Shown in pieces: positions 1 to 64,000 of a stretch of 64,000 bases of DNA. Position numbers and translations under genes: made by a program. The notes under the pieces were generated by a model. It saw only the letters and a program-made list of their open reading frames with translations. It did not search any database and was not told the DNA's origin. The DNA is from Clostridiales bacterium (GTDB lineage Bacteria > Bacillota > Clostridia > Oscillospirales > Oscillospiraceae), in contig JAQXKZ010000039.1 in the NCBI GenBank assembly GCA_029010715.1, forward strand, positions 1 to 64,000. Reading direction: 5' to 3'. Numbering within the stretch: position 1 is the stretch's first letter; every line of letters begins with the position of its first letter.

Positions 1-1
1 T

Positions 2-772
2 ATCATGTTCGCCGATTCCGACGATATTCTCGCGCCCGATGCGCTGGAGTACGCCGTCACCAACGGCGCCGGAGCCGACCTTGTGCTTATGGGCTTTCGC
101 ATATGTAATACCGACGGCAGCGAGGCGCTCTATTTTGAGCCGGAACAGCAGCTTGACTGCGGCAGTCTCGGGGCGGGCCTCGGCAGGCTTTATAAGGCAA
201 ATCTGCTCAATCAGGTCTGGGCGAAGCTCTTTCGCGCCGAACTGATACAGGGCCGGAGCATCCGCTTTCCCGACTACCGCTGGGGCGAGGACAGGCTGTT
301 CGTCTTTGACTGCCTCGACTGCGCCTCCACCGTGACCGTCCTCCCCGGGTGCAAATACAGCTATATAATGCACCCGCACCAGAGCCTTATCAGCAGCTAC
401 TATGACAAAAAGTTCGATGTCTGCCTTGAGGCCGACCGCCGCGCCGAGCAGCTCTGCCGGACCTTCGGCGCCGGCGATGACGCGGACTTCAGGTATATGT
501 TTGTCAAGAGCGTCATCTCCTGTATGACGACGCTCTTCAGCCCGTCCTGCACGCTTACGCGCGGTGAAAAGATGGCGGAGATAGCGCGTATGACCGGCGA
601 TGAACGCGTGAAGCGGCGCAGCCGCGGCGTGTTCGGCGGCGCGGCGGTAAAGCTGCTCTGCGCCGTTATGCGCAGCGGCCCTGTCTGGCTCAACTATGCG
701 GTGTTCCGGCTGGTCGCCCGCGCCGGTGCGCTCGCCCCGCGGCTGTTCACAAGGATAAAGCACAGAAAGTAG
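2..772 (+). CDS. Glycosyltransferase family 2, 5'-truncated by window edge
   Basis: The open frame is already running at the window edge, so the N-terminal part of the Rossmann-like GT-A domain is missing. The first visible residues, IMFADSDD, are the acidic DxD-like nucleotide-sugar and metal site of GT2 enzymes. A later RWGEDRLF segment matches the GED catalytic region of polysaccharide glycosyltransferases. The C-terminal ~100 residues are basic and partly hydrophobic and could associate with the membrane. It probably adds a sugar to a surface polysaccharide or lipid carrier; donor and acceptor cannot be told. It ends 9 bp before the permease gene and may share its transcript. Confidence 0.8.
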   Translation: MMFADSDDILAPDALEYAVTNGAGADLVLMGFRICNTDGSEALYFEPEQQLDCGSLGAGLGRLYKANLLNQVWAKLFRAELIQGRSIRFPDYRWGEDRLFVFDCLDCASTVTVLPGCKYSYIMHPHQSLISSYYDKKFDVCLEADRRAEQLCRTFGAGDDADFRYMFVKSVISCMTTLFSPSCTLTRGEKMAEIARMTGDERVKRRSRGVFGGAAVKLLCAVMRSGPVWLNYAVFRLVARAGALAPRLFTRIKHRK

Positions 773-781
773 GGACAAGGT

Positions 782-1939
782 ATGGAAAAGATCCGGTCTG
801 AATCAAATCTGAGCTTCCTCGAAGCGACCAGTATCATAGTCGGCCACGGCGTCGGTGCCGGCATACTCTCCGTGCCCTATCTCGCCGCGCACAACAGTCT
901 GCGTGAAATTCTGCTCGTGACAGGCTTCTGCTATCTTTTCAATGTCCTGCTGCATCTGCTGATTGCGGAGCTGTCGCTCAATAACGGCGGCGCGCAGTTT
1001 GTCGGCTGCTTTGAGTCGGAGCTTTTTGCCGGCCGGCTCAGGACCGTGCTCACATGGGGCACGTTTATACTGCTGGGCGCGTCCGTGCTCGTGAACGTCA
1101 GCGCCTTCCTCACCGGAGCCGCCGCCGTGTTCCGCTCATGGTTCGGCCTTCCCGACTGGATGGGAATGCTGATCTTCTATGTTCTCGGCGCAGGCGTCGT
1201 GTTTGCCGGCATGAAGCTCGTCGGTATCTGCGAAAAGTTCTCCGTCGGCGCTATGGTCGCGGTCGTCGGCATCCTCTTTGCCGCGACAGTGCTGCGCGAC
1301 ACCTCTCCCATGCCTTCCGGCTGGAAGGGCTTTAACAATATGCTCGCCATGTTCGGCATGGTGTCCTTCTCGCTCTCGGCGGTCATGTCCACCCCGCAGG
1401 TGGTCAAGGGCCTTGGCGGCGACGCGAAAAAGATCCGCGCCTCCATTATGACCGGTCTCGCCGTCAACGCGGGGCTGATCCTGTTCATAACCGTAACCAC
1501 TCTGCTCGGCGTCGGCGGCAATATCAGCGAGGACGGCGCGCTCGTCGATCTCGCGGCCAGCCTCGGCGGCTTTGTCAGCGTCATCGGCTATGTGTTCACA
1601 CTGCTCGCGCTCGCGACCTCCTTCTGGGCCAACACCCTGAATCTGCGCGATATCGTCAGCGAGCAGACCGGCTGGAGCCGGCGCCTGAGCTGGCTCGCCG
1701 CGTCGCTGCCCTGCCTGATCCTGGCCTTTCTGGGCCTGTCGAGCTTCGTCGGCTTTACCCGCTTTGCCAGCATAATCCAGGTCGTCACCGGCCTTGGCAT
1801 CATCGTGGCCTACAGCCTCTCGCGCAAGCGTGTCGGCGGCTCCGCGCTGCTGGGGCGTTTTGGCTCGCTGCCGTTTCAGATAATCATCGCCTGCTGCTCG
1901 CTGCTCGCGACCGTGGGCGCCGTCCTGCCTGTCACATGA
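782..1939 (+). CDS. Amino acid permease, aromatic/HAAAP-like family
   Basis: A 385-residue polytopic inner-membrane protein with about 11 hydrophobic segments. The N-terminal stretch with VGHGVGAGILSVPYL matches the first helix of the hydroxy/aromatic amino acid permease family (Trp/Tyr-permease type), where a broken glycine-rich helix forms the substrate site. The predicted role is proton- or sodium-coupled amino acid uptake; the substrate is not readable. The start is the first ATG, preceded by a weak AGGGACAAGG site. Its stop overlaps the next start by 4 bp (ATGA), so the hydrolase is translationally coupled to it. Confidence 0.75.
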   Translation: MEKIRSESNLSFLEATSIIVGHGVGAGILSVPYLAAHNSLREILLVTGFCYLFNVLLHLLIAELSLNNGGAQFVGCFESELFAGRLRTVLTWGTFILLGASVLVNVSAFLTGAAAVFRSWFGLPDWMGMLIFYVLGAGVVFAGMKLVGICEKFSVGAMVAVVGILFAATVLRDTSPMPSGWKGFNNMLAMFGMVSFSLSAVMSTPQVVKGLGGDAKKIRASIMTGLAVNAGLILFITVTTLLGVGGNISEDGALVDLAASLGGFVSVIGYVFTLLALATSFWANTLNLRDIVSEQTGWSRRLSWLAASLPCLILAFLGLSSFVGFTRFASIIQVVTGLGIIVAYSLSRKRVGGSALLGRFGSLPFQIIIACCSLLATVGAVLPVT

Positions 1940-2844
1940 AGAAAAGAGTCATTATACCGGCTGCCGCCGGCGCCTTCACCGCCTTCGCCCTCGGTGAGAT
2001 GTACAGATATATATTCTGCCGGAATCCCGGGCTTATCGGCCTTTTCCGGGGCAAAAAGGGGCATAAGTCCGACTACTATGCCCACCGTGACGGAGAGGCA
2101 GATAAGCTGAGGAAGCGCGCCTGCCTGCGCATGGAGCTCAGAAACGATCGTGGGAACCGGCTGCAGGGCTACTATTACTGCTGCTCCGCCGCCCCCTGCG
2201 GGCGAGTCGCATTCATCGTCCACGGCTACCGCTCGGAGCATGCGGAGACTGCCGGCATGTACTATGACTGTTACGTCAGCCGGGGCTTTGATATCTTCAC
2301 CTGCGACCTGACCGCCGCCGGAGAGAGCGAGGGGCGCGTCATAGGCTACGACGTCTACGAGAGCCGGGATGTGCTGCTCTGGCTGGACGAACTCGTCCGC
2401 CGCTTCGGAAGCGATATCCGGATAATACTCCACGGCTTTTCCATGGGCGGGGCGACCGTGCTGAAGCTCAGCGACCGCTGCCCGAAGCAGGTGAGATTCA
2501 TCGTTTCCGACAGCGGCTTCACGAGCGCGGCGGACATACTGCGTGAGCGGCTGGGCCCCGCGTACCGGGTCTTCAGTGCGATAAGCCGTGCCGTGGCCGG
2601 ATATGGCCTGAACGATACCGATGTGCGCAGGAACCTGGCCAAAGCTGACCGGCCGGTTCTGTTTGTACACGGAGCCGAGGACAGGACCGTCCCCCTCAAA
2701 ATGGGACAGGAGCTCTTTGAACTCTGCCCGGCGGAAAAGGACTGCCTCTTTGTCCCGGGAGCGCGCCACGTGGAGAGTATGCATGTCGATCCGGAAGGGT
2801 ACTCGGAGAAGCTCGATAGCTTCATCGCAAAGTATATAGACTGA
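1936..2844 (+). CDS. Membrane-anchored alpha/beta hydrolase
   Basis: A 302-residue protein that opens with an uncleaved hydrophobic anchor (about residues 5-22), then an alpha/beta hydrolase fold. VHGYRS supplies the oxyanion strand, GFSMGG the nucleophile serine, HGAEDRTVP the acid and GARHVES the catalytic histidine, so the triad looks complete. It resembles YqkD/YfhR-like serine hydrolases tethered to the membrane with the active domain probably facing outward. The substrate is unknown; an ester or peptide-like bond is likely. Coupled to the upstream permease by a 4-bp overlap, and followed about 110 bp later by a bidirectional terminator. Confidence 0.75.
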   Translation: MKKRVIIPAAAGAFTAFALGEMYRYIFCRNPGLIGLFRGKKGHKSDYYAHRDGEADKLRKRACLRMELRNDRGNRLQGYYYCCSAAPCGRVAFIVHGYRSEHAETAGMYYDCYVSRGFDIFTCDLTAAGESEGRVIGYDVYESRDVLLWLDELVRRFGSDIRIILHGFSMGGATVLKLSDRCPKQVRFIVSDSGFTSAADILRERLGPAYRVFSAISRAVAGYGLNDTDVRRNLAKADRPVLFVHGAEDRTVPLKMGQELFELCPAEKDCLFVPGARHVESMHVDPEGYSEKLDSFIAKYID

Positions 2845-2952
2845 AATCTCCACAGGCCGAAATTGCCGCAGTATTGGCAGGCGTTCGAAAACACTTTTAG
2901 CCAAACGACACGAAATGAGCATCTGTCATACGGGACTGAAAAACGAAAAAAC

Positions 2953-2993
2953 GCGCCATATTCAGCCCAAACGGCTGCTTATGGCGCATTTTT
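2953..2993 (+). terminator. Bidirectional intrinsic terminator
   Basis: GCGCCAT pairs with ATGGCGC and an inner CAGCC pairs with GGCTG. A T-run follows on the plus strand and an A-run precedes it, which becomes a T-run on the minus strand. It can end the hydrolase transcript and also back up the cdd/LysR-type terminator from the other side. Confidence 0.7.
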
Positions 2994-3076
2994 CTGTTTA
3001 TTTGTGTTTTGTTTTTCCTTTGCCCCCGGCGGCTGAAGCGCAGGAAAAAGCCGGCATGGTCTGTTTTGACAGGCTG

Positions 3077-3117
3077 AAAAAAACTGAGCAGCGCGGTCAT
3101 TTCGCGCTGCTCAGTTT
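3077..3117 (-). terminator. Intrinsic terminator overlapping the LysR-HTH stop codon
   Basis: A perfect 15-bp stem (AAACTGAGCAGCGCG and its complement) with a 7-nt loop is followed on the minus strand by seven T residues. The TGA stop codon of the LysR-like gene lies in the loop, so the last five sense codons form one arm of the hairpin. Confidence 0.9.
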
Positions 3118-3357
3118 GTCTTTTATTCCGTCCGCTGCGGAGACGATGCCGCGCGCCTCGGAAAGCAGCAGCTCCCCGGCATCGGTAAGCCCCGCTGTCC
3201 GGTTCGTCCGCTCAAAGAGGCGCACGCCCAGCTCTTCCTCCAGAGAGGATACGGCGCGGCTGACCGTGGAGTGGCTGATATACAGGCGGCGCGCAGCCTG
3301 GGAGAAGCCTCCCGAGTCCGCCACGGCAAGAAAAAGCCTCAGCTGCTCCAGCTCCAT
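3097..3357 (-). CDS. Stand-alone LysR-type HTH DNA-binding domain
   Basis: Only 86 residues long, against about 300 for a full LysR regulator. Residues 1-60 form the complete winged helix-turn-helix (ISHSTVSRAVSSLEEELG is the recognition region) and the next ~25 residues are the linker helix that normally dimerises. The effector-binding domain is absent. The stop sits inside a strong terminator, so the short form looks like the actual gene end rather than a sequencing frameshift. The ATG lies 1 nt after the cdd stop, so translation is probably coupled. It may be a minimal DNA-binding protein or a decayed regulator; the target is unknown. Confidence 0.7.
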   Translation of the reverse strand: MELEQLRLFLAVADSGGFSQAARRLYISHSTVSRAVSSLEEELGVRLFERTNRTAGLTDAGELLLSEARGIVSAADGIKDKLSSAK

Positions 3358-3358
3358 A

Positions 3359-3739
3359 TCAGTAGTTGAAGGTGTATGGCAGCAGGTCGGAGAGCTTATA
3401 GCTCACATACCTGTCGCCGGCCTTGGCGCAGAGCACCTCCATCTCGGGGGAGAACTCAGCCAGAAACTGCCTGCAGGCGCCGCAGGGGGTGCACCAGTTC
3501 TCGCTGTCGGCGTAGATCGCGATGCGCCTGAATTCACGGTGCCCCTCGCTGACCGCCTTGCAGCAGGCGGTACGCTCGGCGCAGATGGTACTGCCGAGGG
3601 CGGCGTTTTCAACGTTGCAGCCGGTAAAGACCGTACCGTCGCTGCACTCAATCGCGGCGCCGACAGCGAAGCGCGAGTACGGGACGTAAGCATTGAGCGA
3701 AGCCTTTTTCGCTCTGGACATGAGTTCTCTGTCAGTCAT
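3359..3739 (-). CDS. cdd: Cytidine deaminase
   Basis: A 126-residue protein of the usual length for the tetrameric, cytosolic homotetrameric-type cytidine deaminase that converts cytidine or deoxycytidine to uridine forms in pyrimidine salvage. The zinc site is visible as CAERTA (zinc Cys and catalytic Glu) and PCGACRQ (two zinc Cys). The N-terminal YVPYSRFAVGAA is the family signature. An AAGGAG site precedes the ATG. It lies downstream of the solute-binding lipoprotein on the same strand and directly upstream of the LysR-HTH gene. Confidence 0.93.
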   Translation of the reverse strand: MTDRELMSRAKKASLNAYVPYSRFAVGAAIECSDGTVFTGCNVENAALGSTICAERTACCKAVSEGHREFRRIAIYADSENWCTPCGACRQFLAEFSPEMEVLCAKAGDRYVSYKLSDLLPYTFNY

Positions 3740-3813
3740 GATTCTCCGTCTCCTTCATTTATGTAGAATTAATAATGCCGTTAGCGCTGCCGTCCGGGAT
3801 CCGGCCGGGACCG

Positions 3814-5388
3814 TCAGTCGAGCATGATCTCCCAGTTCTGGAAGTCGTAGAGGGGATTGCCGAAATTTGGGTTCAGACCCTTTATCACGCCGCGGTGACT
3901 TACTGTCTGATGGGTCTCAAAGCCGATGGATATGAGCGAACCGGTGCCGGCGATATAGTCGCACAGCAGCTCATACGCTGCCGCGCGCTGCAGATCGCCG
4001 CTGGCAAGATAGGTGTTTATATAGTTGATGAAAGCGGTATCCGTGCTGCGGGAGTAGTTCAGGTCGCTGTCGGGATCGAGCAGCTCGGTGACGTCAAAGT
4101 TATTGCGCAGGCGGACCTCGCCGTAGAACATGTCAAAATCGCCTTCCTCCAGGGCCTTCAGATAGTTGTCCCATGTCAGCTCCCTTACGTTCACCTTCAG
4201 ACCTATGGACTCCATATCCTCGGCGAATTTGCGGACGACGCCGGTCTTGGCGCTGCTGTCGGAGCAGACAATGAAGGTGACCTCTATCTTCTGGGCAGAG
4301 CCGGACATGTATTCAAGCTGGCCGTCGTTGTCGTAGTCCTTTATGCCGGAGTTTTCAAGGATGAGCCTGCAGGTGTCGATGTTGTAGCCTAGCTTTTTGG
4401 CGTATGCCTCGGGGTAGTCCTTACAGGTCGGGAACATGGGCACCGGGGAGGCCACGGCGTTGCCGTGCATGAGGTCCTCGGCAAAGTAGACGCGGTCAAA
4501 GGCGTAGTTCATCGCCGTCCTGAAGCCGCTGTATCTGCCTATGGTGGACTCCTCGTTGAACATCACAAAATGGTAGTTCGTGGTCGCGTAGTTATGTATC
4601 TCGCTCGTGCTGGCATAGCCGAGGTTGGTGTAGCTGGACGGATCGTTCGTGACGATGTCGATGGTGCCGTCGTCGAAGGCTGTAAGGCGGCTCGCGGCGT
4701 CGGTGTATTCAACGAGATAGACCGTATCGACCGGAAGGCTTTCATAGCCGGGGTAACTGTCGGCGGCGAGAAGGCAGGTTCCGTCGTCACTGTATTTATA
4801 CGGGCCGCTGCCTAAGGGTCTGGGATCGCTGAAGGTACCGTACTTTATGACCGGCACGTTCATCAGCTTCATGAACTGTGTATCGCCGATACCGAGGGAA
4901 ACGTAAAAATTCGTATCGTCATAGCCGGAACCCTGGAAGCTTGAGAAACGACCGCTGTATCTGTCGGAGGTTATCGCGCGCTCCAGCGAGTAGCGGATAT
5001 CCTTGCCGGTCACCGGGGTGCCATCATGGAAATAATGCCCTTCAACGAGGTCGAAGGTCCAGTAGGTCGCGTCCTCGTTGCATTTCCAGTTCGTCAGCAG
5101 ATTCGGTATGGCCTCAAAGTTGTTGTCGAGCTCTACGATGTTTTCGTAAACAAGGCTGCCGACGAGCTGATTGGAGTGGTTGGTGGCGATGAGAGGGTTG
5201 AAGCTGTAATCAGTATTGCAGTTGAGAGAAAACACGTTGTCCGCGGCAGCGGCACGGGTGACGTTCTTGCCCTCCGTTGACTCGGGTATACCGCCGTCGG
5301 CTCCGTCGTCAGCCCCGCCGCAGGCCGCGCAGCCCAGAGCCATGGCAAGGCACAGCAGCAGCGCGCATGTTTTTTTTAATTTCTTCAT
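3814..5388 (-). CDS. ABC transporter substrate-binding lipoprotein, family 5 (peptide/nickel type)
   Basis: A 524-residue extracytoplasmic solute-binding protein. The N-terminus has a lysine-rich head, a hydrophobic core and a cysteine-bearing lipobox-like stretch (ALGCAACGG) followed by an acidic, flexible linker. The body matches the oligopeptide/dipeptide family (SBP_bac_5). The ORF track starts at a GTG (5397), but the ATG at 5388 is preferred because AGGTGAGG lies just upstream and overlaps the pgeF stop. No permease or ATPase gene is adjacent, so this is an orphan receptor that must use a transporter elsewhere or act as a sensor. Probably co-transcribed with pgeF. Confidence 0.85.
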   Translation of the reverse strand: MKKLKKTCALLLCLAMALGCAACGGADDGADGGIPESTEGKNVTRAAAADNVFSLNCNTDYSFNPLIATNHSNQLVGSLVYENIVELDNNFEAIPNLLTNWKCNEDATYWTFDLVEGHYFHDGTPVTGKDIRYSLERAITSDRYSGRFSSFQGSGYDDTNFYVSLGIGDTQFMKLMNVPVIKYGTFSDPRPLGSGPYKYSDDGTCLLAADSYPGYESLPVDTVYLVEYTDAASRLTAFDDGTIDIVTNDPSSYTNLGYASTSEIHNYATTNYHFVMFNEESTIGRYSGFRTAMNYAFDRVYFAEDLMHGNAVASPVPMFPTCKDYPEAYAKKLGYNIDTCRLILENSGIKDYDNDGQLEYMSGSAQKIEVTFIVCSDSSAKTGVVRKFAEDMESIGLKVNVRELTWDNYLKALEEGDFDMFYGEVRLRNNFDVTELLDPDSDLNYSRSTDTAFINYINTYLASGDLQRAAAYELLCDYIAGTGSLISIGFETHQTVSHRGVIKGLNPNFGNPLYDFQNWEIMLD

Positions 5389-5398
5389 TGTCCTCACC

Positions 5399-6190
5399 TC
5401 AGTCGAGCACGATCACCGCAGCCTGACTGCCGCGCTGACCCCGGGTATAGCGGTGCGACCAGTACTTGTCGTGGCTGCAGAAGGTGCATTCATGGGAAAT
5501 ATCTATATTCTCTGCCGGGACGCCGAGCTGCATGAGCCGCCGTGCGTTTGCGGCGCGCAGGTCGACCATGGTCTTGCCGTCGGCGCGCCTGTCGAAAAGT
5601 CCGGAAATATCACCGGAGAGATACTTCTCCACCGCCTGCGGAACATCGTCGTCCGTCTCAAAGCAGCAGCGGCCTATGGACGGGCCTATGGCCGCGCGTA
5701 TGCTGGCGGGCGCCGCGCCGAGACTCTCCATGGCTTCCAGCGCGTTTTTCAGTATATCGGCGACGGAGCTGCGCCAGCCGCAGTGTATCGCCCCGGCGAC
5801 GGAGTTCTCCCCGTCCCAGAGCAGTACTGGCACACAGTCGGCCACCATGCACATCACCGGCAGACCCTTCTCGGCGGTGACGATACCGTCGGCCTCGTAC
5901 GGAACATCCGACATGCATACATGCCGGTCGGCAGCCGTGACGATGCGCACGTCCGCCTTATGTACCTGCCGGGTGACGGCCATGCCGTCGATGCCGGCGC
6001 CCATTAGCCCGCACACACGGCGGTAGTTCTCGCGCACGGCCTCCGGATCGTCGCCGCGGTTGGAGCCGAGATTCAGAGAAGAATATATCCCGGTACTCAC
6101 TCCGCCGAAGCGCGTCGTGAAGGCGTGCCGTGCGCCGATTATGTCGGAGCTCATGTATATGAGCCCGTTGTGCTTTTTTTCTGAAAACAT
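5399..6190 (-). CDS. pgeF: Laccase-domain (LACC1/YlmD-type) purine nucleoside phosphorylase/deaminase
   Basis: A 263-residue cytosolic protein of the polyphenol oxidase/YfiH-YlmD family. Conserved features include the GGVSTGIYSSLNLG region, a central CVPVLL, the metal-binding GAIHCGWRS motif and a C-terminal CTFCSHDKYWSHR. Characterised relatives cleave purine nucleosides (phosphorolysis, deamination) or edit peptidoglycan precursors; the old multicopper-oxidase label is doubtful. The role here is inferred from family. It lies 57 bp downstream of secA on the same strand, and its stop overlaps the ribosome binding site of the lipoprotein gene. Confidence 0.85.
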   Translation of the reverse strand: MFSEKKHNGLIYMSSDIIGARHAFTTRFGGVSTGIYSSLNLGSNRGDDPEAVRENYRRVCGLMGAGIDGMAVTRQVHKADVRIVTAADRHVCMSDVPYEADGIVTAEKGLPVMCMVADCVPVLLWDGENSVAGAIHCGWRSSVADILKNALEAMESLGAAPASIRAAIGPSIGRCCFETDDDVPQAVEKYLSGDISGLFDRRADGKTMVDLRAANARRLMQLGVPAENIDISHECTFCSHDKYWSHRYTRGQRGSQAAVIVLD

Positions 6191-6247
6191 GGTTTATAAA
6201 TTATCCTCTCCGGTTCAAAGCGCGGAGCTTCGAAGCGGTATTACCGA

Positions 6248-9019
6248 TCATTCATTACGCCCACAACATTCCTTGTATTTGAGGCGGCGGGAGCCGTCGG
6301 CCTTCATTTTTCCGCAGGGGCAGGGGTCGTTGCGCCCGGGCTTCGGAGCCTTTTTCACAGGCTGCTTTTTGACCGGCTCACCGCCCACGTTTGCGGCGGC
6401 ATTTTTGGAGACGGCCCTGCGCTCAATGGTCTGTTCCTTTCGGACACGCACGGTGAAGAGACGGCGCACGGTCTCCTCGCGGATTCCGTGGACCATGGCC
6501 TCGAACATGTCGTAGCCCTCCTGCTTGTAGGCGTCGATCGGCTTTACCGCACCGTAGCCGCGCAGGCCTATTCCGCGCTTGAGCTCGCTCATCGCGTCGA
6601 TATGGTCCATCCAGTATTCGTCGACCACACGCAGCATGATGACTCTCTCAAGCTCACGCATCAGCGGCAGTCCGTTCGGACCGGGCCCGAAGGCGGCCTC
6701 TCTCGCGGCGTAGGTCTTTTCAGCCAGCTCCTCGACCGCCGCGGTCAGCCTGGCGCACTTGACAAAACCGCCGAAGTCGTCGATCCTGAAAGTGCCCGGG
6801 CGCATGAACAGCTTCTCAAAGGGCTGCAGAGCGTCGTCAAGCTGCTGCTGGTTCTCGGCGGCACCGCCGGCGAGACCGTCGGCAACGGTGGAGGAGACAA
6901 AATCCTTTACCATGCCCAGTATCTGGGTGTGTATATCCTCGCCGTCGAGGACCTTGCGGCGCTCACCGTATATGATGTTGCGCTGCTGGTTCATGACGTC
7001 GTCGTATTCCAGAACGCTCTTACGGGTCTGGAAGTTGCGGCTCTCGACGGTTTTCTGGGCCTGCTCAATGGCATTGGAGAGCATCTTGTGGTCAAGCGGC
7101 GTATCGTCGTCGACCTTAAGCGTCTCCATCAGGCCGGTCAGCCTGTCCGAGCCGAACAGGCGCATGACGTCGTCGGTCAGCGCAAGATAGAAGCGGCTCT
7201 CGCCGGGGTCGCCCTGACGGCCGGCACGGCCGCGCAGCTGATTGTCTATACGTCTGGACTCATGGCGCTCTGTGCCGAGAATGAACAGACCGCCGACAGC
7301 CTTGACTTTCCCGGCCTCGGCGTCGGTCTCGGCCTTATGCACCTTCATGCGCTCGGCATAGAGCGCGCGGGCAGAGAGAATGTCTTCGTCGCCGGTCTCG
7401 GCATAGCCGGTGGCCTCGGCTATGACCGCCTCGCTGTAGCCGGCCTTGCGCAGGTCGGCCTTGGACATGAATTCCGCGTTGCCGCCCAAGGTGATGTCGG
7501 TGCCGCGTCCGGCCATGTTTGTCGCGATCGTTACGGCGCCGAACTTACCCGCCTGCGCGACGATCTCGGCTTCCTTCTCGTGGTATTTCGCGTTCAGCAC
7601 CGTGTGCGGTATGCCGCGCTTTTTGAGCAGGGAGGAGATATATTCGCTCTTTTCGATGGAGATCGTACCGACCAGCACAGGCTGGCCCTTTTCGTGACAT
7701 TCGGCGATCTGCTCGATGATGGCGTGGTTTTTGCCGAGGTCGTTTTTATAGACGACGTCAGGATGGTCGATCCTGATGACGGGCTTGTTCGTCGGGATCT
7801 CGACGATATCGAGCCGGTATATCGCGCCGAACTCCTCGGCCTCGGTCGCGGCTGTACCGGTCATGCCGGAGAGCTTGCCGTAGAGACGGAAGTAGTTCTG
7901 GAAGGTTATGGTAGCGAGGGTCTTGTTCTCCTTCTGGACATCGACATGCTCCTTGGCCTCGATGGCCTGATGCAGGCCCTCGGAGTAGCGGCGGCCGAGC
8001 ATAAGACGGCCCGTGAACTCATCGACGATGATGATTTCGCCGTCCTTGACGATATAGTCGATGTCGCGCTTCATGATACCGTGCGCCTTCAGCGCCTGGT
8101 TAATATGGTGGCTGAGCGTGGCGTTTTCGATATCGGCGAGATTTTCCAGATTGAAGGCACGTTCGGCCTTGGCGATGCCGCGGGCGGTAAGAGTCGCGGT
8201 TTTGGCCTTCTCATCGACGACATAGTCGGCGTCGAGGTTTTCGTTCTCCTCCTCCTTCTCGTCGATGCTGGCGTAGACGACCTTCTTCAGACGGCTTACA
8301 AAGTCGTCGGCCTGACGGTAGAGGTCGGTGCTCTCGTCGCCCTGTCCGGAGATTATAAGAGGGGTTCTGGCTTCATCAATGAGAATGGAGTCGACCTCGT
8401 CGACGATGGCAAAGGCGTGTCCGCGCTGGACCATGTTCTCCTTATAAAGGGCCATGTTGTCACGCAGATAATCGAAGCCCATCTCGTTGTTGGTGCCGTA
8501 GGTGATGTCGCAGTTATAGGCCTCGCGGCGCTGATTGCTGTCAAGATCGTGCACGATAAGGCCGACGCTGAGACCGAGAAAACGGTGCACCTTGCCCATC
8601 CACTCGCTGTCGCGCTTGGCAAGATAGTCGTTGACGGTGACTATGTGCACGCCTTTACCTGTCAGAGCGTTGAGGTAGGCGGGCAGTACGGCGACAAGGG
8701 TCTTGCCTTCGCCGGTCTTCATCTCGGCGATGCGGCCCTGATGCAAAACTATGCCGCCGATGAGCTGAACTCTGAACGGGCGCATACCAAGCACGCGCCA
8801 CGCGGCCTCGCGCACGGTGGCGTAGGCCTCGGGCAGTATGTCGTCGAGCGTCTCTCCGTCTTTGAGACGCTGCCTGAACTCGTCGGTCTTGGCGCGCAGC
8901 TCCGCATCCGATTTGGCCGAATATTCATCGGCCAGAGCTTCTATTTTATCCGCTATCGGGTAAATACGTTTTAGCTCGCGGTCGGTGTAGCTCCCGAACA
9001 GCTTGTTGAAAATACCCAT
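6248..9019 (-). CDS. secA: Preprotein translocase ATPase SecA
   Basis: A 923-residue motor that drives secreted and membrane preproteins through SecYEG. Walker A is TGEGKT (residues 102-107), the DEAD-like Walker B is [16 protein letters not shown], and the second nucleotide fold carries [10 protein letters not shown]. The cross-linking, scaffold and wing domains are all in frame. The zinc tail reads CPCG then KYKECCG, with about seven extra residues between the two cysteine pairs compared with the usual CPCGSGKKYKxCxG. Length is typical. It appears to head a minus-strand transcript with pgeF. The 828-residue opposite-strand ORF is a shadow. Confidence 0.97.
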
Positions 9020-9273
9020 TTATATATGCCTTTCCTGAAAGAGTAATAATAGGGATAACAATTCAAATTATATTCTAACACAAATTTGTGAATAAAAAAA
9101 GTACTTCTTGGCCCGCGTCATACCGTGACCTCATAAAAACTTCTTCCCGGTCTCGGTATCGGAAGAGTCCCGCGCCGTTTTGCTTCCGCCCGCAGCAGGA
9201 GCCACGCCGTGCGCACGCGCTTTGCAGGGGGAGCACGGAGAAGCGTCCGGTAAGGCTTTTGTCAGAATCCATC
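9020..9273. other. Intergenic region between divergent secA and UPF0371 genes
   Basis: No credible gene. Near the secA end it is A/T-rich and holds a perfect 12-bp palindrome, CACAAATTTGTG (9079-9090), next to a TATAAT read on the minus strand that could serve secA. The remaining GC-rich 150 bp (about 9110-9270) show nothing I can name. Confidence 0.5.
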
Positions 9274-9302
9274 TTGTCCGCGGTGTTTTCCTGTGTTAAA
9301 AT
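9274..9302 (+). promoter_or_regulatory. Sigma-A-type promoter for the UPF0371 gene
   Basis: TTGTCC and TAAAAT are separated by 17 bp and lie about 50 bp upstream of the preferred ATG. The promoter overlaps the spurious N-terminal extension in the ORF track, which supports the downstream start. Confidence 0.6.
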
Positions 9303-9352
9303 ATCGCCTTGTAGGAGTTCAAAAAATATACAGAGAACAGAGGGACCGGCAT

Positions 9353-10840
9353 ATGTACAGGATAGGCTTTGACAACGAGAAATACGTAAAATTACAGTCA
9401 CAGAATATAAGAGACCGCATTTCCAAATTCGGCGGCAAGCTGTATCTGGAATTCGGCGGCAAGCTCTTTGACGATTTCCACGCCTCCCGTGTGCTCCCCG
9501 GCTTCGCCCCGGACAGCAAGGTCAAGATGCTGCTCGAGATGAAGGACGAGGCCGAGATAGTCATCGCGATCTCTGCCGACGATATAGAGCGCAGCAAGCG
9601 CCGCGGAGACCTCGGCATCACCTATGAGGACGACACGCTCCGCCTTATAGACGCGTTTCGCGGAATAGGGCTTTACATCGGCAGCGTAGTAATTACGCAC
9701 TACCGCGGACAGGTAATAGCCGACCAGTTCAAAAAACGGCTCGAAGCGCTCGGCGTATCGGTCTATCTGCACTATATAATACCCGACTATCCCTCGAACG
9801 TCCCGCTTATAATTTCCGACGACGGCTTCGGGAGGAATGACTATATCGAGACGACGCGCAGCCTTGTCGTGGTCACGGCGCCCGGCCCCGGCAGCGGCAA
9901 GATGGCCACCTGTCTCAGCCAGCTTTACCATGAGCACAAGCGCGGCATTAACGCCGGATATGCTAAATTTGAGACCTTCCCGGTCTGGAACCTTCCGCTC
10001 AAGCACCCGGTAAACCTCGCCTACGAGGCGGCCACCGCCGATCTCGACGATGTGAACATGATAGACCCCTTCCACCTCGAGACCTACGGTATCACGACCG
10101 TCAACTATAACCGCGACGTGGAGATATTCCCGGTGCTTGAAGCCATTTTCAAACGCATCTACGGCGAGAGCCCATACAAGAGCCCCACGGACATGGGAGT
10201 CAACATGGCCGGCTTCTGCATCACCGACGACGGGGCCTGCTGTGAAGCGTCAAAGCAGGAGATCATCCGCCGCTACTATGCCGCGTCCTGCGCGGTACGC
10301 CAGGGACTCAGCGACGCCTGCGAGCTCAGAAAGATAGAGCTTTTAATGAATTCCGCCGGCATAAGCACGTCCGACAGGCCGGTCGTCAGGGCCGCGCTCG
10401 ACAAGGCGCAGCTGACCGGAGGCCCCGCCGTCGCGCTGGAGCTCAATGACGGAACCATCGTAACCGGCAAGACCTCCTCGCTGCTCGGCGCATCCTCGGC
10501 CTGCCTGCTCAACGCACTGAAGGCTCAGGCCGGTATCGACAAAAAGCTGCAGCTGATCGCCCCGGGAGTCATCGAGCCGATACAGCACCTGAAGGTCGAA
10601 CACCTGGGCAACCACAATCCTCGCCTGCATACCGACGAGCTTCTTATCGCGCTGACCATATGCTCGGTCATGAACCCGATGGCAGGCTATGCGATCGACC
10701 AGCTCGACAAGCTGCGCGGCTGCGAGGCGCACTCGACGGTGATACTCTCACATGTAGACGAGGAGCTGTTCAAAAAACTCGGCGTCAATATTTCTTTCGA
10801 GCCCAAATACCAGGCGAAGAAGCTGTATCATAAGAAATAA
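9353..10840 (+). CDS. UPF0371 / DUF1846 family protein
   Basis: A 495-residue cytosolic protein that matches the DUF1846 (UPF0371) family found in Firmicutes and Actinobacteria, recognised by its opening MYRIGFDNEKY and the FGGKLFDDFHASRVLPGF segment. A GPGSGKMATCLSQLYHE stretch looks phosphate-binding, and a nucleotide-linked enzyme has been suggested for the family; the reaction is not established. The ORF track begins 20 codons earlier at a GTG inside the promoter; the ATG at 9353 with GAGGG upstream is preferred. It ends convergently, 12 bp from the next gene, with no obvious terminator between them. Confidence 0.85.
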   Translation: MYRIGFDNEKYVKLQSQNIRDRISKFGGKLYLEFGGKLFDDFHASRVLPGFAPDSKVKMLLEMKDEAEIVIAISADDIERSKRRGDLGITYEDDTLRLIDAFRGIGLYIGSVVITHYRGQVIADQFKKRLEALGVSVYLHYIIPDYPSNVPLIISDDGFGRNDYIETTRSLVVVTAPGPGSGKMATCLSQLYHEHKRGINAGYAKFETFPVWNLPLKHPVNLAYEAATADLDDVNMIDPFHLETYGITTVNYNRDVEIFPVLEAIFKRIYGESPYKSPTDMGVNMAGFCITDDGACCEASKQEIIRRYYAASCAVRQGLSDACELRKIELLMNSAGISTSDRPVVRAALDKAQLTGGPAVALELNDGTIVTGKTSSLLGASSACLLNALKAQAGIDKKLQLIAPGVIEPIQHLKVEHLGNHNPRLHTDELLIALTICSVMNPMAGYAIDQLDKLRGCEAHSTVILSHVDEELFKKLGVNISFEPKYQAKKLYHKK

Positions 10841-10852
10841 AACGCCGCGAGG

Positions 10853-11983
10853 CTACACGAAGTCGATGACGCCCTTCAGACGCTCCGGCGCCTTTCCGGA
10901 GCTTTTCAGCTCAATATCGCCGTAGGGAGTTTGCAGAGTGCGGGAGGCCGTTTTATAAATGAAGAACGCCACACGGCAGGGCCTCACGGGCTCTGCCGGA
11001 GCGCTGTATGTCCCGCAGAGCTTCTCGGTCCCGCCGGCAGTGAGATACTGCTCCATATATACGCATTGCCGGCCGGATATTTTCACCCCCTCTGCATCAT
11101 ACACGCCGAAGCCGTCCCAGTCGATATCCGCGGTCGAAACATCGAGCAGCATCTCCACCAGATACCACTCGCTGCCGTAGTCATAGCAGGCATAAGATTC
11201 AATGGGAGCCGTATTCTCATACGCATCTGCGCTTGTATCCGCGTTTTCGCCGATTCCATTCGGCGGCCCGCGGCGGGCGAGGAAGGGCGCGTATATCACG
11301 GCCCACACTGCGGCGAGGAGAGGGAGATAGCCAAGCAGATAGCCGGGGCGGCCCAAAAACGAGAACCATTCAAGGGGGGAGCCCGGGGAGGGCCAGTTGA
11401 GAAACATGTAGTTGGTGTCCGTCAGACGGTCAAAAATATACACCGGGAGCGCTGTGAGCAGCATTATCCCGAGGCAGGCCGGCGCACGGCGGATATCCGG
11501 GCGGATGTCGCCCCCGGCGACCTGCATCAGCGTGTAGCCGACGAGGAGGATGTGGAGGATAAAGGAACTGACGCTCATGAAGTGAAAGGCGGGGTAATAG
11601 CTCCAGTCCGGAAAAAGCAGGGCGCAGAAAGCGCCGGGCATGCAGAAGGCATAGAGAAACTGCCCCGTCAGCTTTCCGCCGAGGAGTGAATGGTAAAAGC
11701 TTATATACACCGCAAGCGCGCACAGGTGAAGCGGCAGACGCCCGAGGCCGTACTGCCCGGCGGAAAAGAGCAGCGCCGCGCGCAGAAGCTCCAGAGCCAG
11801 CGCCGTGCCGGCGGTCAGCCGGAGCAGAAGCCGGCGGGCAGGGGCGCCGGCGCGCCGGTATCCGCGGCACAGCCCCAGCCAGATCAGCAGCGCCGCGGCA
11901 AGCCAAAGTATGTGCCCGGGAGAGTAGAGCCCCAGGGAATCCGCGCAGGAGGAGTCTGTGGAAAAGTCAAAAAAGCCGTACAT
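10853..11983 (-). CDS. YwaF-like (TIGR02206) membrane protein with extra C-terminal domain
   Basis: A 376-residue protein. The first ~235 residues form about seven hydrophobic helices with the YwaF/TMEM164-like pattern (YSPGHILWL, LPLHLCALAVYISFYH, PDWSYYPAFHFMSVSSFILH). This family's chemistry is not well defined; eukaryotic TMEM164 is an acyltransferase. The last ~115 residues, after a charged linker, form a soluble beta-rich-looking tail (YGSEWYLVEMLLDVSTADIDW) that is not part of the family core and that I do not recognise. Transcribed alone on the minus strand, away from the lysine-riboswitch operon. Confidence 0.65.
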   Translation of the reverse strand: MYGFFDFSTDSSCADSLGLYSPGHILWLAAALLIWLGLCRGYRRAGAPARRLLLRLTAGTALALELLRAALLFSAGQYGLGRLPLHLCALAVYISFYHSLLGGKLTGQFLYAFCMPGAFCALLFPDWSYYPAFHFMSVSSFILHILLVGYTLMQVAGGDIRPDIRRAPACLGIMLLTALPVYIFDRLTDTNYMFLNWPSPGSPLEWFSFLGRPGYLLGYLPLLAAVWAVIYAPFLARRGPPNGIGENADTSADAYENTAPIESYACYDYGSEWYLVEMLLDVSTADIDWDGFGVYDAEGVKISGRQCVYMEQYLTAGGTEKLCGTYSAPAEPVRPCRVAFFIYKTASRTLQTPYGDIELKSSGKAPERLKGVIDFV

Positions 11984-12072
11984 GATATGAACACCGTCAA
12001 CAAAGTATGAACATATCTTATCATCTTATGCGGTCATTTCCAATAAAATTATGCGTTTTATGCTTTAACGTG

Positions 12073-12100
12073 TTGACAAGTTCTGAACACGGGATATAAT
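12073..12100 (+). promoter_or_regulatory. Promoter of the lysine riboswitch transcript
   Basis: A consensus TTGACA and TATAAT with a 16-bp spacer end about 20 bp before the first riboswitch helix, the correct distance for initiation just upstream of the aptamer. Confidence 0.8.
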
Positions 12101-12116
12101 AGGGACAACTGAACAA

Positions 12117-12336
12117 AGTATGATAGAGGCGCGGATGTTAAGAGTAACTCCCACGAAAGCGACGGAAATCGCGGAGCGAAAGGAGCAGCCGCCGAAGAGT
12201 ATCGGTTTTTCCGGGCCGGTATATCTGGGCCGCCGGATAAGATCCGCCGGACTGTCGCGAAAGCGGAGCGCTGTCAGACCTTCCTGCAATAATCGTTACG
12301 GTCATGAACAGTATCTGCTCTGTTCATGATTTTTTA
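12117..12336 (+). ncRNA. Lysine riboswitch (L-box) with terminator expression platform
   Basis: The aptamer shows the L-box signature: TGATAGAGGCGC at the 5' side, GAAAGGAGCAGCCGCCGAAG in the core, and a closing strand CTGTCA (12271-12276) that pairs with TGATAG (12121-12126) to form P1. About 25 nt later TCATGAACAG (12302-12311) pairs with CTGTTCATGA (12320-12329) and is followed by TTTTTT. Lysine binding should favour this terminator and switch off the downstream transporter. Established knowledge: L-boxes of this type control lysine biosynthesis and uptake genes in Firmicutes. Confidence 0.9.
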
Positions 12337-12354
12337 TTTCAGGAGGAAAGCACT

Positions 12355-13860
12355 ATGTACGGTACTTTCTGGGCACTTCTGCCCCCGATAGTGGCCATCG
12401 TTCTGGCCCTGATAACCAAGGAGACCTATTCGTCCCTGTTCCTCGGCATCGTCGTCGGCGCGCTGTTTGTCGGCGGCTTCAACCCTGTTGATTCACTCAA
12501 CTCCATGCTCAACGACGGCTTTATCGGAGCAATCGCCGACGGCTGGAACGCAGGTATCTTCATGTTCCTCGTCCTGCTCGGCATTATGGTCGCGCTCATT
12601 AACTCCGCGGGCGGTTCCGCGGCGTTCGGCCGCTGGGCGGTCAAGCATGTACACAGCCGTGCAGGAGCGATAATAGCGACCGTCATACTCGGCGTGCTGA
12701 TTTTTGTCGACGACTACTTCAACTGCCTGACCGTGGGCTCCGTTATGCGCCCCGTCACAGACAGCCACAAGGTATCGCGCGCAAAGCTGGCCTACATAAT
12801 CGACGCCACCGCGGCGCCGATCTGCATGATCGCGCCGGTCTCTTCGTGGGCGGCTGCGGTATCTGCGACCGCGCAGGATCTTGACACCGGCGTCTCTGGC
12901 ATACAGCTCTTCATCCAGGCCATACCTTACAATTTCTATTCTCTGCTGACTATCGTGTTTGTCATTGCCATCACGGTAATGGGCTTTGATTACGGCCCGA
13001 TGGCCAAGGCGGAGTTCAAGGCTCTCCAGGGCGAGCTCGGCTCTCTCGGCAATGACGATGAGACCAGCGTTGAAGGGGCAAGCATATGGGATATGCTCCT
13101 GCCGGTCATCGTGCTCATAGTCTTCTGCGTCATCGGCATGATGTATGTCGGCGGCTTCTGGGACGGCGCAAGCCTGATCGATTCCTTTGCCGATACCGAC
13201 GCCTCCGTCGGCCTGCCCTGGGGCTGCATTATCGCTCTGCTTGTAACCTTCGTGTATCTGCTCTGCCGCCGTGTTATAACCTTCAAGGACGCCACCGCCT
13301 GCATCACCAAGGGCTTTGTCGCCATGGTTCCCGCGCTGCTGATACTCACCTTCGCACTTACACTTAAAAACATGACCGGCCTGCTCGGCGCCGACGTCTA
13401 CGTTGCAGGTCTCGTCAAAGGTGCGGCGGACAGCCTCTTCTCCATGCTGCCGGCGATCATCTTCCTTGTCGCCGTCGGTCTGGCCTTTGCCACCGGTACC
13501 AGCTGGGGCACCTTCGGTATACTTATCCCGATCGTACTGCCCGTATTCGCGGACGCTCCCGACCTGCTGATGATAGGCATATCCGCCTGCCTCGCGGGAG
13601 CCGTCTGCGGCGACCACTGCTCGCCGATCTCCGACACCACGATCATGGCCTCCGCAGGAGCAAACTGCAACCATATAGAGCATGTCAGCACTCAGCTGCC
13701 CTATGCGTTGACGGTTGCCGCGGTATGCTTCGTGAACTTCATCCTCGCCGGCTTTATCCGCAACGCGGTTATCTGCCTTGCGATAGGCATAGTGCTCATC
13801 CTTGCCACGCTGTTCGTGATCCGCGGCGCCGTGAACAGGAAGAACGGCCGGAACGCATAA
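12355..13860 (+). CDS. NhaC-family transporter, predicted lysine transporter (LysW-like)
   Basis: A 501-residue polytopic membrane protein of the Na+/H+ antiporter NhaC family, with family marks such as VDDYFNCLTVGSVMRP, a glycine-rich FATGTSWGTFG and CGDHCSPISDTT. The start at 12355 follows AGGAGG directly; the longer frame in the ORF track begins inside the riboswitch terminator. Because a lysine riboswitch lies immediately upstream, the likely cargo is lysine exchanged for sodium or protons, as proposed for riboswitch-linked NhaC proteins. Monocistronic; a long GC-rich hairpin follows the gene. Confidence 0.85.
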   Translation: MYGTFWALLPPIVAIVLALITKETYSSLFLGIVVGALFVGGFNPVDSLNSMLNDGFIGAIADGWNAGIFMFLVLLGIMVALINSAGGSAAFGRWAVKHVHSRAGAIIATVILGVLIFVDDYFNCLTVGSVMRPVTDSHKVSRAKLAYIIDATAAPICMIAPVSSWAAAVSATAQDLDTGVSGIQLFIQAIPYNFYSLLTIVFVIAITVMGFDYGPMAKAEFKALQGELGSLGNDDETSVEGASIWDMLLPVIVLIVFCVIGMMYVGGFWDGASLIDSFADTDASVGLPWGCIIALLVTFVYLLCRRVITFKDATACITKGFVAMVPALLILTFALTLKNMTGLLGADVYVAGLVKGAADSLFSMLPAIIFLVAVGLAFATGTSWGTFGILIPIVLPVFADAPDLLMIGISACLAGAVCGDHCSPISDTTIMASAGANCNHIEHVSTQLPYALTVAAVCFVNFILAGFIRNAVICLAIGIVLILATLFVIRGAVNRKNGRNA

Positions 13861-13897
13861 ACGCTTATTAAAAAAACGGAACAGTCAACAGACCGGC

Positions 13898-13927
13898 AAG
13901 CCCCGGCGGGATATCCCGCCGGGGCTT
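13898..13927. terminator. Perfect 30-bp GC-rich hairpin between convergent genes
   Basis: AAGCCCCGGCGGGAT is directly followed by its exact reverse complement, with an outer partial pairing ACAGTC/GACTGT. It has no adjacent T-run on the plus strand; on the minus strand a T-run lies about 22 bp away. It probably terminates or protects both the NhaC and the AraC transcripts. Confidence 0.55.
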
Positions 13928-14018
13928 CAGACTGTCATGGAACCGGGTCAGAAAAAAGGGCGGCGGGGGAGTCTGAGACAGCGAAGGGCCCGCTACATAC
14001 GGGATAAGCAGCCGGTGC

Positions 14019-14888
14019 TCATCGCCGTGTGGCCGGATCTGCACCGTGGCCGGCGAGTCTGCCGGGGCTTGTGCCGAAGGTCTCGCGGAAGGCCCGGTGG
14101 AAGGCGGAATAATCGGCAAAGCCGCTGTCCGCCGCAGCCTTGCCCGCGGGAGTGCCCTCCCGGATCAGACGCGCGGCATTCAGCAGCCGCTTCTGCCGTA
14201 TATAGGCGTGCACGGTGCTGCCGGTCTGGGCCTTAAACAGACGCATGAAGTGGTATTTGCTCAGAAACACCTGCTCCGCCAGCGCGTCTACGGTGAGCTC
14301 GCGGCGGAAATTCTCGTTTATGTACGACAGCGCATACTGTATCTTCGCATCGTATTTGCTTTCTGCATCCTCGGTCCGCTCACTCTCGGCAAGGCGGCTT
14401 ATCTGCACCAGAAGCTGTATCATCATGGCCTCGCCCATGGCCTGTGCGCCGAAGCGCCGGTCGGCCGCGGCGCGCTCGTAGGCGCTGACGGTGTTTTTCA
14501 GCTCCTCTACTTCCTCCGGCCGCGGGCTCAGAAGATGGCGCGAGTGCTTGTCGGCGGTGTCAAAGCAGTCCATCAGCCCCGCGCCGGGCATGGTGCGCTC
14601 GAAATACTTCCGATCGAGGTATATAATGATGCGCTCGTAGGGCGCGCTTTTGTCTATCTCGGCCTTGTGTATGGTGTGGTGCTTGACGAGCAGGACGTCC
14701 CAGGGACGCAGCCGGTAGCTGCTGCTCTCGACGCGGTAGTCAACGCGGCCGGAGATAAGGATGACGAGTTTGTCAAACTCATGGAAATGGAAGTCCAGCT
14801 CCTGACCGGCCGTGTCCTTCAGATGAAAATAGTGATAGCTCTCCTTCAGATAGCCGGCCTTGTTTATCTGCCGCTGCATGACATTCAT
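14019..14888 (-). CDS. AraC-family transcriptional regulator
   Basis: A 289-residue regulator. Residues ~25-110 form a cupin-type sensing domain (FHFHEFDKLVILISGRVDYR), and the last ~100 residues are the double helix-turn-helix AraC domain (VFLSKYHFMRLFKAQTGSTVHAYIRQKRL, then ADYSAFHRAFRETFGTSPG). It is divergent from the dicarboxylate/amino-acid symporter with only 126 bp between them, so it probably controls that gene in response to a small ligand. A GGGAGGAG site touches the first ATG; the second ATG, three codons in, is an alternative start with better spacing. Confidence 0.88.
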   Translation of the reverse strand: MNVMQRQINKAGYLKESYHYFHLKDTAGQELDFHFHEFDKLVILISGRVDYRVESSSYRLRPWDVLLVKHHTIHKAEIDKSAPYERIIIYLDRKYFERTMPGAGLMDCFDTADKHSRHLLSPRPEEVEELKNTVSAYERAAADRRFGAQAMGEAMMIQLLVQISRLAESERTEDAESKYDAKIQYALSYINENFRRELTVDALAEQVFLSKYHFMRLFKAQTGSTVHAYIRQKRLLNAARLIREGTPAGKAAADSGFADYSAFHRAFRETFGTSPGRLAGHGADPATRR

Positions 14889-14953
14889 CTCCTCCCGGCG
14901 GTTCTGCGGATACTATACCGCATTTTTTGCAATGTTTCAAGCATTGAGCACAA

Positions 14954-14981
14954 TTTACATAGCAAATATTTGGAATATAAT
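14954..14981 (+). promoter_or_regulatory. Promoter of the DAACS symporter gene
   Basis: TTTACA and TATAAT with a 16-bp spacer, about 35 bp before the symporter ATG in the AraC-symporter divergent region. Confidence 0.65.
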
Positions 14982-15014
14982 ATAGCACAGATTAACAGTA
15001 AAGGAGAACTTATC

Positions 15015-16268
15015 ATGCCAAAGACCGAATCCTTCTTCAAACGTTACTGGTTCATAATCTCCATGCTTATCGGCATCGTGGCCGGCTGCATCGTCGGAGC
15101 TGTCTGGCCGGGAGCCACTGCTCTGGAGCCGCTTGGCACGGTATTCATAAATATGATGTTCTGCGTTGTTGTCCCGATGGTTTTCTGCTCGATCTCCTCG
15201 GCCATCGCAAACATGGGCAGCGTGAAGCGCGCGGGCAAGGTGCTCGGCACTACGGTTATTGTGTTCATGGTGACGGCAGGCATCGCCGCCTTACTGATGT
15301 ACATAGTTGTGCGCATATTCCCGCTGGTACAGGGCGAGTACGTTGTGGCAGAGGGAGAAATCGGCGTAACGCTCGGTGTAGCCGACATGATAATCAACTT
15401 CTTCACCAAGCCTGACTTTGCCGAGCTCTGGAGCCGCCGCGCCATACTGCCCCTGATCGTCGCGGCGATAATCTTCGGCTTCGGTGTGCAGATGGCCGGC
15501 GGCAGGGAGACCAGGACCGCCCAGCTGCTTGACGATATCACCAACTGCATCATGAAGACCGTCAAGATCATTACCTACTACGCACCCATCGGCTTTTTCG
15601 GTTTCTTCGCATACCTCGTTGCGACCTACGGTCCCGAGCTGATCGGCGACTACAGCCGCACGCTTATCATCTACTATGTGATGTGCTTTGTGTATATGCT
15701 GGTCTCCTCCCCGATATACGCCCGCTTCGGCGGCGGCAAGGGCGCGGCAAAGGTCATGTTCGGGCACCTGTTTGCTCCCGCCATGACGGCCTTCGGCACC
15801 TGCTCCTCCGTTGCGACCATTCCCACCAACATGGAGGCGGCCGAGGACACCGGCATCTCCAAGGATGTCCGTGATATCGTGCTCCCCCTTGGCGCTACCA
15901 TGCACATGGACGGCTCCGCCATGAGCGCTATCGTCAAGGTTGCGTTCCTGTTCGGAATCTTCGGTCAGGACTTCGGAACCTGGCAGGCGGTCCTCGCGAT
16001 AATCGTCGCGGTGTTCTCCTCCGTTGCCATGTCCGGTATCCCCGGCGGCGGCGGTACGGGCGAGCTTGTTGTCTGCTCCATCTTTTTCCCCGACCAGCTG
16101 GCTATTGCATATCCGATAGCCATCGCGCTCGGAAACCTCGTCGATCCTCCGGCCACCATGGTCAACGCTGCGGGCGACTACGTCGTTTCCTTCATCGTAT
16201 CCCGCTACGTAGACGGCAAGGATTGGCTGCAGAAAAAGCTGCACAGGGAACAGAACGCGGCGGTGTAA
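15015..16268 (+). CDS. Dicarboxylate/amino acid:cation symporter (DAACS family)
   Basis: A 417-residue transporter of the GltP/DctA fold. The serine-rich HP1-like loop (TCSSVATIPTNME), the MHMDGSAM segment of TM7 and the GIPGGGGTGELV re-entrant hairpin HP2 are visible, followed by PPATMVNAAGDYV in TM8. It should import glutamate, aspartate, a neutral amino acid or a C4-dicarboxylate with Na+ or H+; the exact substrate is not clear. The 740-residue frame in the ORF track runs through the AraC gene; the true start at 15015 follows AAGGAG. Probably controlled by the divergent AraC regulator. Confidence 0.9.
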   Translation: MPKTESFFKRYWFIISMLIGIVAGCIVGAVWPGATALEPLGTVFINMMFCVVVPMVFCSISSAIANMGSVKRAGKVLGTTVIVFMVTAGIAALLMYIVVRIFPLVQGEYVVAEGEIGVTLGVADMIINFFTKPDFAELWSRRAILPLIVAAIIFGFGVQMAGGRETRTAQLLDDITNCIMKTVKIITYYAPIGFFGFFAYLVATYGPELIGDYSRTLIIYYVMCFVYMLVSSPIYARFGGGKGAAKVMFGHLFAPAMTAFGTCSSVATIPTNMEAAEDTGISKDVRDIVLPLGATMHMDGSAMSAIVKVAFLFGIFGQDFGTWQAVLAIIVAVFSSVAMSGIPGGGGTGELVVCSIFFPDQLAIAYPIAIALGNLVDPPATMVNAAGDYVVSFIVSRYVDGKDWLQKKLHREQNAAV

Positions 16269-16296
16269 TAAACCGCGGCGGAACAAAATGTAAAAA

Positions 16297-16324
16297 ACGG
16301 AGCCGTCTCCGGCGGCTCCGTTTT
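16297..16324 (+). terminator. Intrinsic terminator of the symporter gene
   Basis: ACGGAGCCG pairs with CGGCTCCGT, followed by TTTT, 28 bp after the stop codon. Confidence 0.8.
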
Positions 16325-16326
16325 CC

Positions 16327-16389
16327 GCGGATACGCGCAAACCTACAGCGGATACGCGCAAACCTACACGCGGATACGCGCAAAATACA
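16327..16389 (+). repeat. Three tandem copies of a 21-bp repeat
   Basis: The unit begins GCGGATACGCGCAAACC and ends TACA. Copies lie at 16327-16347, 16348-16368 and 16370-16389; the first two are identical and the third has a 1-bp deletion and two changes. The block lies between the symporter terminator and the SAM-riboswitch promoter and ends 10 bp before its -35 box. Confidence 0.9.
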
Positions 16390-16398
16390 GCGCGCCGC

Positions 16399-16426
16399 TT
16401 GACAAGCTGAAAAAACCTGTTATACT
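16399..16426 (+). promoter_or_regulatory. Promoter of the SAM riboswitch-metK transcript
   Basis: A consensus TTGACA and a TATACT separated by 16 bp, ending about 15 bp before the riboswitch P1 helix. Confidence 0.8.
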
Positions 16427-16440
16427 ATATCGGTAAAATT

Positions 16441-16588
16441 GAACACCTTATCAAGAGTGGTGGAGGGAACGGCCCTGTGAAGCCCGGCAACCTGCAATAT
16501 GTAAGGTGCCAAATCCGGCGGTGATACGAAAGATGAGGCTTTGATGCAGAATTTCGCGCTCCGTCGGCCGGCGGGGCGATTTTTATTT
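16441..16588 (+). ncRNA. SAM-I (S-box) riboswitch
   Basis: The sequence carries the S-box core: CTTATCAAGAG, GGTGGAGGGAA, CCCGGCAACC and AGGTGCCAAATCC, ending in GATACGAAAGATGAGG, which closes P1. A terminator follows: CGCTCCGTC (16557-16565) pairs with GGCGGGGCG (16570-16578), then ATTTTTATTT. SAM binding should promote termination and reduce metK expression, a product-feedback loop on S-adenosylmethionine synthesis. Established knowledge: S-boxes in front of metK are common in Firmicutes. Confidence 0.95.
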
Positions 16589-16652
16589 GCCTTATGCGCC
16601 TTTTGAACCGGCTCTGCCGCTCTTGTAAATAAAAACAAGGAGGATCATAAAT

Positions 16653-17834
<1,182 letters not shown>

Positions 17835-17850
17835 ATACTGGAGCCGTTGC

Positions 17851-17880
17851 GCCCGGACAGTCCGCTTTGACTGTCCGGGC
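17851..17880 (+). terminator. Hairpin after metK
   Basis: A perfect 12-bp stem, GCCCGGACAGTC with its complement, and a 6-nt loop. No strong T-run follows (ATAAAACTT), so termination may be weak or the stem may protect the 3' end. Confidence 0.55.
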
Positions 17881-17884
17881 ATAA

Positions 17885-18155
17885 AACTTCATGCGCAGGA
17901 TTGCGCACCACGATCATGGGCAAAAGCCGGAGCGCCATGAAGTTTTTGCGCATCATTTTCGCTTGCCCCAAAGGGGCGGGAAATTGGCGCAACTTCATGG
18001 CGCAATGTAAGGCGGAAGAACGGAGCGTGTTTTTCATACGGAAAAACGATTAAAAGCATTGACCAGTTTCGCTTGTGGCGCGGCATCACGTCTCATCCGG
18101 GATCTGAAGCGCCTGTGACGCTGTTAAAAGCGGACTGTGTCTGATTCCAACAGGA
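17885..18155. repeat. Long folded intergenic sequence with inverted repeats
   Basis: No supportable gene in the 430 bp between metK and the DJ-1-like gene. GCGCCATGAAGTT (17932-17944) and its exact complement (17991-18003) bracket an inner GCCCC/GGGGC stem, giving a ~72-nt hairpin, and a third AACTTCATG occurs at 17885. This looks like a small repeated or MITE-like element rather than a simple terminator. The antisense 95-residue ORF here is not convincing. Confidence 0.5.
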
Positions 18156-18184
18156 GCATAGTATAAAATTATATTATGCGGTAA

Positions 18185-18213
18185 TTGATTTTATGTTCAG
18201 ACAATGATACAAT
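18185..18213 (+). promoter_or_regulatory. Promoter of the DJ-1/PfpI gene with adjacent palindrome
   Basis: TTGATT and TACAAT with a 17-bp spacer. Just upstream (18156-18179) lies an imperfect palindrome, GCATAGTATAA then TATATTATGC, that could bind a dimeric regulator. Confidence 0.6.
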
Positions 18214-18265
18214 AAATACAATGGGCCAGAGGCCCGGAACAAAAACAGATCAGGAGGTAAATATC

Positions 18266-18844
18266 ATGGCAAAAAAGGTTCTGCTGCTCTGCGGCGATTT
18301 TACGGAAGACTATGAAACTATGGTCCCGTTTCAGGCTCTGTCCATGCTCGGCTATCAGGTGGACGCTGTCTGCCCGGACAAGAAGGCCGGCGAGACCGTA
18401 GCCACCGCAGTCCACGATTTTCTGGGCGAACAGACGTACACAGAGCTCAGAGGACACAACTTCGCTCTGACCGCTGATTTCGACGCGGTAAAGACCGAGG
18501 ATTACCTGGGCCTGTTTATTACCGGCGGCCGCGCACCCGAATACATTCGCCTCAACGCGCGCGTGCTCGAGATCGTCAGGGAGTTCTTTGCTGAGGGCAA
18601 GCCCGTTGCGGCCATCTGCCACGGCCCGCAGGTGCTGGCCGCGGCCGGCGTGCTCAAGGGCTATAAGGCTACTGCCTATCCTGCAGTCGGCCCCGATGTG
18701 ACGATGGCCGGCGGCGAGTTCGTACCTGCCGATGTTACCGAGGCTGTCGTGGACCGCAATCTGGTCACCGCCCCTGCGTGGCCCGGAGATACCGCGATAT
18801 GCCGCGAGTTTGCAAAGCTCCTGGGAGCAAAGATAGAGATCTGA
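18266..18844 (+). CDS. DJ-1/PfpI family protein
   Basis: A 192-residue flavodoxin-like class I glutamine-amidotransferase-fold protein. The nucleophile elbow is [13 protein letters not shown] (Cys) and the [10 protein letters not shown] loop is characteristic of the PfpI branch. Family members act as intracellular cysteine peptidases, deglycases or glyoxalase III-like enzymes that repair aldehyde damage; which applies here is unknown. The start at 18266 follows AGGAGG, and the longer ORF-track version runs into the promoter. Convergent with the MFS gene, with which it shares a bidirectional terminator. Confidence 0.9.
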
Positions 18845-18861
18845 TAAAACCTGAAACCTGC

Positions 18862-18896
18862 AAAAGGACCGCACCGGAAGGCGCGGTCCTTTTCTG
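18862..18896. terminator. Bidirectional terminator, left copy of a matched pair
   Basis: AAAAGGACCGC pairs with GCGGTCCTTTT around a CCGGAAGG loop. Its left arm and first loop bases (AAAGGACCGCACC) are identical to those of the terminator at 25724-25757, which follows the paralogous MFS gene on the other side of the module. Confidence 0.85.
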
Positions 18897-18904
18897 TCTG
18901 ACCG

Positions 18905-20164
18905 TTACGCCTGGAGCTCCCTTTCCACAGCTTTACGGCACAGCCTGTCGGCATAGCTCAGACACACTATGGTGAGCAGGCACATTGTAAAGCAGGTAGC
19001 CCAGGCCAGACGGTAAGTCCCCGTCAGGTCGTAGATGAGCGCAATCACCGGGCTTCCCAAAACCATGCCCAGCATGCAGAAGCTATAGACATAGCCGAAG
19101 ATTGTCCCGTAGTCTTTCGTGCCGAAGAGAGCCGCCGTGACCACGGAGGGCGCCACGGTTCCGTTGGTTATGCCTACCGAAAAGCAGCCGGCCATTATCC
19201 ACATCATGCTCTCGTTCCCGTTGGTCTGCAGCAGGAGAAAGGAGACTGCATGAAAGCTCATCACGACGATATTGGCGATTTTTGCCCCCATGCGGTCATA
19301 CATCCAGCCGAGGCAGATCTTTGCCGGAGTCAGCAGGAGAAGGAAAAATGAAATCAGTGCGTTCGAGAAGGCGGGGTTATACACGTCCGTAAGGTGTATC
19401 GACAGATGCGCGAGGCTGCCGTAGCCCACAAAGGATACGGATAACATGCCGATCAGGTAAATATAAAAGAAGGGCTGACGCTTCAGTTCGCCGAGGGGTA
19501 TGTTCGCCTCCGGATCCTGAGCACCGGGAGCGTGTGCGTCGGGGCTTCCGTTCAGGCCGCAGGGAAGGTCGTCTGTCCGTTCCGGGCACGGCTGCATCAG
19601 CAGCAGCGCAACCGGGACCTCTATGACTATCATGGCGAGCCCAAACACGAGGAACCCGGCTCTCCAGCCATGCTGGCTGATGAGCTTTGTCAGAACAGGA
19701 GTGATTATGGAGCCGCCTATGCCCGAGCCGGCAAGCGCGATGCTCAACGCGAGGCCCCTGTGTTCCCTGAAGCGGTTTACGAGGATAATCGACACCGGCA
19801 TAGAGGCGGCACCGCAGGAGAATACACCGACGAACACGGCGCTTATATACATGTGATATATGTTTTGCGCGAAGGAATAGCTGGCATAGGAGAGCCCCAT
19901 GCAAACTATGCACAGGATAAATATCCTGCGTGTATACGCTGACTTTCCCAGCAGAGTGCCCAATGTCGGGGCGAGTACCGCCGTGGCTATGGCTACAAGA
20001 CTTGTACACAGACTGTATGTAGTCCTCGAGATGCCCATATCCTCCGTAACGGGGATCATGAACAGACTGAAGCAGGTCTGTATCATGGAATGGAGAAGCG
20101 CCATTATGAGAAAACCGCCCAACACAGTGAGCCATGCCCGGCCTTGCCTGATGTCCAGATTCAT
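18905..20164 (-). CDS. MFS transporter, OFA (oxalate/formate antiporter-like) family, copy A
   Basis: A 419-residue, 12-helix transporter. Its N-terminal GGFLIMALLHSMIQTCFSLF is nearly the same as in the second MFS gene (24399-25682), and matching runs continue through FSCGAASMPVSII and the final CLSYAD segment, so the two are close paralogues. OFA-type proteins exchange small organic anions, but the substrate here is unknown. It is the last gene of a minus-strand operon with the sensor kinase and response regulator, overlapping the regulator stop by 4 bp. This suggests it is either regulated by the system or helps sense its ligand. Confidence 0.85.
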   Translation of the reverse strand: MNLDIRQGRAWLTVLGGFLIMALLHSMIQTCFSLFMIPVTEDMGISRTTYSLCTSLVAIATAVLAPTLGTLLGKSAYTRRIFILCIVCMGLSYASYSFAQNIYHMYISAVFVGVFSCGAASMPVSIILVNRFREHRGLALSIALAGSGIGGSIITPVLTKLISQHGWRAGFLVFGLAMIVIEVPVALLLMQPCPERTDDLPCGLNGSPDAHAPGAQDPEANIPLGELKRQPFFYIYLIGMLSVSFVGYGSLAHLSIHLTDVYNPAFSNALISFFLLLLTPAKICLGWMYDRMGAKIANIVVMSFHAVSFLLLQTNGNESMMWIMAGCFSVGITNGTVAPSVVTAALFGTKDYGTIFGYVYSFCMLGMVLGSPVIALIYDLTGTYRLAWATCFTMCLLTIVCLSYADRLCRKAVERELQA

Positions 20165-20952
20165 TCGTGCCTTCCCGTCTCCGCTCTGAGCCTTGCCGAT
20201 TCGCCCTCGGCCCAGCTGTATTCCTGCATGAATTCCCCTGAGAAGAGGCTCCGCCTGCCTCTCAGACAGCGGTAGTAGTCGCAGTTCTCTTCGGGTATAT
20301 CCACGCGTATTTTGCCGTATTCCGTTTTAAGTATGTCCTCTATGCCGAGCTCCGAGAGAGTTTGCCTGAGCCTTGTGAGTATCACGCGGTAATGCGATTT
20401 GCTTGACTTCTCATCTATGTCACCGAACAGATCGTATACGAGCGTGCCTATGTCGACCCAGCTCCCGCGATGCAGCACCAGATATGCCAGAAGCTCCTTG
20501 GCGCGCTTGGAATGAAAAACAACCGGCTTTCCCGAGACGAGCAGATCGAAACGCGGGAAACAGCGGACCTCGAAGCCGCCGCGCTTTGCAATGCTCAGCA
20601 TATGCTCCGCCCGATCCAGTACGCGGACAAGCTGCGCGCGGTCGAAGGGCTTGAGTATGTACGCGACGGCATCGGTGCCCCAGGCGTCCATAGCGTACTG
20701 GCTGTAAGCGGTCACAAAAACTATGAGCGGAGGATTAGGCAGAGCCTCGACGGCGTTTGCAAAGTCGATCCCGTTCATGTCAGGCATTTCAACGTCGACA
20801 AAGGCCAAATCGACCTGTACATGCCTGAGATACTCAAGCGCGTCTACAGCGTTCGAAAACGAGGCGACGAGCTCCGTGCCCTCCGTGCCCTCAAGCATTA
20901 TGCGCATCAGATTGAGAGGGCTTGCTTCATCGTCGATCGCGATGATTCTCAT
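20161..20952 (-). CDS. Response regulator with SARP-like DNA-binding output domain
   Basis: A 263-residue regulator. The receiver domain (1-120) has the acidic pair DD at 7-8, phospho-acceptor Asp53 in FVDVEMPD and the conserved lysine in YILKPF. The output half (~130-263) is not LytTR: it reads as a winged helix of the OmpR/SARP kind (SKRAKELLAYLVLHRGSWV and KSHYRVILTRLRQTLSELG) with a short BTAD-like tail. It is translationally coupled on both sides by 4-bp overlaps (kinase upstream, MFS downstream). Likely targets are this operon and the divergent amidohydrolase-MFS genes. Confidence 0.88.
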   Translation of the reverse strand: MRIIAIDDEASPLNLMRIMLEGTEGTELVASFSNAVDALEYLRHVQVDLAFVDVEMPDMNGIDFANAVEALPNPPLIVFVTAYSQYAMDAWGTDAVAYILKPFDRAQLVRVLDRAEHMLSIAKRGGFEVRCFPRFDLLVSGKPVVFHSKRAKELLAYLVLHRGSWVDIGTLVYDLFGDIDEKSSKSHYRVILTRLRQTLSELGIEDILKTEYGKIRVDIPEENCDYYRCLRGRRSLFSGEFMQEYSWAEGESARLRAETGRHE

Positions 20953-22802
20953 GTACGAGCTCCTTTCCCGCTCTTTGGCAGGGGAATCGAAATCAATACC
21001 TCCGTGCCCCTGCCAATCGTGCTGTTTATCTCTACACTGCCGCTTAACAGGCTCTCTATCCTGAAGCGGCAGTTTTCTATTCCGCTGCCCATACTCATCG
21101 GGGTCACGGATTTGGTGTCGAAGCCTACTCCGTTGTCACTGACCGTTATGCGGATACAGCGCTCGGCCTTCCGGACGCTCAGCTTTACTGTACCGCCGCC
21201 CGAAGGTGATTTGCGCAGACCGTGGTGTACGGCGTTTTCCACGAGGGTTTGTATAGAAAGCGGCGGTATAAGAAAATCCTCCGTCTCTATATCTGTCTCA
21301 AGATTGATCTTGTCCTCGAAGCGCAGCTTCTGCAGGGCCATATACTCGTCGATGCTGCGCAGCTCGTCCGAGAAGGGGACAAGCTTTTCATACTTGTTGA
21401 AGTCCACGCGCCGGCGCAGGAAGGAGGAGAACATGACGACAGCGTCTGCAGCTTTCTGTGGGTCGGTATAGCACAGCTCCTGTATCATAGTAAGCGTATT
21501 GTACTGAAAATGCGGCTGTATCTGGCTCGTGAGATAGGCAATCTCCGCGTTCATGAGTTTTTCCTTTGCTTCGCTTTCACGGGCCGCCGCCTCTTCGATC
21601 TTTGCAAAGCTCAGGGCCCAGAAGTTCGCATACGACATTATCGCGCAGAGCAGGGACAGCGGGAGCACGATGTAGGCCCCGTGCAGTACATGCTGCGAGG
21701 AATTGACGGCAGTCACGGCTATGCCTACGCCTATCAGAACCGTTGCGCCGGATACCCAGACAAGACCCGTGCCGCTTTTGGCGTTGATAGCGGTGCAGAT
21801 GATCTGGTATACGACAAAGACCGCGGAGAGGGTTATTATGAGTATATCCATGTCAAAATACGCACCGATGAAAAGGCGCAGCGCGATCGCCAAAAACAGC
21901 GCGCAGGTGATCGGCCAGGCTATGCGCCGGTCATATATTTCCGGAAAAATGGATATCTGCAGCTTCACCGCCGTGAGGCCAAGCGCTACAGCCACGACAG
22001 AAACGGCGATGTGCAGCTGCTCAAAGGGAATATATTCGTAAAGCGCGCTTGTGGCGCTTGACATTTCGTAATTCGCGCTCAGATAGAAGAGTCCGATAAG
22101 GATAAAGGAGCGGGAAAAAAGATAGAAGAGCCAGCGCTCGCGCAGTTTTCTCAAAAGCATCATGCCGAAAAGAAAGGCCGTGCTGAAGCCTCCCAGAGAA
22201 AGCATCCATATACTGCTGGAAAGCTCCTTGTACTGACTGTAGCATTCCTCTGTATAGAGCCAGGGACAGGCGTAAACACCAGTGAGCCAGTCGGAGCTGA
22301 CCTCCAGGACGATTTCACAGCTGCTGCCGCTGCAGATTACAGCGGCTTCCCGCATAGAGCAGTCCCGTCTCCCGCCCGCCAGGATCCCGTCCACATAGAT
22401 ACGCAGGCTCGGGGATACTCCGCTGAAATACAGAGTCAGAGGCTCGTCCGGGACGTCCTCGAGAACGATACGGTAGCTTGCCTTGCCATTTCCGCCCCAG
22501 GCGTCTTTGTCGAACATGCTCCAGTCCATTGGGAGATACTGGAGGTGATCGGGCGGCCCGGAGGAGCTGTCAGATATTATATGTACGCCCGCATAGTATT
22601 CCCAGAGTGTTTTTATGGGAAGCTTGCCCTGGGAGAGGAGCTGGTCGGAATTAACATGAAATATCTCGGTGACGTCTGAGAGCATCTTTTCGCGCCGGCT
22701 GTCATAGAAGGCGGAAAGCAGCGCCCCGACAAATATGGCGATAAGGCAGAATACGCATATAAGGCATACTATTACGTCTGTGTCCTTAAAGCTTTTGACC
22801 AT
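20949..22802 (-). CDS. Sensor histidine kinase, LytS/YesM-type catalytic domain with 7TM region
   Basis: A 617-residue membrane sensor. One N-terminal helix (~9-32) is followed by a ~160-residue extracytoplasmic domain with a beta-sandwich character, then about seven further helices (~197-400), an arrangement resembling 7TM-DISM receptors. The phospho-acceptor is His431 in SQIQPHFQYNTL (PF06580 type; QYN instead of the usual LYN). The ATPase domain has LVENAVHHG (N box), DNGVGFD (G1) and GSGIEN (G2). First gene of the kinase-regulator-MFS operon. The ligand is probably small and perceived outside the cell; its identity is unknown. Confidence 0.9.
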   Translation of the reverse strand: MVKSFKDTDVIVCLICVFCLIAIFVGALLSAFYDSRREKMLSDVTEIFHVNSDQLLSQGKLPIKTLWEYYAGVHIISDSSSGPPDHLQYLPMDWSMFDKDAWGGNGKASYRIVLEDVPDEPLTLYFSGVSPSLRIYVDGILAGGRRDCSMREAAVICSGSSCEIVLEVSSDWLTGVYACPWLYTEECYSQYKELSSSIWMLSLGGFSTAFLFGMMLLRKLRERWLFYLFSRSFILIGLFYLSANYEMSSATSALYEYIPFEQLHIAVSVVAVALGLTAVKLQISIFPEIYDRRIAWPITCALFLAIALRLFIGAYFDMDILIITLSAVFVVYQIICTAINAKSGTGLVWVSGATVLIGVGIAVTAVNSSQHVLHGAYIVLPLSLLCAIMSYANFWALSFAKIEEAAARESEAKEKLMNAEIAYLTSQIQPHFQYNTLTMIQELCYTDPQKAADAVVMFSSFLRRRVDFNKYEKLVPFSDELRSIDEYMALQKLRFEDKINLETDIETEDFLIPPLSIQTLVENAVHHGLRKSPSGGGTVKLSVRKAERCIRITVSDNGVGFDTKSVTPMSMGSGIENCRFRIESLLSGSVEINSTIGRGTEVLISIPLPKSGKGART

Positions 22803-23147
22803 GGCGACCTCTGCAAAAGTGTAATGATTTATAATTCTACGTTTAGTATAACACGTGTATCGTTACAAGAGCGCTACATTGAACAAAAACGGCAGTGTAC
22901 ACAAAAAAATATATAATAAAGCAGCAAAACGACGGATTTGGGCGCATATGTGCGCCGGAAAATTGGAAGCTGAGAAGCGAAAACCTCTTGTCAAAATGCC
23001 CAAACAGCTAAAAAAACCACGTTTTTTCGCAAAAACAGAGTTGTGTTTCTGTAACGATGATGTTATGTGACAGGTGCTACGATTAACACAGTTTACAGGC
23101 ATTTCGCAATAAGCCTTATGTACGGAAAAAAATCAGGGAGGAAAACT
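22803..23147. promoter_or_regulatory. Divergent regulatory region of the two-component module
   Basis: A 345-bp A/T-rich region without a convincing gene (the 71-residue ORF here is lysine-rich filler). It holds two exact inverted 9-mers, ATCGTTACA at 22859-22867 beside the kinase gene and TGTAACGAT at 23050-23058 beside the amidohydrolase gene, plus the palindromes ACACGTGT and GTGTACAC. A TATACT read on the minus strand lies near 22850. These are candidate binding sites for the SARP-type regulator. Confidence 0.45.
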
Positions 23148-24374
23148 ATGGCGAAAGTAATCAAATGCGGCAAGCTGTTTGACGCCGTTGACGGAAAAGT
23201 GAAGCTGAACAAGCTGATTTTCATCGAGGGCAACACAATCACACGCGTGGAAGATCAGGGAAACTGGAAACCGGCAGCGGGGGATGAGGTCATAGATCTC
23301 AGCGAACGCTTCGTTATGCCCGGACTTATCGACACGCACGTTCATCTGGGCTTCAGCGGGAAGCCGGCTATCGTTGAGCTGGCTGAGCCGAACGAGCTTG
23401 TGACCGTGAAGGGAATAAAGAACGCCCAGGACGATCTTATGGGCGGCTTTACGACCGTCAGGGATGAGGGATTCCCCTCGCTCATGGGCAGCCAGGCTAT
23501 AAGAGACGGTATCAATCAGGGGCTTGTCTGGGGACCGAGAGTGTTCTCAAGCGCGACCTTTGTCACCCAGACCGGCGGCCACCTCGCGGTAAACTATCCG
23601 CAGGACCGCTTCGGCCAGCAGACCTTTAAGCCCGTGGGCACTGCCGACGGCCCCACGGAGGTGCGCACAGCCTGCCGCGCGATGCTCAAGGCCGGAGCCG
23701 ACCAGATAAAGATCATGGCCACCGGAGGCGTGCTCAGCAACAGCGGCGGCGTCGGAGAGCAGAATATGAGCTATGACGAGATCGTCGCGGCGGTCGAGGT
23801 AGGACGGATGCATAACCGCCTTGTCTCCTGCCATGCCCACGGTACCGCCGGCATTACGGCGGCTGCGAAGGCAGGCGTTTCATCCATTGAGCACTGCACC
23901 ATGGTAGACGATGAGGGCATTGAATACATGCTCGAAAACAAGGTCACCGCCGTGCCGACTTTCAACGTTCTTCGCGTGCTTGCCAACGGCGAGCCGTACG
24001 GCGTTGCACGTTCCTCCGCCCAGAAAGCTGCATTTCTGGTCCCGAAGCATGCCGAAAACATCAGGAAAGCCTATGAGAGAGGCGTGCGTATAGTGTTCGG
24101 TACCGACACAGGTACTCCGCTCGGCCTGCATGGCCGGCAGCATCCTGAGTTCGAACTCATGGTAAACGCCGGCATATCCGCCGAGGATACATTGCTCTCG
24201 GCAACCAGATATGCAGCGGAGATGCTTATGTGGGATGACAGGCTCGGCACCCTCCAGGAGGGTAAGCTTGCCGATATCGTTGCAATAAACGGCGACCCGA
24301 TGCAGGACATGTCCGTTATCTGCAGCGAGAATATAAGCTTCATCATGAAAGATGGCGTCATCTACAAGGGATAA
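23148..24374 (+). CDS. Metal-dependent amidohydrolase (imidazolonepropionase/dipeptidase-like)
   Basis: A 408-residue cytosolic hydrolase of the amidohydrolase superfamily. DTHVHLGF gives the HxH metal pair, IKIMATGG the bridging lysine region, SCHAHG and SIEHCT the further metal histidines, and FGTDTGTPLG the catalytic aspartate. This order matches the Met_dep_hydrolase_A branch, whose characterised members cleave dipeptides or amide-linked compounds. The start at 23148 follows GGGAGG; the ORF-track extension is in the regulatory region. The OFA transporter lies 24 bp downstream, so import of an amide substrate and its cleavage is a reasonable inference. Confidence 0.88.
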   Translation: MAKVIKCGKLFDAVDGKVKLNKLIFIEGNTITRVEDQGNWKPAAGDEVIDLSERFVMPGLIDTHVHLGFSGKPAIVELAEPNELVTVKGIKNAQDDLMGGFTTVRDEGFPSLMGSQAIRDGINQGLVWGPRVFSSATFVTQTGGHLAVNYPQDRFGQQTFKPVGTADGPTEVRTACRAMLKAGADQIKIMATGGVLSNSGGVGEQNMSYDEIVAAVEVGRMHNRLVSCHAHGTAGITAAAKAGVSSIEHCTMVDDEGIEYMLENKVTAVPTFNVLRVLANGEPYGVARSSAQKAAFLVPKHAENIRKAYERGVRIVFGTDTGTPLGLHGRQHPEFELMVNAGISAEDTLLSATRYAAEMLMWDDRLGTLQEGKLADIVAINGDPMQDMSVICSENISFIMKDGVIYKG

Positions 24375-24398
24375 GTTATCTGAGACAAGGAGAAATTT

Positions 24399-25682
24399 AT
24401 GGAAACAAAAAAGAAATCGAAATTCCATTACGGCTTTGTGGTCGTAGTCGGCGGATTCGTTATTATGGCGCTGCTTCATTCAATGCTGCAGACCTGCTTC
24501 AGCCTTTTCCTCGTTCCCGTCACTGAAAAGATGGGAATACTCAGAACCCAGTTCAGCCTCTGCTCCAGCGTCGTGGCCGTGGTCACAATGCTCATGTCAC
24601 CCAAGATGGGCAAGCTGCTCGGCGCGAAAAACACAAGGCTTGTGTTTACCCTGTGCGTGGCCGGCATGGGCCTGTCCTATGCCAGCTATTCCCTCGCGAC
24701 AAAGATATGGCACATGTATATAAGCGCGGCCTTTGTCGGCGCTTTCTCCTGCGGCGCTGTCGCAATGCCGGTTTCTATAATAATCGCCAACTGGTTCAAG
24801 CGCGGCCGCGGCACTGCGATGAGCATAGCTCTGGCCGGCTCCGGTATCGGCGGCACGGTAATTACCCCGATACTTAACAAGATCATTACCAACAGCGGCT
24901 ACAGCCACGCCTTTCTGGTTTTCGGCATCGCGATGATTGTCATTGAGGTTCCCATTGCGTACTTTGTCATGCGTCCAAAGCCGGAGGACATGGGCATGAA
25001 GCCCTATGGCGCCGATGACGAAAACGAGCCGGCAGGCGAGAAAAAGAAAGCCTCAAAGCCGACCGTACAGCTGGACGTCACCCTTGGAGAGCTCAAAAAG
25101 CAGCCGTTCTTCTATGTGTACCTGCTCGGCATATTCGCGATGTGCATCTGCGGCTACGGCAGCCTCGGACAGCTCTCCGCTTCACTTACCGACTCCTACG
25201 GCTCGACGTTTTCCGCGGCGATCGTTTCTTTCTTCCTGCTTGTTCTGACACCTGCAAAGATATCCCTCGGATGGATGTATGATAAGCTGGGGTCCAAGTT
25301 CGGTACCGTGTACGTCATGACTGTGTACGCCGTGGCCTTTGCACTGCTGGCCTTCTTCACGAACAGCCCCGCTGTCATGTATGTGATGGCCGTCCTCTTC
25401 TCCATAGGTATCAGCAGCGGCACCGTCTCCCCCTCCGTAGTTACCGCGGCAACCTTCGGTTCAAAGGATTACGGCGCAATCTTCGGCTTTGTAAACTTCT
25501 TCTGCATGGCGGCCATGGTCGTAGGCAGCCCGTCCATTGCTGCGGTATATGATTTTACCGGTTCTTACCGTATCGCCTGGCTTGCATGTCTCGCGCTTTG
25601 CATTGTCTCCATCATTTGCCTCTCCTATGCGGACGCACGCTGCAGGAAGGTCTTTGCCGACCGCATAGTAAAGGCGGAGTAA
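24399..25682 (+). CDS. MFS transporter, OFA family, copy B
   Basis: A 427-residue, 12-helix transporter closely paralogous to copy A (18905-20164): shared blocks include GGFVIMALLHSMLQTCFSLF, SCGAVAMPVSII and a final CLSYADARCRK. A charged cytoplasmic loop (GEKKKASKPT) separates the two six-helix halves. It sits 24 bp after the amidohydrolase in the same direction, with AAGGAG before the ATG, and is followed by a terminator that matches the one after copy A. It probably imports the amidohydrolase substrate or exports its product. Being in the opposite arm of a mirrored arrangement, it likely arose by duplication. Confidence 0.88.
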   Translation: METKKKSKFHYGFVVVVGGFVIMALLHSMLQTCFSLFLVPVTEKMGILRTQFSLCSSVVAVVTMLMSPKMGKLLGAKNTRLVFTLCVAGMGLSYASYSLATKIWHMYISAAFVGAFSCGAVAMPVSIIIANWFKRGRGTAMSIALAGSGIGGTVITPILNKIITNSGYSHAFLVFGIAMIVIEVPIAYFVMRPKPEDMGMKPYGADDENEPAGEKKKASKPTVQLDVTLGELKKQPFFYVYLLGIFAMCICGYGSLGQLSASLTDSYGSTFSAAIVSFFLLVLTPAKISLGWMYDKLGSKFGTVYVMTVYAVAFALLAFFTNSPAVMYVMAVLFSIGISSGTVSPSVVTAATFGSKDYGAIFGFVNFFCMAAMVVGSPSIAAVYDFTGSYRIAWLACLALCIVSIICLSYADARCRKVFADRIVKAE

Positions 25683-25723
25683 TATTCGATACTTCTCTCA
25701 AAATCCTCATATTCCCAAAGGCG

Positions 25724-25757
25724 AAAGGACCGCACCTTCCGGTGCGGTCCTTTTGCA
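25724..25757. terminator. Bidirectional terminator, right copy of a matched pair
   Basis: A perfect 13-bp stem, AAAGGACCGCACC with GGTGCGGTCCTTT around TTCC, with T/A runs on both sides. It serves both MFS copy B and the convergent polC operon. Confidence 0.9.
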
Positions 25758-25763
25758 GGTTGA

Positions 25764-28700
25764 TCAGAAATCGAAGAGGGTTATCTGGCTCGTATCCGGC
25801 ATATCGCCGAGAGCGCCGATGGTTTTGAGCTGGTCAAGATGGGTCTGGCTGACCTTGGGACAGGCGTGGCTGAGCTCCTCTATCGAGATAAAGTGCGTGC
25901 TCATGTCCTTGCAGCGGGCAAGATCGAGCGCCGCGGTCTCGCCGAGACCGGCGATCGACACGAAGGGGGGACGGAGCTTACCATCCTCGGTTATGAGAAA
26001 CTTCGTGGCGTCGGATTTGTACAGGTCGATGGGGGCGAACTCGAAGCCGCGCATGTTGAACTCGTACACCGCCTCCATCGTGACAAGCAGATCCTCCTCG
26101 TTGGCGGTGAGGGTCGGACGGCGGCGCATCTCGTTGATCTTGCGGCGCACCGCGTCGGCACCGCCGGTCATCATGCCGGCGTCGAAGCCGCCCTTCTGGC
26201 TGCGCCGGTAAAAGTAGGCGCTGTAGAAGGCCAGCGGCAGGTGTACCTTGAACCAGGCTATACGGAAGGCCATCATGACGTAGGCCACGGCGTGGGCCTT
26301 CGGGAAGAGATAGGCGATCTTGCGGCAGGACTCGATATACCAGTCGGGTACGCCCCTGTCGCGCATCTGCTGCTCGGCGTCGTCGGGGAATTTGCCGCTC
26401 TTCTTGACCTTGCCCTTTCGCACTGCCTCCATAGTCTTAAAGGCAAGGGACGGCTCTATGCCGACGGAAATCAGCTGGATCATGATATCGTCGCGGCAGC
26501 CGACAGTCTCGTTAACGGTGGCGACCTTGTTGACGATAAGGTCGCGGATGTTGCCGGCCCAGACGTCGGTGCCGTGGGAGAAGCCGGAAAGCCGTATCAG
26601 GGTATCGAACTGCCGGGGCTGGGTGTCGACAAGCATCTGGCGCGTGAACGGGGTGCCGAATTCGGGGATACCGATGGTGCCGGTCCTGCCGATGATGGGG
26701 TCGTCGTCCGGCAGGCCAAGCACGGCGGGAGATGTGAATATCGACATTGTATCCGGGTCAGACAGGGATATCAGCTGCGCGTTTACGCGTTTCCCGAGCT
26801 GCTCGGACATGTCCTCCATCATACGGATCATCGTCGGGTCATCGTGGCCGAGCTCATCGAGCTTGAGGAGGTTTGCCTCCATGCAGTGATATTCAAAATG
26901 CGTGGTTATGATGTCGCTGTTCGGGTCGTCCGCCGGGTGCTGGACAGGGCAGAAGTCTGTCACATCCATATCCTGCGGAATGACGACAAGGCCGCCGGGG
27001 TGCTGGCCGGTCGTGCGCTTGATGCCGACAAGGCCCTGGGCGAGACGGTTTTCCTCGGCTTTGGTGGCTGTGGCGTTGTGCTCCTCGAGGTATTTTTTGA
27101 CATAGCCGTAGGCAGTCTTTTCGGCCAGCGTGCCAATGGTCCCGGCGCGGAAAACGTGGTCGGAGCCGAAAAGAACCTCTGTGTATTTATGCGCCTTGGC
27201 CTGATATTCACCGGAGAAGTTCAGGTCGATATCGGGAGTTTTTTCATTACCGGGAAAGCCCAGGAAAGTCTCAAAGGGGATATCAAAACCGTCCCGGCGC
27301 ATACGTGTGCCGCACTCCGGACAATCTTTCTCGGGCATGTCCGCGCCGCAGCCGTAGCTGCCGTCGGTTATGAACTCGCTGTGACAGCACCTGGGGCAGA
27401 CATAGTGCGGCGGGAGGGAGTTGACCTCGGTGATGCCGGACATGTAAGCCACTATTGACGAGCCGACGCTGCCGCGGCTGCCGACCAGATAGCCGTGTTC
27501 AAGAGAATTCTGAACAAGCTTCTGGGCGGACATGTATATGACGTCGTAGCTGTGGTCGAGTATGGTGTTGAGCTCGATATCCACGCGCTCCTGCACGATC
27601 TTCGGCGGATTTTCGCCGTAGATGCGGTGCATCTTCGTGTAGACCAGGTTCTTGAGATCTTCCGCCGAGTTTTCGATCTTCGGCGGAAACAGCTCCCTGG
27701 GCAGCAGCTGTATCGGCTCGATCTGGTCGGCGATGGCGCGCGTGTTGGTGACGACGACCTCTTTGGCCGTTTCCTCGCCGAGATAGGCAAACTCCGCGAG
27801 CATCTCGTCCGTCGTGCGGAAGTATATCGGGCAGTCACGGTCGGCGTCGGAGAATTTCTTGGCGGACTGAAGTATCTTGCGGTACTGCTCGTCCTCCGGA
27901 TCGAGAAAGTGCACGTCGGAAGCGGCAATGACGGGTTTGCCAAGCTCGCGGCCCAGCTCGAGGATGGTGCGGTTGTAGTCCTGCAGCACCCTGACGTCGC
28001 TGACGGCGCCGTTATCGACGAGGAAGCCGTTGTTGCAGATGGGCTGAATCTCCAGATAATCGTAAAAGGAGGCTATCCTTTTGAGCTCCTTATGGCTTGC
28101 GCCCTTCATGACCGCGCCGTAGAGTTCGCCCATACCGCAGGCAGATCCTACAAGTATGCCCTCGCGGTGCTGGATAAGCAGGCTCTTGGGGATGGTGGGC
28201 GTGCGGTGGAAGTATTTGAGGTATGACTGGGAGATCATCTCATAGAGATTCTTCAGGCCCCTGCGGTTCTTCACCAGAAGTATCATGTGGTAGCTCTTGG
28301 CCACGTCGGTCCGGCGCAGGGAGTGGTAGATGGTTTCAATATCGTCGACGGTCGCGGCGCCCTGCCGGGTGAGCATGGGCAGAAACTTGCCCATCATGCG
28401 CGCAACGACCATGGCGTCGTCGGACGCGCGGTGATGGTTGAACTGCGGCAGGCCGAGGTGGTTGGAGACTATATCGAGCTTGAAGCGCTTCAGCTCGGGC
28501 AGCAGCGCCTGAGACAGGGCCAGCGTATCAATGAAAACCGGCGAAAACTTCAGCCCCTGGCGGTTGGCCGCCGCGGTCATGAAGCCGACGTCAAAGTGTG
28601 CATTATGCGCAATGATGGGCCGGTCGCCGATGAAGTCCATGAACATCTGCATGGCTTCCCTTTCCTTCGGCGCGCCGGCGACGTCGCTGTCGCGGATACC

Positions 28701-29783
28701 TGTGAGCTGGGTTATGTCGGGCGGGATATGACGCTCCGGGTCGACAAAGGTGTTGAATACCTTTTTAATCTCGGTACCGGAGAAGATGATCGCGCCAATC
28801 TCGGTCATGCGGTCGTTCATCGCGTTGAGCCCGGTGGTCTCGATGTCGAAGGCGACAAACTCGGTGTCGAGCGGAAGCCTGCTCTTGCCGATAACGGCGC
28901 TGTTGCCGTCCATGTCGTTAACAAAGTAGCACTCCTCGCCGTAGATGATCTTGACTTTATATTTGTCGCCGGCCTTCCACATGTCCGGAAAAGCCTGAGC
29001 GACACCGTGGTCGGTGACCGCGATGGCGGGCATGCCCCAGTAGGCCGCGCGTTCGACAATGGCTTCGGGATCCGTCAGCGCGTCAAGCGCCGAAAAACGG
29101 GTGTGCATATGCAGCTCGACACGCTTCTCGGGGGCGTTGTCGGGACGGATATAGCGCTTGCCCTTCATTATGCTGCGCGGGTCGATGACCATATCGTCAT
29201 CGTATTTCGAATATATTACCTCGCCCTGAACTATGACGTGATCGCCTTTTTTGATCTTGTCTATCACGCTCCGGTCGTCCTCGGAACGCAGAAAGCGCGA
29301 GACGCGGATGGAGTTTGTGCGGTCGGTTATATCAAAGCAGAGCACGGCGCTGCCGCGCTTGGCGAGCGTGCGGCTCGTGACGTCGACCACATCGCCCTCG
29401 ACGGTGACTCTGCCTGACTCGAGCGTGAGCGTGTTCATCGGGACGGGGTGCTGCTTTATGGCCCTGCCCATGAGCACGTCGCCCTGCGGCCTGCCGCCGG
29501 ACGGCGCGGAGACCCGGACGGCGGGAGAAGAGGCGCGCTGCAGCCGCGGATAGTCGGGGACAATGCCGACAGAGCTCAGGCCGTAATCGGACCTGAGCCT
29601 GGCGCTTATGGAGCTTATATCCACCGGAGAGGGCATCGAGGCGAACCACGCGCAGATGCTCATAGACATTTCAGCCGTGTCCACCCGGACATCGGTCACG
29701 TAGGCCCTGTCCAGCCCGCCGGCCGAGCCGGCCATATCGGCGCAGCCCGGAAATATGGTCAGAAATGGGGTATGCTCGCTCAT
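25764..29783 (-). CDS. polC: DNA polymerase III alpha subunit, Gram-positive PolC type
   Basis: A 1339-residue replicative polymerase with built-in proofreading. Domains in order: a short divergent N-terminus, OB fold (~125-205), first half of the PHP domain (VELHMHTRFSALDAL, ~222), inserted DEDDh exonuclease (FDIETTG, 312-318), rest of PHP, then the polymerase palm with PDIDLNFSGEYQAKAH, a zinc-ribbon-like segment CPRCCHSEF...CPECGTRM, and a C-terminal region ending in an LFDF-type clamp-binding peptide. Somewhat shorter than Bacillus PolC (about 1440), mainly at the N-terminus. The start overlaps the ispG stop by 4 bp; last gene of the operon. Confidence 0.97.
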   Translation of the reverse strand: MSEHTPFLTIFPGCADMAGSAGGLDRAYVTDVRVDTAEMSMSICAWFASMPSPVDISSISARLRSDYGLSSVGIVPDYPRLQRASSPAVRVSAPSGGRPQGDVLMGRAIKQHPVPMNTLTLESGRVTVEGDVVDVTSRTLAKRGSAVLCFDITDRTNSIRVSRFLRSEDDRSVIDKIKKGDHVIVQGEVIYSKYDDDMVIDPRSIMKGKRYIRPDNAPEKRVELHMHTRFSALDALTDPEAIVERAAYWGMPAIAVTDHGVAQAFPDMWKAGDKYKVKIIYGEECYFVNDMDGNSAVIGKSRLPLDTEFVAFDIETTGLNAMNDRMTEIGAIIFSGTEIKKVFNTFVDPERHIPPDITQLTGIRDSDVAGAPKEREAMQMFMDFIGDRPIIAHNAHFDVGFMTAAANRQGLKFSPVFIDTLALSQALLPELKRFKLDIVSNHLGLPQFNHHRASDDAMVVARMMGKFLPMLTRQGAATVDDIETIYHSLRRTDVAKSYHMILLVKNRRGLKNLYEMISQSYLKYFHRTPTIPKSLLIQHREGILVGSACGMGELYGAVMKGASHKELKRIASFYDYLEIQPICNNGFLVDNGAVSDVRVLQDYNRTILELGRELGKPVIAASDVHFLDPEDEQYRKILQSAKKFSDADRDCPIYFRTTDEMLAEFAYLGEETAKEVVVTNTRAIADQIEPIQLLPRELFPPKIENSAEDLKNLVYTKMHRIYGENPPKIVQERVDIELNTILDHSYDVIYMSAQKLVQNSLEHGYLVGSRGSVGSSIVAYMSGITEVNSLPPHYVCPRCCHSEFITDGSYGCGADMPEKDCPECGTRMRRDGFDIPFETFLGFPGNEKTPDIDLNFSGEYQAKAHKYTEVLFGSDHVFRAGTIGTLAEKTAYGYVKKYLEEHNATATKAEENRLAQGLVGIKRTTGQHPGGLVVIPQDMDVTDFCPVQHPADDPNSDIITTHFEYHCMEANLLKLDELGHDDPTMIRMMEDMSEQLGKRVNAQLISLSDPDTMSIFTSPAVLGLPDDDPIIGRTGTIGIPEFGTPFTRQMLVDTQPRQFDTLIRLSGFSHGTDVWAGNIRDLIVNKVATVNETVGCRDDIMIQLISVGIEPSLAFKTMEAVRKGKVKKSGKFPDDAEQQMRDRGVPDWYIESCRKIAYLFPKAHAVAYVMMAFRIAWFKVHLPLAFYSAYFYRRSQKGGFDAGMMTGGADAVRRKINEMRRRPTLTANEEDLLVTMEAVYEFNMRGFEFAPIDLYKSDATKFLITEDGKLRPPFVSIAGLGETAALDLARCKDMSTHFISIEELSHACPKVSQTHLDQLKTIGALGDMPDTSQITLFDF

Positions 29784-30847
29784 GCCTTACCTTCCTCGTC
29801 GCTGTTAATGAGATCAAGCAGACGGCCGCAGAGCTCCTCATAGGGGTATGTACCGAGTACCTGTCCTTTCCTGAACAGCAGCCCTTTGCCCTTGCCGCCG
29901 GCGATGCCGTAGTCGGCCTCGCGGGCCTCGCCGGGGCCGTTGACCACGCAGCCCATGACGGCGACGGTAATATCGCGGTCGAGCTTGCCGACGCGGTTTT
30001 CGACTTCGGTCGCGAGAGAGATGAGATCGATCTCGGTCCTGCCGCAGGTGGGGCAGGAGACAAAACGCACGCCGCCGGGTCTGAGGCCCGCGGCCCTGAC
30101 GATCGCAATGCCGGCGCTGACCTCTTTGACGGGGTCGGCGGTCAGGGAGACGCGGATGGTGTTGCCGATGCCCTCGCACAGAAGAGTACCGATGCCGACG
30201 GCGGACTGTATCGTGCCGTTCCATTCGGTGCCGGTCTCGGTGACGCCGAGGTGCAGCGGATAATTGAAGGTTTCGGCCGCGAGGCGGTAGGCGGCCACGG
30301 TCAGAGGAACCGAGGAGGACTTCATTGAGATACAGATATCGTCGAAGTCACAGCGCTCCAGCAGCACCGCGTGGCGCTTCGCGCTCTCGACGAGCGCCTC
30401 GGGGCAGGGATGGGAGTATTTTTCGAGCAGATCCTTTTCAAGACTGCCGGCGTTGACGCCGATGCGGATGGGTATATTGTGTCTGCGGCAGGCGTCGGCC
30501 ACGGCCCTGACGTTTTCGTCCGAACCGATGTTGCCGGGATTGATGCGGATCTTGTCGATGCCGCGCTCGGCGGCCTCAAGGGCGAGGCGGTAGTCAAAAT
30601 GGATATCGGCGACGAGAGGTACGGAGACCTGCTCTTTGATGGCGGAGACGGCCCTTGCCGACTCCATATCCGGCAGCGCTATTCGCACGATGTCCGCGCC
30701 GGCGGTCTGCATGGCCTTGATCTGCGCAACGGTCGCCTCGACATCCCGGGTCCTGGTATTGCACATGGTCTGGACGGAGACCGGGGCGCCGCCGCCGATC
30801 CGGACTCCGCCGACCTTTATTTTCTTTACTGTGTCTCTCTTATTCAT
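29780..30847 (-). CDS. ispG: 4-hydroxy-3-methylbut-2-enyl diphosphate synthase
   Basis: A 355-residue iron-sulfur enzyme of the MEP isoprenoid pathway that converts MEcPP to HMBPP. The TIM-barrel half shows GGGAPVSVQTMCNT and INPGNIG, and the [4Fe-4S] ligands are in SCPTCGRTEIDL and MGCVVNGPGEA. The ORF track extends 46 codons upstream; the ATG at 30847, which overlaps the rseP stop by 1 nt (TAATG), is the real start. It lies between rseP and polC, the standard Firmicute order. Confidence 0.96.
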   Translation of the reverse strand: MNKRDTVKKIKVGGVRIGGGAPVSVQTMCNTRTRDVEATVAQIKAMQTAGADIVRIALPDMESARAVSAIKEQVSVPLVADIHFDYRLALEAAERGIDKIRINPGNIGSDENVRAVADACRRHNIPIRIGVNAGSLEKDLLEKYSHPCPEALVESAKRHAVLLERCDFDDICISMKSSSVPLTVAAYRLAAETFNYPLHLGVTETGTEWNGTIQSAVGIGTLLCEGIGNTIRVSLTADPVKEVSAGIAIVRAAGLRPGGVRFVSCPTCGRTEIDLISLATEVENRVGKLDRDITVAVMGCVVNGPGEAREADYGIAGGKGKGLLFRKGQVLGTYPYEELCGRLLDLINSDEEGKA

Positions 30848-31905
30848 TATTTGGTCACTATCCTGATTATATCGTTGAACATTATGATCGCCATTAGTCC
30901 GAGCAGCAGCACCATGCCGGCGGCGTGGATATAGCCCTCGTATTTGGGATCGAGCTTCTTCCTGCTTGTTGATTCGATGACCCACGTCACGATCAGAAGG
31001 AATACCCTGCCGCCGTCGAGCGCCGGTATGGGCAGCATGTTCATGATCGCAAGGTTAACGGCGATGAAGGCGGTAAAGTAGAATATGCTGTAGAGCGCGT
31101 CGGAGGCGGACTCCGCCTGCTCGCCGGTCTCGGCCATCATGTCGACAATGCCGACGGGGCCGGCCATATCCTCCATGCCGACGTTGCCGCGCACGAGCTC
31201 TTCAAGACCGAGCCAGACCCAGCGGCCGAACTGCATCGTGGTGTCCCAGGCGTTTTGGAGCTTGACGCCGGGCGTTGCCAGGTCGTAGCCGAGATAGAAG
31301 CCGTACATCTTCTGCTGCTGGCCGGGATACTCAAGCGGGACCATTTTAAAGTCCTTCAGCTCGACCTTCCTGCCGTCGCGGATCACGACGATGTCGTAGG
31401 TGCCGTCACCCTGAGCGAGAAAGTCGCTTATATTGTAGAACTGGTATATGCGTTTGCCGTTTATCTTATAGACGCGGTCGCCGACCTGCAGGCCCTCGCT
31501 GCTCTCGTAGGGACAGCCGTCCATAAAGCCGACGAGCTCCGAGGAGCGGAAGGCATAAGCGCCCGAGTACAGTATCACGACGATCAGCAGGCCGAGCAGA
31601 AAGTTCATCGCCGCGCCGGCGACGAGTATAATGATGCGTTTCCACGCCGCCTGATTGGTAAAGGCGCGCGGATCCCCGGACGCCTCATCCTCGCCGGCCA
31701 TGGCGCAGAAGCCGCCGAAGGGGATGCAGCGCAGAGAGTAGACGGTCTCGCCCTTCTGTTTTCTGAAGACGGCGGGGCCCATACCGATGGCGAACTCCTC
31801 CACTTTGACGCCGCAGGCTTTTGCCGCGGCGAAGTGGCCGAGTTCATGGACGGCGATGAGTACGCCGAAAAGGAGTATTGCCAGTGCAATGTAAAGAACA
31901 GTCAT
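30847..31905 (-). CDS. rseP: Site-2 metalloprotease RseP/RasP
   Basis: A 352-residue intramembrane zinc protease that cleaves anti-sigma factors and remnant signal peptides within the membrane. The first helix carries HELGH (zinc ligands), followed by FAIGMGPAVF; one PDZ domain (about 115-190, LQVGDRVYKING) lies between the second and third helices, and ALDGGRVF near the C-terminus supplies the third zinc ligand. The start overlaps the dxr stop by 4 bp. Possible substrates in this organism include sigma-factor regulators; none is encoded nearby. Confidence 0.95.
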   Translation of the reverse strand: MTVLYIALAILLFGVLIAVHELGHFAAAKACGVKVEEFAIGMGPAVFRKQKGETVYSLRCIPFGGFCAMAGEDEASGDPRAFTNQAAWKRIIILVAGAAMNFLLGLLIVVILYSGAYAFRSSELVGFMDGCPYESSEGLQVGDRVYKINGKRIYQFYNISDFLAQGDGTYDIVVIRDGRKVELKDFKMVPLEYPGQQQKMYGFYLGYDLATPGVKLQNAWDTTMQFGRWVWLGLEELVRGNVGMEDMAGPVGIVDMMAETGEQAESASDALYSIFYFTAFIAVNLAIMNMLPIPALDGGRVFLLIVTWVIESTSRKKLDPKYEGYIHAAGMVLLLGLMAIIMFNDIIRIVTK

Positions 31906-33050
31906 TTGCCGAAATTCTCCATGACATAGGCTCTGGCGGCGCTGTCGGCAGCCAGAATGGTTTCAAGATCCGGATCCCTGACGCTGCCGAGCTTTGCGAC
32001 GGCTCCGGCGGCGGCGTCATATATGCGGTTGTAGCCGAGGGCATGGCGCAGGAACATACCTACGGCGACTTCGTTTGCAGCGCTCATCACGCAGGGGGCG
32101 GTGCCGCCGGTCCGGGCGCAGTCCATCGCGAGGCCGAGGCAGGGAGTCTTTTCGAGGTCGGGAGCTTCGAAGCTCAGGTCCTTCAGCTTCGTGAAGTCGA
32201 GACGCCCGAACATGGAGGGCACGCGCTCCGGGTAGGTCAGGGCAAGCTGTATCGGCAGCCCCATATCGGGAACGCCCAGCTGGGCGATGACGGTGCCGTC
32301 GACGAGCTCTACCATAGAGTGTATGACGCTCTGAGGGTGGATTACCACCTGAATATCGTCGGGTGTGACGCCGAAAAGGTGCATGGCCTCAATGAACTCA
32401 AGCCCCTTGTTCATCATGGTCGCGCTGTCGACGGATATCTTAGCGCCCATGCTCCAGTTGGGGTGCTTGACGGCCTGCTCGGGCGTGACGTCCTCCAGCT
32501 CGGCTCTGGGCCTGCCTCTGAAAGGACCGCCGGAGCCGGTGAGCAGAATCTTTTTGAGCTCGCCCCTGCCGCGGCCCATGAGGCACTGAAAAATGGCGGA
32601 GTGCTCGGAATCGACGGGTACGATCTCCGCGCCCTTCTCCGCGGCGCGGGCCATGACGATGTCGCCGGCGCATACGAGCGTCTCCTTGTTGGCGAGAGCT
32701 ATGCGCTTTCCCGCGTCTATTGCGGCAAGCGTCGGCTTCAGGCCGACGGAGCCGGACACGGCGGTGACGACGCAGTCGGCGCCGTCCATACAGGCGGCTT
32801 CAATGAGCCCCTCCATACCGGAGCCGACGCGGATACCGGTATCGGCGACGGCTATCTTAAATTGCTTTGCCGCCTCCTCGTCGTAGACCGCGACAAATTC
32901 CGGGCGCAGGCGGCGGGCCTGCTCCTCAAGCATGCCGATCTTTTTGTTGGCCGTGAGCGCCGCGACCGGCATACCGATATGCTCGGCGGCGGCGATGGTC
33001 TGACGGCCTATCGAACCGGTGCAGCCGAGAATGGAAATGGATTTTACCAT
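31902..33050 (-). CDS. dxr: 1-deoxy-D-xylulose-5-phosphate reductoisomerase
   Basis: A 382-residue NADPH-dependent enzyme, second step of the MEP pathway (DXP to MEP). The dinucleotide site reads GCTGSIG, with Cys where most Dxr have Ser. VPVDSEHSAIFQ and GSGGPF form the metal/substrate site, and HPNWSMGAKISVDSATMMNKG is the flexible loop region. Together with ispG it supports use of the MEP route rather than mevalonate. It is 40 bp downstream of the AlkD-like gene and coupled to rseP. Confidence 0.96.
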   Translation of the reverse strand: MVKSISILGCTGSIGRQTIAAAEHIGMPVAALTANKKIGMLEEQARRLRPEFVAVYDEEAAKQFKIAVADTGIRVGSGMEGLIEAACMDGADCVVTAVSGSVGLKPTLAAIDAGKRIALANKETLVCAGDIVMARAAEKGAEIVPVDSEHSAIFQCLMGRGRGELKKILLTGSGGPFRGRPRAELEDVTPEQAVKHPNWSMGAKISVDSATMMNKGLEFIEAMHLFGVTPDDIQVVIHPQSVIHSMVELVDGTVIAQLGVPDMGLPIQLALTYPERVPSMFGRLDFTKLKDLSFEAPDLEKTPCLGLAMDCARTGGTAPCVMSAANEVAVGMFLRHALGYNRIYDAAAGAVAKLGSVRDPDLETILAADSAARAYVMENFGK

Positions 33051-33090
33051 TGTATTATTCTCCTTATTTCCTGCGTTTAACAGCGCGGGC

Positions 33091-33768
33091 TCATAGCTTC
33101 AGCGTCCTGAGATACGCCTTGTGCCCGCCGCTCACGCGGTAGCTTTCTGTGGCCTTCTGAATTGCTTTGTTGTGCGTCCATTCGTCAAGACGCCGCTTCT
33201 CGATATACGGCAGCGCAGCGTCGTACTGTTTTGCAAGCGCCGTGGCGAAATACCAGGCCTGCATCATGCGTATGTAGTACTCGTCACTGCGGATAGCGGC
33301 GACGGCGTCGAGGTATTCCGGCCTGAAGTCCTCATCCAGATAGTGCGCCATCAGCATCCCGATGCCGAAGCGCCGGGTATAGCAGTGCCCGCTCGCCATC
33401 CAGCGGCGAACGTCGCTTATCAGTTCGGCGCGGTGCTTTTTAAACACCGCGGGGCGTATCTGGTCGCAGGTGGCCCAGTTGTCGACGTATGGGAGAAAGG
33501 CGTCGAGCGCGCGGACACATTCGGCGGGGTCCTTTATCTGCTCAATCAGAAAGCCGTGCAGATTGTTCTCCTCATAGTACTCATGCGGGAGAACGCGTAT
33601 AAACTCCGCAGCGCGCTCCGTGCCCCAGATGCTCCTTGCGAAGGCGCGCAGGGCGGGAGTGCGTATGCCGATGATCCTCCCGCGCGGGACGTTCGGTATG
33701 AGTTTCGCCTGAAAGTCGCCGTAGGGCTTATCCTGCAGGGCGAAAAGCTCCTTCTGTATCTCCGTCAC
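33091..33768 (-). CDS. AlkD-like DNA alkylation repair family protein
   Basis: A 225-residue all-helical HEAT-like repeat protein of the DNA alkylation repair family (PF08713). The pattern PNVPRGRIIGIRTPALRAFAR, YVDNWATCDQIRP and RRFGIGMLMAHYLD is characteristic of the short AlkD relatives, which bind damaged DNA and can excise N3- or N7-alkylpurines without base flipping. The catalytic Asp-Trp region appears as DNWATCDQ. It overlaps uppS by 4 bp, and it occupies the operon position where cdsA is normally found. Activity is inferred only. Confidence 0.82.
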   Translation of the reverse strand: MTEIQKELFALQDKPYGDFQAKLIPNVPRGRIIGIRTPALRAFARSIWGTERAAEFIRVLPHEYYEENNLHGFLIEQIKDPAECVRALDAFLPYVDNWATCDQIRPAVFKKHRAELISDVRRWMASGHCYTRRFGIGMLMAHYLDEDFRPEYLDAVAAIRSDEYYIRMMQAWYFATALAKQYDAALPYIEKRRLDEWTHNKAIQKATESYRVSGGHKAYLRTLKL

Positions 33769-34511
33769 GGGTTTTTCACCCCGCCGAAGCGCCGGTCACG
33801 GCTGTTGTATACGGCGATGGCCTTGTCCAGCTCCTTCGTGTCAAAGTCCGGCCAGAGCACGTCGGTGAAATAGAACTCGGCATAGGCGCACTGCCAGAGC
33901 AGGAAGTTCGAGATGCGCTGCTCTCCGCCCGGGCGGATCAGCAGATCGGGGTCGGGGATGCCGGCAGAGTAGAGGTATGAGCCGAACCGCTCCTCTGTCA
34001 GCTCTCCGTCGGTCCTGCCTTCTGCATAATCGCGCGCGTAGCGCTTCGCAGCCTGGACGATCTCGTCACGTCCGCCGTAGTTGAGGCAGATGTTCGCCTG
34101 AAAACCGTCGTAATGGCCAGAGATCTCGTCGGTTCTGGCCACCAGAGCCTGCAGCTCAGGGGGCAGGCCGGACACGTCTCCGAATACCTTCATCTTTATA
34201 TGGTCGCGCGCCATGGTGTCAACGGCCTCATGCAGGTACTTGCCGAGCAGCTTCATAATGGTCCTGACTTCTTCCGGCGGACGCTTCCAGTTCTCGGTGG
34301 AGAAAGCGTATACCGTGAGATATTCTACACCTATATTTTTGCAATATGTTGCGATTTTGCGAAAATTTTCGGAACCGACGCTGTGTCCCGCGGTGCGGGG
34401 CAGACCGCGCTTTTTGGCCCAGCGGCCGTTGCCATCCAATATAATGGCAATATGGCGGGGTGGGCAGGACCTTGCCTGCTCCCCCGCCTTATTGTTAAGC
34501 GTACCAGCCAT
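33765..34511 (-). CDS. uppS: Undecaprenyl diphosphate synthase
   Basis: A 248-residue cis-prenyltransferase that builds the C55 lipid carrier for peptidoglycan and other cell-wall polymers. HIAIILDGNGRWAKKRGLPR contains the catalytic aspartate and diphosphate-binding residues, TVYAFSTENWKRP the substrate region and LLIRPGGEQRISNFLLWQ the C-terminal signature. Located 12 bp after frr as in most Firmicutes. Confidence 0.97.
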   Translation of the reverse strand: MAGTLNNKAGEQARSCPPRHIAIILDGNGRWAKKRGLPRTAGHSVGSENFRKIATYCKNIGVEYLTVYAFSTENWKRPPEEVRTIMKLLGKYLHEAVDTMARDHIKMKVFGDVSGLPPELQALVARTDEISGHYDGFQANICLNYGGRDEIVQAAKRYARDYAEGRTDGELTEERFGSYLYSAGIPDPDLLIRPGGEQRISNFLLWQCAYAEFYFTDVLWPDFDTKELDKAIAVYNSRDRRFGGVKNP

Positions 34512-34523
34512 AATGTCTCTCCG

Positions 34524-35075
34524 TCAAATCTCGGTGAGCTCTTTTTCTTTTCTGTCGCAGATGCCGTCTATCTCCTTGATGAAATCGTCGGTCAGCTTCT
34601 GGATGTCCTTCTCGGCGATCTTGTAGTCGTCCTCGGTGATCTCGGAGGCCTTCTGCAGCTTCTTGTACTTTTCGATTGCCTCGCGGCGCACGTTGCGTAT
34701 GGCGACCTTGCACTCCTCGCCGTACTTCCTGGTCTGCTTTACGAGTTCCTTGCGGCGCTCCTCGGTGAGGGGAGGGAATACCAGACGCAGCATACGCCCG
34801 TCATTCTGGGGGTTGATGCCGAGGTCGGAGGCCAGAATGGCCTTCTCGAGGGGCTTGAGCAGGGATGCGTCCCAGGGCTGTATCAGCAGGGAACGGGGGT
34901 CGGGAGTGGCAATGGAAGCGACCTGCTGCACGGGAGTCGCAACGCCGTAGTAGTCTACCTCGATCTGGTCGAGGACGGAAGCGTTGGCGCGGCCGGCGCG
35001 GATGGTGGCGAGCTGGGTGCTGAGAGCATCGCAGGTCTTTTTCATCTTGCTTTCAAATTCTTTGTAGTCAGACAT
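34524..35075 (-). CDS. frr: Ribosome recycling factor
   Basis: A 183-residue protein of standard length that splits post-termination ribosomes with EF-G. The N-terminal helix with LATIRAGRANASVLDQIEVDYYG and the C-terminal DIQKLTDDFIKEID helix of the tRNA-shaped three-helix bundle are both present. GGAGGTAAC precedes the ATG. It lies between pyrH and uppS. Confidence 0.98.
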   Translation of the reverse strand: MSDYKEFESKMKKTCDALSTQLATIRAGRANASVLDQIEVDYYGVATPVQQVASIATPDPRSLLIQPWDASLLKPLEKAILASDLGINPQNDGRMLRLVFPPLTEERRKELVKQTRKYGEECKVAIRNVRREAIEKYKKLQKASEITEDDYKIAEKDIQKLTDDFIKEIDGICDRKEKELTEI

Positions 35076-35122
35076 TGTGTTACCTCCGTTGTGTTATTTA
35101 TCCTAGATGTTGATTTGTATGT

Positions 35123-35833
35123 TCAGCTGACCGTGGTGCCGGGCGCCTCACCGGAGAGGGTGCGGCGGATATTGTCGGGCTCGGCCAGAGCGAATACGAT
35201 GACCGGAATGGAGTTGTCCATTGCGAGACTGGTCGCGGTGGTATCCATGACTGCCAGATGACGCGCGAGGACCTCGTCATAGCTGATGCGGTCGAACTTC
35301 ACGGCCCCGGGGTTGGTGCGCGGGTCGTCGTCGTATACGCCGTCAATGTTCTTGGCCAGCAGGATGGCGTCGGCATGGACCTCCGCCGCGCGCAGGACCG
35401 CCGCGGTGTCGGTGGAGAAGAAGGGAGCGCCGCTGCCGCCGGCAAAGAGAACGATATTGCCGCCGTCCATATATTCAATGGCTTTGCGGGTGTCATAGCG
35501 TTCGCCGACGCCCTGAATGTCCATGGCGGTCATGATTCTGGCCTTCGCGCCCATCTGGCGGAACACATCGCAGACCGCGAGGCAATTCATGCAGGTGGCG
35601 AGCATACCCATGCGGTCGGCGCTGACGCGCTCGACCTTGCCGGCCCCGTCCTTGACGCCGCGCCAGAAGTTGCCGCCGCCGATAACGATGCCGATCTGTG
35701 CGCCGCCTTCGGCGCAGTCCTTGATGGTGGCGCAGACTCTGGAGATGAACTCAAAGTCAAAGCCGGTTTTTTTGTCGCCGGCGAGCGCCTCGCCGCTGAT
35801 CTTGAGGATCACGCGTTTATAAGCAAAGCCCAT
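35123..35833 (-). CDS. pyrH: UMP kinase
   Basis: A 236-residue hexameric amino-acid-kinase-fold enzyme that phosphorylates UMP to UDP. Visible motifs: ILKISGEALAG (phosphate loop), GIVIGGGNFWRG, and the KNIDGVYDDDPRTNP nucleotide site. It is followed by frr on the same strand. The usual upstream genes rpsB and tsf are not here; instead a DMT-family transporter gene lies 27 bp upstream. Confidence 0.97.
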   Translation of the reverse strand: MGFAYKRVILKISGEALAGDKKTGFDFEFISRVCATIKDCAEGGAQIGIVIGGGNFWRGVKDGAGKVERVSADRMGMLATCMNCLAVCDVFRQMGAKARIMTAMDIQGVGERYDTRKAIEYMDGGNIVLFAGGSGAPFFSTDTAAVLRAAEVHADAILLAKNIDGVYDDDPRTNPGAVKFDRISYDEVLARHLAVMDTTATSLAMDNSIPVIVFALAEPDNIRRTLSGEAPGTTVS

Positions 35834-35860
35834 ATGTGTACTCCTTGAAGATTTTATTTA

Positions 35861-36772
35861 TTATATGTCGAGAATGCCAAGGATAACAATGCCCACGATT
35901 ACAAGCGCTATGGATATGTAGTGTTTGAGCGAAAGCTTCTCTTTCAGAAAAATGCGGCTCCAGATAACGGAGGCCACGCAGTAGGAGGAAATGATCGGCG
36001 CGGCAAAGGCCACATGCTGCGTGTCGGCCAGAGCATAGATATAGAAGAATTGGCCGACGGTCTCGAAGACCGCGCCGGTGTACTTGGGCGCCTCCTGACG
36101 GAGGATGAGCTTCTGCTTCTTGATGCCGAGAGTATACACGGCGCTGACGATGCCCGCGAAAAGGAAGGTCAGCTCGTAGGCGACGTTCGCGGAGTCCTCG
36201 TCGAGGATCTCCAGCACGCGGCTGTCGGCGAATGTGCCGAGAGCGTCAAGCAGGCAGTAGATAACGGGGATGATGATAGCAATCCAGCTCTTGGCATAGT
36301 GACGGTTGGAGGCATCCTGACGGGCTTTGCGCAGCTCGGGGTCCTCGTTGGCCTCGGTAAGACCGAGAAAGAACACGCCGAGGCAGACGAGCGCGACCGC
36401 GACGAGCGCGACCGGCGGCAGATCATCGCTGATACCGACAGTGGCAAAGGTGAGGACGGCAACGACGGCACCGGAGCTGTTGCAGATCGGGGATGAGATC
36501 GAGAGCTCTATATAACGCAGGCCGAGGTAACCTATGGCCATGGAGAGAATATACAGCAGGGACACCGGCAGGTAGGTCAGAATGACGCCCCAGCTGATTC
36601 CGACGCCGCCCACAAAGATCTCATAGCATGCGTGCAGGCCCATCACAACGCCGACGGCGGTGACCATTTTCAGGTGGCTGTATTTGTCGGTCTCAGACTC
36701 ACAGCCGATTTTTGAAAACAGATCGGAACCGCTCCAGCAAAGCAGAGCGATGATTGCAAAGGTAAACCACAT
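35861..36772 (-). CDS. DMT-superfamily (EamA) transporter
   Basis: A 303-residue protein with about ten hydrophobic helices in two EamA-like halves. It opens with WFTFAIIALLCWSGSDLFSK, and the second half ends in SLKHYISIALVIVGIVILG. Family members export or import metabolites; the substrate is unknown. It is the first gene of the pyrH-frr-uppS transcript as read here. Its promoter region is shared with spoIIGA and overlaps possible Spo0A boxes, so entry into sporulation might repress this whole housekeeping operon (inference). Confidence 0.8.
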   Translation of the reverse strand: MWFTFAIIALLCWSGSDLFSKIGCESETDKYSHLKMVTAVGVVMGLHACYEIFVGGVGISWGVILTYLPVSLLYILSMAIGYLGLRYIELSISSPICNSSGAVVAVLTFATVGISDDLPPVALVAVALVCLGVFFLGLTEANEDPELRKARQDASNRHYAKSWIAIIIPVIYCLLDALGTFADSRVLEILDEDSANVAYELTFLFAGIVSAVYTLGIKKQKLILRQEAPKYTGAVFETVGQFFYIYALADTQHVAFAAPIISSYCVASVIWSRIFLKEKLSLKHYISIALVIVGIVILGILDI

Positions 36773-36816
36773 TTTTGAATCACGTACCTATCTTATAGTA
36801 TCATATTGCATCGTAG

Positions 36817-36845
36817 ATTCTACCACAGCATATTACTTTTGACAA
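36817..36845 (-). promoter_or_regulatory. Promoter reading into the EamA-pyrH operon
   Basis: On the minus strand TTGTCA and TAGAAT are separated by 17 bp. The -35 box overlaps the left TTTGACA motif of the spoIIGA control region. Confidence 0.5.
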
Positions 36846-36891
36846 TTCCCAATTGACAAATTATGCACCGGCGCCGTGATATACTCCGCTT
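36838..36891 (+). promoter_or_regulatory. spoIIG-type promoter with wide spacer and Spo0A-like boxes
   Basis: TTGACA (36853-36858) and TATACT (36880-36885) are 21 bp apart. Two TTGACA-type motifs 14 bp apart (36838-36844 and 36853-36858) resemble the complement of the Spo0A box. Established knowledge: the Bacillus spoIIG promoter also has an over-long (22-bp) spacer and needs Spo0A~P. The predicted transcription start falls at about 36892, the A of the spoIIGA ATG. Confidence 0.6.
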
Positions 36892-37698
36892 ATGGAATAC
36901 ATCTACATAGACAGTCTGTTCTTCCTCAGTCTCCTCACCGACTATCTTCTCTGCCTTGTGACTGCAAGGGTATGCAGGCTGTATCTGAGAAGGTGGAGAT
37001 ATTTTGCGGCGGCGCTCCTCGGCGCCGCCTACTCTGTATCCGTTTTTCTGCCGGGACTGGGCTTCATGGCCTCGCCGTGGATGCAGATGGCCTGCGCCGG
37101 CCTGATGGGATTGATCGCCTACGGCGGTGAGCGGAGGATGTTCCGCTGTATCGCGGTGCTTCTCGCCGTGTCGGCGACCTTCGGCGGGGCGGTGTGGGCG
37201 CTGTGCCTGCGCACGGGAGGAACGCTGCGGATAGACCTGCGGCTGCTGCTGGGCTGCTTTGTCGGCTGCTATGCGGTACTGAGCCTCATCGCGCGCTCAC
37301 GAACGCGCGCGGCGGACCGCAGGACAGTGCCGGCGGAGCTGGAGTTCAACGGCAGGCACTGCAGCTTTGCCGCGCTGCTCGATACCGGCAACTGCCTGTC
37401 GGACCCGCTAAGCGGGGCAGAGGTCATGGTCGTATCCCCCGGGGCGCTCAAGCCGCTGCTGCCGGACTGTGCCGCGCTGCTGGAGACGGAGGACCCGGTC
37501 GAGCTCGTGACTGCGGCCGCGGCGGTCCCGGAGCTGAAGGGAAGACTGCGCCTGATTCCGTTCGCGACCGTCGGCGGTACCGGACTGCTGCCCGTGTTCC
37601 GTCCGGAGCGGGTGCTTGTGGACGGGCGGGAGCGGGACGGGATGCTCGCGGCGATCTCCGCCGACGCCTCCGGAGACGGCTTTGAGGCGATAGTATAA
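36892..37698 (+). CDS. spoIIGA: Sigma-E processing peptidase SpoIIGA
   Basis: A 268-residue mother-cell membrane protease that activates pro-sigma-E. The first ~140 residues form about five membrane helices beginning [18 protein letters not shown]. The C-terminal half is a retropepsin-like aspartic protease domain with [15 protein letters not shown] as the catalytic aspartate loop. It lies 28 bp before sigE, the conserved arrangement. No ribosome binding site is visible before the ATG, and the promoter position suggests a leaderless message. Confidence 0.92.
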
Positions 37699-37726
37699 GG
37701 CACGGCCCATGAAAGGAGTGACGCAC

Positions 37727-38449
37727 ATGCTGTGCAGGCCGCAGATCATATTCATACAGGAACGCATACTGTCCATACTCGGGATAAAGCCGCCGCCGCT
37801 TTTTTATATCGGCGGCAGCGACACTCTGCCGCCGCCTCTGCCCAGAGACGAGGAAGAAAACGCAATCGCCGCGCTTGACGTCGGCGACGATGCGGCGCGC
37901 CGTCTGCTCATTGAGCACAATCTGCGCCTCGTGGTCTATATTTCAAAGCGCTTTGAAAACACCGGCATAAACATCGAGGATCTGATCTCCATCGGGACGA
38001 TAGGTCTGATAAAGGCTGTCAATACCTTCAACTCACGCAAGAACATCAAGCTCGCGACCTATGCCAGCCGCTGCATCGAAAACGAGATACTTATGTATCT
38101 GCGCAAGATCGGCAACCAGCGCACGGAGGTCAGCTTCGACGAGCCGCTCAACACCGATTGGGACGGCAACGAGCTGCTGCTGTCCGACATCCTCGGAACG
38201 GACGAGGACGAGGTATGCCGGCCGCTCGAGGACGACGCGGAAAAGCAGATGCTCATGGAGGCCATAGAGACGCTGGACCCGCGCGAGCGGGAGATAATCC
38301 TGCTGCGCTTCGGACTGCTGGGAAGCCGGGAATACACGCAGAAGGAGGTGGCCGACATGCTCGGCATCTCGCAGAGCTACATAAGCCGGCTTGAGAAGCG
38401 GATCATCGACCGGCTGCGCCGGGAGATGCTGCGCCTGCTGCAGTGCTGA
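37727..38449 (+). CDS. sigE: RNA polymerase sporulation sigma factor sigma-E
   Basis: A 240-residue sigma-70-type factor for early mother-cell transcription. The hydrophobic pro-sequence ([17 protein letters not shown]) ends at [13 protein letters not shown], which corresponds to the SpoIIGA cleavage region. Region 2 ([48 protein letters not shown]) and region 4 ([21 protein letters not shown]) are complete. The ATG at 37709 overlaps the AAAGGAG ribosome binding site, so the second ATG at 37727 is taken. sigG, often next in Clostridia, does not follow. Confidence 0.96.
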
Positions 38450-38452
38450 CGC

Positions 38453-38481
38453 TTGAAAAAGGGGGAAGGCTCTAGTATAAT
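38453..38481 (+). promoter_or_regulatory. Promoter of the sda operon
   Basis: TTGAAA and TATAAT with an exact 17-bp spacer, beginning 4 bp after the sigE stop. It lies within the false N-terminal extension of sdaAB in the ORF track, which argues for the GTG start at 38513. Confidence 0.75.
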
Positions 38482-38512
38482 GTTGGCACACAGAGATAAA
38501 GGGGGCAGGGCA

Positions 38513-39172
38513 GTGGACATTTTCGATCTTATAGGACCGATAATGGTCGGGCCTTCCAGCTCACACACGGCGGGCGCGGTGCGCATCGGATATGTGGCGA
38601 GAAAGCTGCTGGGTGAGGAGCCGAAAAAGGCGGAGATCATACTCCACGGGTCTTTCGCCGCAACCGGCAGAGGGCACGGCACGGATAAGGCGATAATCGC
38701 GGGGCTGCTGGGCATGAGTCCGGATGACGGACGTATACCGGACAGCTTCGGGCTCGCCTGGGAGCGCGGTCTGGATTTTTCGTTCGAACTCATGGAGCTG
38801 CGCGCGGCCCATCCGAACACCGCAAAGCTCACGCTGACCGGCGTTTCGGGGCGTACGCTGAGCGTGACGGCGGCATCGGTCGGCGGCGGGCGCATAGAAG
38901 TGCGCGAGCTCGACGGTATAGAGCTGCGCTTTTCGGCGGATAAGCCCACCCTTATTATAAGAAATGAGGACCAGCCCGGGAGCATATCCATAGTTTCTGC
39001 GGTACTGGCGCACTCGGGCATAAATATCGCGACCTTCCACGTCAGCCGCAGCTCACGCGGCGGGCAGGCTATCATGGTCATCGAATGCGACACGCCGGTC
39101 CCGGCGGGCACGGTCGGCTCCATAGCCGCCATGCCCGGGATACTGAGCGCGGCCGCGGTCAGCGCGGACTGA
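38513..39172 (+). CDS. sdaAB: L-serine dehydratase, beta subunit
   Basis: A 219-residue subunit of the oxygen-sensitive [4Fe-4S] L-serine deaminase that makes pyruvate and ammonia. It begins with DIFDLIGPIMVGPSSSHTAGA, the family's opening motif, here after a GTG start preceded by AAAGGGGGCAGG. Residues ~145-219 form an ACT domain (PGSISIVSAVLAHSGINIATFH), a likely serine-sensing module. It lies 13 bp before sdaAA and has its own promoter. Confidence 0.93.
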   Translation: MDIFDLIGPIMVGPSSSHTAGAVRIGYVARKLLGEEPKKAEIILHGSFAATGRGHGTDKAIIAGLLGMSPDDGRIPDSFGLAWERGLDFSFELMELRAAHPNTAKLTLTGVSGRTLSVTAASVGGGRIEVRELDGIELRFSADKPTLIIRNEDQPGSISIVSAVLAHSGINIATFHVSRSSRGGQAIMVIECDTPVPAGTVGSIAAMPGILSAAAVSAD

Positions 39173-39185
39173 GGAGGAAACGGAT

Positions 39186-40064
39186 ATGGCTGTATTTCTG
39201 TCAGTACGCGAAATGCTCGACGGCGCGGCGGCGGAAAAGCTCCCGCTCTGGGAGCATGTGCGCCGCATCAGCGCGGACGAGGCCGGAATAAGCGGGGAGC
39301 AGTCCTGGAGGATGATGGATCAGCGGCTTGAAGCGATGATAAAGGCCGACGCCTCCTATGATCCGGACGCCCGCTCGCACAGCCGCCTGACCGGCGGCGA
39401 CGGCGGGAAGATGGAGCGCTACGCCGGAGAGGGCAGAGGCATCTGCGGAGAGTTTGTGGATAAGATACTCGCCGCCGCTCTGCGCATGGGCGAGTGCAAC
39501 GCCTGTATGCACTGCATCGTCGCGGCGCCGACGGCCGGAGCCTGCGGCGTGCTGCCGGCGGTGCTGCTGCCCTATGCCGAGCGCTACTCGCTGCCCCGCG
39601 ACGAGATGATAAAGGCTCTGTATATCGCGGCGGGCTTCGGCGCGGTAATAGCCCAGCGCGCCTCGATATCAGGCGCGGAGGCCGGCTGTCAGGCGGAGAT
39701 CGGCACGGCCGCGGCGATGTCCGCCGCGGCGCTGGTATATCTGCACGGAGGCACGGATGAGCAGATGGCGCACGCCATGGCCATGGCACTCAAAAACATG
39801 ATGGGTCTCGTGTGCGACCCGGTGGCGGGCCTCGTCGAGGTGCCGTGCGTCAAGCGAAACGCCGCCGGCGCCATGAACGCCCTGTGCGCGGCCGAGATGG
39901 CGCTGGCCGGAATAGAATCACGCATACCGCCGGACGAGGTGATAGACACGATGGCCGCGGTCGGCGCGGCTTTGCCGGCGTCGCTGCGGGAAACCGGCAT
40001 AGGCGGCATCGCGGCAAGCCCGACGGCCGTGAAATTCCGTGAGGAATTTTTCGGCAAGGGCTGA
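39186..40064 (+). CDS. sdaAA: L-serine dehydratase, alpha subunit
   Basis: A 292-residue catalytic subunit. Cysteines that bind the iron-sulfur cluster are visible in CNACMHCIVAAPTAGACG, GAEAGCQAEIG and CDPVAGLVEVPCVKRN. AGGAGG precedes the ATG. With sdaAB it forms the two-chain enzyme typical of Clostridia and used in serine fermentation. Residues around AEIGTAAA are encoded by DNA that recurs exactly (22 bp) in the leader of the following MFS gene. Confidence 0.95.
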   Translation: MAVFLSVREMLDGAAAEKLPLWEHVRRISADEAGISGEQSWRMMDQRLEAMIKADASYDPDARSHSRLTGGDGGKMERYAGEGRGICGEFVDKILAAALRMGECNACMHCIVAAPTAGACGVLPAVLLPYAERYSLPRDEMIKALYIAAGFGAVIAQRASISGAEAGCQAEIGTAAAMSAAALVYLHGGTDEQMAHAMAMALKNMMGLVCDPVAGLVEVPCVKRNAAGAMNALCAAEMALAGIESRIPPDEVIDTMAAVGAALPASLRETGIGGIAASPTAVKFREEFFGKG

Positions 40065-40141
40065 ACGCCCGTAACGCCTGTTCGGTAAAGATGCGGCAAA
40101 AAAACCTGCGGGCTTTCGACGAAGTTTAGTCAAAATATCCT

Positions 40142-40171
40142 TTGACGTCGGACAGACCAATTTGATAAAAT
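40142..40171 (+). promoter_or_regulatory. Promoter in front of a leader hairpin
   Basis: TTGACG and TAAAAT with an 18-bp spacer. Predicted initiation at about 40178 places the following hairpin at the very 5' end of the transcript. Confidence 0.5.
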
Positions 40172-40179
40172 GAAAACAC

Positions 40180-40230
40180 AACGAGTGGCTGACAGCGTAA
40201 TTCCGGTTGTCAGCCACTCGTTATATTTTT
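40180..40230 (+). terminator. Strong hairpin with T-run between sdaAA and the MFS gene
   Basis: ACGAGTGGCTGACA (40181-40194) pairs perfectly with TGTCAGCCACTCGT (40208-40221), followed by TATATTTTTC. It can end the sda operon transcript, and because a promoter lies just upstream it might also attenuate the MFS gene or yield a ~50-nt RNA. Confidence 0.8.
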
Positions 40231-40323
40231 CTTTACCGTCGATCGTCACCGTGCACGGGCGGCGTTTTCATGCCGGAGATCGGCACGGCCGCGGCCCGCA
40301 TTCTGCAGTAACAGGAGGATAAA

Positions 40324-41502
40324 ATGATGAGATCCGAAAAGCTCTGGAGCCGTAATTTCGTGCTCGTAATAATCATCAATTTTCTTGTGTTCATGAACCA
40401 CATCATGCTGCTGTCCACCTTCCCGTTCTATATCGAAAGTCTCGGCGGCAGCGAAGCGCTCGCAGGTCTCGCCGCGACCCTGTTTTCCTTCATCGCGGTG
40501 CTCTGCCGCCCCTTCGTCGGCTGGATGCTCGACAGCGGCAGGCGGCGCGCAATACTGCTGGCCGGCCTCTGCGGAATGATACTGATGCCCTTCGGATATA
40601 TATTCGCCTCGGTCATTTTTCTGGCCTTTGTGTTCAGAATGGTGCAGGGGGCGTCCCTTGCGCTTTCCAACACCGCAACCGCTACGATAGCCTCTGACGT
40701 CATTCCGCCGGCGCGTTTCTCCGAGGGCATGGGCATGTTCGGCATGGCGACTGCGCTGGCCACCTCCTGCGCCCCGGCGCTCGGCCTGTATCTGATGAAC
40801 AGCTTTGATTACACCGTGCTTTTTGCCTGCGCCTCCGGCTCGGCCGTCATCGCGATGATACTGTTCCTGCTGCTGAAGCTCAGGCCGGTAGAGGCGGCGC
40901 CGCACCCGCTGAACGTAAGGGCGCTGTTTGCCGGGAGCGCCGTACCCGCCTCGGCGATAGCGCTGGTTTTTATGCTGACCTTCGGAGCGCTTGAAAACTT
41001 CCTCGCAAAATATGCCGCCGGGAAGGGGCTGCCCTCCGGCGGGCTGTTCTTTGCGATCATGGCGGTCATGCTGCTGCTCGTCCGCCTCACGCTCGGCAAG
41101 TACGCCGACAGGAAGGGCGAGGGCATGTTCGTATACTCCTGCAACGCGGCGATGTTTGCGGCCTTTATGCTGCTGGCGCTCATACCGAACAGCGTGACTT
41201 TCGTGCTCGCCGCGATACTGGCCGGCTACGGCTTCGGCGGGCTCGAACCGGCGCTGCAGTCCATGGCCGTACACGGCTCGTCTCCGGCCGAGCGCGGCTC
41301 GGCAAACTCGACCTTTCTCTGCGCCTACGACATCGGCATAGGTCTCGGCGGCGGTATCGCCGGCTCGCTGATAACCGCGGCGGGCTATGAGAGCATGTTC
41401 CTGATACTCTCGGCGGCAAATGTCATCTCCGTGCTGATGTACGTGTTCTGGGGGAGACACGACCCGTCCTCAATGTCGTACGCGCTGCATCACGGCGTAT
41501 AA
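40324..41502 (+). CDS. MFS transporter (multidrug/metabolite efflux-like)
   Basis: A 392-residue, 12-helix transporter of the DHA1-like type. FMNHIMLLSTFPFYIESLGG in helix 1 and GWMLDSGRRR in the loop between helices 2 and 3 (the A-motif position) are typical of efflux permeases. The substrate is unknown. AGGAGG lies before two adjacent ATGs; the first is taken. It forms a pair with the DUF2798 gene 14 bp downstream. Confidence 0.82.
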   Translation: MMRSEKLWSRNFVLVIIINFLVFMNHIMLLSTFPFYIESLGGSEALAGLAATLFSFIAVLCRPFVGWMLDSGRRRAILLAGLCGMILMPFGYIFASVIFLAFVFRMVQGASLALSNTATATIASDVIPPARFSEGMGMFGMATALATSCAPALGLYLMNSFDYTVLFACASGSAVIAMILFLLLKLRPVEAAPHPLNVRALFAGSAVPASAIALVFMLTFGALENFLAKYAAGKGLPSGGLFFAIMAVMLLLVRLTLGKYADRKGEGMFVYSCNAAMFAAFMLLALIPNSVTFVLAAILAGYGFGGLEPALQSMAVHGSSPAERGSANSTFLCAYDIGIGLGGGIAGSLITAAGYESMFLILSAANVISVLMYVFWGRHDPSSMSYALHHGV

Positions 41503-41516
41503 GGGGGTGAAGCAAA

Positions 41517-42035
41517 ATGCCGGAAAACAAGGCTGAGAGAGTATTCTTCGGCGTACTCATGTCCGTGCTGATGGCGGCCGGCATGGAGGTATACAATGTG
41601 GCGATAAAAATGGGCTTTGCCGCCATGCCGGGCGGTCTGAGCGGCATGACAAATTCCGTTTTCCCGGCCGCGATGCTTGAAGCGGCCTATATGTGGATAT
41701 TCGTGTTTATCTTTTCAAATCTGTGGGGCAACCGGATCGGGCACGGTCTTGCAATGCGCATCGTCCGCCCCGGAGTTGACAATCCGTTTTTTATAACGCT
41801 GATGATCTCCGGCTGCACCGTGCTCATCATGTGCCCGACGATGAGCCTTGTCGCATCGCTGCTGTTCAATATCGGCCTCGGCGGAGCGCCGCTGCTGCAG
41901 CTGCCGGCTATATGGGCGGGCACGGTCATCAAGAATTTTCCGATGGCGCTGCTCTGGAATATCTTTGCGGCCGGGCCCCTGACACGCCTGATATTCCGCG
42001 CTGTCTGCCGCCGCGGCAGAGCAAAAAACGGTTGA
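41517..42035 (+). CDS. DUF2798 family membrane protein
   Basis: A 172-residue protein with four hydrophobic segments in two repeats. The opening RVFFGVLMSVLMAAGMEVYNVA and the later FFITLMISGCTVLIMCPTMSL are recognisable as the DUF2798 repeats. Function is not established. GGGGTGA precedes the ATG, and the gene is very likely co-transcribed with the MFS gene. Confidence 0.8.
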   Translation: MPENKAERVFFGVLMSVLMAAGMEVYNVAIKMGFAAMPGGLSGMTNSVFPAAMLEAAYMWIFVFIFSNLWGNRIGHGLAMRIVRPGVDNPFFITLMISGCTVLIMCPTMSLVASLLFNIGLGGAPLLQLPAIWAGTVIKNFPMALLWNIFAAGPLTRLIFRAVCRRGRAKNG

Positions 42036-42107
42036 AATACAAATCGGATCGTATATAATAGTACCATCAGTTCACAAGGACACACAGTGCCCATGACTGA
42101 TGGTACT
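42032..42107 (+). promoter_or_regulatory. pgi promoter with 12-bp inverted repeat
   Basis: TTGAAA (42032-42037) and TATAAT (42054-42059) have a 16-bp spacer. AGTACCATCAGT starts right after the -10 box (42060-42071) and its exact complement lies at 42096-42107. The pair could be an operator over the transcription start or a leader hairpin. Confidence 0.6.
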
Positions 42108-42131
42108 GTTTATATCGTCAGGAGGTATACC

Positions 42132-43403
42132 ATGGTTAAAGTTGACCTGTCCGGCGCCGCCGGATTCTTTACCGCCGCAGGCCCGGATTATGAGCTTGCC
42201 GCCATAGCGCACAAAACGCTGGCCGATAAGTCCGGCCTCGGCAATGATTTTACCGGCTGGGTCGAGCTGCCGCAGCGTGTGAAGGACACGGAGCTGGAGC
42301 GCATCGTCGCGGCGGCTGAGAAGATACGCGCCCGCTCAAGGGCGCTGGTGGTAATAGGCATCGGCGGCTCCTATCTCGGCGCGCGCGGAGCTATCGAACT
42401 GCTCAGGCCCATGCCCGGCAGGGACGATCCGAGAGTGTTTTTCGTGGGCAATACCCTCTCTTCCGACGCTGTATGCGACACTATAGACGCGCTCGGCGAC
42501 ATGGATTTTGACGTCAACGTCATATCCAAATCCGGCACTACGCTTGAACCTGCCGTCGCCTTCCGTATCTTCCGCGAGCTGCTGCAGAAAAAGTACGGCA
42601 AGGACGCGGACGGGCATATCTTTGCAACTACCGACGCGCACAAGGGCGTGCTTAACGGCCTTGCCCGGCAGCACGGCTGGGAGAGCTTTGTCGTCCCGGA
42701 TGACGTCGGAGGCCGCTTCAGCGTCCTGTCCGCAGTCGGCCTGCTTCCGATGGCTGTCGCCGGGATCGACGTGCGCCGCGTCACAGACGCCGCCATCTCC
42801 GAGATGAAGGCGCTCGACCTGCGCAGCCCCGAAAATCCCGCGTGGCAGTACGCCGCCGCGCGCCAGCTGCTCTACGGCAAGGGCTACAGCATAGAGCTGC
42901 TGGCCTGCTATGAGCCGAGCTTCCGGTTCATGGCCGAGTGGTGGAAGCAGCTTTACGGCGAGAGCGAGGGCAAGGACGGCAAGGGCATCTTCCCGGCCTC
43001 CGTCGAATTCAACGCCGACCTGCACTCCATGGGCCAGTACATCCAGTCCGGCCCGCGCACGCTTATGGAATCCGTTGTGCGCTTTACCGCGAGCCGCCGC
43101 GAGCTTGTATTCCCGTCCGAGGACGGCAACGCCGACGGGCTCAACTACCTCGCCGGACGCAAGCTCAGCGACATCAGCCTTGTCGCCGCCGACGCCGTCA
43201 GGGAGGCCCACGTCACCGGCGGCGTGCCGAACATGGTGATTGAGGTCCCGCGCCGTGATGAGGAGGGCTTCGCCGCTCTGGTCTGCTTCTTTGAGATGGC
43301 CTGCGCGATCTCGGGCTACATGTCCCGTGTCAACCCCTTCAACCAGCCGGGCGTCGAGGAGTACAAGAAGAACATGTTCCGGATGCTTGGAAAGCCGGAA
43401 TAA
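42132..43403 (+). CDS. pgi: Glucose-6-phosphate isomerase
   Basis: A 423-residue glycolytic enzyme, the shorter bacterial form of about 450 residues. IGIGGSYLGARGAIE, SKSGTTLEPAVAFR (phosphate loop) and GGVPNMVIEVPRRDEEGF are visible along with the catalytic Glu and His region HSMGQYIQSG. The start at 42132 follows AGGAGG; the ORF-track extension lies in the leader. Single gene. Confidence 0.96.
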   Translation: MVKVDLSGAAGFFTAAGPDYELAAIAHKTLADKSGLGNDFTGWVELPQRVKDTELERIVAAAEKIRARSRALVVIGIGGSYLGARGAIELLRPMPGRDDPRVFFVGNTLSSDAVCDTIDALGDMDFDVNVISKSGTTLEPAVAFRIFRELLQKKYGKDADGHIFATTDAHKGVLNGLARQHGWESFVVPDDVGGRFSVLSAVGLLPMAVAGIDVRRVTDAAISEMKALDLRSPENPAWQYAAARQLLYGKGYSIELLACYEPSFRFMAEWWKQLYGESEGKDGKGIFPASVEFNADLHSMGQYIQSGPRTLMESVVRFTASRRELVFPSEDGNADGLNYLAGRKLSDISLVAADAVREAHVTGGVPNMVIEVPRRDEEGFAALVCFFEMACAISGYMSRVNPFNQPGVEEYKKNMFRMLGKPE

Positions 43404-43754
43404 TTCCCCGGGCTCGCCAGGGACCGTTCAAGAGCCGGTTGATGAGAACGTTCCGCCTTGTCAGGCCCAAGCCCGTTTCACCGGACCCGGGCATGACGGA
43501 CATAAGGTACGAATCCGCTCCGGTTTTCGGCCGCCGGGTGCTTTGAAGATGTTCAGAATCCCGCTTTGCCGGAAAGGCTTGATAAGCCAAAATTTTCTGC
43601 GGCGCTTTATTCAGCCTGAGACGGACCGCCGGCCGCCTCAGGCTCCCTCGCCACCCGGCCTATAAGCTGAGCGGCGCCGGCTCTCTGACAGCCGGAGGGA
43701 CTGTTGAAAAAATGAGAATAACGGACAGAATTTAAAATATTACATTAAAGAAGT
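43404..43754. other. Unexplained 350-bp intergenic sequence
   Basis: No recognisable gene or known RNA. It is GC-rich at first and contains stems such as AGCCTGAG/CTCAGGCT (about 43614-43646) and CCGGCT/AGCCGG, then becomes A/T-rich with TTGAAA near 43704. Both overlapping ORFs look like noise. Confidence 0.4.
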
Positions 43755-43796
43755 TATGGAGAAGTACCATAAACGGTACTTCTCCATAGCTTTTTC
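43755..43796 (+). terminator. Intrinsic terminator, far downstream of pgi
   Basis: A perfect 14-bp stem, TATGGAGAAGTACC with its complement, loop ATAAAC, followed by GCTTTTTCT. It lies 350 bp after pgi, so either pgi has a long 3' UTR or a separate RNA ends here. Confidence 0.8.
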
Positions 43797-43836
43797 TGAG
43801 CGGAATATTTGGGGAATTCTGTTTTGCAATGCGCCG

Positions 43837-44847
43837 TTATTTGTCCGTATTTTTATTTCCCGCGGACTTCGCGGCGGCTCTGGCTTCTTTCCTGGCCTTT
43901 GCCCTGAGACGGAGCTTCCTGTAAAGCGGGCGGAGCGCGAAGAACAGCACGGTCAGGATGACCAGCGTCGGCAGCGCGGAGACGAGGAACACCAGCAGAT
44001 CCTTAAAGAAGCGTCCCGCAGCCTTCAGCGAACCGGTGAAAGCGTTCCAGAGACGCTGACCGTAGCTGACCGTGACGACCTTTTGCTCAGTGTATTCGCC
44101 GACCTCGCAGATGTTCAGATTTATGGTGCTGTAGTTTACCTGGCGGTCCCAGTTGTTGAGACTGGACTGAAGGGAGTCGATCCTGTACTGCAGTTCTGTC
44201 AGCTTCTCCTCGATGGTGATCGTGTCCTCGACAGTCTGCGCTTTCTCCATCATGTCGAGCAGGCGGGCCTCCTGAGTCCTGTAAGCGGTGAGCCTGGACT
44301 GCACATCGTAGTACTGAGCGCTGACATTCTGGGTATATGTATAGCTGTAGGGCACGTTGCCGAGAGTGGAGATGGTGTTCATAAGTATCTGGAACTTGTC
44401 GCTGGGCACACGTATGGTGTAGTCGGCGCTGCGGTTGTAGCTGGCGCCGCGGGAGATGCTGTAGTAGTTGGCGCCGTTGATGCTGCTTGACTGCACCCAG
44501 CCGCCGTATTCCCTGATGAGAGCGCCGAGCGCGTCGATGGTATCGTCGAACTCCGTGGTCTCGACGGTCGCGTCCGCGGAGTAAATGATCTTCTCCGGGT
44601 TCTCATCGGGCACGTCGCTCTGCGCTTCGCCGGAATTATTTCCGCCGTAGTCGCTTTCGCCGGCAGACGCCGCCATATCCATAGAGGCTAAGCCTGCGGC
44701 GGTGCCGTTGCTGCCGCGCGGCATGCTGTATTTCTCGGCCGGAGCAGACACAGCTTCGGTCTGGCTTGAATCCATGCTTGCACTGCCGCAGGCGCAGAGG
44801 GATAAGGTCATAATAAGCGCGAGTAAAAGAGCGGTCCACTTTTTCAT
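43837..44847 (-). CDS. DUF4349 lipoprotein
   Basis: A 336-residue lipoprotein with a type II signal (LALIMTLSLCACGSAS), a ~70-residue low-complexity Ser/Gly/Asp linker, then the DUF4349 domain: a beta region (EKIIYSADATVETTEFDD...GGWVQSSSIN), a coiled coil (DVQSRLTAYRTQEARLLDMMEKAQTVEDTITIEEKLTELQYRID), and a C-terminal membrane helix (LVFLVSALPTLVILTVLFFAL) with a basic tail. It would sit outside the membrane, anchored at both ends. Family function is not known. Single gene. Confidence 0.85.
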   Translation of the reverse strand: MKKWTALLLALIMTLSLCACGSASMDSSQTEAVSAPAEKYSMPRGSNGTAAGLASMDMAASAGESDYGGNNSGEAQSDVPDENPEKIIYSADATVETTEFDDTIDALGALIREYGGWVQSSSINGANYYSISRGASYNRSADYTIRVPSDKFQILMNTISTLGNVPYSYTYTQNVSAQYYDVQSRLTAYRTQEARLLDMMEKAQTVEDTITIEEKLTELQYRIDSLQSSLNNWDRQVNYSTINLNICEVGEYTEQKVVTVSYGQRLWNAFTGSLKAAGRFFKDLLVFLVSALPTLVILTVLFFALRPLYRKLRLRAKARKEARAAAKSAGNKNTDK

Positions 44848-45023
44848 CCTGTCTGTTTCCTTTCATTATAGTTTCGTCTGCAAATATCTGTAAATAACTG
44901 TCCTCGCCCGTATAGACGGCGGCTGAAGCGGAATGTTCCGGAAATACGGAGGTATATCAAAACTGCGGCGGGCAACCCGCCTTCGGCGTCTGCTCCTGCC
45001 GGATTATGCGCTGCAGCCTTAAG

Positions 45024-45052
45024 TTTACATGGAGGGGCTTTTCTGGTATACT
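45024..45052 (+). promoter_or_regulatory. Promoter of the YhhN-like gene
   Basis: TTTACA and TATACT with a 17-bp spacer, leaving a ~100-nt leader before the TTG start at 45162. The rest of the 44848-45161 gap shows no gene. Confidence 0.65.
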
Positions 45053-45161
45053 TGAGACGGAATTTAACGGGAAAGCTATGCATGATACCGGCTGCCGCAG
45101 GTGCGCCGGAGTATGCATGAGAAAGCCTTTGCGCTTTCAACATGAAAAGGGAGGAGATGCT

Positions 45162-45902
45162 TTGCAAATAACACCGCTCAAAGTCTGGATCGCGTCCGTC
45201 GGGCTGACGCTGCTCTGCGCGGCTCTGTGCCGGGTATATCTGGAGTGCTGCCGGGTAAAGGATCATAAAAAGGCCTTCTGGTACAAGGGCGCGGCCGGAC
45301 TTTGTTTTGTCCTGCTCGGGCTGATGGGTATGTCCGGAAGCGTAAAGTGCGCGCTGTCGCCGGGAGTGTATTGCTCCCGTGTTTCTGCGGACTTCGCCCG
45401 GATGATCGCGGCAGGGCTCGGCCTCGGCCTGATGGGCGACCAGCTGCTCGCGCTGCGTTTTATATACGGAAAATATGAGACGCAGTTCTTTGCCGCCGGA
45501 ACGCTCAGCTTTGCGTTCGGCCACATCCTGTACATATGCGCCCTGTCAATGCGCGCTCCGGGAATACTTGTGACCGGCCTTGCCATCGGTCTTGCCGTGC
45601 TCGCGGTCTCGGTCGTATTCAACTGCCGCAAGGACACAAACGCCGGAAAAATGCAGGCGCCGGGTATGCTGTATATGGCGATAGTGGCGTTTATGGGCGC
45701 GCTCGCGGTTTCGGTCGCGATACACGCGCCGTCGGTGCCGGCCACACTCTTCGCGCTCGGCGGGGTCTGCTTTATAGTCAGCGACAATCTTCTCTGTGTT
45801 TACTGTTTCGGAAGCGACAGGCGCTTCGGAGTCAACATCGGCGTGCATGCGACCTATTATGCCGCCCAGCTTCTTATCGCGTGGAGCGTGTTCTTTATGT
45901 GA
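45162..45902 (+). CDS. YhhN/TMEM86-like membrane protein (lysoplasmalogenase family)
   Basis: A 246-residue protein with about eight hydrophobic helices. The C-terminal FALGGVCFIVSDNLLCV and HATYYAAQLLIAWSVF are family signatures of YhhN/TMEM86 proteins, which hydrolyse lysoplasmalogen vinyl ethers. Plasmalogens are common in Clostridia, so this activity is plausible but unproven here. A TTG start at 45162 is chosen because GGGAGGAG lies 5 nt upstream; earlier codons read through the promoter and leader. The GNAT gene starts 25 bp downstream, likely in the same transcript. Confidence 0.72.
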   Translation: MQITPLKVWIASVGLTLLCAALCRVYLECCRVKDHKKAFWYKGAAGLCFVLLGLMGMSGSVKCALSPGVYCSRVSADFARMIAAGLGLGLMGDQLLALRFIYGKYETQFFAAGTLSFAFGHILYICALSMRAPGILVTGLAIGLAVLAVSVVFNCRKDTNAGKMQAPGMLYMAIVAFMGALAVSVAIHAPSVPATLFALGGVCFIVSDNLLCVYCFGSDRRFGVNIGVHATYYAAQLLIAWSVFFM

Positions 45903-45927
45903 ACGTCTGCGGAGGGAGATAGCAGAC

Positions 45928-46407
45928 ATGAGTGACAAACTGACATTCAGAAACGCAGAGCGCAGGGACACGGCCTTGATCCTGCGGTTCATAAAGGAGC
46001 TTGCCGATTATGAAAAAATGCTGGATGAGGTGGTTGCCGATGAAGCCACGCTTGAAGAATGGCTCTTCGACAAGCAAAAGGCGGAGGTCATCTTCGCAGT
46101 CGTCGACGGCAGAGAGATAGGCTTTGCGCTGTTCTTCCACAACTTTTCCACATTCCTCGGGCACGCCGGTATTTACCTTGAGGATCTGTACGTAATGCCG
46201 GAATACCGCGGCAAGGGTTACGGAAAAGCGATACTGAAAAAGCTCGCCTCGATTGCCGTCGAGCGCGGCTGCGGGCGGCTCGAATGGTGGTGCCTTGACT
46301 GGAACAAGCCCAGCATCGATTTTTATCTGTCCTTGGGCGCGGAGCCTATGTCGGACTGGACGGTTTACCGCATCGCCGGGGACACGCTCAGGCAGCTTGC
46401 CGACTGA
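45928..46407 (+). CDS. GNAT family N-acetyltransferase
   Basis: A 159-residue acetyl-CoA-dependent acetyltransferase. LEDLYVMPEYRGKGYGKAIL contains the strand and RGKGYG pyrophosphate loop, followed by LEWWCLDWNKPSIDFYLSLGAEPM. It resembles spermidine/diamine acetyltransferase-like members; the acceptor is unknown. The ORF track begins 44 codons early inside the preceding gene; the ATG at 45928 follows GGAGGGAG. Confidence 0.9.
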   Translation: MSDKLTFRNAERRDTALILRFIKELADYEKMLDEVVADEATLEEWLFDKQKAEVIFAVVDGREIGFALFFHNFSTFLGHAGIYLEDLYVMPEYRGKGYGKAILKKLASIAVERGCGRLEWWCLDWNKPSIDFYLSLGAEPMSDWTVYRIAGDTLRQLAD

Positions 46408-46438
46408 GCGGACAGTTACAGCATTTCGGGGAGAGAAC

Positions 46439-46471
46439 ATGGACATAGAATTATATTATCAGGGAAAATAA
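46439..46471 (+). pseudogene. Ten-codon remnant resembling an alpha/beta hydrolase start
   Basis: MDIELYYQGK followed by a stop, with a good GGGGAGAG site upstream. The peptide resembles the first strand of small alpha/beta hydrolases (pattern MxIELYYxExG before the LLHGNG loop). The rest of such a gene is absent and a terminator follows 15 bp later, so this may be the stump of a deleted gene. Confidence 0.3.
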
Positions 46472-46485
46472 GAGAATAAAGAATG

Positions 46486-46526
46486 AAAAACTCCCTGCGC
46501 TTTACGGAAAAGCGCAGGGAGTTTTT
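46486..46526 (+). terminator. Intrinsic terminator after GNAT
   Basis: AAAAACTCCCTGCGCTTT pairs perfectly over 18 bp with its complement around a 5-nt loop, giving A/T runs on both sides. Confidence 0.92.
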
Positions 46527-46563
46527 CACAGAGGGGTACAAGCGTAAAATACGCAGAAACTTG

Positions 46564-46593
46564 TTGACATTATATATATTATATATATATAAT
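46564..46593 (+). promoter_or_regulatory. AT-rich promoter of the orphan gene
   Basis: TTGACA and TATAAT with an 18-bp spacer that consists almost entirely of alternating T and A, unlike any other promoter in this window. Confidence 0.7.
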
Positions 46594-46634
46594 TGTACTC
46601 TGCCAGGAGAGAAAAAGAATGGGGGAAATGTAAT

Positions 46635-47129
46635 ATGAGATATGTAATTTATGTAGTCATAGCGTACGTTCTCCTTACGAGCAGCATGGGCGCGCCCTTT
46701 ATCAGCAGGTTAGCCTTAGCGGCAATTATTTATTTTGTTGCCAAATGGTGCGGAATCATGAGCCCGAAGGAATCTGCTGCCTCAAACCCGAAGGAATCTA
46801 CTGCCTCAAAGTTTCGGTCAATGTCCGACGAAACCCGGGCTGACCCGAAATTTAAAGCGGAGAAAAAGGCACAGCGTCAAGCACAGAAAGATGCAGACAG
46901 AGAAGCCGTGGAGAGAATCGTTAACGGGTTTCTGCGTGATGCAGAGCAGTGCGCAAAGCGCGGCGGCCGCTCCATGAGATATGATCTGAGGTATCTGCTT
47001 CCTGATGATAAAAAATATGTTGAGAGAGCAGCCATGGAATTGGGAAAAAGAGGATTCATTTTTGTTCAGGTCTATTTTCCCACCGGTAGTGATTTCGATG
47101 GAACTGGGTACATAAAAGCCCGCTGGTGA
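46635..47129 (+). CDS. Orphan membrane-anchored hypothetical protein
   Basis: A 164-residue protein I do not recognise. It has an N-terminal hydrophobic region (YVIYVVIAYVLLTSSM, then RLALAAIIYFVAKWCG), a repeated PKESAAS/PKESTAS linker, a highly charged coiled-coil-like stretch (DPKFKAEKKAQRQAQKDADREAVERIV) and a C-terminal ~60-residue domain that ends in VYFPTGSDFDGTGYIKARW. Base composition is lower in GC than its neighbours, suggesting recent acquisition. AGGAGAG lies upstream of a four-codon mini-ORF (MGEM) whose stop is 1 nt before this ATG, so coupling is possible. Confidence 0.6.
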   Translation: MRYVIYVVIAYVLLTSSMGAPFISRLALAAIIYFVAKWCGIMSPKESAASNPKESTASKFRSMSDETRADPKFKAEKKAQRQAQKDADREAVERIVNGFLRDAEQCAKRGGRSMRYDLRYLLPDDKKYVERAAMELGKRGFIFVQVYFPTGSDFDGTGYIKARW

Positions 47130-47137
47130 TCTTCACG

Positions 47138-47191
47138 AAAAAAGGACGACTTTCACTGACACATGCGTATCGGAGAAAGCCGTCCTTTTTT
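47138..47191 (+). terminator. Intrinsic terminator between convergent genes
   Basis: AAAAAAGGACG pairs with CGTCCTTTTTT, and CTTTC with GAAAG inside. It can act in both directions for the orphan gene and DUF896. Confidence 0.85.
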
Positions 47192-47212
47192 AGTTTAGAA
47201 CCTTTCTGCCTT

Positions 47213-47431
47213 TTATGCCTTGGGCGTCTCGCCCTTTTTCGGCAGCTTGTGCTTCTTGCCGTCGGGCGTGACGATATAGGTGTTCTCCAGCAGCTCTATC
47301 GTGCCGCGGCGCCAGTCCTCGATATACTCCTTGCGCAGCGCGGCGCGCTCCTCCTGCTCATCTGCGGTCAGCTCCCGCTCCTTTGCAAGATGCGCAAGCT
47401 CGTTTATGCGGTCAAGCTTTTCCTGTGTCAT
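47213..47431 (-). CDS. DUF896 family protein (YnzC-like)
   Basis: A 72-residue cytosolic protein. The helical hairpin KLDRINELAHLAKERELTADEQEERAALRKEYI and the following RRGTIELLENTYIVTPDG are the DUF896 pattern; Bacillus YnzC is SOS-linked but its role is unclear. The start overlaps the stop of the YfbR-like gene by 4 bp. Confidence 0.9.
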   Translation of the reverse strand: MTQEKLDRINELAHLAKERELTADEQEERAALRKEYIEDWRRGTIELLENTYIVTPDGKKHKLPKKGETPKA

Positions 47432-48030
47432 GCTTTGCCCTCCTCGTCTATAGTCCCCAGCTCGTCGAGCGTCAGCTCAAAGGCCGGGATGAATTTATCC
47501 AAGAAATATTTCACCTCCGGCAGCGGGCTCGCGTCGAGTATGGCGCGGGTCTGCTTCTCGGCGGAAATAAACTCGTTATTGCCGGCCTTGCGCTCCTCAA
47601 TGCACTTGATGTATGCCGAGAGCTTGTCGGCGGCTTTGACGATATCGTGCAGCTGTACGGAGTCCTCGCCGCAGAGCAGGGACTCGTATGTGCCGCGCAT
47701 TGCTTCCGGCAGCGTGGCAATGAGCTTGCTGCAGGCGAGCTGCTCGACCTGCCTGTAGGCGTTCTGTATGTCCTCGCTGTGGTATTTTATCGGCGTCGGC
47801 AAGTCGCCGGTCAGTATTTCGGAGCTGTCGTGAAACAGCGCGACGGACGCGCACTTATCCGGGTCGCAGGGCACGCCGTAAATGTCGCGGCGGATGACAG
47901 CCAATGCATGCGCTATGACTGCGACCATGTGGCTGTGTTCCTGAATGTTCTCCGGCAGCGAGTTTCTCATCAGGCTCCAGCGGCCGATGTAGCGCATACG
48001 CGAAATATAGGCAAAAAAGTTGTGGCTCAT
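47428..48030 (-). CDS. YfbR-like HD-domain 5'-nucleotidase
   Basis: A 200-residue metal-dependent phosphohydrolase. FFAYISRMRYIGRWSLMRN at the start and the HD-superfamily ligands EHSHMVAVIAH, ALFHDSSEILTGD and KAADKLSAYIKC match YfbR, which dephosphorylates deoxynucleoside 5'-monophosphates. The ORF track starts at a TTG 17 codons earlier; the ATG at 48030 fits the family N-terminus, although its ribosome binding site (GGAG) is distant. It is coupled to the DUF896 gene. Confidence 0.88.
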   Translation of the reverse strand: MSHNFFAYISRMRYIGRWSLMRNSLPENIQEHSHMVAVIAHALAVIRRDIYGVPCDPDKCASVALFHDSSEILTGDLPTPIKYHSEDIQNAYRQVEQLACSKLIATLPEAMRGTYESLLCGEDSVQLHDIVKAADKLSAYIKCIEERKAGNNEFISAEKQTRAILDASPLPEVKYFLDKFIPAFELTLDELGTIDEEGKA

Positions 48031-48157
48031 ATCGTTTACCGATTCTCCGTATATTGATTCTCTGTCTGATTTGTGGTTCAATTGATTCTATCACGGCGGA
48101 GGGCATATTTCAACATCCATGTCAGAGCCTCGTTGAAGGCGGTTAATACCAGGTTAC

Positions 48158-48272
48158 AACAGAAGGCAGACAAGGATCTGCGCCGCGGAATCGCGTAAGG
48201 CGCAGAGCATAACGGAGATATATGCTCATGGGCGCCAACGGGGCACGCCGCGATTATGACCGGGAAGAATGT
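48158..48272 (+). repeat. Intergenic repeat element, copy 1, with small ORF
   Basis: Shares a long, gapped similarity with 55525-55650: AACAGAA.GC.GACAAG at the left, then the nearly invariant GCGCAGAGCATAA and GGAGATATATG, then a region that aligns codon for codon. A small frame starts at 48222 (MLMGANGARRDYDREEC) and stays open into the following amidohydrolase region. The antisense frame is also similar (FPVIIAAC...HISPLCSAP). I know no family for either. Confidence 0.6.
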
Positions 48273-48358
48273 CCCGTTCAGCATAAAATCCGGCTCTCGC
48301 CGTGGGAGCACCGGCGTCTGAATGAGACGGCGGAAAAAGGTTTAAAAGGAGTTGGAGC

Positions 48359-49498
48359 ATGTATAAGGGACATAAGGTGCTCGACGGGCACGTACACTAT
48401 ACGCTTGACATAGACCCGGACTATTTTGTCTCGCTGCTGGACAAAACCGGCACGGACACGGCAAATCTTGCAGTCATAACGCACGGGGACCGCGTCTCCT
48501 GCACGCCGGAGGCGCTGGCGCTCAAGGACATGTATCCGGGACGCTTTTATGTTTTCGGCAGCCTTGACCCCTGCCTTTACTACCGCGGCGGGGAGGGCAT
48601 GGGCGCGCTGATGGCGGAGTATGCGCAGAGCCTGCTCGCCGCCGGCTGCGACGGTATAAAGCTGCTCGAGGGCAAGCCGCAGCTGAGGCGCGCGCTGCCG
48701 GTGCCGGACTTCGACCTGCAGTGCTGGCGTGCTTTCTGGGACTGGGTCGAGCGGGAGAGGGTGCCGGTGCTCTGGCACGTCAATGACCCGGAAAATTTCT
48801 GGGACAGAAGCTCGGTACCGGTCTGGGCCGCTCGGCAGGGCTGGCTCTACGACGAGAGCTACATCAACAACGAGGAGCAGTACCGCCAGGTGCTTTCCGT
48901 CGTGCAGCAGCACCCGCAGATTAAAATAGTTTTCGCACATTTCTTCTTCATGTCGGCGCAGCTGCCGAGACTGGAAAAGATCCTGAGCGCGTACCCTGAG
49001 GTCATGACCGACCTCACGCCGGGCATAGAGATGTACGAAAACTTCTCGCGCACGCCTGATGAAACGCGCCGTTTCTTCGACAGGTTCCACGACCGCATAA
49101 TATACGGCACCGACATCGGCAGCCGTTTCGTCTACAACACCGAGGGCAGGCCCTTCAACGAGAAGGAGAACCTTCGCCGGCCCGAGATCGTGCGTGCGTT
49201 TGTTTCGGACACGGGGAGTGAGACCGTGGCTTCGGACGGAAACTTCGTCCATGACAGGCCGGATTTTGAAATGATGGGCCTCGGACTGGACGGAGAGAGG
49301 CTCGACGAGGTGCTGAGCGGCAATTTTCAAAGATTCGTGGGCGGAGAGCCGCTCCCGGTCATACCGGAAAAGGCTCTGGAGCTCTGCCGGGATACCCGCC
49401 GCAAGCTGGAAAGAGCGGCGGCGCTGCCGGGCTTTAAGCCCGACTTCGCAGGAATCGAAAAGGCCGAAGCGTATTTTTCGGGCAAATGCGGCAGATAA
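48359..49498 (+). CDS. Amidohydrolase family protein (amidohydrolase 2 type)
   Basis: A 379-residue TIM-barrel hydrolase or decarboxylase. LDGHVHYTLD gives the first metal HxH, LWHVNDP and FAHFFF the middle histidines, and IIYGTDIGSRF the catalytic aspartate. Relatives of the PF04909 group act on ring compounds or decarboxylate aromatic acids; the substrate cannot be told. AAAGGAG lies 9 nt before the ATG. A single gene, downstream of repeat copy 1. Confidence 0.82.
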   Translation: MYKGHKVLDGHVHYTLDIDPDYFVSLLDKTGTDTANLAVITHGDRVSCTPEALALKDMYPGRFYVFGSLDPCLYYRGGEGMGALMAEYAQSLLAAGCDGIKLLEGKPQLRRALPVPDFDLQCWRAFWDWVERERVPVLWHVNDPENFWDRSSVPVWAARQGWLYDESYINNEEQYRQVLSVVQQHPQIKIVFAHFFFMSAQLPRLEKILSAYPEVMTDLTPGIEMYENFSRTPDETRRFFDRFHDRIIYGTDIGSRFVYNTEGRPFNEKENLRRPEIVRAFVSDTGSETVASDGNFVHDRPDFEMMGLGLDGERLDEVLSGNFQRFVGGEPLPVIPEKALELCRDTRRKLERAAALPGFKPDFAGIEKAEAYFSGKCGR

Positions 49499-49501
49499 GT
49501 C

Positions 49502-49530
49502 TTGCAAAAGCTTGACAGCGGTGTTAGAAT
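49502..49530 (+). promoter_or_regulatory. Promoter of typA
   Basis: TTGCAA and TAGAAT with a 17-bp spacer, about 75 bp before the ATG. Confidence 0.55.
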
Positions 49531-49606
49531 TTCACTTTGTGTTGAAAATAGTACATGGAAGCTTGGGACGCAGTGATGCGGGCCCTTCAAGGGAGTTCTG
49601 AAAGAT

Positions 49607-51427
49607 ATGGATAAGCTTAGAAACGTTGCCATAATCGCGCATGTCGACCACGGCAAGACCACTCTTGTCGACGAGATGCTTAAGCAGTCCGGCGTTTACC
49701 GCGAGAATCAGGAGATCGTCGACAGGGTCATGGACTCGAATGACCTGGAACGTGAACGCGGCATAACCATCATGGCAAAAAATACCGCCGTGTGGTATGG
49801 CGATACGAAAATAAACATAGTTGATACCCCGGGCCACGCCGACTTCGGCGGAGAGGTCGAGCGTATACTCAAGATGGTCAACGGCGTCATCCTGCTGGTC
49901 GACGCCGCCGAGGGACCAATGCCCCAGACGCGCTTCGTGCTCAGCCGCGCGCTTGAGCTGGGGCACCGCGTCATTGTGGTGCTCAACAAGATAGACCGCC
50001 CTGACCAGCGCATACACGAGGTCATTGATGAGATACTTGAACTGCTCATGGACCTTAACGCCACTGACGAGCAGCTGGATTCCCCCATGCTGTTCTGCTC
50101 CGGCAGACAGGGCACGGCCAGCTATTCCCCGGACGTCCCGGGCACCGATCTCAAACCCCTCTTTGATACCATTCTGGATTACATTCCCGAGCCGTGCATG
50201 GATCTCGCCGGGCCATTCCAGATGCTCGTCAGCAGCATCGACTACAATGAGTACGTCGGCCGCATAGCCATCGGACGTATTGAGCGCGGCGTCATCAGGC
50301 AGAATCAGGAGATCGAGGTCTGCAACTACCACAATCCCGACACGCCTCCGGTCAGGGCAAAGGCCGTGTCTCTCTATCAGTTTGAGGGGCTCAACCGCGT
50401 GCCGGTAACCGAGGCCGGCGCCGGCAACATCATAGCCATGAGCGGTATCGGCGACGTAACGATCGGCGACACCGTCTGCGCAAAGGGCTTTGCCGAGCCT
50501 CTTGCCTTCGTCAGGATCGGCGCGCCCACTCTGGAGATGACCTTCTCCGTCAACGACAGCCCATTCGCCGGCCGCGAGGGCAAGTTTGTCACCTCCCGCC
50601 AGATCAAGGACCGGCTCATGCGTGAGACCCTGAAGGACGTGTCCCTCAGGGTGTCCGAGATCGGAAACAGCACCGACAGCTTCAATGTCGCCGGACGCGG
50701 CGAGATGAGCCTGTCCATACTCATAGAGACCATGCGCCGTGAGGGCTATGAGTTCCAGGTATCGCCCCCGCGCGTGCTCTATCAGGAGATCGACGGCCGG
50801 AAGTGCGAGCCTGTCGAGCGCGTCGTAGTCGACGTGCCGCAGGAATACATGGGCTCCGTCATGGAGAAGCTCGGCGCACGCAAGGGCGAGTTCCTCGAAA
50901 TGACTCCCGCCGGCAGCCGCATGAAGCTCCAGTTCCTCGTTCCGTCCCGCGGCCTGTTCGGCTACCGCAACGAGTTCCTTACCGATACCAAGGGCGAAGG
51001 TATACTTGCGTCCGTGTTCGAAAAATACGCGCCCTATAAGGGCGACATCGCCCGCCGCAGCACCGGCTCTCTGATCGCTTGGGAGACCGGCGAAGCCGTG
51101 GCCTACGGCATCTGGAACGCGCAGGAGCGCGGCGCGATGTTCATCACCCCGGGCACCAAGGTCTATGCCGGTATGGTAATCGGCGTGACGCAGAAGAGCG
51201 ACGATGTGCCCGTCAATGTCTGCCGCACCAAGCACCTGACCAATACCCGCGCCTCCGGCTCCGACGAGGCCCTGCGTCTCATCCCCCCAAAACAGTTGAG
51301 TCTGGAGCAGTGCCTTGAATTCCTCGCGGACGACGAGCTGCTCGAAGTCACGCCCAAGAGCCTGCGCCTGCGCAAGAGCATACTTGACCATTCGCTCAGA
51401 ATGAAGAATGTCATGCGCAACAGGTGA
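49607..51427 (+). CDS. typA: Ribosome-associated translational GTPase TypA/BipA
   Basis: A 606-residue EF-G-like GTPase that binds the 70S ribosome and supports assembly and stress growth. G1 is AHVDHGKTTLVD, G2 ERGITI, G3 DTPGHADFGGE and G4 NKIDRP; domain II, EF-G-like domains III and V, and the unique C-terminal domain (DDVPVNVCRTKHLTNTRASG) follow. Length is standard. Monocistronic with its own promoter and terminator. Confidence 0.97.
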   Translation: MDKLRNVAIIAHVDHGKTTLVDEMLKQSGVYRENQEIVDRVMDSNDLERERGITIMAKNTAVWYGDTKINIVDTPGHADFGGEVERILKMVNGVILLVDAAEGPMPQTRFVLSRALELGHRVIVVLNKIDRPDQRIHEVIDEILELLMDLNATDEQLDSPMLFCSGRQGTASYSPDVPGTDLKPLFDTILDYIPEPCMDLAGPFQMLVSSIDYNEYVGRIAIGRIERGVIRQNQEIEVCNYHNPDTPPVRAKAVSLYQFEGLNRVPVTEAGAGNIIAMSGIGDVTIGDTVCAKGFAEPLAFVRIGAPTLEMTFSVNDSPFAGREGKFVTSRQIKDRLMRETLKDVSLRVSEIGNSTDSFNVAGRGEMSLSILIETMRREGYEFQVSPPRVLYQEIDGRKCEPVERVVVDVPQEYMGSVMEKLGARKGEFLEMTPAGSRMKLQFLVPSRGLFGYRNEFLTDTKGEGILASVFEKYAPYKGDIARRSTGSLIAWETGEAVAYGIWNAQERGAMFITPGTKVYAGMVIGVTQKSDDVPVNVCRTKHLTNTRASGSDEALRLIPPKQLSLEQCLEFLADDELLEVTPKSLRLRKSILDHSLRMKNVMRNR

Positions 51428-51451
51428 GCGCCGGCCATATATTCATATGGA

Positions 51452-51482
51452 AAAGAGGACCGGTTTGACCGGTCCTCTTTTT
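51452..51482. terminator. Bidirectional terminator of typA and the convergent hydrolase
   Basis: AAAGAGGACCGGT pairs perfectly with ACCGGTCCTCTTT around TTG, with A and T runs outside. Confidence 0.92.
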
Positions 51483-51505
51483 GCGCATATTACATATTGA
51501 AAATA

Positions 51506-52432
51506 TCAGCCGAGTATGCCGTTCACAAAGTCCACGAGGCCGGCTTCGACCTCGTCGCGCAGCTCCAGCTCGTTATGTATCTCGTGGCGGTAGCCGCTGT
51601 AGGCCTTGACCTTCACCTTGTTGCCGCTTTCGGCAAGCAGATTTGCCACATGGTACAGACCCTCGCCGTAGTTGCCGCAGGGGTCCTGATCGCCGGAGAT
51701 CAGATACACCGGCAGGGAAGAGGGAACCATTGCCGCCCACTCGGGACGCTCGATAAAGCCGTAGAGCTCGACCAGATCCCAGACCAGCTCCAGAGTGACG
51801 TCGAAGGTGTTGAACATATCGCCGGCGTGATCGCTGACTATATCGGGGTTGCAGGCTATCCAGTCGGCATCGCAGATCGGGTGCTCCACTCTCGAGGTCA
51901 TGTCGCGGAAAACCTTGGCAAACCAGACGCCGGAGCTCTGATACGGGTCGGCCTCGACGGCGGCCTTTATCCCGGGGTCGTGGAGCTCTGCCTCGCAGCC
52001 CTTGAACTGCGATACGAGACCGCAGAGCATCAGGCCCCTGAGATCCTCGCCGTAGAGCGCGGCGTAGGCGCGGCCCAGCATGGAGCCCCAGCTGTGGCCA
52101 AAGACAAAGTAGGGGAGCTCCGGGTAGTCCCTGACGGCAATGTCGTGCAGAGCCTTCTCGTCTTTCAGGTAGGTCATGTAGCCTCCGGAGTGCGGATCGC
52201 CGAGAGTACCGCTGTCGTAACCGGTTTTGCCGTGACCTATATGGTCATCTGCGTAGACAACAAAGCCCGCGGCCTGGAACTTGCTTATCATGTGCAGGTA
52301 GCGGCGGGAGTGCTCACCGAAACCGTGAATGAGCTGAATAACGGCGCGGGGCTTGCCGAGAGGACTGTAGGCCCAGGCTCTGATCGTGTCGCGGCCGTTG
52401 GCGGATGCGTAGTTTATCTCGCGTATGGACAT
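51506..52432 (-). CDS. Alpha/beta hydrolase, monoacylglycerol-lipase-like
   Basis: A 308-residue soluble hydrolase of the Hydrolase_4 group. QLIHGFGEHSRRY forms the oxyanion loop, FGHSWGSMLGR the nucleophile serine, LISGDQDPCGN the acid and YSGYRHEIHNE the catalytic histidine. The HGxxEHSxRY pattern is typical of bacterial monoacylglycerol lipases and lysophospholipases. Single gene with GAGG upstream of the ATG. Confidence 0.87.
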   Translation of the reverse strand: MSIREINYASANGRDTIRAWAYSPLGKPRAVIQLIHGFGEHSRRYLHMISKFQAAGFVVYADDHIGHGKTGYDSGTLGDPHSGGYMTYLKDEKALHDIAVRDYPELPYFVFGHSWGSMLGRAYAALYGEDLRGLMLCGLVSQFKGCEAELHDPGIKAAVEADPYQSSGVWFAKVFRDMTSRVEHPICDADWIACNPDIVSDHAGDMFNTFDVTLELVWDLVELYGFIERPEWAAMVPSSLPVYLISGDQDPCGNYGEGLYHVANLLAESGNKVKVKAYSGYRHEIHNELELRDEVEAGLVDFVNGILG

Positions 52433-52576
52433 TTTCTTTCCTCCTTATATGTTTGTATTCCGTATCGGACATTTTCATCATAGCACAGACGGCTGGGAAA
52501 GAAAACAAAAAAGACGCCGTGAGGACATCGAATATCATACCGGCGGCATTTACGGCCCCGGCACGGTAAATAACAG

Positions 52577-52605
52577 TTGACTTCTACAGTTGTAAATGTT
52601 ATTAT
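52577..52605 (+). promoter_or_regulatory. rpsO promoter with TACAGTTGTA box
   Basis: TTGACT and TATTAT with a 17-bp spacer. Within the spacer lies TACAGTTGTA (52585-52594), which fits the TACAnnTGTA operator of BlaI/CopY-type repressors. No such repressor gene is in the window. Confidence 0.55.
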
Positions 52606-52617
52606 ACTCGAGTATGC

Positions 52618-52718
52618 GCCCGTGTTCTCAGCGCTGGGGTCATGCCGCTATGCGGTAGCCTTTCCGCCCATTGCCGGGACACAGGGTATAGTAACTATTT
52701 GAAAGGGGTATAACACCT
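52618..52718 (+). promoter_or_regulatory. Structured leader of rpsO
   Basis: GTGTTCT (about 52622) can pair with GGGACAC (about 52677), enclosing a CCGC-TAT-GCGG hairpin. rpsO leaders commonly fold so that S15 represses its own translation, so this is a candidate autoregulatory site; it does not match a leader class I can name. Confidence 0.4.
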
Positions 52719-52985
52719 ATGATCACCAAAGAAGTCAAGACCCAGGTCATCGCGGACAACGCCACCCACGAGGGCGATACCGGTTCGCCCGAAGTCCAGA
52801 TCGCTATCCTCTCTCAGCGCATCCGTGAGCTGACAGAGCACCTGAAGAATCATCCCAATGACGACCACAGCCGTCTGGGCATGTACAAGATGGTCGGTAA
52901 GCGCCGCCGTCTGCTGGACTATCTCGCAAAGAAAGATATCGAGCGCTACCGCGCTATCATTGCAAAGCTGGGCATCCGCAAGTAA
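52719..52985 (+). CDS. rpsO: 30S ribosomal protein S15
   Basis: An 88-residue primary 16S rRNA-binding protein of the small subunit. [36 protein letters not shown] is the family core, and [12 protein letters not shown] the standard C-terminus. AAAGGGG precedes the ATG. It is followed by a terminator and then pnp, the order widely conserved in bacteria. Confidence 0.98.
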
Positions 52986-53026
52986 TTTCCGGCTCTGCAT
53001 CGCCGAGGTTTATGAAGGTTTTTTGC

Positions 53027-53060
53027 AGGGAGACAATTTAATATTGTCTCCCTCGTTTTT
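53027..53060 (+). terminator. Intrinsic terminator after rpsO
   Basis: AGGGAGACAAT pairs with ATTGTCTCCCT around TTAAT, followed by CGTTTTT. A second small stem, CGCAGGG/CCCTGCG, follows at about 53072-53095. Confidence 0.85.
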
Positions 53061-53124
53061 AATCCGAAAAAAACCGCAGGGCGTTTACCCTGCGCAGAAA
53101 CGTAAAATATGCACTTTCCGGTAG

Positions 53125-53175
53125 CTTAGTATTTGAAGAAGCTCCGCTTCAGGCAGCGTTTCTTCAAGTGCTAAG
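53125..53175 (+). promoter_or_regulatory. Long stem-loop in the pnp leader
   Basis: CTTAGTATTTGAAGAA (53125-53140) pairs with TTCTTCAAGTGCTAAG (53160-53175) in 16 positions with two G-U pairs, and GCT/AGC extends it inward. It ends 35 bp before the pnp start. A similar stem in enterobacterial pnp leaders is cut by RNase III and controlled by PNPase itself. Confidence 0.65.
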
Positions 53176-53210
53176 TATCGGAGGGCGCAGAAAATATAAG
53201 GAGAAAGCAA

Positions 53211-55343
53211 ATGATAATCACCCACAAGGAATTTCCGAACTACAAAAAGTACGAGATCATGTACGAAGGCCGTCCCCTCTCCATGGAGGTCGGCAAGCTG
53301 GCAGAGCTCTGCAACTCCGCCGTTCTCGTCAAGTACGGCGACACCACCGTGCTCGTAACCTGCACTGCGTCCGCTCGCCCCAAGGACGGCATTGACTACT
53401 TCCCGCTCTCCGTCGACTTCAACGAAAAGCTCTACGCCGTCGGCCGCATCCCCGGCAGCTTCATGCGCCGCGAGGGTAAGCCCAGCCTGCCCGCAGTCCT
53501 GGCCTCCCGTCTGATCGACCGCCCCATGCGTCCTCTGTTCCCCACCGATCTGCGCAATGACGTCGTCATCGCCTGCGAAGTGCTGAGCGTCGACCGCGAC
53601 TGCTCCCCGGAGATCACCGCCATGATCGGCGCATCCGCCGCAGTCTCCATCTCCGACGTCCCCTTCAACGGACCCATCGCGGGCATCGTGCTCGGCTGGG
53701 ACGGCGAGAAGTACCTCTTCAACCCCACTCAGGAGCAGCGCCATAACGGCAACCGCATGATAACCACCATAGCCGCCACCCACAGGAAAATCGTCATGAT
53801 CGAGTCCGAGGCCGACCAGGTCCCCGATGACGTCATGTACGAGGGCATTGTTCAGGCTCACGAGCATCTGCAGCCCGTCCTGGACCTCATCGACAGGATG
53901 GTCGAGGAGATAGGTAAGCCCAAGTTCACGTATGAGCACGCCGCGTTTGACGATGAGCTCTTCGAGAAGCTCGTCAGCAACGAGTTCGAGTCCATGGAAT
54001 ACTGCATGGATACCCCGGACAAGAACGTCCGCGAGGCGCGCGTCAACGACTGGATAACCATGGTGGAGGAAAAGTACGGCGAGGAGCATCCCGACATGAT
54101 GCAGTACATGGACGAGATCCTCTACAAGCTGCAGAAGAAGGTTGTCAAGAAGTGGCTGCTGGCCGGCAAGCGCGTCGACGGCCGCAAGATGAACGAGATA
54201 CGTCCTCTGGCCGCCGAAGTCGGCGTCCTGCCCGTGGTCCACGGCTCCGGTCTGTTCACCCGCGGTCAGACGCAGGTGCTCTCCATCGCCACTCTCGCAA
54301 CCCTCAACGACGCCCAGAAGCTCGACACCATCTGGGAAGAGGACAGCAAGCGCTTCATGCATCACTACAACATGCCCTCCTACTCCACCGGCGAGGCCCG
54401 TGCGAGCCGCTCCACCAACAGACGTGAGTACGGCCACGGCGCACTGGTCGAGAAGGCTCTCGAGGCAGTTATTCCCGAGGTCGAGGACTTCCCCTACGCC
54501 ATCCGCGTAGTCTCCGAGGTTCTCTCCTCCAACGGCTCCACCTCTCAGGGCTCCATCTGCGGCACCACCCTCGCTCTGATGGACGCCGGCGTGCCGCTAA
54601 AGGCCCCCGTTGCCGGTATTTCCTGCGGTCTTATTCAGGACGGCGACGACTTCACCACCTTCATCGACATTCAGGGCGTTGAGGACTTCCACGGCGAGAT
54701 GGACTTCAAGGTCGCCGGTACCAAGGCCGGTATCACCGCCATTCAGATGGACCTCAAGAACGACGGCCTGAAGCACGAGATCGTCAGGAACGCATTTGAG
54801 ATCACCAGAGAGGCGCGTTACCAGATCCTCGACGAGGTCATGCTGAAGGCTATTGCCGAGCCGCGCCATGAGCTGGCGAAGTCCGCCCCCAAGATGATCC
54901 AGATGAAGATCAACCCCGACAAGATCCGTGAAGTCATCGGCTCCGGCGGCAAGGTCATCCAGAAAATCACCGCTGACACCGGCTGCAAGATCGACATCAG
55001 CGACGACGGCAATATCTACATTGCCAGCACCGATATCGACGCCTGCCGTGCCGCACGCAAGACTATCGAGGACATCGTGTTCGAGCCCGTCGTCGGCGCT
55101 CTGTATTACGGCGAGGTCAAGCGCATCATTTCCAACCTCGGCGCATTCATCGAGCTCGTACCCGGAAAGGATGCCATGTGCCACATCAAGGATCTCGAGT
55201 TCAAGCGTACCGAAAAGGTCGAGGACGTTCTCAACATCGGCGACAAGACCTGGGTCAAGTTCACCGGTATAGACGAGAAGGGCCGCTGGAACATCTCCCG
55301 CAAGGACGCTCTCAAGGAGCTCGGCGAGGATAAGAAAAAGTAA
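53211..55343 (+). CDS. pnp: Polynucleotide phosphorylase
   Basis: A 710-residue trimeric phosphorolytic 3'-5' exoribonuclease. It has two RNase PH domains (VKYGDTTVLVTCTASARPKDG in the first, GSICGTTLALMDAGVPLKAPVAG in the second) joined by an all-helical linker, a KH domain with the GSGGK loop (KIREVIGSGGKVIQKI) and an S1 domain (ALYYGEVKRIISNLGAFIEL). The C-terminal tail is short. AAGGAG precedes the ATG. Probably autoregulated through the leader hairpin. Confidence 0.98.
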   Translation: MIITHKEFPNYKKYEIMYEGRPLSMEVGKLAELCNSAVLVKYGDTTVLVTCTASARPKDGIDYFPLSVDFNEKLYAVGRIPGSFMRREGKPSLPAVLASRLIDRPMRPLFPTDLRNDVVIACEVLSVDRDCSPEITAMIGASAAVSISDVPFNGPIAGIVLGWDGEKYLFNPTQEQRHNGNRMITTIAATHRKIVMIESEADQVPDDVMYEGIVQAHEHLQPVLDLIDRMVEEIGKPKFTYEHAAFDDELFEKLVSNEFESMEYCMDTPDKNVREARVNDWITMVEEKYGEEHPDMMQYMDEILYKLQKKVVKKWLLAGKRVDGRKMNEIRPLAAEVGVLPVVHGSGLFTRGQTQVLSIATLATLNDAQKLDTIWEEDSKRFMHHYNMPSYSTGEARASRSTNRREYGHGALVEKALEAVIPEVEDFPYAIRVVSEVLSSNGSTSQGSICGTTLALMDAGVPLKAPVAGISCGLIQDGDDFTTFIDIQGVEDFHGEMDFKVAGTKAGITAIQMDLKNDGLKHEIVRNAFEITREARYQILDEVMLKAIAEPRHELAKSAPKMIQMKINPDKIREVIGSGGKVIQKITADTGCKIDISDDGNIYIASTDIDACRAARKTIEDIVFEPVVGALYYGEVKRIISNLGAFIELVPGKDAMCHIKDLEFKRTEKVEDVLNIGDKTWVKFTGIDEKGRWNISRKDALKELGEDKKK

Positions 55344-55376
55344 TCCGGTTATGAACTGAGAAAGCTAATAAATACG

Positions 55377-55411
55377 AAGAAGTCTCCCGCCTGCCGGCGG
55401 GAGACTTCTTA
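55377..55411 (+). terminator. Intrinsic terminator of pnp
   Basis: AAGAAGTCTCCCGC pairs with GCGGGAGACTTCTT; A-rich sequence precedes and TTCTTATA follows. Confidence 0.8.
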
Positions 55412-55524
55412 TACTGTCAGTTAAGCGCTTCTGTGCAGTGAGACAGGTGAGCGGCGGCGGAGCTTGAGCTTTCCGGTACCGGTCCGTACCGGAAAGCGAT
55501 AAAATCACTTTTATACTAAAGCGC

Positions 55525-55671
55525 AACAGAAAGCTGACAAGATATACGGAGCGGAACCGGGTCAGACGGGGCGGCAGGCGCAGAGCATAATGGAGATATA
55601 TGGTCAGGGATGCCAACGATGCATGCCGCGACTATGACCGGAAATATTGTGCGGTTTTTATTGCGCTTTAA
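55525..55671 (+). repeat. Intergenic repeat element, copy 2, with 23-codon ORF
   Basis: Aligned with copy 1 at 48158-48272. After GGCGCAGAGCATAATGGAGATAT comes an ATG at 55600 that opens a 23-residue frame, MVRDANDACRDYDRKYC plus a hydrophobic AVFIAL end, stopping at 55671. The alignment with copy 1 keeps the reading frame (ANxAxRDYDRxxC), and the GGAGAT ribosome binding site is preserved. The element lies between pnp and the convergent GGT gene; no gene otherwise fills 55412-55690. Confidence 0.6.
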
Positions 55672-55690
55672 TATTAATCGTCTTTCGGTA

Positions 55691-57307
55691 TTACCAGACT
55701 GCTGCAGCGCCGTCACAGCGGGGCTCGGTGCCGCCGGCGAGCACGCCGTTATCGAGACGGCGGATAATCTGACCGCGGCCCATGTTAAGACTGTCCGTTA
55801 TCACTTCTGTCTCATGGCCGCGACCGCGCAGAGCCTCCGCCATGCCGGATGGGGCTTCGGCCTCGACCTGTATCCGCTTTCCGCCGACCCACTGAAAGCG
55901 CGGCGCGTCAAGCGCCTGCTGAGGGCTCATGCCGTAGTCGATGGTATTGACAAGAATCTGGAGATGTCCCTGCGGCTGCATAAAGCCGCCCATGACGCCG
56001 AAGGGGCCTATAGCCTGACCGTCCCTGGCCAGAAAGCCGGGTATGATGGTGTGATAGGCCTTTTTGCCGCCGGCAAGACAGTTGTCGCTGCTCTCGTCGA
56101 GACTGAAGTTGGCGCCCCTGTCCTGCAGGGATATGCCGGTACCGGGAATGACAACGCCGGAGCCGAAGGATTTGTAGTTGCTCTGTATATAGGAAACCAT
56201 GTTTCCTTCGCCGTCGGCGGTGCAGAAATAGACTGTGTCGCCGCAGGCCGGGTCTCCGGCCACGGGCATAAGAGCGCGGCTGCCGATAAGCGCGCGGCGT
56301 GAGGCCGCGTATCCGGGGCTGAGCAGGTCGGCGACCCGGGTGCGCATAAAGCGCGGGTCGGCCACGTAGGTCTGTGCGTCTATGAACGCCAGCTTCAGGG
56401 CCTCGATCAGCTTATGCCAGGTCTCCGGATCGTCGCGTTCACCGAGCTGCATCCCTTCCAGAATGTTCAGGGCCATCAGAACCGTAATGCCGTGTCCGTT
56501 CGGCGGCAGCTCGTACACGTCGCAGCCGCGGTAACGCGTGCTGATGGGCTCCACCCACCGGGGACGGTAGCCGGTGAAGTCGTCCTCGCTCAGATATCCG
56601 CCGGTCTGCCGGCTGAAGTCCACTATCTTCCTCATCAGGGCGCCGCGGTAGTAGCTTTCGCAGCCGGTGGCGGCGAGCTCCCTGAGCGTGGCGGCCATAT
56701 CCGGGCAGCGGAAGATGTCGCCCTCGCGGTACGGCTCGCCGTTTTTGGTGAAGCTGTCCCGCCATGGGGCGAACAGAGCGGGGTTGTTTTTATATTCCCG
56801 GGCAAAGCGCACGGCCTCCTCTTCCCAGATGCGAGCCACGTTGCAGCTCACGGCAAAGCCGTTTTCGGCGTAGTCAACAGCCGGGGCAAAGAGCTCTGCC
56901 AAAGAGAGCCGGCCGAAGCGGCGGTTGATCTCCGCCCATGCGGCGGGAGCGCCCGGGACCATGACCGGCAGCCAGCCGCTGTCCGGCATGGCACTGTAGC
57001 CGAGATCCCTGACGAGGCCGGCGGACAGGCTCATAGGCGCGTGCCCGCTGGCGTTCAGAGCGTACAGCCGTCCGTTCGTCCAGATCTGGGCGAAGGCGTC
57101 GCTGCCCAGACCGTTGCTGGCAGGCTCCAGCAGGGGGAGGGCGGCGGCCACGGCCACGGCGGCGTCCATCGCGTTGCCGCCTTTCTTCAGAATCTCCAGA
57201 CCGATGGAGCTGGCCTGCGGCACGGAGGTGCATACCATGCCGCGGCTTGCGAACACGGTGTTTCTGCGGGAAGGGTATTTATGGCATCGGGAATCAAAGG
57301 GAAGCAT
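55691..57307 (-). CDS. Gamma-glutamyltransferase family protein
   Basis: A 538-residue N-terminal-nucleophile hydrolase that should self-cleave before the threonine in CGDTVYFCTADGEGNMVS. The large-subunit half starts with ASRGMVCTSVPQASSIGLEILKKGGNAMDAAVA, and the small-subunit half contains MGGFMQPQGHLQILVN. No signal peptide is visible, so a cytosolic gamma-glutamyl acyltransferase or an acylase-like role is more likely than export. It is 55 bp downstream of the molybdopterin-binding gene on the same strand; a functional link is not obvious. Confidence 0.88.
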   Translation of the reverse strand: MLPFDSRCHKYPSRRNTVFASRGMVCTSVPQASSIGLEILKKGGNAMDAAVAVAAALPLLEPASNGLGSDAFAQIWTNGRLYALNASGHAPMSLSAGLVRDLGYSAMPDSGWLPVMVPGAPAAWAEINRRFGRLSLAELFAPAVDYAENGFAVSCNVARIWEEEAVRFAREYKNNPALFAPWRDSFTKNGEPYREGDIFRCPDMAATLRELAATGCESYYRGALMRKIVDFSRQTGGYLSEDDFTGYRPRWVEPISTRYRGCDVYELPPNGHGITVLMALNILEGMQLGERDDPETWHKLIEALKLAFIDAQTYVADPRFMRTRVADLLSPGYAASRRALIGSRALMPVAGDPACGDTVYFCTADGEGNMVSYIQSNYKSFGSGVVIPGTGISLQDRGANFSLDESSDNCLAGGKKAYHTIIPGFLARDGQAIGPFGVMGGFMQPQGHLQILVNTIDYGMSPQQALDAPRFQWVGGKRIQVEAEAPSGMAEALRGRGHETEVITDSLNMGRGQIIRRLDNGVLAGGTEPRCDGAAAVW

Positions 57308-57362
57308 GTCGTCTCCTTGTGTCAGCGCCGTGCTGACGGTGTATATTTGCGGCGGCCGGACC

Positions 57363-58379
57363 TTAATAGCTGCCGAAGGTGCAGTTGGGGAAGTGGCAGG
57401 ACCTGCACATCTGACAAAGACCGCCGTCGCCGAGATTTATAAGGTCGGCTTTGGTCAGCTTCTCGCCGGTGAACACCTGCGGGAGCAGCACGTCGAACAT
57501 GGTCGTCGGCAGACTGACTGCCGCCCCGGGGACGCCTATGACGGCCACGTCGCCGAGGTAGGCGATGAGAGTCATGTTGCCGGGCTGCGACGGTACGCCG
57601 TAGCTCACGATATCAGCGCCGAGCCGGCGGATCGCGGTTGGGGTCAGATCGTCCGGGTCGACGGACATTCCGCCGGTGAAAATCAGAAAGTCCGCGCCCT
57701 TTTCCAGATGCGCTTTCGCAGCGCCGACGATCATGCCGAGGTCGTCGTCACATATTGTGATGCCGACGATCTCGCAGGGGTAACGGCTGAGCTTGGCTCT
57801 GACGACGGGCTCAAACTTGTCCTTTATCCTGCCGGTATAGATCTCGGAGCCGGTTATTACGACGCCGACCTTCTTATACTTGTACGGCAGCAGCTGCAGA
57901 AGACTGCGGCCGCGGCAGAGCTCCTCGGCCTTTTCTATCTGCCGCTCCTGCGTGACGAGCGGAACTATGCGCATTGAGGCCAGACGTGCGCCGGGTTCGA
58001 CCGGGAAGTGGTCGCGAAGTGTGCAGATCGTTATGTCTCCGATAGAGTTTATCTCATGCAGCAGCTCCCTGTCAACACGAAACATTCCGCGCTCATCGGC
58101 AAAGAGAAGCATTTTACCCTCTGACGGGCCGGTGTAGTGCGCGAGGCTGACCGGAGCCATGGCCGCCATGCGCAGCGCGGCGTCCTCCTCGTGGAGCTCG
58201 CCGGCGTTTTCCTCCCAGATGAAAACGGTACGTTTGCCGAGGTCGAGCAGCTCGGGGATGTCCTTTTCTTCTATTACGTGACCGCGTTTGAACGCGGCGC
58301 CTTTGAAACCGTCGCGCATTGCCGTTATGTCATGGCACAGAGTCATGCCCACTGCATCCTCAACTTTGACTTTCTTCAT
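57363..58379 (-). CDS. Molybdopterin-binding protein (MoeA/MogA-like) with Cys-rich tail
   Basis: A 338-residue protein. The N-terminal half resembles the early MoeA-like region (KVEDAVGMTLCHDITAM), and the C-terminal half is a MoCF_biosynth domain (VGVVITGSEIYTGRIKD, FLIFTGGMSVDPDDLTPTAIR, PGAAVSLPTTMFDVLLP). It ends in a cysteine cluster, GLCQMCRSCHFPNCTFG, that may bind metal or Fe-S. The start at 58379 overlaps modC by 4 bp; the longer ORF is inside modC. Probably inserts or handles molybdenum from the adjacent transporter. Confidence 0.87.
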   Translation of the reverse strand: MKKVKVEDAVGMTLCHDITAMRDGFKGAAFKRGHVIEEKDIPELLDLGKRTVFIWEENAGELHEEDAALRMAAMAPVSLAHYTGPSEGKMLLFADERGMFRVDRELLHEINSIGDITICTLRDHFPVEPGARLASMRIVPLVTQERQIEKAEELCRGRSLLQLLPYKYKKVGVVITGSEIYTGRIKDKFEPVVRAKLSRYPCEIVGITICDDDLGMIVGAAKAHLEKGADFLIFTGGMSVDPDDLTPTAIRRLGADIVSYGVPSQPGNMTLIAYLGDVAVIGVPGAAVSLPTTMFDVLLPQVFTGEKLTKADLINLGDGGLCQMCRSCHFPNCTFGSY

Positions 58380-59431
58380 TTGTCTGTATCCTCTTTCAGA
58401 AGTAATATCGCCTCGGGCGGGAAATTGACCGTTACGGTATCTGAACGTATTTCTTTCCATTCCTCTTTGCCGAGCTCCCAGCCGAAGGTCTGCGCATCCG
58501 GAGCGTCTGCATAGCGGAGCATTACCGTGACGGAGAACGGGTTTTCTATTTCTTCAACAAAGCTGCATCTGAAGCTGTTTTCGCCGTTGCCGCCGCGTAT
58601 ATCGTGCATCCTTATGCCGACGAAGCTGCAGCCGTCAGCCGCACCGTTGACGCGCAGCCGCATTCCCCAGTCACGGGCGTATACGGTCCCGCCGGATTCG
58701 GCGGCGGCCGCGGATATGTTTTTGCAGCCGGTGAGTATCGCCGCAGTCCTCGTAACGGGCGCTTTGAACACCGCGTGCTTTGCTCCGGCAGTCTCTATAC
58801 GGCCGTAGTTCATGACCGCAACGGAATCGGACAGGCGATAGACCTCGTCCCTGTCGTGAGAAACGAGGATGACGGTTTTACCGAAGCGGCGCATGACGCG
58901 CAGGACCTCCTGCTCAAGTTTGAAACGGAGGTGGCTGTCGAGCGCGGAGAAGGGCTCGTCGAGCAGAAGTATGCGCGGCGCGGATACGAGTATACGCGCC
59001 AGTGCGACGCGCTGCTGCTGTCCGCCGGAAAGCTGTGACGGCAGCCGGCCGGCAAGCTCGGTAAGGCCGAACATGTCCATCACGTTCTTCACGCTCTGCT
59101 CCCGGACGGCTTTATCCTTCTCTCGCATGGCGCCGGCGCGGATGTTGCCGAGCACGGTCATATTCGGAAACAGTGCATAGTTCTGGAACATCAGGCCCGT
59201 GCGGCGCTCCTGCGGGCTGAGATTTATATGCCTTTCCGAATCGAAAAGCGTCACACCGTCGACCTCTATGCGCCCCCGGTCAGGCTTTTCGATACCGGCA
59301 ATGCATCTGAGAGTAAGACTCTTGCCGCAGCCGGAGGCGCCCAGCAGGGCCAGAACTTCGTCGCCGGCGGAGAACTTGACTTTCAGCCGGAAAGAGCCAA
59401 GGTTCTTCTCGATATCTACGAATACCGACAA
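58376..59431 (-). CDS. modC: Molybdate ABC transporter ATP-binding protein
   Basis: A 351-residue ATPase. Walker A is GASGCGKS, the signature LSGGQQQRVALARIL, Walker B ILLLDEPFSALD and the switch histidine VSHDRDE. A C-terminal regulatory extension of ~115 residues resembles a degenerate MOP/TOBE fold. It lies 1 nt after modB and is coupled to the molybdopterin-binding gene. Confidence 0.9.
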   Translation of the reverse strand: MSVFVDIEKNLGSFRLKVKFSAGDEVLALLGASGCGKSLTLRCIAGIEKPDRGRIEVDGVTLFDSERHINLSPQERRTGLMFQNYALFPNMTVLGNIRAGAMREKDKAVREQSVKNVMDMFGLTELAGRLPSQLSGGQQQRVALARILVSAPRILLLDEPFSALDSHLRFKLEQEVLRVMRRFGKTVILVSHDRDEVYRLSDSVAVMNYGRIETAGAKHAVFKAPVTRTAAILTGCKNISAAAAESGGTVYARDWGMRLRVNGAADGCSFVGIRMHDIRGGNGENSFRCSFVEEIENPFSVTVMLRYADAPDAQTFGWELGKEEWKEIRSDTVTVNFPPEAILLLKEDTDK

Positions 59432-59432
59432 G

Positions 59433-60122
59433 TCAGAGCCCTCCCTTCAGACCGGCGGGCTTCCTTCGGCCGGCATTTTTCTCCAGCATATTCACCGTCA
59501 GCAGCACCACAAATGAGATAGCCATGTTTACAAGCACCCATTTGAAGGCAAGCACGTCGTCGTTGGTGCGCCACAGCTGATAGACGGTAGTGGAAATAGT
59601 GGCCGTACGCCCCGGGGTATAGCCTGCGATCATACTGGTTGCGCCGTATTCGCCTAGCGCTCTCGCAAAGGAGAGAACCGTGCCCGCGAGTATGCCCTGC
59701 CGGCAGTAGGGCATACGGATGCGCCAGAAGATATAGGTGTTGGATAAGCCGACAGACTGAGCGGAGTAGGCAAGCGTCTGGTCGAAGGATTCGAACGCGC
59801 CGCGTGCAGTGCGGTACATCAGCGGGAAGATCACGACCGTGGTAGCGAATATCGCCGACCACCATGTCATGGTCAGCTTAAGGCCGAAGGTGCTGAGAAA
59901 CCATGCGCCGATAACGCGCTTCGGACCGAGCACACGCAGCAGAAGATAGCCTACGACCGTGGGCGGCAGGACCAGCGGCAAGGTCAGTATGACATCAAGC
60001 ACGCCTTTGATCAGCTTGGGAGCCTTGGCTATGCAGTACGCGACAAAAATGCCGACAAAGAATATAATGACCGTACTTATAAGGGCAATTCGAAGGGAGT
60101 TCCACAGTGGGTACAGATCCAT
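59433..60122 (-). CDS. modB: Molybdate ABC transporter permease
   Basis: A 229-residue inner-membrane permease with about six helices. The EAA loop is visible as FARALGEYGATSMIAG, and PPTVVGYLLLRVLG marks the ModB/CysT group. The start at 60122 is preferred because AAAGGAAG precedes it; the ORF-track start is 14 codons earlier without such a site. Confidence 0.92.
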   Translation of the reverse strand: MDLYPLWNSLRIALISTVIIFFVGIFVAYCIAKAPKLIKGVLDVILTLPLVLPPTVVGYLLLRVLGPKRVIGAWFLSTFGLKLTMTWWSAIFATTVVIFPLMYRTARGAFESFDQTLAYSAQSVGLSNTYIFWRIRMPYCRQGILAGTVLSFARALGEYGATSMIAGYTPGRTATISTTVYQLWRTNDDVLAFKWVLVNMAISFVVLLTVNMLEKNAGRRKPAGLKGGL

Positions 60123-60200
60123 AAACGCACTTCCTTTAATGGTTAAAAAGCTGTGGCGGGCCAAAGAATTGACCCGCCGCGGCCAGAGGGATAAATATGC

Positions 60201-61082
60201 TTATTTAATGGGGGCAAAGCCTACGGCTTCAAAAACAGCGCTGGCTTCGCCGCCGGTGAGGTATTCGAGGAAGGCCCTGGCGGCATCCTCATGCTTTGTG
60301 GTGTTCATGACGGCTGCGGGGTAGATGACCTGACCGCACATGTCCTTGGTTGCGGTGTCGACAACAGCCAGACCGGCGGAGAAAGCGTCGGTACCGTAGA
60401 TAATGCCGCAGTCAACAGTGCCTTCGGATACCTGGGTGGTGACTTCCTTGACATTGGAACCGTAGGTGATGACGCCGGCATTGGCCAGTTCTTCTTCGTT
60501 CAGCTCATAGTAGGCGAGAATCTTCTGCGTGTACTGTCCAACGGGGACGTCAGAGTTGCCCATGGCAAGCATGACGCTGCCGTCCTTCAGCCCGGCAGCG
60601 AGGTCGTCGTAGGACTGGATGTTCTTGGGGTTGCCTTCGGGAACGGCCAGTGCGACCTTGTTCTCCAGCAGATTGATGCGTGTGCCCTGAAGGACAAAGT
60701 CGAGCCTGTCCGGATTCTTCTCCTCGTCGCAGCTGGAGTCGAGCTGATTCATCTGTTTGGGAGCGGCGGAAATGAATATGTCGCAGTCTGCTCCTTCCTG
60801 AATCTGGGTCTTAAGAGTGCCGGAGGAATCAAAGTTGTAAATTATGGTGACATTCGGAGCAACTGCCTTGTAGAGCTCCGCAATCTGGTTCATGGTCTCA
60901 GTCATGGATGCCGCGGCGAAAACGATCAGCTCAATGGGTTCTTCATCTGCCTTGGCAGTTTCGGATTCAGCGGATGCCTCTGCTGACGGTGCGGCGGTGG
61001 GGGCGGGAGCGGTAGTCTCTCCGCAGGCAGCCATCGCAAAGATCATACACAGCACAAGAATAAATGCAAATTTCTTCTTCAT
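60201..61082 (-). CDS. modA: Molybdate-binding lipoprotein
   Basis: A 293-residue solute-binding protein with a lipobox (AMAACGE) and a flexible Ala/Pro/Glu linker. The ModA pattern is clear: IVFAAASMTETMNQIAELY near the start, then DCDIFISAAPKQMNQL, and VPVGQYTQKIL. The binding-site Ser in AAASM and the Ala/Ser loops are kept. It is the first gene of modA-modB-modC and has its own promoter; no ModE or Moco riboswitch is seen upstream. Confidence 0.94.
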   Translation of the reverse strand: MKKKFAFILVLCMIFAMAACGETTAPAPTAAPSAEASAESETAKADEEPIELIVFAAASMTETMNQIAELYKAVAPNVTIIYNFDSSGTLKTQIQEGADCDIFISAAPKQMNQLDSSCDEEKNPDRLDFVLQGTRINLLENKVALAVPEGNPKNIQSYDDLAAGLKDGSVMLAMGNSDVPVGQYTQKILAYYELNEEELANAGVITYGSNVKEVTTQVSEGTVDCGIIYGTDAFSAGLAVVDTATKDMCGQVIYPAAVMNTTKHEDAARAFLEYLTGGEASAVFEAVGFAPIK

Positions 61083-61156
61083 GTTTTGCTCTCCTTTTTG
61101 AATGATTTTTTATTACAAGTTGTTTTTGGATACAAATAGTAATTGTCTGCAAGTCG

Positions 61157-61185
61157 ATTATAACAACATGCGGCCCAAAATGCAA
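61157..61185 (-). promoter_or_regulatory. Promoter of the mod operon
   Basis: On the minus strand TTGCAT and TATAAT have a 17-bp spacer, leaving a ~70-nt leader before modA. The stretch from 61186 to 61336 holds nothing I can identify. Confidence 0.7.
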
Positions 61186-61336
61186 CATAAAGTGACGCGG
61201 TATGATGAACATGTTTGAAATCTGTTTAATCCATGTATTTATGAAAAGCGGAAAATGATACCAATATGCTACTAGCTGCTACTGAGACGGCAGGCACACG
61301 GAGGAGTGAGCACAGAATAAAAATTGTAATTGTGTA

Positions 61337-61365
61337 TTGACTTGTGCCGTGCCTTGTGCTATTAT
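61337..61365 (+). promoter_or_regulatory. Promoter of the initiator tRNA gene
   Basis: TTGACT and TATTAT with a 17-bp spacer, 19 bp before the tRNA. Confidence 0.75.
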
Positions 61366-61372
61366 ATACAGG

Positions 61373-62878
<1,506 letters not shown>

Positions 62879-62971
62879 AAAAACTCCCTTCTTGCATCCT
62901 ACGCCCGTGTGTGTTATCATAAAAGGGCGCAATGGTGCCTTGATTTGAACGTCCTGGTATTTTGCGTATTG

Positions 62972-63009
62972 CCGCTCTGGGTGTTGGTAGCGCCCAGGGC
63001 GGTTTTTAT
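62972..63009 (+). terminator. Intrinsic terminator upstream of the toxin promoter
   Basis: CCGCTCTGGG (62972-62981) pairs with CCCAGGGCGG (62993-63002) with one G-U, followed by TTTTTATT. It blocks read-through into the toxin gene; the T-run abuts the toxin -35 box. Confidence 0.8.
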
Positions 63010-63037
63010 TGATTTTTGCAGAATCCTGTGCTATGAT
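63009..63037 (+). promoter_or_regulatory. Toxin promoter
   Basis: TTGATT (63009-63014) and TATGAT (63032-63037) with a 17-bp spacer; transcription would begin near 63044 and give a ~93-nt leader. Confidence 0.7.
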
Positions 63038-63136
63038 GCCGACAAGCCACTATGTGGCCCGCGCTGTCGGCGAAGGTCAGCCCTCTTTGACGGGGGCAGT
63101 TTCTTGTCCCCCGATCACTCGAAGGGGGGGCTGCCC

Positions 63137-63217
63137 ATGAGTACATCCGAAGTTCTTGAGCTTTGTTTGGTCATCATTGGTATTTGCGGCCTGTTTATCC
63201 AGGCGAAAAAGAAGTGA
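63137..63217 (+). CDS. Small hydrophobic type I toxin candidate
   Basis: A 26-residue peptide: a short N-terminal polar part (MSTSEVLE), one hydrophobic helix (LCLVIIGICGLFI) and a QAKKK basic tail. This is the layout of membrane-acting type I toxins and of the holin-like toxin family (Hol_Tox). A very strong AAGGGGGGG site lies 6 nt before the ATG and could be hidden by pairing with CCCCC at 63108-63112. The ORF track merges it with a meaningless upstream extension. An antisense RNA promoter faces it from the other side, which supports the toxin reading. Confidence 0.75.
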   Translation: MSTSEVLELCLVIIGICGLFIQAKKK

Positions 63218-63294
63218 CCGCCGGTAACCCTGACAAGTTCGGCGATCACTTCAAAGCACTTTAAGGGCTGACCGGAACCGGCAGCGCTTTTTGT
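63206..63294 (-). ncRNA. Antisense antitoxin RNA candidate (~89 nt)
   Basis: Starts about 7 nt past a consensus minus-strand promoter and ends at an intrinsic terminator: GAAGTGATCGCCG (63252-63240) pairs with CGGCGGTCACTTC (63223-63211) with one G-U pair, then TTTTT (63210-63206). It is fully complementary to the 3' UTR, stop codon and last lysine codons of the toxin message. The geometry matches the txpA/RatA and bsrG/SR4 pairs of Bacillus. Confidence 0.75.
63267..63292 (+). terminator. Terminator of the toxin mRNA
   Basis: GCTG-A-CCGG pairs with CCGG-CAGC around AA with a single bulged A, followed by GCTTTTT. Its T-run ends 2 nt from the predicted antisense start. Confidence 0.75.
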
Positions 63295-63300
63295 ATTTTC

Positions 63301-63329
63301 AGTATAATCGCAAAACATGAAATTGTCAA
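63301..63329 (-). promoter_or_regulatory. Antitoxin RNA promoter
   Basis: On the minus strand a perfect TTGACA (63329-63324) and TATACT (63306-63301) with 17 bp between. This is stronger than the toxin promoter, as expected for an unstable antitoxin RNA. Confidence 0.85.
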
Positions 63330-63382
63330 GTCGCCTTGGAAATCCAGGGCGGCTTTTTTGTTTTGGTTAGCTCGGGAAAATA

Positions 63383-63901
63383 TCAAGTCTGTTTTTTCCC
63401 AGATTGCTGTCCCGCAACCTTGCTTCCTTTCGCATGTGCAGCAATCCTCAATCCACTATCACTATGAGTCGTAATGTCCCCATCAATACGGCTTTTCTGA
63501 AATTGAGGCATTTTGGTTAATTCAGTAATTTGATCAACTGCCTTTTCTTGCCCCACGCTATTAAGCGTGGTAAGAGCGTTTAGGCACTGAATTGCTCGTT
63601 GTTGCCCGTCATAATCCAAATTACTGACAGGATCTAAGATATCTTTGAATTCTGAAGTTATTTCAGCCCGAATAATTTCCGCTGTTTCAATAAACCTATC
63701 GCGGTCATCATCAGGTAAAAGCACCAGAGCACCAACGCCCAAAGCATCCGCAATTTTATCAAGCGTGTCAAGCTTCGGATTCAACTTCCCAAGCTCATAA
63801 CGTCGGATCGTCGGTTCAGCGATACCCGCCATCACACCAAGTTGTTTTTGCGTTAACCCTTGCTCTGTGCGAATTAGACGTATTTTTTCTCCTGTTGTCA
63901 C
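63383..63901 (-). CDS. XRE-family transcriptional repressor
   Basis: A 172-residue regulator. Residues ~1-55 form a lambda-Cro/C1-type helix-turn-helix (IRLIRTEQGLTQKQLGVMAGIAEPTIRRYELGKLNPKLDTLDKI). The rest is polar and helical without a peptidase site, so induction by RecA-type cleavage is not indicated. The GTG at 63901 is chosen for its GGGGTG site; the ORF-track start is 9 codons earlier in the promoter. It faces a plus-strand promoter across shared repeats and likely represses both itself and the element's operon. Confidence 0.87.
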   Translation of the reverse strand: MTTGEKIRLIRTEQGLTQKQLGVMAGIAEPTIRRYELGKLNPKLDTLDKIADALGVGALVLLPDDDRDRFIETAEIIRAEITSEFKDILDPVSNLDYDGQQRAIQCLNALTTLNSVGQEKAVDQITELTKMPQFQKSRIDGDITTHSDSGLRIAAHAKGSKVAGQQSGKKQT

Positions 63902-63918
63902 AACATCACCCCATATAT

Positions 63919-63947
63919 AAGATAACACATGCTCACGTAAACAGCAA
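63919..63947 (-). promoter_or_regulatory. Promoter of the XRE repressor
   Basis: On the minus strand TTGCTG and TATCTT with a 17-bp spacer; the -35 box lies in the left operator repeat. Confidence 0.6.
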
Positions 63948-63982
63948 CATTTTTTTCTGAATGCTTATTGACAGTAACATTT
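63929..63982. repeat. Paired operator repeats between divergent promoters
   Basis: Two imperfect direct repeats, ATGCT...ACAGCAACATTT (63929-63952) and ATGCT...ACAGTAACATTT (63961-63982), both followed by a TTTCTG-like tail. Each overlaps the -35 box of one divergent promoter. Confidence 0.7.
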
Positions 63983-63996
63983 GTTTCTGCTATACT
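63968..63996 (+). promoter_or_regulatory. Strong promoter of the element's next operon
   Basis: A perfect TTGACA (63968-63973) and TATACT (63991-63996) with a 17-bp spacer, reading out of the window. Confidence 0.85.
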
Positions 63997-64000
63997 GAAA

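Follow-up and report, generated by a model that had tools for sequence, protein, structure and literature searches.

The five genes between pfpI and polC in the 64,000-nt window (the whole stretch of DNA that was analyzed, from a Clostridiales bacterium) probably form a horizontally acquired nutrient cassette under two-component control, in which a duplicated transporter, MFS-A, is tied to the signaling operon and the terminators stand outside the mechanism. Judging from its gene content, the cassette is most likely devoted to the uptake and hydrolysis of one N-acyl amino acid or dipeptide-like nutrient. Open reading frames and family profiles place MFS-A, a response regulator and a histidine kinase in one orientation, divergent from an amidohydrolase and MFS-B. 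This bears out the anatomy described in the initial annotation, an outer pair of MFS genes in opposite orientation enclosing signaling genes and an amidohydrolase, and also its coupling of one transporter to the signaling genes and of the other to the enzyme. The features are as follows:

18266-18844, + strand: pfpI, flanking host gene of the PfpI/DJ-1 family (TIGR01382, 172 bits, over its cutoff)
18855-18893, no strand assigned: left repeat copy, bidirectional terminator hairpin between the convergent pfpI and MFS-A (-22.3 kcal/mol on the + strand, -25.5 kcal/mol on the - strand)
18905-20164, - strand: MFS-A, OFA-like MFS transporter paralogue of the kinase/regulator operon, fast-evolving (PF07690, 8e-41); pairs with the L062 MFS (100/98)
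20161-20952, - strand: response regulator with an OmpR/SARP-like winged-helix C-terminus (PF00072, 5.5e-21; Trans_reg_C, 0.0017, sub-threshold)
20949-22802, - strand: histidine kinase, LytS-type (PF06580 His_kinase, 1.9e-20; PF02518 HATPase_c, 1.6e-10)
22803-23147, no strand assigned: divergent promoter region between the kinase and amidohydrolase genes, with a 9-nt word, TGTAACGAT, toward each gene
23148-24374, + strand: amidohydrolase, M38 / Xaa-Pro dipeptidase-like, metal ligands intact (PF01979, 4.7e-45)
24399-25682, + strand: MFS-B, OFA-like MFS transporter of the enzyme operon, slow-evolving (PF07690, 3.3e-41); pairs with the L059 MFS (100/99)
25721-25761, no strand assigned: right repeat copy, bidirectional terminator hairpin between the convergent MFS-B and polC, folding on both strands
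25764-29783, - strand: polC, flanking host gene (family profile)

The kinase and regulator genes overlap by 4 nt, as do the regulator and MFS-A genes, which suggests that the three are carried on one transcript. On the other side, the enzyme gene and MFS-B are separated by 24 nt. Within the divergent promoter region, TGTAACGAT occurs at 22859-22867 (- strand) and 23050-23058 (+ strand), each copy pointing to the gene on its side. These are its only copies in the window, and a count of two was reached in 1 of 100 shuffles; the word was not found in L059 (see below). We consider it a weak candidate for a regulator site.

We searched for the same module in other genomes by scanning the MFS pair against the genomes of 84,980 species, which yielded four loci. 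Two of them (L059 and L062) are contigs of a single metagenome-assembled genome (MAG), Clostridia bacterium SUG1366. L059 carries the N-terminus of a kinase, an amidohydrolase (68% identity to that of the window) and an MFS transporter (79% to MFS-B), and L062 carries the C-terminus of a kinase, a regulator (53-54%) and an MFS transporter (about 50%). The ends of the two contigs share an exact 19-nt overlap inside the kinase gene; joining them gives one uninterrupted kinase frame of 617 aa, 40% identical to the window kinase. The overlap and the intact frame indicate that the five-gene order is conserved in SUG1366, the only other complete example and one split over two contigs, so both halves proposed in the initial annotation do co-occur in a second genome. 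Conservation between the two modules differs by half: 51% for MFS-A, 53-54% for the regulator and 40% for the kinase versus 79% for MFS-B and 68% for the amidohydrolase. By these sequence identities, the conservation of MFS-A resembles that of the kinase and regulator, not that of the enzyme half.

The remaining two loci are partial: a Desulfovibrionaceae MAG (L060) has the amidohydrolase and an MFS only, and an Oscillibacter genome (L061) has the MFS only. A sample of the phylum contributed a further Bacillota genome (L157), where a single block holds a dCache kinase, a LytTR regulator, an MFS (45%) and an amidohydrolase (58%). This last enzyme falls into one clade with those of L060, L059 and the window (100/100). 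The sampled order also has related pairs of kinase and regulator, as well as amidohydrolases that are more distant, none of them found within about 1.5 kb of an OFA-like MFS.

The amidohydrolase matches PF01979 (Amidohydro_1) with 155 bits, and its metal ligands (HxH, K, H, H and D: H64, H66, K188, H229, H249 and D320) are invariant in the alignment. It thus carries every residue of the binuclear site of M38 dipeptidase/aminoacylase amidohydrolases (HxH, carboxylated Lys, two His, Asp). Its score against the M38 Xaa-Pro dipeptidase equivalog NF051886 is 332.8 bits, below the cutoff of 500, and the nearest solved structures are 9kov, 8ihq and 2qs8. Relatives in the family hydrolyze dipeptides and N-acyl amino acids (PMC11342369), and by analogy we infer that this enzyme would act on one or the other, which is consistent with the amide substrate proposed initially. 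The ochratoxin-hydrolase relatives were considered as a guide to the substrate and do not fix it.

The kinase has one N-terminal transmembrane helix, a beta-rich extracellular domain and about seven further transmembrane helices, followed by the His_kinase and HATPase_c domains. This topology fits the 7TMR-DISM layout (extracellular domain, seven transmembrane helices, kinase) with a structure model of low confidence (pLDDT 56), and there was no match to the Pfam 7TMR-DISM families even at an E-value of 5. The label of 7TM-type kinase given in the initial annotation is thus putative and has topology, not a Pfam match, behind it. The regulator was initially called SARP-type; its C-terminus gives only the sub-threshold Trans_reg_C match, with no match to BTAD (bacterial transcriptional activation domain). 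A LytTR domain is also absent by profile search, though the receiver matches the BtsR profile.

MFS-A and MFS-B are 57% identical and are the sole close homologues of each other within the 2.0-Mb genome. Both have the MFS fold (PF07690, MFS_1, 140-142 bits) but score below the curated cutoffs of the OFA profiles (TIGR00890, 66-79 bits vs 375; TIGR04259, 60-71 bits vs 335), so that the original OFA-type assignment is better worded as OFA-like. They also fall below the 400-bit cutoff of the conjugated bile salt MFS family (NF038246, CbsT; 130 and 157 bits). A bile-salt substrate based on this similarity was dropped because outgroup OFA proteins score equally.

We further analyzed the history of the transporters. 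Window MFS-A groups with the L062 transporter with support of 100/98 in the first tree and of 98/96 and 96/97 in two smaller trees, and window MFS-B groups with the L059 transporter in all three (100/99, 100/99 and 100/98). The four transporters group together in turn (99/93 in one tree, 85/85 and 81/87 in the smaller ones), which supports the initial description of the two as close paralogues, rather than members of separate clades. Since A pairs with A and B with B across genomes, both types predate the separation of the modules; on these trees, a transporter duplication before that separation is secure. The duplication is likely later than the split from L060. The alternative placement of L060 with the B-types, which would imply an older duplication and a loss of A, was rejected in the larger of the two smaller trees (p-AU 0.0066) but not in the other (p-AU 0.069).

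MFS-A has evolved faster than MFS-B. With L060 as outgroup, relative-rate tests counted 77 unique changes in MFS-A vs 28 in MFS-B (p 2e-6), and the SUG1366 pair gave 91 vs 40, again with the A-type faster; the difference weakens with distant outgroups (window MFS-A vs MFS-B, p 0.57 with L003). Fifteen sites that are invariant in the B-types and single-copy relatives are altered in both A-types. MFS-A retains most conserved polar residues (H27, Q31, E183, K287, D295 and D385), which suggests that it may still be a transporter. Both the rapid divergence of MFS-A and its placement in one operon with the signaling genes favor some signaling-linked role, and the split into a sensing or export role and an uptake role put forward in the initial annotation appears possible.

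Several observations point to horizontal transfer. PolC is 50% identical between the window and SUG1366 (61% between the window and Oscillibacter), far below the 79% of MFS-B and the 68% of the enzyme. A search of 60 relatives, of which 36 belong to the same genus, found no close MFS homologue (best match 35%), and samples of the class and order contained no close homologues of the cassette transporters. These differences in identity and the lack of close homologues in relatives suggest that the cassette was probably moved between distantly related gut-type Clostridia. The GC-content of the module (0.535-0.572) lies below that of its neighbors (0.594-0.603). Across the loci of the same genus that we examined, other genes and unrelated terminators come after polC, and pfpI adjoins polC in none; a reconstruction of the empty site from these loci did not recover the insertion junction. 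A plasmid search gave no better match than 34% identity, and hence no hint that a copy is carried on a plasmid.

The lower GC-content and the lack of close homologues in same-genus relatives would also be expected if the contig were a metagenome chimera carrying a cassette from another organism, and the assembly is a draft of 59 contigs with a contamination estimate of 1.8%. We regard a chimera as highly improbable, however. The third-position GC-content of the cassette genes (0.67-0.71) is near that of pfpI (0.705) and below that of polC (0.80), and is not extreme. In addition, a 38-nt repeat such as the one at the cassette borders does not reach the final k-mer length of common assemblers.

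This inverted repeat (18855-18892 vs 25724-25761) is identical at 37 of 38 positions (97%), with one mismatch. The initial annotation had noted an identical terminator arm and loop start; this identity is real and unique in the genome but was understated, as it spans the 38 nt. Across the whole genome, these two hairpins are the only places with the terminator word AAAGGACCGCACC (or AAAGGACCGCGCC), for which 0.1 occurrences are expected in the window. A 418-kb sample of this genome contains 114 terminator-like hairpins. Just two pairs of them have at least 13 identical bases in common, and the cassette pair is one of the two, which indicates that its match is more than chance.

Such a repeat, exactly at the cassette borders, might be the mark of a duplicated transporter-terminator block, as first suggested, or represent inverted repeats at the termini of a mobile element by which the cassette arrived, an origin in keeping with its apparent horizontal acquisition. 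We find either origin very unlikely. At the DNA level, the repeat identity stops short of the transporter genes, and a single duplication could not have left transporters that are 57% identical together with a non-coding flank that is still 97% identical, so the repeat should not be old. The SUG1366 cassette has unrelated or absent terminators at its ends: its MFS-B orthologue ends in a different hairpin, and no hairpin was seen by eye at the 3' end of its MFS-A orthologue. The five genes include no transposase or recombinase, and no obvious target-site duplication was seen by eye. Finally, both hairpins are placed between convergent genes and can fold on either strand, and so are as much the terminators of pfpI and polC as those of the transporters. 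We read the repeat as a recent local terminator copy, separate from the mechanism of the cassette.

We propose that the 7TM-type kinase would sense an extracellular small molecule and phosphorylate the winged-helix regulator, which, from the gene anatomy, would switch on both divergent operons from 22803-23147. The substrate imported by MFS-B would be a dipeptide-like amide or N-acyl amino acid, perhaps taken up in exchange for a product in the way of other OFA carriers; its amide bond would then be cleaved, judging by family, by the binuclear metallo-amidohydrolase. MFS-A would have been born of the transporter duplication seen in the trees and then joined to the kinase-regulator operon. The link between regulator and cassette is strengthened by L157, where the enzyme-transporter block is paired independently with another two-component system. 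It is unlikely that the two halves control and serve different substrates as mere neighbors that moved together: L060 does have the enzyme and an MFS with neither a two-component system nor a second MFS, and related kinase-regulator pairs occur in the order apart from OFA transporters, but the five-gene order is identical in two distant genomes, the two MFS are sisters, and L157 has an independent operon of two-component system, amidohydrolase and MFS.

As to the role of MFS-A, we lean slightly toward a UhpC-like membrane co-sensor over a second transporter. The alternative, in which MFS-A is simply another regulated transporter (for export of a product, or with a different affinity or substrate), induced by the adjacent two-component system in the manner of YhjX under YpdAB and with no part in sensing, falls somewhat short of an even chance. 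MFS-A retains conserved polar and OFA-type positions, LytS-type systems often control one transporter gene (YpdA/YpdB-yhjX, BtsS/BtsR-yjiY; PMC5552118), and the duplicated bile-salt importers CbsT1/CbsT2 lie next to an amide hydrolase (PMC11133329). However, MFS-A diverges faster, in step with the signaling genes and not with the enzyme and MFS-B, and the two MFS sit in separate operons in both genomes. Against a co-sensor, the kinase owns an extracellular domain, and L157 pairs its two-component system with one MFS, which indicates that a co-sensor is not generally required. More tentatively still, duplication of the cassette's own transporter could have given rise, in Bacillota, to MFS-A as an OFA-like co-sensor working with a 7TM-type kinase, a UhpC-like arrangement of independent origin on a mobile nutrient-sensing cassette. 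If true, the attachment of a transporter paralogue to a histidine kinase would have evolved independently a second time. The unduplicated cousin L060, the different sensor of L157 and the orthologous pairs of two genomes offer a comparison set, and the cassette itself would be a concrete case of amide catabolism moving between gut-type Clostridia.

A literature search on the combination of formate antiporter, two-component system and amidohydrolase returned no paper on the three together. The UhpABC-UhpT system consists of the kinase UhpB, a regulator, the MFS sensor UhpC and the transporter UhpT. The cassette resembles it in that one MFS paralogue is joined to a kinase and a regulator and the other MFS is the transporter, but has OFA-like instead of OPA-type MFS, a LytS/7TM-type kinase with an extracellular domain and a hydrolase gene, and is found in Bacillota; UhpC interacts with UhpB (PMC5703999), whereas sensing by MFS-A is putative. 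In E. coli, a LytS-type kinase controls the gene of YhjX, a putative MFS antiporter (PMC5552118). YpdA/YpdB-YhjX and BtsS/BtsR-YjiY thus share with the cassette a LytS-type kinase governing a transporter gene but have a LytTR output in place of the OmpR/SARP-like one, a single transporter and no hydrolase. CbsT1/CbsT2 and the bile salt hydrolase of Lactobacillus johnsonii, where CbsT2 is a substrate:product antiporter (PMC11133329), likewise place two duplicated MFS beside an amide hydrolase; there, the hydrolase is BSH and not M38, the MFS are in tandem and no two-component system is described. The enzyme matches the M38 amidohydrolases Sgx9355 (2QS8), Cc2672 (3MTW) and the ochratoxin hydrolase ADH3 (8IHQ) over its full length and at all metal ligands, yet remains under the NCBIfam Xaa-Pro dipeptidase cutoff (333 vs 500 bits). 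The L157 operon likewise combines an OFA-like MFS (45%) and an amidohydrolase (58%) with a kinase and a regulator, but is colinear, with one MFS, a dCache kinase and a LytTR regulator. We regard the cassette as a fresh combination of familiar parts, those of UhpC-UhpB, YpdAB-YhjX, CbsT1/CbsT2 with bile salt hydrolase, and the M38 amidohydrolases.

The 9-nt word TGTAACGAT occurs only twice in the 64-kb window, with one copy directed toward each of the divergent cassette operons:

22859-22867, minus strand: TGTAACGAT, facing one operon
23050-23058, plus strand: TGTAACGAT, facing the other operon

Elsewhere in the window, a SAM riboswitch and metK share their region with an ORF that is probably spurious:

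16445-16539, plus strand: SAM riboswitch (RF00162, 78 bits), upstream of metK
16653-17834, plus strand: metK
16425-17882, minus strand: 485-aa ORF overlying the riboswitch and metK

We observed an ornithine cyclodeaminase/mu-crystallin gene close to the amidohydrolase and MFS genes in both the Clostridia bacterium SUG1366 contig (L059, 3672-9222) and the Desulfovibrionaceae locus (L060, 6236-8416). The former additionally carries a PrpR-type sigma-54 regulator, TRAP DctQM and an ABC ATPase, and the latter a D-serine dehydratase-like gene and an X-Pro dipeptidyl-peptidase. These neighbors hint that the substrates are amino-acid-derived. In Oscillibacter (L061, 9980-16336), the single OFA-like MFS has genes for formiminotransferase-cyclodeaminase, a DUF1847 protein and adenine deaminase in its vicinity.

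Kinase/winged-helix regulator pairs are common throughout the order (loci L105-L133), where they adjoin genes of diverse kinds (GH2, GH127, clostripain, MFS sugar carrier and FTHFS). One family of the order shows a lineage-specific expansion, with multiple OFA-like MFS genes arranged in tandem and M38 amidohydrolases likewise in tandem (genomes G052, G483 and G549; loci L067-L079, L136 and L148).
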